A stretch of DNA of 10,536 bases from Filomicrobium sp. (GTDB taxonomy: Bacteria; Pseudomonadota; Alphaproteobacteria; Rhizobiales; Hyphomicrobiaceae), in the NCBI GenBank assembly GCA_021775655.1, contig JAJFHK010000491.1, positions 1-10,536 on the forward strand, written 5' to 3'. This document shows positions 1 to 10,536 of the stretch, one piece after another; the first letter of the stretch is position 1; every line of letters begins with the position of its first letter. Below the pieces are notes generated by a model. The model did no database searches and had not been told where the DNA came from. It saw only the letters and a program-made list of their open reading frames with translations. The position numbers were made by a program, and so were the translations under genes.

Positions 1-467
1 TGATGCTGACGGCGCGTGGCGAAGCCATGGACCGGATCGTCGGCCTCGAACTGGGTGCCGACGACTATCTACCCAAGCCGTTCGAACCGCGCGAACTTCT
101 CGCACGGCTCAAAGCCATCTTAAGGCGCGGGGCAGCACCGAGCAGCGATTCGGGGAAAGACGTTCTTCGTTTCGGCCGCCTGGAGATCGACCGCGATGCA
201 CGCGAGGTTCGCCTCGATGGTCAAGTAGCGCAACTGACCGGTCATCAGTATCAGATGCTGTTGGCGCTTGCTGAGCATCCCGGCCGCGTTCTAACACGTG
301 ATCAGATCATGGACCTCGTACGCGGCGAAAATCTCGAAGCCTTCGACCGCTCGATTGACGTGCACATCTCGCGCATCCGGCAGGCCGTTGAGGACAACCC
401 GAAAGAACCTAGACGGATCATCACGGTGAGGGGCGCGGGCTACGTCTTCGCCAAGGCGCAGGAGTAG
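1..467 (+). CDS. OmpR/PhoB-family response regulator, 3' part only
   Basis: This is the C-terminal part of a two-component response regulator, a cytoplasmic DNA-binding transcription factor switched by phosphorylation. The reading frame is open from the window edge, so the ATG at 3 is internal and the first part of the receiver domain, with its phospho-acceptor Asp, lies outside. Counting from that ATG, the end of the receiver is visible: the conserved Thr in LTA (residue 3), the GADDYLPKPF segment with conserved Lys25, and the last helix. A linker follows, then a winged-helix output domain at about residues 54-150, ending in the typical RRIITVRGAGYVF wing. The stop is followed after 7 bases by a histidine kinase, so the two are surely an operon and cognate partners. 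Target genes cannot be read from this window. The family call is very sure; the subfamily is not assignable. Confidence 0.95.
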   Translation, partial: MLTARGEAMDRIVGLELGADDYLPKPFEPRELLARLKAILRRGAAPSSDSGKDVLRFGRLEIDRDAREVRLDGQVAQLTGHQYQMLLALAEHPGRVLTRDQIMDLVRGENLEAFDRSIDVHISRIRQAVEDNPKEPRRIITVRGAGYVFAKAQE

Positions 468-474
468 GGGTAAA

Positions 475-1743
475 TTGCTGAAGCGGCTTTCGACGCAGAT
501 CTACCTGACCATCATCTTGACGCTCGTCATCGTCGTGCTGGTCGCAGGTGGCATGTGGCGGCACTCCGGCGGTGGGCGGCAGTTGCAACATGCCGTACAG
601 GTCGCGGGCGAGCTTCTGTCAGATGGGCTTCCCGCAGCAACGGTTCCTGTCTCCGAACAGAGAGATGCAGCCATCGATCTTGCCAAACGGTTGCGGCTGG
701 ATCTTGCGCTTTACTCGGCAAACGGCGACCAGATCGCCCAATTCGGGCGGCGGCTGCCGCCTCCACCGGCAAACGATAGGAGGGATCGCGACGGTGGATT
801 TTTGCGCGGACGCTTCGGCCCTGCGTGGGCCGTCCCACTGCCGGACGGCCGCGTCATTGTCGCCAGCACCCACCGGCGGCGCCCGCCGCCGCAGCCAGTC
901 CGCTTCATCGTGCTTCTTGGCGCCATTGCACTCGTTGTTGGTCTGTGCGCGTGGCCGGTCGTTCGAGGGCTGACCCGTCGCATTGAACGCCTTCAGGCCA
1001 GTGTCGAGCGTTTCGGCGCGGGAGACTTGAGCGCGCGTGTCGAGGTCAAGGGCCGCGACGAAGTTGCCAAGCTTGCAGAGAGTTTCAACGCATCGGCGGC
1101 ACGGATCGAAGAATTAGTCGGTGCACACAAGTTGTTGCTTGCCAATGCCAGTCATGAATTACGCACACCGCTCGCACGCATCCGCATGGGGCTCGAACTG
1201 ATGGACGGCGATCCGAGCCCTACGCGTCGCGCCGCACTCGAAGCCGACATTGGCGAAGTCGACGATATGATCGAAGAAATCTTGCTGCTCAGCCGGCTTG
1301 GGGCAATCGACGGACTGGAGGAAAGTGGGGACGTCGACCTTCTGGCGCTGGCGGCCGAGGAAGCCTCGCGCTATCCCGGCACCGATGTTTCAGGAACTCC
1401 TGTGACACTCGGCGGCGATGCGCGGCTGTTGCGCCGACTCATCCGAAATCTCATAGAGAACGCGATGAAACATGGCGCCACACCAGTCGCGGTTTCGGTC
1501 GGGAAAGAAGGGGGGCAGGCTGTTTTGCGAGTCCGCGATCATGGCCCTGGTGTAACAGCCGATCTTGCAGAACAAGTGTTTGAACCTTTTCACCGTGGGG
1601 CCTCGCGCGGAAAGACTGGCGGCAGCGGTCTGGGTCTTGCTTTGGTGCGGAGCATCGCAGAACGGCATGGAGGAACTGTGCGGTTCGAGTCGAGTCCTGG
1701 CGGCGATGGGCTTTTGAATGAGGTTGTCGTGCGGCTGTGGTAA
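475..1743 (+). CDS. Sensor histidine kinase (HAMP-HisKA-HATPase), partner of the upstream regulator
   Basis: This is an inner-membrane sensor kinase of 422 residues that autophosphorylates a His and passes the phosphate to the regulator encoded just upstream. Membrane helix 1 is at about 8-27 and helix 2 at about 143-163. Between them lies a small periplasmic region rich in Pro, Arg and Gly of no recognised sensor type. A HAMP segment (about 164-218) follows. The H-box is NASHELRTPL with His227. The ATPase domain has the N-box (Asn325, Asn329), G1 box DHGPG (Asp355) and G2 box GGSGLGL (about 382-388), so all catalytic motifs are present. The start is a TTG preceded by a purine-rich AGGAGTAGGGG stretch; no better ATG lies near. 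Translation is probably coupled to the regulator (7-base gap). The layout resembles CpxA/RstB-type kinases, but the input signal cannot be inferred. Confidence 0.95.
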   Translation: MLKRLSTQIYLTIILTLVIVVLVAGGMWRHSGGGRQLQHAVQVAGELLSDGLPAATVPVSEQRDAAIDLAKRLRLDLALYSANGDQIAQFGRRLPPPPANDRRDRDGGFLRGRFGPAWAVPLPDGRVIVASTHRRRPPPQPVRFIVLLGAIALVVGLCAWPVVRGLTRRIERLQASVERFGAGDLSARVEVKGRDEVAKLAESFNASAARIEELVGAHKLLLANASHELRTPLARIRMGLELMDGDPSPTRRAALEADIGEVDDMIEEILLLSRLGAIDGLEESGDVDLLALAAEEASRYPGTDVSGTPVTLGGDARLLRRLIRNLIENAMKHGATPVAVSVGKEGGQAVLRVRDHGPGVTADLAEQVFEPFHRGASRGKTGGSGLGLALVRSIAERHGGTVRFESSPGGDGLLNEVVVRLW

Positions 1744-1877
1744 GGTGGGAGGCTGATTGCTTAAGTTAGAGAACGCGACACACACACCGGCCTCAGCTGG
1801 CAAATTCGAGCAGCCACAAAGACTCAAAATTCGCCTTGAGCGTTCTGTTGCCGGCATTGAAGCGCAGTCGCGAATTA
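1744..1877. other. Convergent intergenic gap between the kinase and caspase-like genes
   Basis: About 130 bases separate the ends of two converging genes. I expected a bidirectional terminator here but see no strong GC-rich hairpin with a T-run. A weak inverted repeat (CTCAA...TTGAG, 1823-1840 region) lacks a T-tract. No gene is supported in this gap. Confidence 0.5.
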
Positions 1878-3344
1878 TCAGACGGCGTCGTATTTGTGAA
1901 CGGGTTGCGCGTATGCCCAACCGACGTTGTAGGCCATAGCTCCATGCCAAGCCCCAAACCCAATCATGATCCCGAATGCCTCCGCATACATGGCGAGTGA
2001 AGAGTCGAGCGGCAAGTCGCCCAACTCGATTAGTGCAGCTCGAATGAACAAGAAAAACAAAAAGGCAGCTGACACTCCACAAATTGCTCCGGCAAAAATT
2101 CGAACCGAACGGAGAAGTGTTCTGGCACTATGCGCACCGCTGGCCACACTCGCAGCGCCTGCCAATCCCGCCGACAGAATTGCTATCAGAATGATTTCCC
2201 GCAGCTCTGGACTCTTTGCGCTGCCGACAAGTACATCGAGGGTGAGTTCGTTGAACATTTTGGAGTTGCAAGCGAGTTCTCCGTAAGGTGCGAACCACCA
2301 CCTTCCCAGAACGGCTATCAGTACAAAAATCAAACACGTTGCCAGCGGCCGCCACCAAGCATGACGGTCACTGTACCACCATGTCCCAAGTCCAAGGACG
2401 GAACCGAAGAGCAGTGATGTTACAAGACTGATCGGCTCATAACGAACATTGACGAGTTCTCTTGAGCCAGGAGCTATGCCGTCAAATAGATCGAATGCCA
2501 GCAGAGCGCTCGCGAAACCACTTGCCACGCCAAGGGTCGCAAGGATTCGAATTGGCCTGTTACTTGTTTGGTGAAATTCGAAACGGTCGGTGAAATTGCT
2601 GTTTGACCACGGGATTTGTTCGGACTTTGTCGCTTTGTGGACATCACGCGCCACCCGTTGGAACATATCGAAGATATCAAGGCCGCGGGTTCCAATGTGC
2701 CGCGACATGCCGTGACTGAATGGGCTCATGCCATTGGGTGGGCCGTCGCTTGCAACACCTCCCGGATCAGCTGCAAATGCGATCAGCGTCCGGCCGATAC
2801 TTTCCAGTGACGACCGCGACAAGCCGCGGCTTGCTGCAACTGTCTGGGTTTCGCTATCAAAGTTTAGCGGAGCAGTTGCCTCAGGAGAGAACTGACCGCG
2901 AGAGATCGACATGCTATTTACGGGATATAACCCGCCATTGTCGCGGCAGGCATCCAGAAAAACCAACTTATAATTGGCGCACGAGGCCATCTGATCGAGG
3001 ACCCATTGAACCGGGACCAGGTCGGCAACAGGAGCCTGCGAGTAGCGGTCAAAATCGATTGGAACAATATAATTCTCACCGGCAAGCTGGAGGCCATGAC
3101 CTGAATAATAAAATAGGATTGCTTCGTTACAGCCTCCAACCGCGCTGAAATAGTTCTTAAGATGGCTCTCTGTGCTTTTGCGATCGAGGTCGGTCAATCG
3201 CAAAACGCTAAAGTCGAGTCCCTGCAACTGCGCTGCGATCGTATGAACGTCGCGCACCGGGTTATTGAGCGGTGTGCTGCCGTAATAATTTGCGTTGCCG
3301 AGAAGAATGGCATGTCGGCGAAGCGTCGGGCGACTGGAAATCAT
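1878..3344 (-). CDS. Caspase-like (peptidase C14/metacaspase) protease with a six-helix membrane domain
   Basis: This is a predicted cysteine protease anchored in the inner membrane. Numbering from the upstream TTG at 3365 (495 residues), the caspase fold covers about 16-270: HAILLGNANYYG is strand 1, LNNPVRDV the following helix, YYSGHG carries catalytic His90, and VFLDACRDN carries catalytic Cys140. Both are intact, so it should be an active protease rather than a pseudo-enzyme. The C-terminal half has about six hydrophobic helices (near 272-292, 313-331, 339-357, 388-410, 420-442, 459-484) and no domain I recognise. An even helix number predicts a cytoplasmic protease domain. I chose ATG 3344 (residue 8 of the long form), with GGTGGA 9 bases upstream; TTG 3365 with AGGA 7 bases upstream is nearly as good. 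It lies downstream of the TIR-WD40 gene with an 80-base gap (60 from the TTG), so probably one operon. Likely role, by inference: effector of a defence or cell-death module. Confidence 0.93.
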   Translation of the reverse strand: MISSRPTLRRHAILLGNANYYGSTPLNNPVRDVHTIAAQLQGLDFSVLRLTDLDRKSTESHLKNYFSAVGGCNEAILFYYSGHGLQLAGENYIVPIDFDRYSQAPVADLVPVQWVLDQMASCANYKLVFLDACRDNGGLYPVNSMSISRGQFSPEATAPLNFDSETQTVAASRGLSRSSLESIGRTLIAFAADPGGVASDGPPNGMSPFSHGMSRHIGTRGLDIFDMFQRVARDVHKATKSEQIPWSNSNFTDRFEFHQTSNRPIRILATLGVASGFASALLAFDLFDGIAPGSRELVNVRYEPISLVTSLLFGSVLGLGTWWYSDRHAWWRPLATCLIFVLIAVLGRWWFAPYGELACNSKMFNELTLDVLVGSAKSPELREIILIAILSAGLAGAASVASGAHSARTLLRSVRIFAGAICGVSAAFLFFLFIRAALIELGDLPLDSSLAMYAEAFGIMIGFGAWHGAMAYNVGWAYAQPVHKYDAV

Positions 3345-3424
3345 TGCAACAAATCCACCATTCAAAATTGTATCCTACCGTCATGATGGCAGGTGGAAAA
3401 AAGTGGTCACTTGGCAGGTTGCGA

Positions 3425-6400
3425 TTAGCCCCCGGGATTGTCGTTGCCGAAGAGCTGATCGAAAAAGCCCAGCGCTTGCTCCGGCCAGGTCGGGGGCGAG
3501 GCATGCTCGGGACTGTAGGGGTATTTGTTTTGCGAGTAGCACCATCTAGGCGGCTTCGAGCTAAGGTAGAAGTGCTTGCGCTTAGATTCGGAAAGACAGT
3601 AAGGCGCAGCATTCCGGGACTCGGCCACCACCTGATCAATGCTGTTAAAAACCCGCCACAGCCTGACAGTCTTGTCAGCCGAAGCGGTTGCAATCCGTTT
3701 ACCGTCGTTGGACACAGCAACCGAGTTCACCGCGTCATCGTGACCTTTAAGCACGGCAATCTGCTCACCTGTATTCACGTTCCACAATAGGATCAGTTTA
3801 TCGCTCGATGCGGAGGCGAGCCGCAATCCATCGGGGAAAAATGCAACTGATTTGACCCCATATTTGTGCCCCTTGAATATTGCGAGTTGCTCTTTGCTGT
3901 CGACGTCCCACAGCCTGACAGTTCCGTCGTTTGATGCCGAGGCGAGCTGCGTCCCGTCCGGGGAAAACACGACTGAATTCACAAAACCCGTATGGCCTTT
4001 TAGGTTGGCGATACGCGTGCCACTCTCGACATCCCACAGCTTGACATTCCCATCACTGGACCCCGACGCAAGCTGCGCCCCATCGGATGAGAAAGCTATT
4101 GAATCCACACGGGAGGCCTGATCCTTGAGCACTGCTTTTTCGTCGAATGTGTGCGCGTCCCAAAGCCTGATCGAGTTGTCACTGGACGCAGTGGCGATCC
4201 ATCGCCCGTCAGGGGAGAAGGCGGCAGAGTTTACCGGCTGAAAATGACCTGCAAGTTTAGCGATCTCCCTGCCTGAGCTTGTCTCCCAGATCCTCGCCGT
4301 TCTGTCATTTGATGCCGAAGCAATCTGCGTCTCGTCCGGGGAAAAAACCGCTGAATTGACCCAATTGTCATGGCCGTCCATGACTGAAATTTGCCGACCT
4401 GTTGTTGCGTCCCACACCCGCAGTGAATTGTCTGGTTCGCCAAATAGGCTGCCTGATGCCGAAACCAACTTCTTTCCGTCTGTCGAATACGCGACCGAAT
4501 TTACATAGTTGTGATGGTTATTGAGAACCTGTGGTTCTGTGGGTGCGGTTGCGCCGGAAAGTTCCCAATGCAAAATGTCCCCGGGAAATGCGCCTGAGAT
4601 CAGAAAGCGGTCATCTGGGGAAAAGGTGACTGAATTGACCCAACTCTCATGTCCAACAAGGACTGTAAGCTGCTTACCAGTCGCCACGTCCCACAACCGA
4701 ACCGTTCTGTCGCTTGAACCCGAGGCGACAAGCTTTCCGTCCGATGAGAAGACAACTGAATTGACCTGTTGATCATGGCCGGTGAGTGTCATCAGGTGCC
4801 TTCCTGTAACAGCATCCCATAGCCTGACAGTGCGATCACCCGATGCTGTGGCAAGCTGTTTGCCTGTCGGAGAAAATGCGATTGAAGTTAGCTGGAACGC
4901 ATGACCCTCGAGGCGAGCGATTTCTTCGCCTGTCAGTGCATTCAGAAGTCGGCCCGTTGTGTCCGACAAGGGTTGCAAAGCAATGCGCAATCCATCGATG
5001 GAGAATGCCATAGACGCCTCCCACCCTTTATCACTTCTGAAATTTAGCAATTCGGCACCTGTTCCGGTGCTCCAAATCCTGACCGTTTTATCATGAGATG
5101 CGGAAGCAAGCCTCGTCCCGTCCGGCGAAAAGACAATCGATCTGATGAAACTTGCATGACCATTCAATTCGACTACTTCTGCACGTGTGGCCGTCTCCCA
5201 TATTTTGATAGTGCCGTCGCTCCAGGCCGATGCAAGCAACTTTCCGTCCGGTGAAAAAGCAACTACATCTGTGGCACCTAGCGAGGAACTTGTTATCTCG
5301 AAGGAGGCGACCTCTCCACTTGGTTGAAGCTCCCATAAGCGGATCGTGCCGTCGATAGAGGCGGATGCCAACAGACGCCCGTCTGGAGAAAACGCAACTT
5401 CTTGAATTCCATTTGTATGGCCCCTCAGCTCAGCGATTGGCTTGCCGGAATCGATGTGAAGGAGGTTTATGACCTTGCTGTCGCGCGACAGCGCGGCAAG
5501 TTGCGTCCAAAGTGGCGAAATCGCAAAAGTCCTGGAATTGCCCTCATGCCTGCCGAGCATACGTACTCTAAGATCCGGTATAGTGCGCCACGCACGAAAG
5601 GCTGACTTCAGCGACAATGCTGCCTGAGGACTATAGGGAAGAAACCTTCGAACCGGATCAAGGCTTTGAGGCGCAGGCAGGCCCTCCAACGCTAATAGCA
5701 TTGCCTCGACAGGCCGGCCGTCGATGAGGCTTTCATCAGAAAGCCTTGCAATGAACTCGGAACGATTGAGATTGGTTTGTTCCCAGAACTGGTACACGCC
5801 CCATGCAATAGCGGCGAGGCTGATGAGGCCGACCACCAAGCCACCAAACGATATTCGCTGCCACTTAGCACGCGCAGTTTGGGCAGTGGCAACTTGCTCA
5901 AGCCGCTTCCGTTCAGCTTCCAAACGCCGACTCTCGGCGGCTTCGCTTTCAGCAATAAACTCATGCACCAGATCTGAGATATCGGGCGCGGATTTGGGCT
6001 TTCGGGAGAGCGATTGCATGGCTTGCGGAATTTGTTCACCCAGGAGCAACCCACTTTGCACGCGATTACCTGCATCCCATTCCACGGCCCGGGTAATAAG
6101 ACGGTTGTGTTGTCTGTGCCAAAGAACATCCAAGTCCAGCACAGCGATCAATTCGTCGAGGGAAGCCGCAAAGCCGCTATCGTCGGTGAAGTCGAGCTTG
6201 ACGTTCAGCCCTGACAGACGCGGAGGTGCTTTCAGAAAATCAATCTCCGTGCGCAAAACTGCAACGATGCGCTTGCCCAACCCCCGCGCGAAAGCGATTT
6301 CCTCGTCGCAGACTTTGCTGGTCGCGCTGAATGGTGAGACGACAAAGACCATTACATCGGCTGCAGTAATCATCTCCTGGATGCGCTGCCACCATTCGTC

Positions 6401-6613
6401 CTCTGCGGCAATGCCCGTCGTAATATTGTCAGGGTCGTAAGCCGCTTGGTCAAAATTGCAGTGATACCCGCGAGCTGTCAGGGCGTCCGCCAACTGACGC
6501 ACAAAATCTCCATCCTTACGCGAATAGGAGATAAAGAGCCTCAACCGTTCTGACTGACTGCCGCTTCCCGAATTAACTTCAGCAATCACTTTTCCACTCA
6601 CTACGATAGGCAA
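3425..6613 (-). CDS. TIR domain - membrane helix - WD40 repeat protein
   Basis: This is a 1062-residue multidomain protein. The TIR domain spans about 23-160: RLRLFISYSRKD is strand A, EWW...ADVMVFVVSPFSATSKVCDEEIAFA the later core, then KRIVAVL. Glu105 (or Glu104) in CDEEI aligns with the catalytic Glu of NAD-cleaving TIRs such as SARM1, so NADase or nucleotide-cyclase-like activity is plausible. A charged helix (about 211-250) leads into one membrane helix (about 254-277). A helical segment with LLALEGLP (about 306-312), common in bacterial WD40 conflict proteins, comes next. Some 15 WD40 repeats run to about 988, followed by a tail with YCL...PPRWC...YPY, a motif I associate with this protein class. 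The start is uncertain: TTG 6613 has no clear ribosome-binding site, and GTG 6589 has AGTGGA upstream. The gene is first in a two-gene unit with the caspase-like protease. Probable role, inferred: sensor and signal generator. Confidence 0.93.
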   Translation of the reverse strand: MPIVVSGKVIAEVNSGSGSQSERLRLFISYSRKDGDFVRQLADALTARGYHCNFDQAAYDPDNITTGIAAEDEWWQRIQEMITAADVMVFVVSPFSATSKVCDEEIAFARGLGKRIVAVLRTEIDFLKAPPRLSGLNVKLDFTDDSGFAASLDELIAVLDLDVLWHRQHNRLITRAVEWDAGNRVQSGLLLGEQIPQAMQSLSRKPKSAPDISDLVHEFIAESEAAESRRLEAERKRLEQVATAQTARAKWQRISFGGLVVGLISLAAIAWGVYQFWEQTNLNRSEFIARLSDESLIDGRPVEAMLLALEGLPAPQSLDPVRRFLPYSPQAALSLKSAFRAWRTIPDLRVRMLGRHEGNSRTFAISPLWTQLAALSRDSKVINLLHIDSGKPIAELRGHTNGIQEVAFSPDGRLLASASIDGTIRLWELQPSGEVASFEITSSSLGATDVVAFSPDGKLLASAWSDGTIKIWETATRAEVVELNGHASFIRSIVFSPDGTRLASASHDKTVRIWSTGTGAELLNFRSDKGWEASMAFSIDGLRIALQPLSDTTGRLLNALTGEEIARLEGHAFQLTSIAFSPTGKQLATASGDRTVRLWDAVTGRHLMTLTGHDQQVNSVVFSSDGKLVASGSSDRTVRLWDVATGKQLTVLVGHESWVNSVTFSPDDRFLISGAFPGDILHWELSGATAPTEPQVLNNHHNYVNSVAYSTDGKKLVSASGSLFGEPDNSLRVWDATTGRQISVMDGHDNWVNSAVFSPDETQIASASNDRTARIWETSSGREIAKLAGHFQPVNSAAFSPDGRWIATASSDNSIRLWDAHTFDEKAVLKDQASRVDSIAFSSDGAQLASGSSDGNVKLWDVESGTRIANLKGHTGFVNSVVFSPDGTQLASASNDGTVRLWDVDSKEQLAIFKGHKYGVKSVAFFPDGLRLASASSDKLILLWNVNTGEQIAVLKGHDDAVNSVAVSNDGKRIATASADKTVRLWRVFNSIDQVVAESRNAAPYCLSESKRKHFYLSSKPPRWCYSQNKYPYSPEHASPPTWPEQALGFFDQLFGNDNPGG
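3650..5551 (-). repeat. About 15 tandem WD40 units with a 42-residue (126-base) period
   Basis: The closing signatures of the units (such as TVRLWDV) fall near residues 381, 424, 468, 510, 553, 595, 637, 679, 730, 772, 814, 856, 898, 940 and 982. From 730 to 982 the step is exactly 42. The first unit (INLLHI) and the fifth (GRLLNA) are degenerate. One unit, between 679 and 730, is about nine residues longer than its neighbours, with a GSLFGEPDNS loop. Fourteen good units would make two seven-bladed propellers; the fifteenth is unexplained. The repeats are diverged in both protein and DNA, so this is not a recent expansion. Confidence 0.9.
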
Positions 6614-6872
6614 TTTGAAATTAAGTAGACGACCCGAATCGATGGCCTGAGGTGAATTTGGAAAGGCATCTGGACCGCGCCAACCTCACGAATGCAAATG
6701 TGCCAGAAGAATTGCAGGTTCACAACGGACCTCAGTATTCCTGAAATGCTGGAACGGAATATCCTGATCGAGCCGCTCTGCACAATTCGTCTGCATTTGC
6801 CTAAGAGGCACTTTCGAGCGGGCATGCTGTTAGTAAACTGACTGCTCAGTTCAATCGTTGGCGCGCGCCCAG
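6614..6872. other. Non-coding stretch upstream of the TIR-WD40 gene
   Basis: This stretch of about 260 bases holds no gene I can support. It should contain the promoter of the minus-strand TIR/caspase unit, but I cannot identify convincing -35 and -10 boxes just upstream of 6613. Short open frames on both strands show no family resemblance. Confidence 0.5.
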
Positions 6873-7116
6873 ATGCCATACGTCAACATCAAGATCACAA
6901 GAGAAGGGGGCGATAGGTGAGGTGAACAGAACGAAAAGCTGATCGTCGGCGTCACCATGGTCTTGCAAGAGTTCCTCAATTAAGAATCCGGCAACGACAC
7001 ATGTGGTTATCGAAGAAGTCCACCTCGACAGTTGGTGGATCGGCGGCAGGCCCGTCACGGAGTGGCGCGCAAAAATACGTGGGAAGAGCAAATATATGTC
7101 GGTGTCGCATGGTTGA
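6873..7116 (+). pseudogene. Decayed tautomerase (4-oxalocrotonate tautomerase family)
   Basis: Family members are small enzymes of about 60-80 residues that use the N-terminal proline left after Met removal to tautomerise keto/enol acids. Reading from ATG 6873 gives MPYVNIKITREG, the family's N-terminus with the would-be catalytic Pro. An in-frame TGA at 6918-6920 breaks it. The same frame resumes with EKLIVGVTMVLQEFLN, then meets TAA at 6981. Dropping one base there (the T at 6981) gives KNPATTHVVIEEV followed by a W-IGG-PVTEWR stretch, the family's C-terminal half, running on to TGA 7114-7116. The order and spacing of these blocks match the family closely, with about two extra residues around the first stop. 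There are at least two inactivating lesions, so I call it a pseudogene. Two sequencing errors in so short a gene would be the alternative. The longer minus-strand ORF over it is a shadow. Confidence 0.85.
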
Positions 7117-7212
7117 TCCTAGTGACCGCGCCAGCTATCGCCCCCTGATTGCCGAATATTCTGAGCTCAGAGCTTTCGAATGACTGCGGTAGACAAGAAT
7201 TCGACTTAAAGA

Positions 7213-7241
7213 TTGACACAGCGAGCGCTATCTAGAACGAT
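7213..7241 (+). promoter_or_regulatory. Possible sigma-70 promoter for the ribbon-helix-helix gene
   Basis: A perfect TTGACA -35 hexamer lies at 7213-7218. With a 17-base spacer the -10 would be AACGAT (7236-7241), only three of six consensus bases. Its place, about 27 bases before the start codon of the next gene, is right for a promoter. The -10 is weak, so confidence is low. Confidence 0.3.
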
Positions 7242-7257
7242 TCAAACAAAAGAATTT

Positions 7258-7262
7258 GGAGG
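7258..7262 (+). promoter_or_regulatory. Ribosome-binding site fixing the RHH gene start
   Basis: GGAGG sits five bases before ATG 7268. It decides against the in-frame TTG at 7256, whose third base is the first base of this site. Confidence 0.8.
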
Positions 7263-7267
7263 ACGCC

Positions 7268-7573
7268 ATGTGTCGAGTATTTGCAGGCCAAGATCCTGCG
7301 CGGTTTGAATGCGTCACGCGCTCTGTTCGCCTGTCGGGGCATGCAACCAGCATTCGGCTGGAAGCCGCGTTTTGGGATATCCTTGACCAGGTTGCCGACG
7401 GCCAGGGCCTCACGACACCGAAGTTTCTTTCTATGCTTCATGACGAAGTTGCAGAGCTTCGGGGTGACGTTCCCAATTTCACTTCTATGCTTCGGACCAC
7501 TTGCCTGTTGCATCTTTCGGGCGAACAACATGAAACGCGCGAATTGGCTGAGTTGGCAGTATCTGCAGCCTAG
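7268..7573 (+). CDS. Ribbon-helix-helix (RHH_4-type) small protein
   Basis: This is a 101-residue protein with the pattern of the RHH_4 family seen in alphaproteobacteria: an N-terminal MCRVFAGQDP, then TRSVRLSGHATSIRLEAAFW (about 17-36), where the SVRL strand would enter the DNA groove and the next helices dimerise. LTTPKFLSMLHDEV and NFTSMLR follow, also typical. Likely role, from the family fold: DNA-binding regulator; no target is known to me. The start is ATG 7268, because GGAGG at 7258-7262 stands five bases before it. A TTG at 7256, which would add four residues, overlaps that ribosome-binding site and is unlikely. No toxin gene adjoins, so an antitoxin role is not supported. The C-terminal tail after about residue 83 is less conserved-looking. 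Confidence 0.85.
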   Translation: MCRVFAGQDPARFECVTRSVRLSGHATSIRLEAAFWDILDQVADGQGLTTPKFLSMLHDEVAELRGDVPNFTSMLRTTCLLHLSGEQHETRELAELAVSAA

Positions 7574-7694
7574 AGCGTGTTCATCTTAAATGGACCCTAA
7601 GGCACTGACTGCAGGACCGAAATTCTATCATCAGAAGTAAGGTAGTATTCGGCTACCACCAATCTTAAGCTAAGCGGACCTACCCTTCGAGCAA
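7574..7694. other. Intergenic gap before the dehydrogenase operon
   Basis: No gene is visible. A small hairpin (GGTAG, seven bases, CTACC, about 7642-7658) is present without a T-run. The promoter of the downstream operon should be here, but I see no clear hexamer pair. Confidence 0.4.
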
Positions 7695-7701
7695 AAGGAG
7701 G
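7695..7701 (+). promoter_or_regulatory. Strong ribosome-binding site serving a TTG start
   Basis: AAGGAGG ends five bases before TTG 7707. This near-perfect site makes the TTG start of the VOC gene convincing; the next in-frame Met is residue 8, inside the domain and too late to keep metal ligand His6. Confidence 0.85.
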
Positions 7702-7706
7702 CTCTC

Positions 7707-8102
7707 TTGGCAAAATCAATTCACTCAATGATCCGGGTACTCGATCTGGACCGCTCAATCCGCTTCTATCACGAAGCGCTTAGGCTGGACGTCGCCGATA
7801 AATTCGACTTTGACGACTTCACACTCGTCTACCTGCGCAATCCTGAAGCCGATTTCGAACTCGAACTAACTCTCAACAAAGGGCGTACCGAGCCCTATGA
7901 CCTCGGCGATGGGTATGGCCATCTCGCACTTGCGGTTGACGATGCGCGCGCCGAGCATGAGCGCATCGCCGCTCTTGGGCTCAATCCCGCCGATGTTAAG
8001 GAATTTCATCGAGAAGGCGCGCTCATGGCGCGCTTTTTCTTCATCCAGGACCCGGACGGCTATAAAATCGAAGTGCTGGAAAAGCACGGCCGGTACAAAT
8101 GA
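7707..8102 (+). CDS. VOC-family protein, glyoxalase I (lactoylglutathione lyase)-like
   Basis: This is a 131-residue cytoplasmic enzyme of the vicinal oxygen chelate fold, covering the whole protein as two paired beta-alpha-beta-beta-beta modules. It resembles glyoxalase I, which isomerises the glutathione hemithioacetal of methylglyoxal to lactoylglutathione. Residues lining up with the metal ligands of E. coli GloA are all present: His6, Glu53 (FELELT), His72 (GYGHLAL) and Glu122 (DPDGYKIEVLE). The length matches the bacterial single-domain enzyme. The start is TTG with a strong AAGGAGG. It is first in a three-gene unit, 43 bases before the Tat-signal subunit, which suggests a link to the dehydrogenase, for example clearing a reactive carbonyl or acting on the keto product. 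A different VOC activity such as epimerase or isomerase cannot be excluded, so I give no symbol. Confidence 0.9.
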   Translation: MAKSIHSMIRVLDLDRSIRFYHEALRLDVADKFDFDDFTLVYLRNPEADFELELTLNKGRTEPYDLGDGYGHLALAVDDARAEHERIAALGLNPADVKEFHREGALMARFFFIQDPDGYKIEVLEKHGRYK

Positions 8103-8145
8103 CCAAGCAAGTCAAAACAAAAAACAACGAACAAGGGAGGACCAA

Positions 8146-8673
8146 ATGGCATCGCAAAAGGATCCTAGAAACCTGACACGCCGCGAGTTGCTCTCGCACG
8201 GCGTGAAACTGGGCGTTACGGCCTTCATTGTTGGTCCGGCGTTCATTGCGGCCAGTGATGCTGCGTGGGCAACCGAAGTAAAACACTTGAAGCCAGAGAC
8301 GATGGCGACGCTGATCCAAATGGCGCGCGACATTTATCCACACGACCGCATCGCTGATGAATTCTACGCTACTGCCGTCAAGTCCTACGATGCAGAGCAA
8401 CATGTCGGGATGGTCGAAGCAGGCGTTGCCGCATTGGATGCAGCAGCAGCCGGCGCGGGTTTCCCAAGTTATCTGGGCACCGGATGGGAGCGCGATCGCG
8501 TCGACATCCTCCGTAGCATGGAAAAAACTCCATTCTTCCAAACGATCCGCGGCGGGCTCGTTACAGGGCTTTATAACCAAAAAGCTGTCTGGCCGGTCTT
8601 TGGTTATGAGGGCGAGAGCTTCTCAAAAGGCGGCTACATCAAACGCGGCTTCGATGACATCAACTGGCTCTGA
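8146..8673 (+). CDS. Gluconate 2-dehydrogenase subunit 3-like protein with Tat signal
   Basis: This 175-residue protein is the small (gamma) subunit type that accompanies GMC-family membrane dehydrogenases. The N-terminus is a Tat signal: TRRELL (residues 11-16, twin Arg12-Arg13), a hydrophobic stretch LGVTAFIVGPAFIAA and a likely cleavage after AWA (residue 42). The mature part has the family pattern: a predicted helix with LIQMARDIYPHD (about 55-66), a central acidic and alanine-rich region, and a C-terminal VWPVFGYEGESFSKGGYI block. Such subunits hold and export the flavoprotein; the downstream GMC protein has no signal peptide of its own, fitting hitchhiker export. ATG 8146 follows AGGGAGG by five bases. 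A longer in-frame reading back to 7897 overlaps the VOC gene and is not the real start. It is co-transcribed with the GMC gene (11-base gap). Confidence 0.93.
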   Translation: MASQKDPRNLTRRELLSHGVKLGVTAFIVGPAFIAASDAAWATEVKHLKPETMATLIQMARDIYPHDRIADEFYATAVKSYDAEQHVGMVEAGVAALDAAAAGAGFPSYLGTGWERDRVDILRSMEKTPFFQTIRGGLVTGLYNQKAVWPVFGYEGESFSKGGYIKRGFDDINWL

Positions 8674-8684
8674 GGGAGACAACA

Positions 8685-10256
8685 ATGCCTGCACCATTCG
8701 ATAAGAATGACGACAGCGTTGTCGTCGTAATTGGAACCGGCGCCGGTGGTGGCGTCCTGTCAAACGAACTCGCACAAAGGGGCGTCAGTGTTGTCGCTCT
8801 TGAAGCGGGCGGACGGCACTTGCCGGCAGACTACATCAACGACGAGTGGGACAGTTTTGGACAGCTGGCTTGGACGGATTCTCGCTCAACGTCGGGCGAT
8901 TGGCGTGTCGCCAAAGACTTCGCCGGCCTTCCTGCATGGATCGTCAAATCCGTCGGCGGTTCAACCGTGCACTGGGCAGGCGCTTCGTTGCGCTTCCAGG
9001 ACCACGAGTGGAAGGCAGCGTCCACCTACGGTAAAGTTCAGGGCGCGAACCTGCTCGACTGGCCGATCGAGGCCGCCGAAATGGCACCTTGGTATGAGAA
9101 AGCCGAAAGCAAACTCGGCGTAACGCGGACCGGAGATCGCGCTGGGCTACCCGGCAACAATAACTTCAAGGTGTTCGAAGCTGGCGCCAAGAAGTTAGGT
9201 TACAAGAAAGTGCACACCGGGCGCATGGCCATCAACAGCGCACCATATGATGACCGTGAGGCCTGCCAGCAGACAGGCTTTTGCTTCCAGGGGTGCAAGT
9301 GGGGCGCGAAGTGGTCGTCCGCCTATACCGACATTCCGCGCGGTGAAGCGACCGGCAACCTCGAAGTTCGTGAGAAAGCGCACGTCTTGCGCATCGAGCA
9401 CGACAAGGCCGGCAAAGTCAGCGGCGTTGTCTATATGGACGGCGATGGCAACCAGCAGATGCAGAAGGCCAAGGCCGTATGCGTCGCCGGCAATTCGATC
9501 GAAAGTCCGCGGCTCTTGTTGAATTCCGAATCGAGCATGTTCCCTGACGGACTTGGCAACTCATCAGGGCAGGTCGGCAGAAACTACATGCGTCACATGA
9601 CGGGGTCAGTTTACGCCACCTTCCCAAAGCCCGTCAGAATGTGGCGCGGAACGACAATGGCCGGAATTATCTCTGATGAAGCCAAGCACGATCCCTCGCG
9701 CGGATTCGTCGGTGGCTACGAGATGGAAACGCTCGGACTGGGCATTCCGTTCATGGCCGCCTTCCTGGACCCAGGTGGCTGGGGTCGGGAGTTCACCTCT
9801 GCGCTGGATGCTTACGAGAACATGGCGGGCATGTGGCTTGTCGGAGAAGACATGCCGCAAGAGACCAACCGGATCACGCTCAATCACGATGCGAAAGATC
9901 AGTATGGGTTGCCGACCCCCAACGTGCATTTCGATGATCACCCTAACGACATCGCGATGCGCAACCATGCCTACAAGCAAGGTACGGCGGTCTATGAGGC
10001 TGTCGGCGCAACGCGCACTCTGCCGACACCGCCGTATCCATCGACGCATAATCTGGGAACCAACCGAATGTCGGCAAATCCCCGCGATGGAGTTGTCAAC
10101 AAGTGGGGGCAGTCGCACGATGTGAAAAACCTGTTCGTATCGGATGGCAGCCAGTTCACGACCGGTGCATCGGAGAACCCGACGCTGACGATCGTCGCAC
10201 TTGCCATCCGCCAGGCCGATCATTTGGCCCGCGAACTGAAAGCCGGAAACCTGTAG
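8685..10256 (+). CDS. GMC-family FAD dehydrogenase catalytic subunit, iron-sulfur type
   Basis: This 523-residue flavoprotein probably oxidises a sugar, polyol or sugar acid in the periplasm and passes electrons to a cytochrome. The FAD-binding fold opens the protein: VVIGTGAGGG (GTGAGG at 17-22) and Glu40 in ALEAGG. GGSTVHWAGAS (91-101) is the second FAD contact typical of the family. Cys194, Cys200 and Cys204 form CX5CX3C, the spacing that in FAD-dependent glucose dehydrogenase alpha subunits holds a 3Fe-4S cluster. The active site is STHNLGTNRM (His455, Asn456) and ENPTLT (Asn498). Length and order match gluconate/glucose dehydrogenase large subunits. The start ATG 8685 has AGGGAG (8673-8678) overlapping the stop of the upstream gene. 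The substrate cannot be fixed: gluconate, glucose, other sugars or glycoside 3-dehydrogenation are all possible. A cytochrome c partner is expected but is not in the window. Confidence 0.95.
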   Translation: MPAPFDKNDDSVVVVIGTGAGGGVLSNELAQRGVSVVALEAGGRHLPADYINDEWDSFGQLAWTDSRSTSGDWRVAKDFAGLPAWIVKSVGGSTVHWAGASLRFQDHEWKAASTYGKVQGANLLDWPIEAAEMAPWYEKAESKLGVTRTGDRAGLPGNNNFKVFEAGAKKLGYKKVHTGRMAINSAPYDDREACQQTGFCFQGCKWGAKWSSAYTDIPRGEATGNLEVREKAHVLRIEHDKAGKVSGVVYMDGDGNQQMQKAKAVCVAGNSIESPRLLLNSESSMFPDGLGNSSGQVGRNYMRHMTGSVYATFPKPVRMWRGTTMAGIISDEAKHDPSRGFVGGYEMETLGLGIPFMAAFLDPGGWGREFTSALDAYENMAGMWLVGEDMPQETNRITLNHDAKDQYGLPTPNVHFDDHPNDIAMRNHAYKQGTAVYEAVGATRTLPTPPYPSTHNLGTNRMSANPRDGVVNKWGQSHDVKNLFVSDGSQFTTGASENPTLTIVALAIRQADHLARELKAGNL

Positions 10257-10272
10257 TTCGCCAAGTAGAAAT

Positions 10273-10314
10273 CTCCGGCCAGACGGATGTTGCTGGCCGG
10301 AGGTTCACTTTTTT
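10273..10314 (+). terminator. Rho-independent terminator of the dehydrogenase operon
   Basis: A perfect ten-base-pair stem (10273-10282 with 10293-10302; outer arm CTCCGGCCAG) encloses a ten-base loop. After six bases, a run of six T follows (10309-10314). It starts 16 bases after the GMC stop codon, so it ends this transcript and implies that no cytochrome gene follows in the same operon. Confidence 0.88.
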
Positions 10315-10536
10315 ACCGGTATTGATTGATCAATTTCCAAGCCTTTTTTGTCCGTCGTGGTTGGGGCGAGGCTGGATGAAGTCGGGAGCCCGCTTCTGTG
10401 TGAAGGGGCAAGACCGGTCATTTCGTGGCAACGTTACGTTACACAGGTGAAGTGTCACAAAAGCTGACACGGATATGTGCAGCTAACCGCTGGAAAATTC
10501 AGGTTGCAGAAAGCGGAAGATGGCTTGAATTGCTAC
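10315..10536. other. Non-coding right end
   Basis: About 220 bases after the terminator carry no gene I can support on either strand. Only the possible operator noted separately stands out. Confidence 0.5.
10452..10470. promoter_or_regulatory. Possible operator: GTGTCA-N7-TGACAC
   Basis: A perfect six-base inverted repeat with a seven-base spacer lies in non-coding DNA past the terminator. Just upstream is a short tandem ACGTTACGTT (10431-10440). This is the size of a dimeric regulator site, probably controlling a gene beyond the right edge. No regulator can be named, and chance is possible. Confidence 0.3.

Follow-up and report, generated by a model that had tools for sequence, protein, structure and literature searches.

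We found that a TIR protein with a membrane helix and WD40 repeats, and the membrane caspase encoded next to it, are best read as separate modules, both of the conflict type, at a genomic site that is variable (i.e., a membrane TIR receptor and an independent membrane caspase), an interpretation to which we give about an even chance of being right. The window (i.e., the whole stretch of DNA analyzed, 10,536 bases) is the entire contig C436 of a 3.19-Mb draft genome (G000; 529 contigs, 70% complete), for which G003 and G008 are sister genomes in the genus. On its left, the plus strand carries the end of a response regulator gene and then a histidine kinase gene; the caspase and TIR-WD40 genes occupy the middle on the minus strand; and the right part, again on the plus strand, encodes a ribbon-helix-helix protein, a glyoxalase-type protein, a 175-aa protein without a Pfam match, and a GMC oxidoreductase. 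No defense genes were recognized among these flanks by Pfam matches. The TIR gene lies upstream of the co-directional caspase gene, with 59 nt from its stop to the caspase TTG and 80 nt to the ATG, and the two may be co-transcribed, as in an operon (Table 1).

Table 1 Features of the TIR and caspase genes, in window positions (residue numbers refer to the encoded protein)
Feature	Position	Strand	Details
TIR-linker-TM-WD40 gene	3425..6613	-	TTG start; 1062 aa; open frame extends to 6685
TIR_2 domain	6146..6535	-	residues 27-156, E=2.6e-18
Glu105 codon	6299..6301	-	expected catalytic glutamate; Glu in 35/36 aligned rows
Single hydrophobic helix	5786..5854	-	residues 254-276; helix in 28/35 relatives
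WD40 region	3653..5446	-	about residues 390-987
Cys1006/Cys1025 pair	3539..3598	-	behind last WD40 blade; proposed disulfide
Intergenic gap	3366..3424	-	59 nt, without terminator-like site
Membrane caspase gene	1878..3365	-	495 aa, TTG start, ATG at 3344
Peptidase_C14 (caspase) domain	2580..3320	-	residues 16-262, E=1.9e-33
His90 codon	3096..3098	-	dyad residue
Cys140 codon	2946..2948	-	dyad residue
Caspase membrane domain	1947..2552	-	about residues 272-473; hydrophobic peaks: four clear, two weaker

The site of the pair is variable. In G003, the kinase end is kept (81% identity), as is the segment that starts with the ribbon-helix-helix gene and runs through the GMC oxidoreductase gene (79% over 3.1 kb). 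The 2.8 kb separating these two parts contain a LysR-type regulator gene and two other genes (named by eye) and no TIR/caspase unit. For five more genomes of the genus, the DNA is similar only as far as the kinase end. Because G003 holds other genes at this position and similarity stops at the kinase end elsewhere, we regard the site as variable. The G+C content of the two genes (0.53 to 0.54) is below that of the flanks; this says little about a foreign origin, because values of 0.53 to 0.57 also occur in six other contigs of this genome.

The N-terminal part of the TIR protein matched the TIR_2 profile (PF13676) with 67.1 bits, compared with a curated cutoff of 28. The same domain gave a weak match to ThsB_TIR (E=1.5e-5, above its cutoff), and in PADLOC it matched ThsB-type and Argonaute-TIR models (best, 1.6e-8). 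A sequence search of solved structures in the PDB returned no match for the TIR part. Glu105 sits in VCDEEIAFA, and its column was counted over 36 aligned TIR sequences, that of the window included; we take this residue to be the expected catalytic glutamate, as in the TIR family, and the protein is a putative NADase. The WD40 match was strong (E=6.7e-146), and a profile built from the protein itself delineated 14 repeats. In layout, the protein resembles bacterial TIR proteins that carry repeat or sensor domains (PMC9153377), which combine an N-terminal TIR_2 domain and a catalytic Glu with C-terminal WD40 repeats. Compared with these, the window protein has a linker and one helix and no nucleotide-binding domain, and its repeats are probably outside.

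Relatives of the TIR-linker region were sought in three overlapping sets, comprising 149 related genomes, 397 from the order, and 398 from the phylum, with matches in 28, 37, and 17 genomes, respectively. The surroundings of 58 stretches were examined; six without a TIR match of at least 180 residues (L074, L077, L079, L083, L084, and L161) were dropped, and four further TIR genes (L165, L167, L168, and L169) were added to the remaining 52, for a total of 56 TIR-gene relatives. The TIR-TM-WD40 architecture recurs, with at least three WD40 matches in 23 of the 52. The part behind the helix varies among relatives and includes WD40, FGE-sulfatase, Sel1, DUF1353, WD40 plus PDZ, and WD40 plus Peptidase_M23. 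Around 12 WD40-type relatives, 94 neighboring ORFs were listed and 48 were scanned. The original prediction had suggested a check for nearness to known defense genes, which the scan did not bear out: among the 25 of 91 Pfam families listed, none occurred in more than 2 of the 48 ORFs, and the families were largely metabolic and regulatory. Among the 25 of 90 PADLOC families listed, a kinase-type model and two other models were found in two members, and the ThiF gene adjoining L149 matched E1-E2 models. No fixed partner emerged near the WD40-type relatives, and the TIR gene thus has the look of a single-gene module. In phages, the three records retrieved with the TIR-WD40 protein matched its WD40 part alone; one TIR relative, L165, comes from a metagenomic viral collection. 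Searches of one library of open-licence papers for "TIR-WD40" and "periplasmic WD40" found no paper.

The second protein belongs to Peptidase_C14 (PF00656), as judged by both its profile match and its His/Cys dyad. His90 (in SGHG) and Cys140 (in LDACR) are invariant in three full-length caspases, and in an alignment of 11 rows their conservation is 90% or higher. PADLOC matched the protein to its "caspase" model (3.5e-8), and the PDB sequence search returned MALT1 chains only (10 sequences; best E=4.7e-9). The matches of both genes were far above chance. The original prediction had thus read the basic layout correctly: an N-terminal TIR with a plausible catalytic glutamate, a sensor-like WD40 repeat in the same chain, an intact caspase-like protease directly downstream on the same strand, and a membrane anchor in each protein. 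As for its count of six transmembrane helices in the caspase, four hydrophobic peaks are clear and two are weaker, so that six helices are possible. Prokaryotic metacaspases share the Peptidase_C14 domain and the His/Cys dyad, and one survey reports membrane helices in 15% of the metacaspases it covers (PMC3501461). The window caspase differs in its multi-helix C-terminal domain, for which the searches made found relatives in the genus only.

Caspase matches were common, occurring in 96 of the 149 related genomes, and the membrane domain was rare. Among the 397 genomes of the order, it was found in two, with three genes in total (two copies in G000, including that in the window, and one in G008). 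A search of 385 genomes of the class recovered the source genome and short, weak matches in two others (E=7e-5 and 2e-4). When 84,980 species genomes were scanned with a pattern, 11 loci emerged, only one of which spans the membrane part (an Alphaproteobacteria draft genome; cf. G008:C115). The caspase had no match in phages and no relative among the 164 stretches that fit the pattern in a viral-contig collection; in plasmids, none of 254 matching records covered more than 80% of the query. The other two copies of the family adjoin two genes, one for a 211-aa-type membrane protein and one for a long protein. In G008, the long protein has Ig-like, GH19, peptidoglycan-binding, and clostripain domains; the gene for its counterpart in the source genome is truncated by the contig end. 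Of nine genomes of the genus, the 211-aa-type membrane protein was detected only in the two that hold the caspase copies. From this co-occurrence it follows that the caspase family has its own partner set, of which the TIR gene is not a member. The two full-length relatives (43% and 40% identity) therefore adjoin a partner other than a TIR gene.

Nor did the TIR family show the two genes as one recurrent system, so that the refuting check named in the original prediction (co-occurrence across genomes) went against it. Using a caspase profile built from matches to the window caspase, we found a genuine separate caspase gene within 3 kb of none of the 56 TIR-gene relatives, a count that refers to relatives of the window TIR and not of the Thoeris TIR. 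Flanks of at least 1.5 kb were present on one side in 51 of the 52 stretches, downstream in 37, and on both sides in 34, and contig ends hide some neighbors. One caspase match, beside an Agrobacterium TIR gene (L145), was discounted because its ORF overlaps annotated IS66 genes on the opposite strand. Caspases lie 4.9 and 5.8 kb from the TIR genes of L067 and L065, respectively, and in L086 and L102 a TIR relative is fused to a caspase-like domain that lacks the catalytic cysteine. In L083, which is outside the 56, a caspase gene adjoins a TIR-nSTAND1 gene of different architecture; its exclusion takes out one case favoring the proposed pairing, though of that other architecture.

Within the nine genomes of the genus, which contain 52 TIR_2 and 15 Peptidase_C14 matches, the window pair was the only one with a spacing of 5 kb or less (contig ends may hide others), and the next-closest pair, in G001, was about 8 kb apart. 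Under random placement, assuming about 950 genes per Mb, about 0.08 adjacent TIR/caspase pairs are expected in the genus versus the one seen, and about 0.02 if the TIR gene must also immediately precede the caspase gene on its strand. Because the window pair is single and was picked as striking, it is weak evidence for or against a functional link.

These counts bear on the strongest alternative, which we nevertheless consider unlikely: that the two genes form a functional pair as in type IV Thoeris, in which case a TIR domain released by the WD40 part would make an NAD-derived signal that activates the membrane caspase and stops the infected cell via proteolysis. According to PMC12847820, the type IV Thoeris TIR signal, N7-cADPR, activates a caspase-like protease, and both genes lie in one operon (Rousset et al. 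2025, via PMC12847820). The likeness is one of layout only, a TIR gene beside a caspase-like gene. The TIR domain here belongs to a membrane protein of 1062 aa that also contains WD40 repeats, the caspase carries a multi-helix membrane domain, and the pairing was not found again. In favor of a functional pair are the adjacent, co-directional genes, the intact catalytic sites of both proteins, the weak ThsB_TIR match beside TIR_2, and the meeting of TIR and caspase-like domains in L083, L086, and L102. The short gap without a terminator-like site, the low chance expectation (about 0.02) for this exact orientation, the L083 pair, and the two fusions also count as observations against separate modules. 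Opposing a functional pair are the absence of the pairing among the relatives, the different partner of the caspase family elsewhere, and the caspase itself, in which Pfam recognized no signal-binding domain and the C-terminal part is the membrane domain. Chance neighborhood is more likely than functional pairing, and the caspase is probably an independent membrane protease that is a neighbor at a variable site. One system comprising both proteins is weakly supported, and a shared two-part immune system is unproven.

System 4 of Kaur et al. 2020 (EACC1 plus caspase; PMC7159879) is likewise a two-gene, membrane-associated arrangement with the caspase as the 3' gene, and the product of its 5' gene has an EACC1 domain and a single conserved TM helix. 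In the window, the 5' gene encodes TIR-TM-WD40 rather than a short EACC1 protein, the C-terminal part of the caspase is a membrane domain, and EACC1 was absent among the 25 of 65 Pfam families listed.

A side of the TIR protein that formed no part of the original prediction is its topology. According to the positive-inside rule, the positively charged side of a membrane helix faces the cytoplasm. We counted charges in 45 family members with a clear helix, including the window protein, and Lys/Arg residues were more numerous before the helix than after it in 42 (2 ties and 1 opposite). Together with the rule, this bias places the TIR domain inside and the C-terminal part outside, which we regard as the probable orientation from the protein sequences. 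The cysteines behind the helix are consistent with it. Cys1006 and Cys1025 are the sole cysteines in about 790 residues of the window protein, and the pair is invariant in a six-row alignment and also present in L165. Exactly two cysteines occur behind the helix in 13 of the 23 WD40 members with a helix. In 10 of the 23, a pair exactly 19 apart directly follows the last blade, in a context like RCL...PPxWC (in L103, the spacing is 20). The two residues may form a disulfide, as would be expected for a periplasmic domain. In one relative, the WD40 part is followed by an M23 domain of the peptidoglycan-peptidase type, which points outward too, although this domain looks degenerate (motif residues lost, as judged by eye). 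The WD40 part is therefore best placed, as a probable assignment, in the periplasm.

WD40 proteins are mostly cytosolic. The WD40 part might accordingly be cytoplasmic, with the helix serving as a hairpin or a peripheral anchor or being buried and with the cysteine pair being structural only, a reading that we rate as quite unlikely. It draws on this general habit of WD40 proteins, on the lack of the exact cysteine pair in 13 of the 23 members, on cysteine-rich members (10 cysteines in L103 and 18 in L168), and on a small control. The control started from six WD40 ORFs lacking a TIR match; a fragment of the window gene accounts for one of these and a single frame-shifted TIR relative for two, which leaves three independent controls with 5 to 6 cysteines each. 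Its difficulties are the charge bias, the exact spacing of the pair in a domain otherwise free of cysteines, and the M23-type domain behind one WD40 part.

With a periplasmic WD40 part, the TIR protein would be an inside-out Toll-like receptor of the inner membrane that crosses the membrane once, with a cytoplasmic TIR NADase, a helical linker, the helix, and periplasmic WD40 propellers closed by the C-terminal disulfide. The WD40 part might sense a stimulus outside the inner membrane, such as phage or a disturbed envelope, and thereby cause the TIR domains to cluster. Clustered TIR domains would then cleave NAD+, leading to NAD+ depletion or a signal; PMC12847820 describes activation of the NADase function by TIR self-association. 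In this model of two modules, the caspase would be a caspase-like protease anchored in the membrane; its family was seen in the genus only and has different neighbors at the two other copies, and a pathway shared with the TIR protein would not be required.

A role in defense would fit the patchy distribution of the family (TIR-linker matches in 28 of the 149 related genomes), the variable genomic site, an integrase gene near one copy on a viral-collection contig, and the E1/JAB-type neighbor adjoining the closest relative. These features make it rather improbable that neither gene is defensive and that both serve envelope stress, development, or phage-unrelated cell death. Such functions would suit the nondefense flanks of the window, the largely metabolic and regulatory neighbor families listed, and the peptidoglycan-binding/clostripain protein beside the other caspase copies.

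Animal Toll-like receptors have leucine-rich repeats outside, one membrane helix, and TIR inside. If our topology holds, the window protein shares this arrangement of outside repeats, one helix, and an inside TIR, with the domain order reversed, WD40 in place of leucine-rich repeats, and a bacterial TIR_2-type TIR. Least probable of all the readings is a full counterpart of these receptors, in which a periplasmic, disulfide-closed WD40 part senses phage or envelope attack from outside the inner membrane, the cytoplasmic TIR makes an NAD-derived signal, and the adjacent caspase has been recruited as executioner in this lineage. The topology, if right, would mean that bacteria have a recurrent class of TIR receptors with sensing on the outer side of the inner membrane and signaling within, and that the geometry of Toll-like receptors was reached through a different domain order. 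A functional pairing would represent TIR-to-caspase signaling in membrane-bound form. Caspase-type neighbors of WD40 genes are reported from Cyanobacteria in PMC5587647, and further related literature comprises PMC13174449, PMC8195603, and PMC10907252.

The closest TIR-TM-WD40 relative of the window protein (L149; 48% over residues 13 to 341) adjoins ubiquitin-like conjugation genes. Downstream of its TIR gene and on the same strand lie a Prok-JAB gene, a 189-amino-acid (aa) ORF without a Pfam match, and a ThiF/E1-like gene. A second TIR/caspase neighbor pair, with an architecture unlike that of the window pair, was found at L083, where a gene that encodes both a caspase and a peptidoglycan-binding domain is located immediately upstream of a 2,103-aa TIR-nSTAND1 gene. 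Two further proteins, retrieved with the N-terminal TIR_2 domain and linker of the window protein (TIR-linker), carry a C-terminal caspase-like domain that lacks the catalytic cysteine.

Both full-length relatives of the window caspase are adjoined by a membrane protein of approximately 211 aa and a long protein. In L033, the long protein contains Big_9, GH19, PG_binding_1, and Peptidase_C11 (clostripain) domains. These two neighbor sets point to a possible caspase/clostripain envelope system of the genus.

Coordinates of the features described in the text.
Feature	Location	Remark
Full-length caspase relatives and neighbors	L033:6543-14005; L032:2610-5469	
TIR-linker proteins with C-terminal caspase-like domain	L086:10565-12268; L102:9275-10999	
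Caspase gene and TIR-nSTAND1 gene	L083:7273-15291	same strand
Viral-collection contig with TIR-WD40 genes	L165:6444-16006	
TIR-TM-WD40-M23 gene	L145:5884-8898	Agrobacterium plasmid
TIR-TM-WD40 gene and downstream genes	L149:452-6972	
Stretch upstream of TIR gene	window 6614-7255	~640 bases

No convincing gene was recognized in the stretch upstream of the window TIR gene, which may harbor the promoter or the remains of other genes. On the viral-collection contig, an integrase-like gene was identified by eye. This contig also carries a patatin gene and two TIR-WD40 genes, one of them small and the other a full TIR-TM-WD40 gene that encodes the cysteine pair (19 residues apart, behind the last WD40 blade). 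The plasmid gene, annotated as a DD-metalloendopeptidase, encodes a TIR-TM-WD40-M23 protein whose M23 part looks degenerate. Within the genus, TIR_2 matches numbered 25 in one 4.1-Mb sister genome (G008), compared with 0 in three other genomes.
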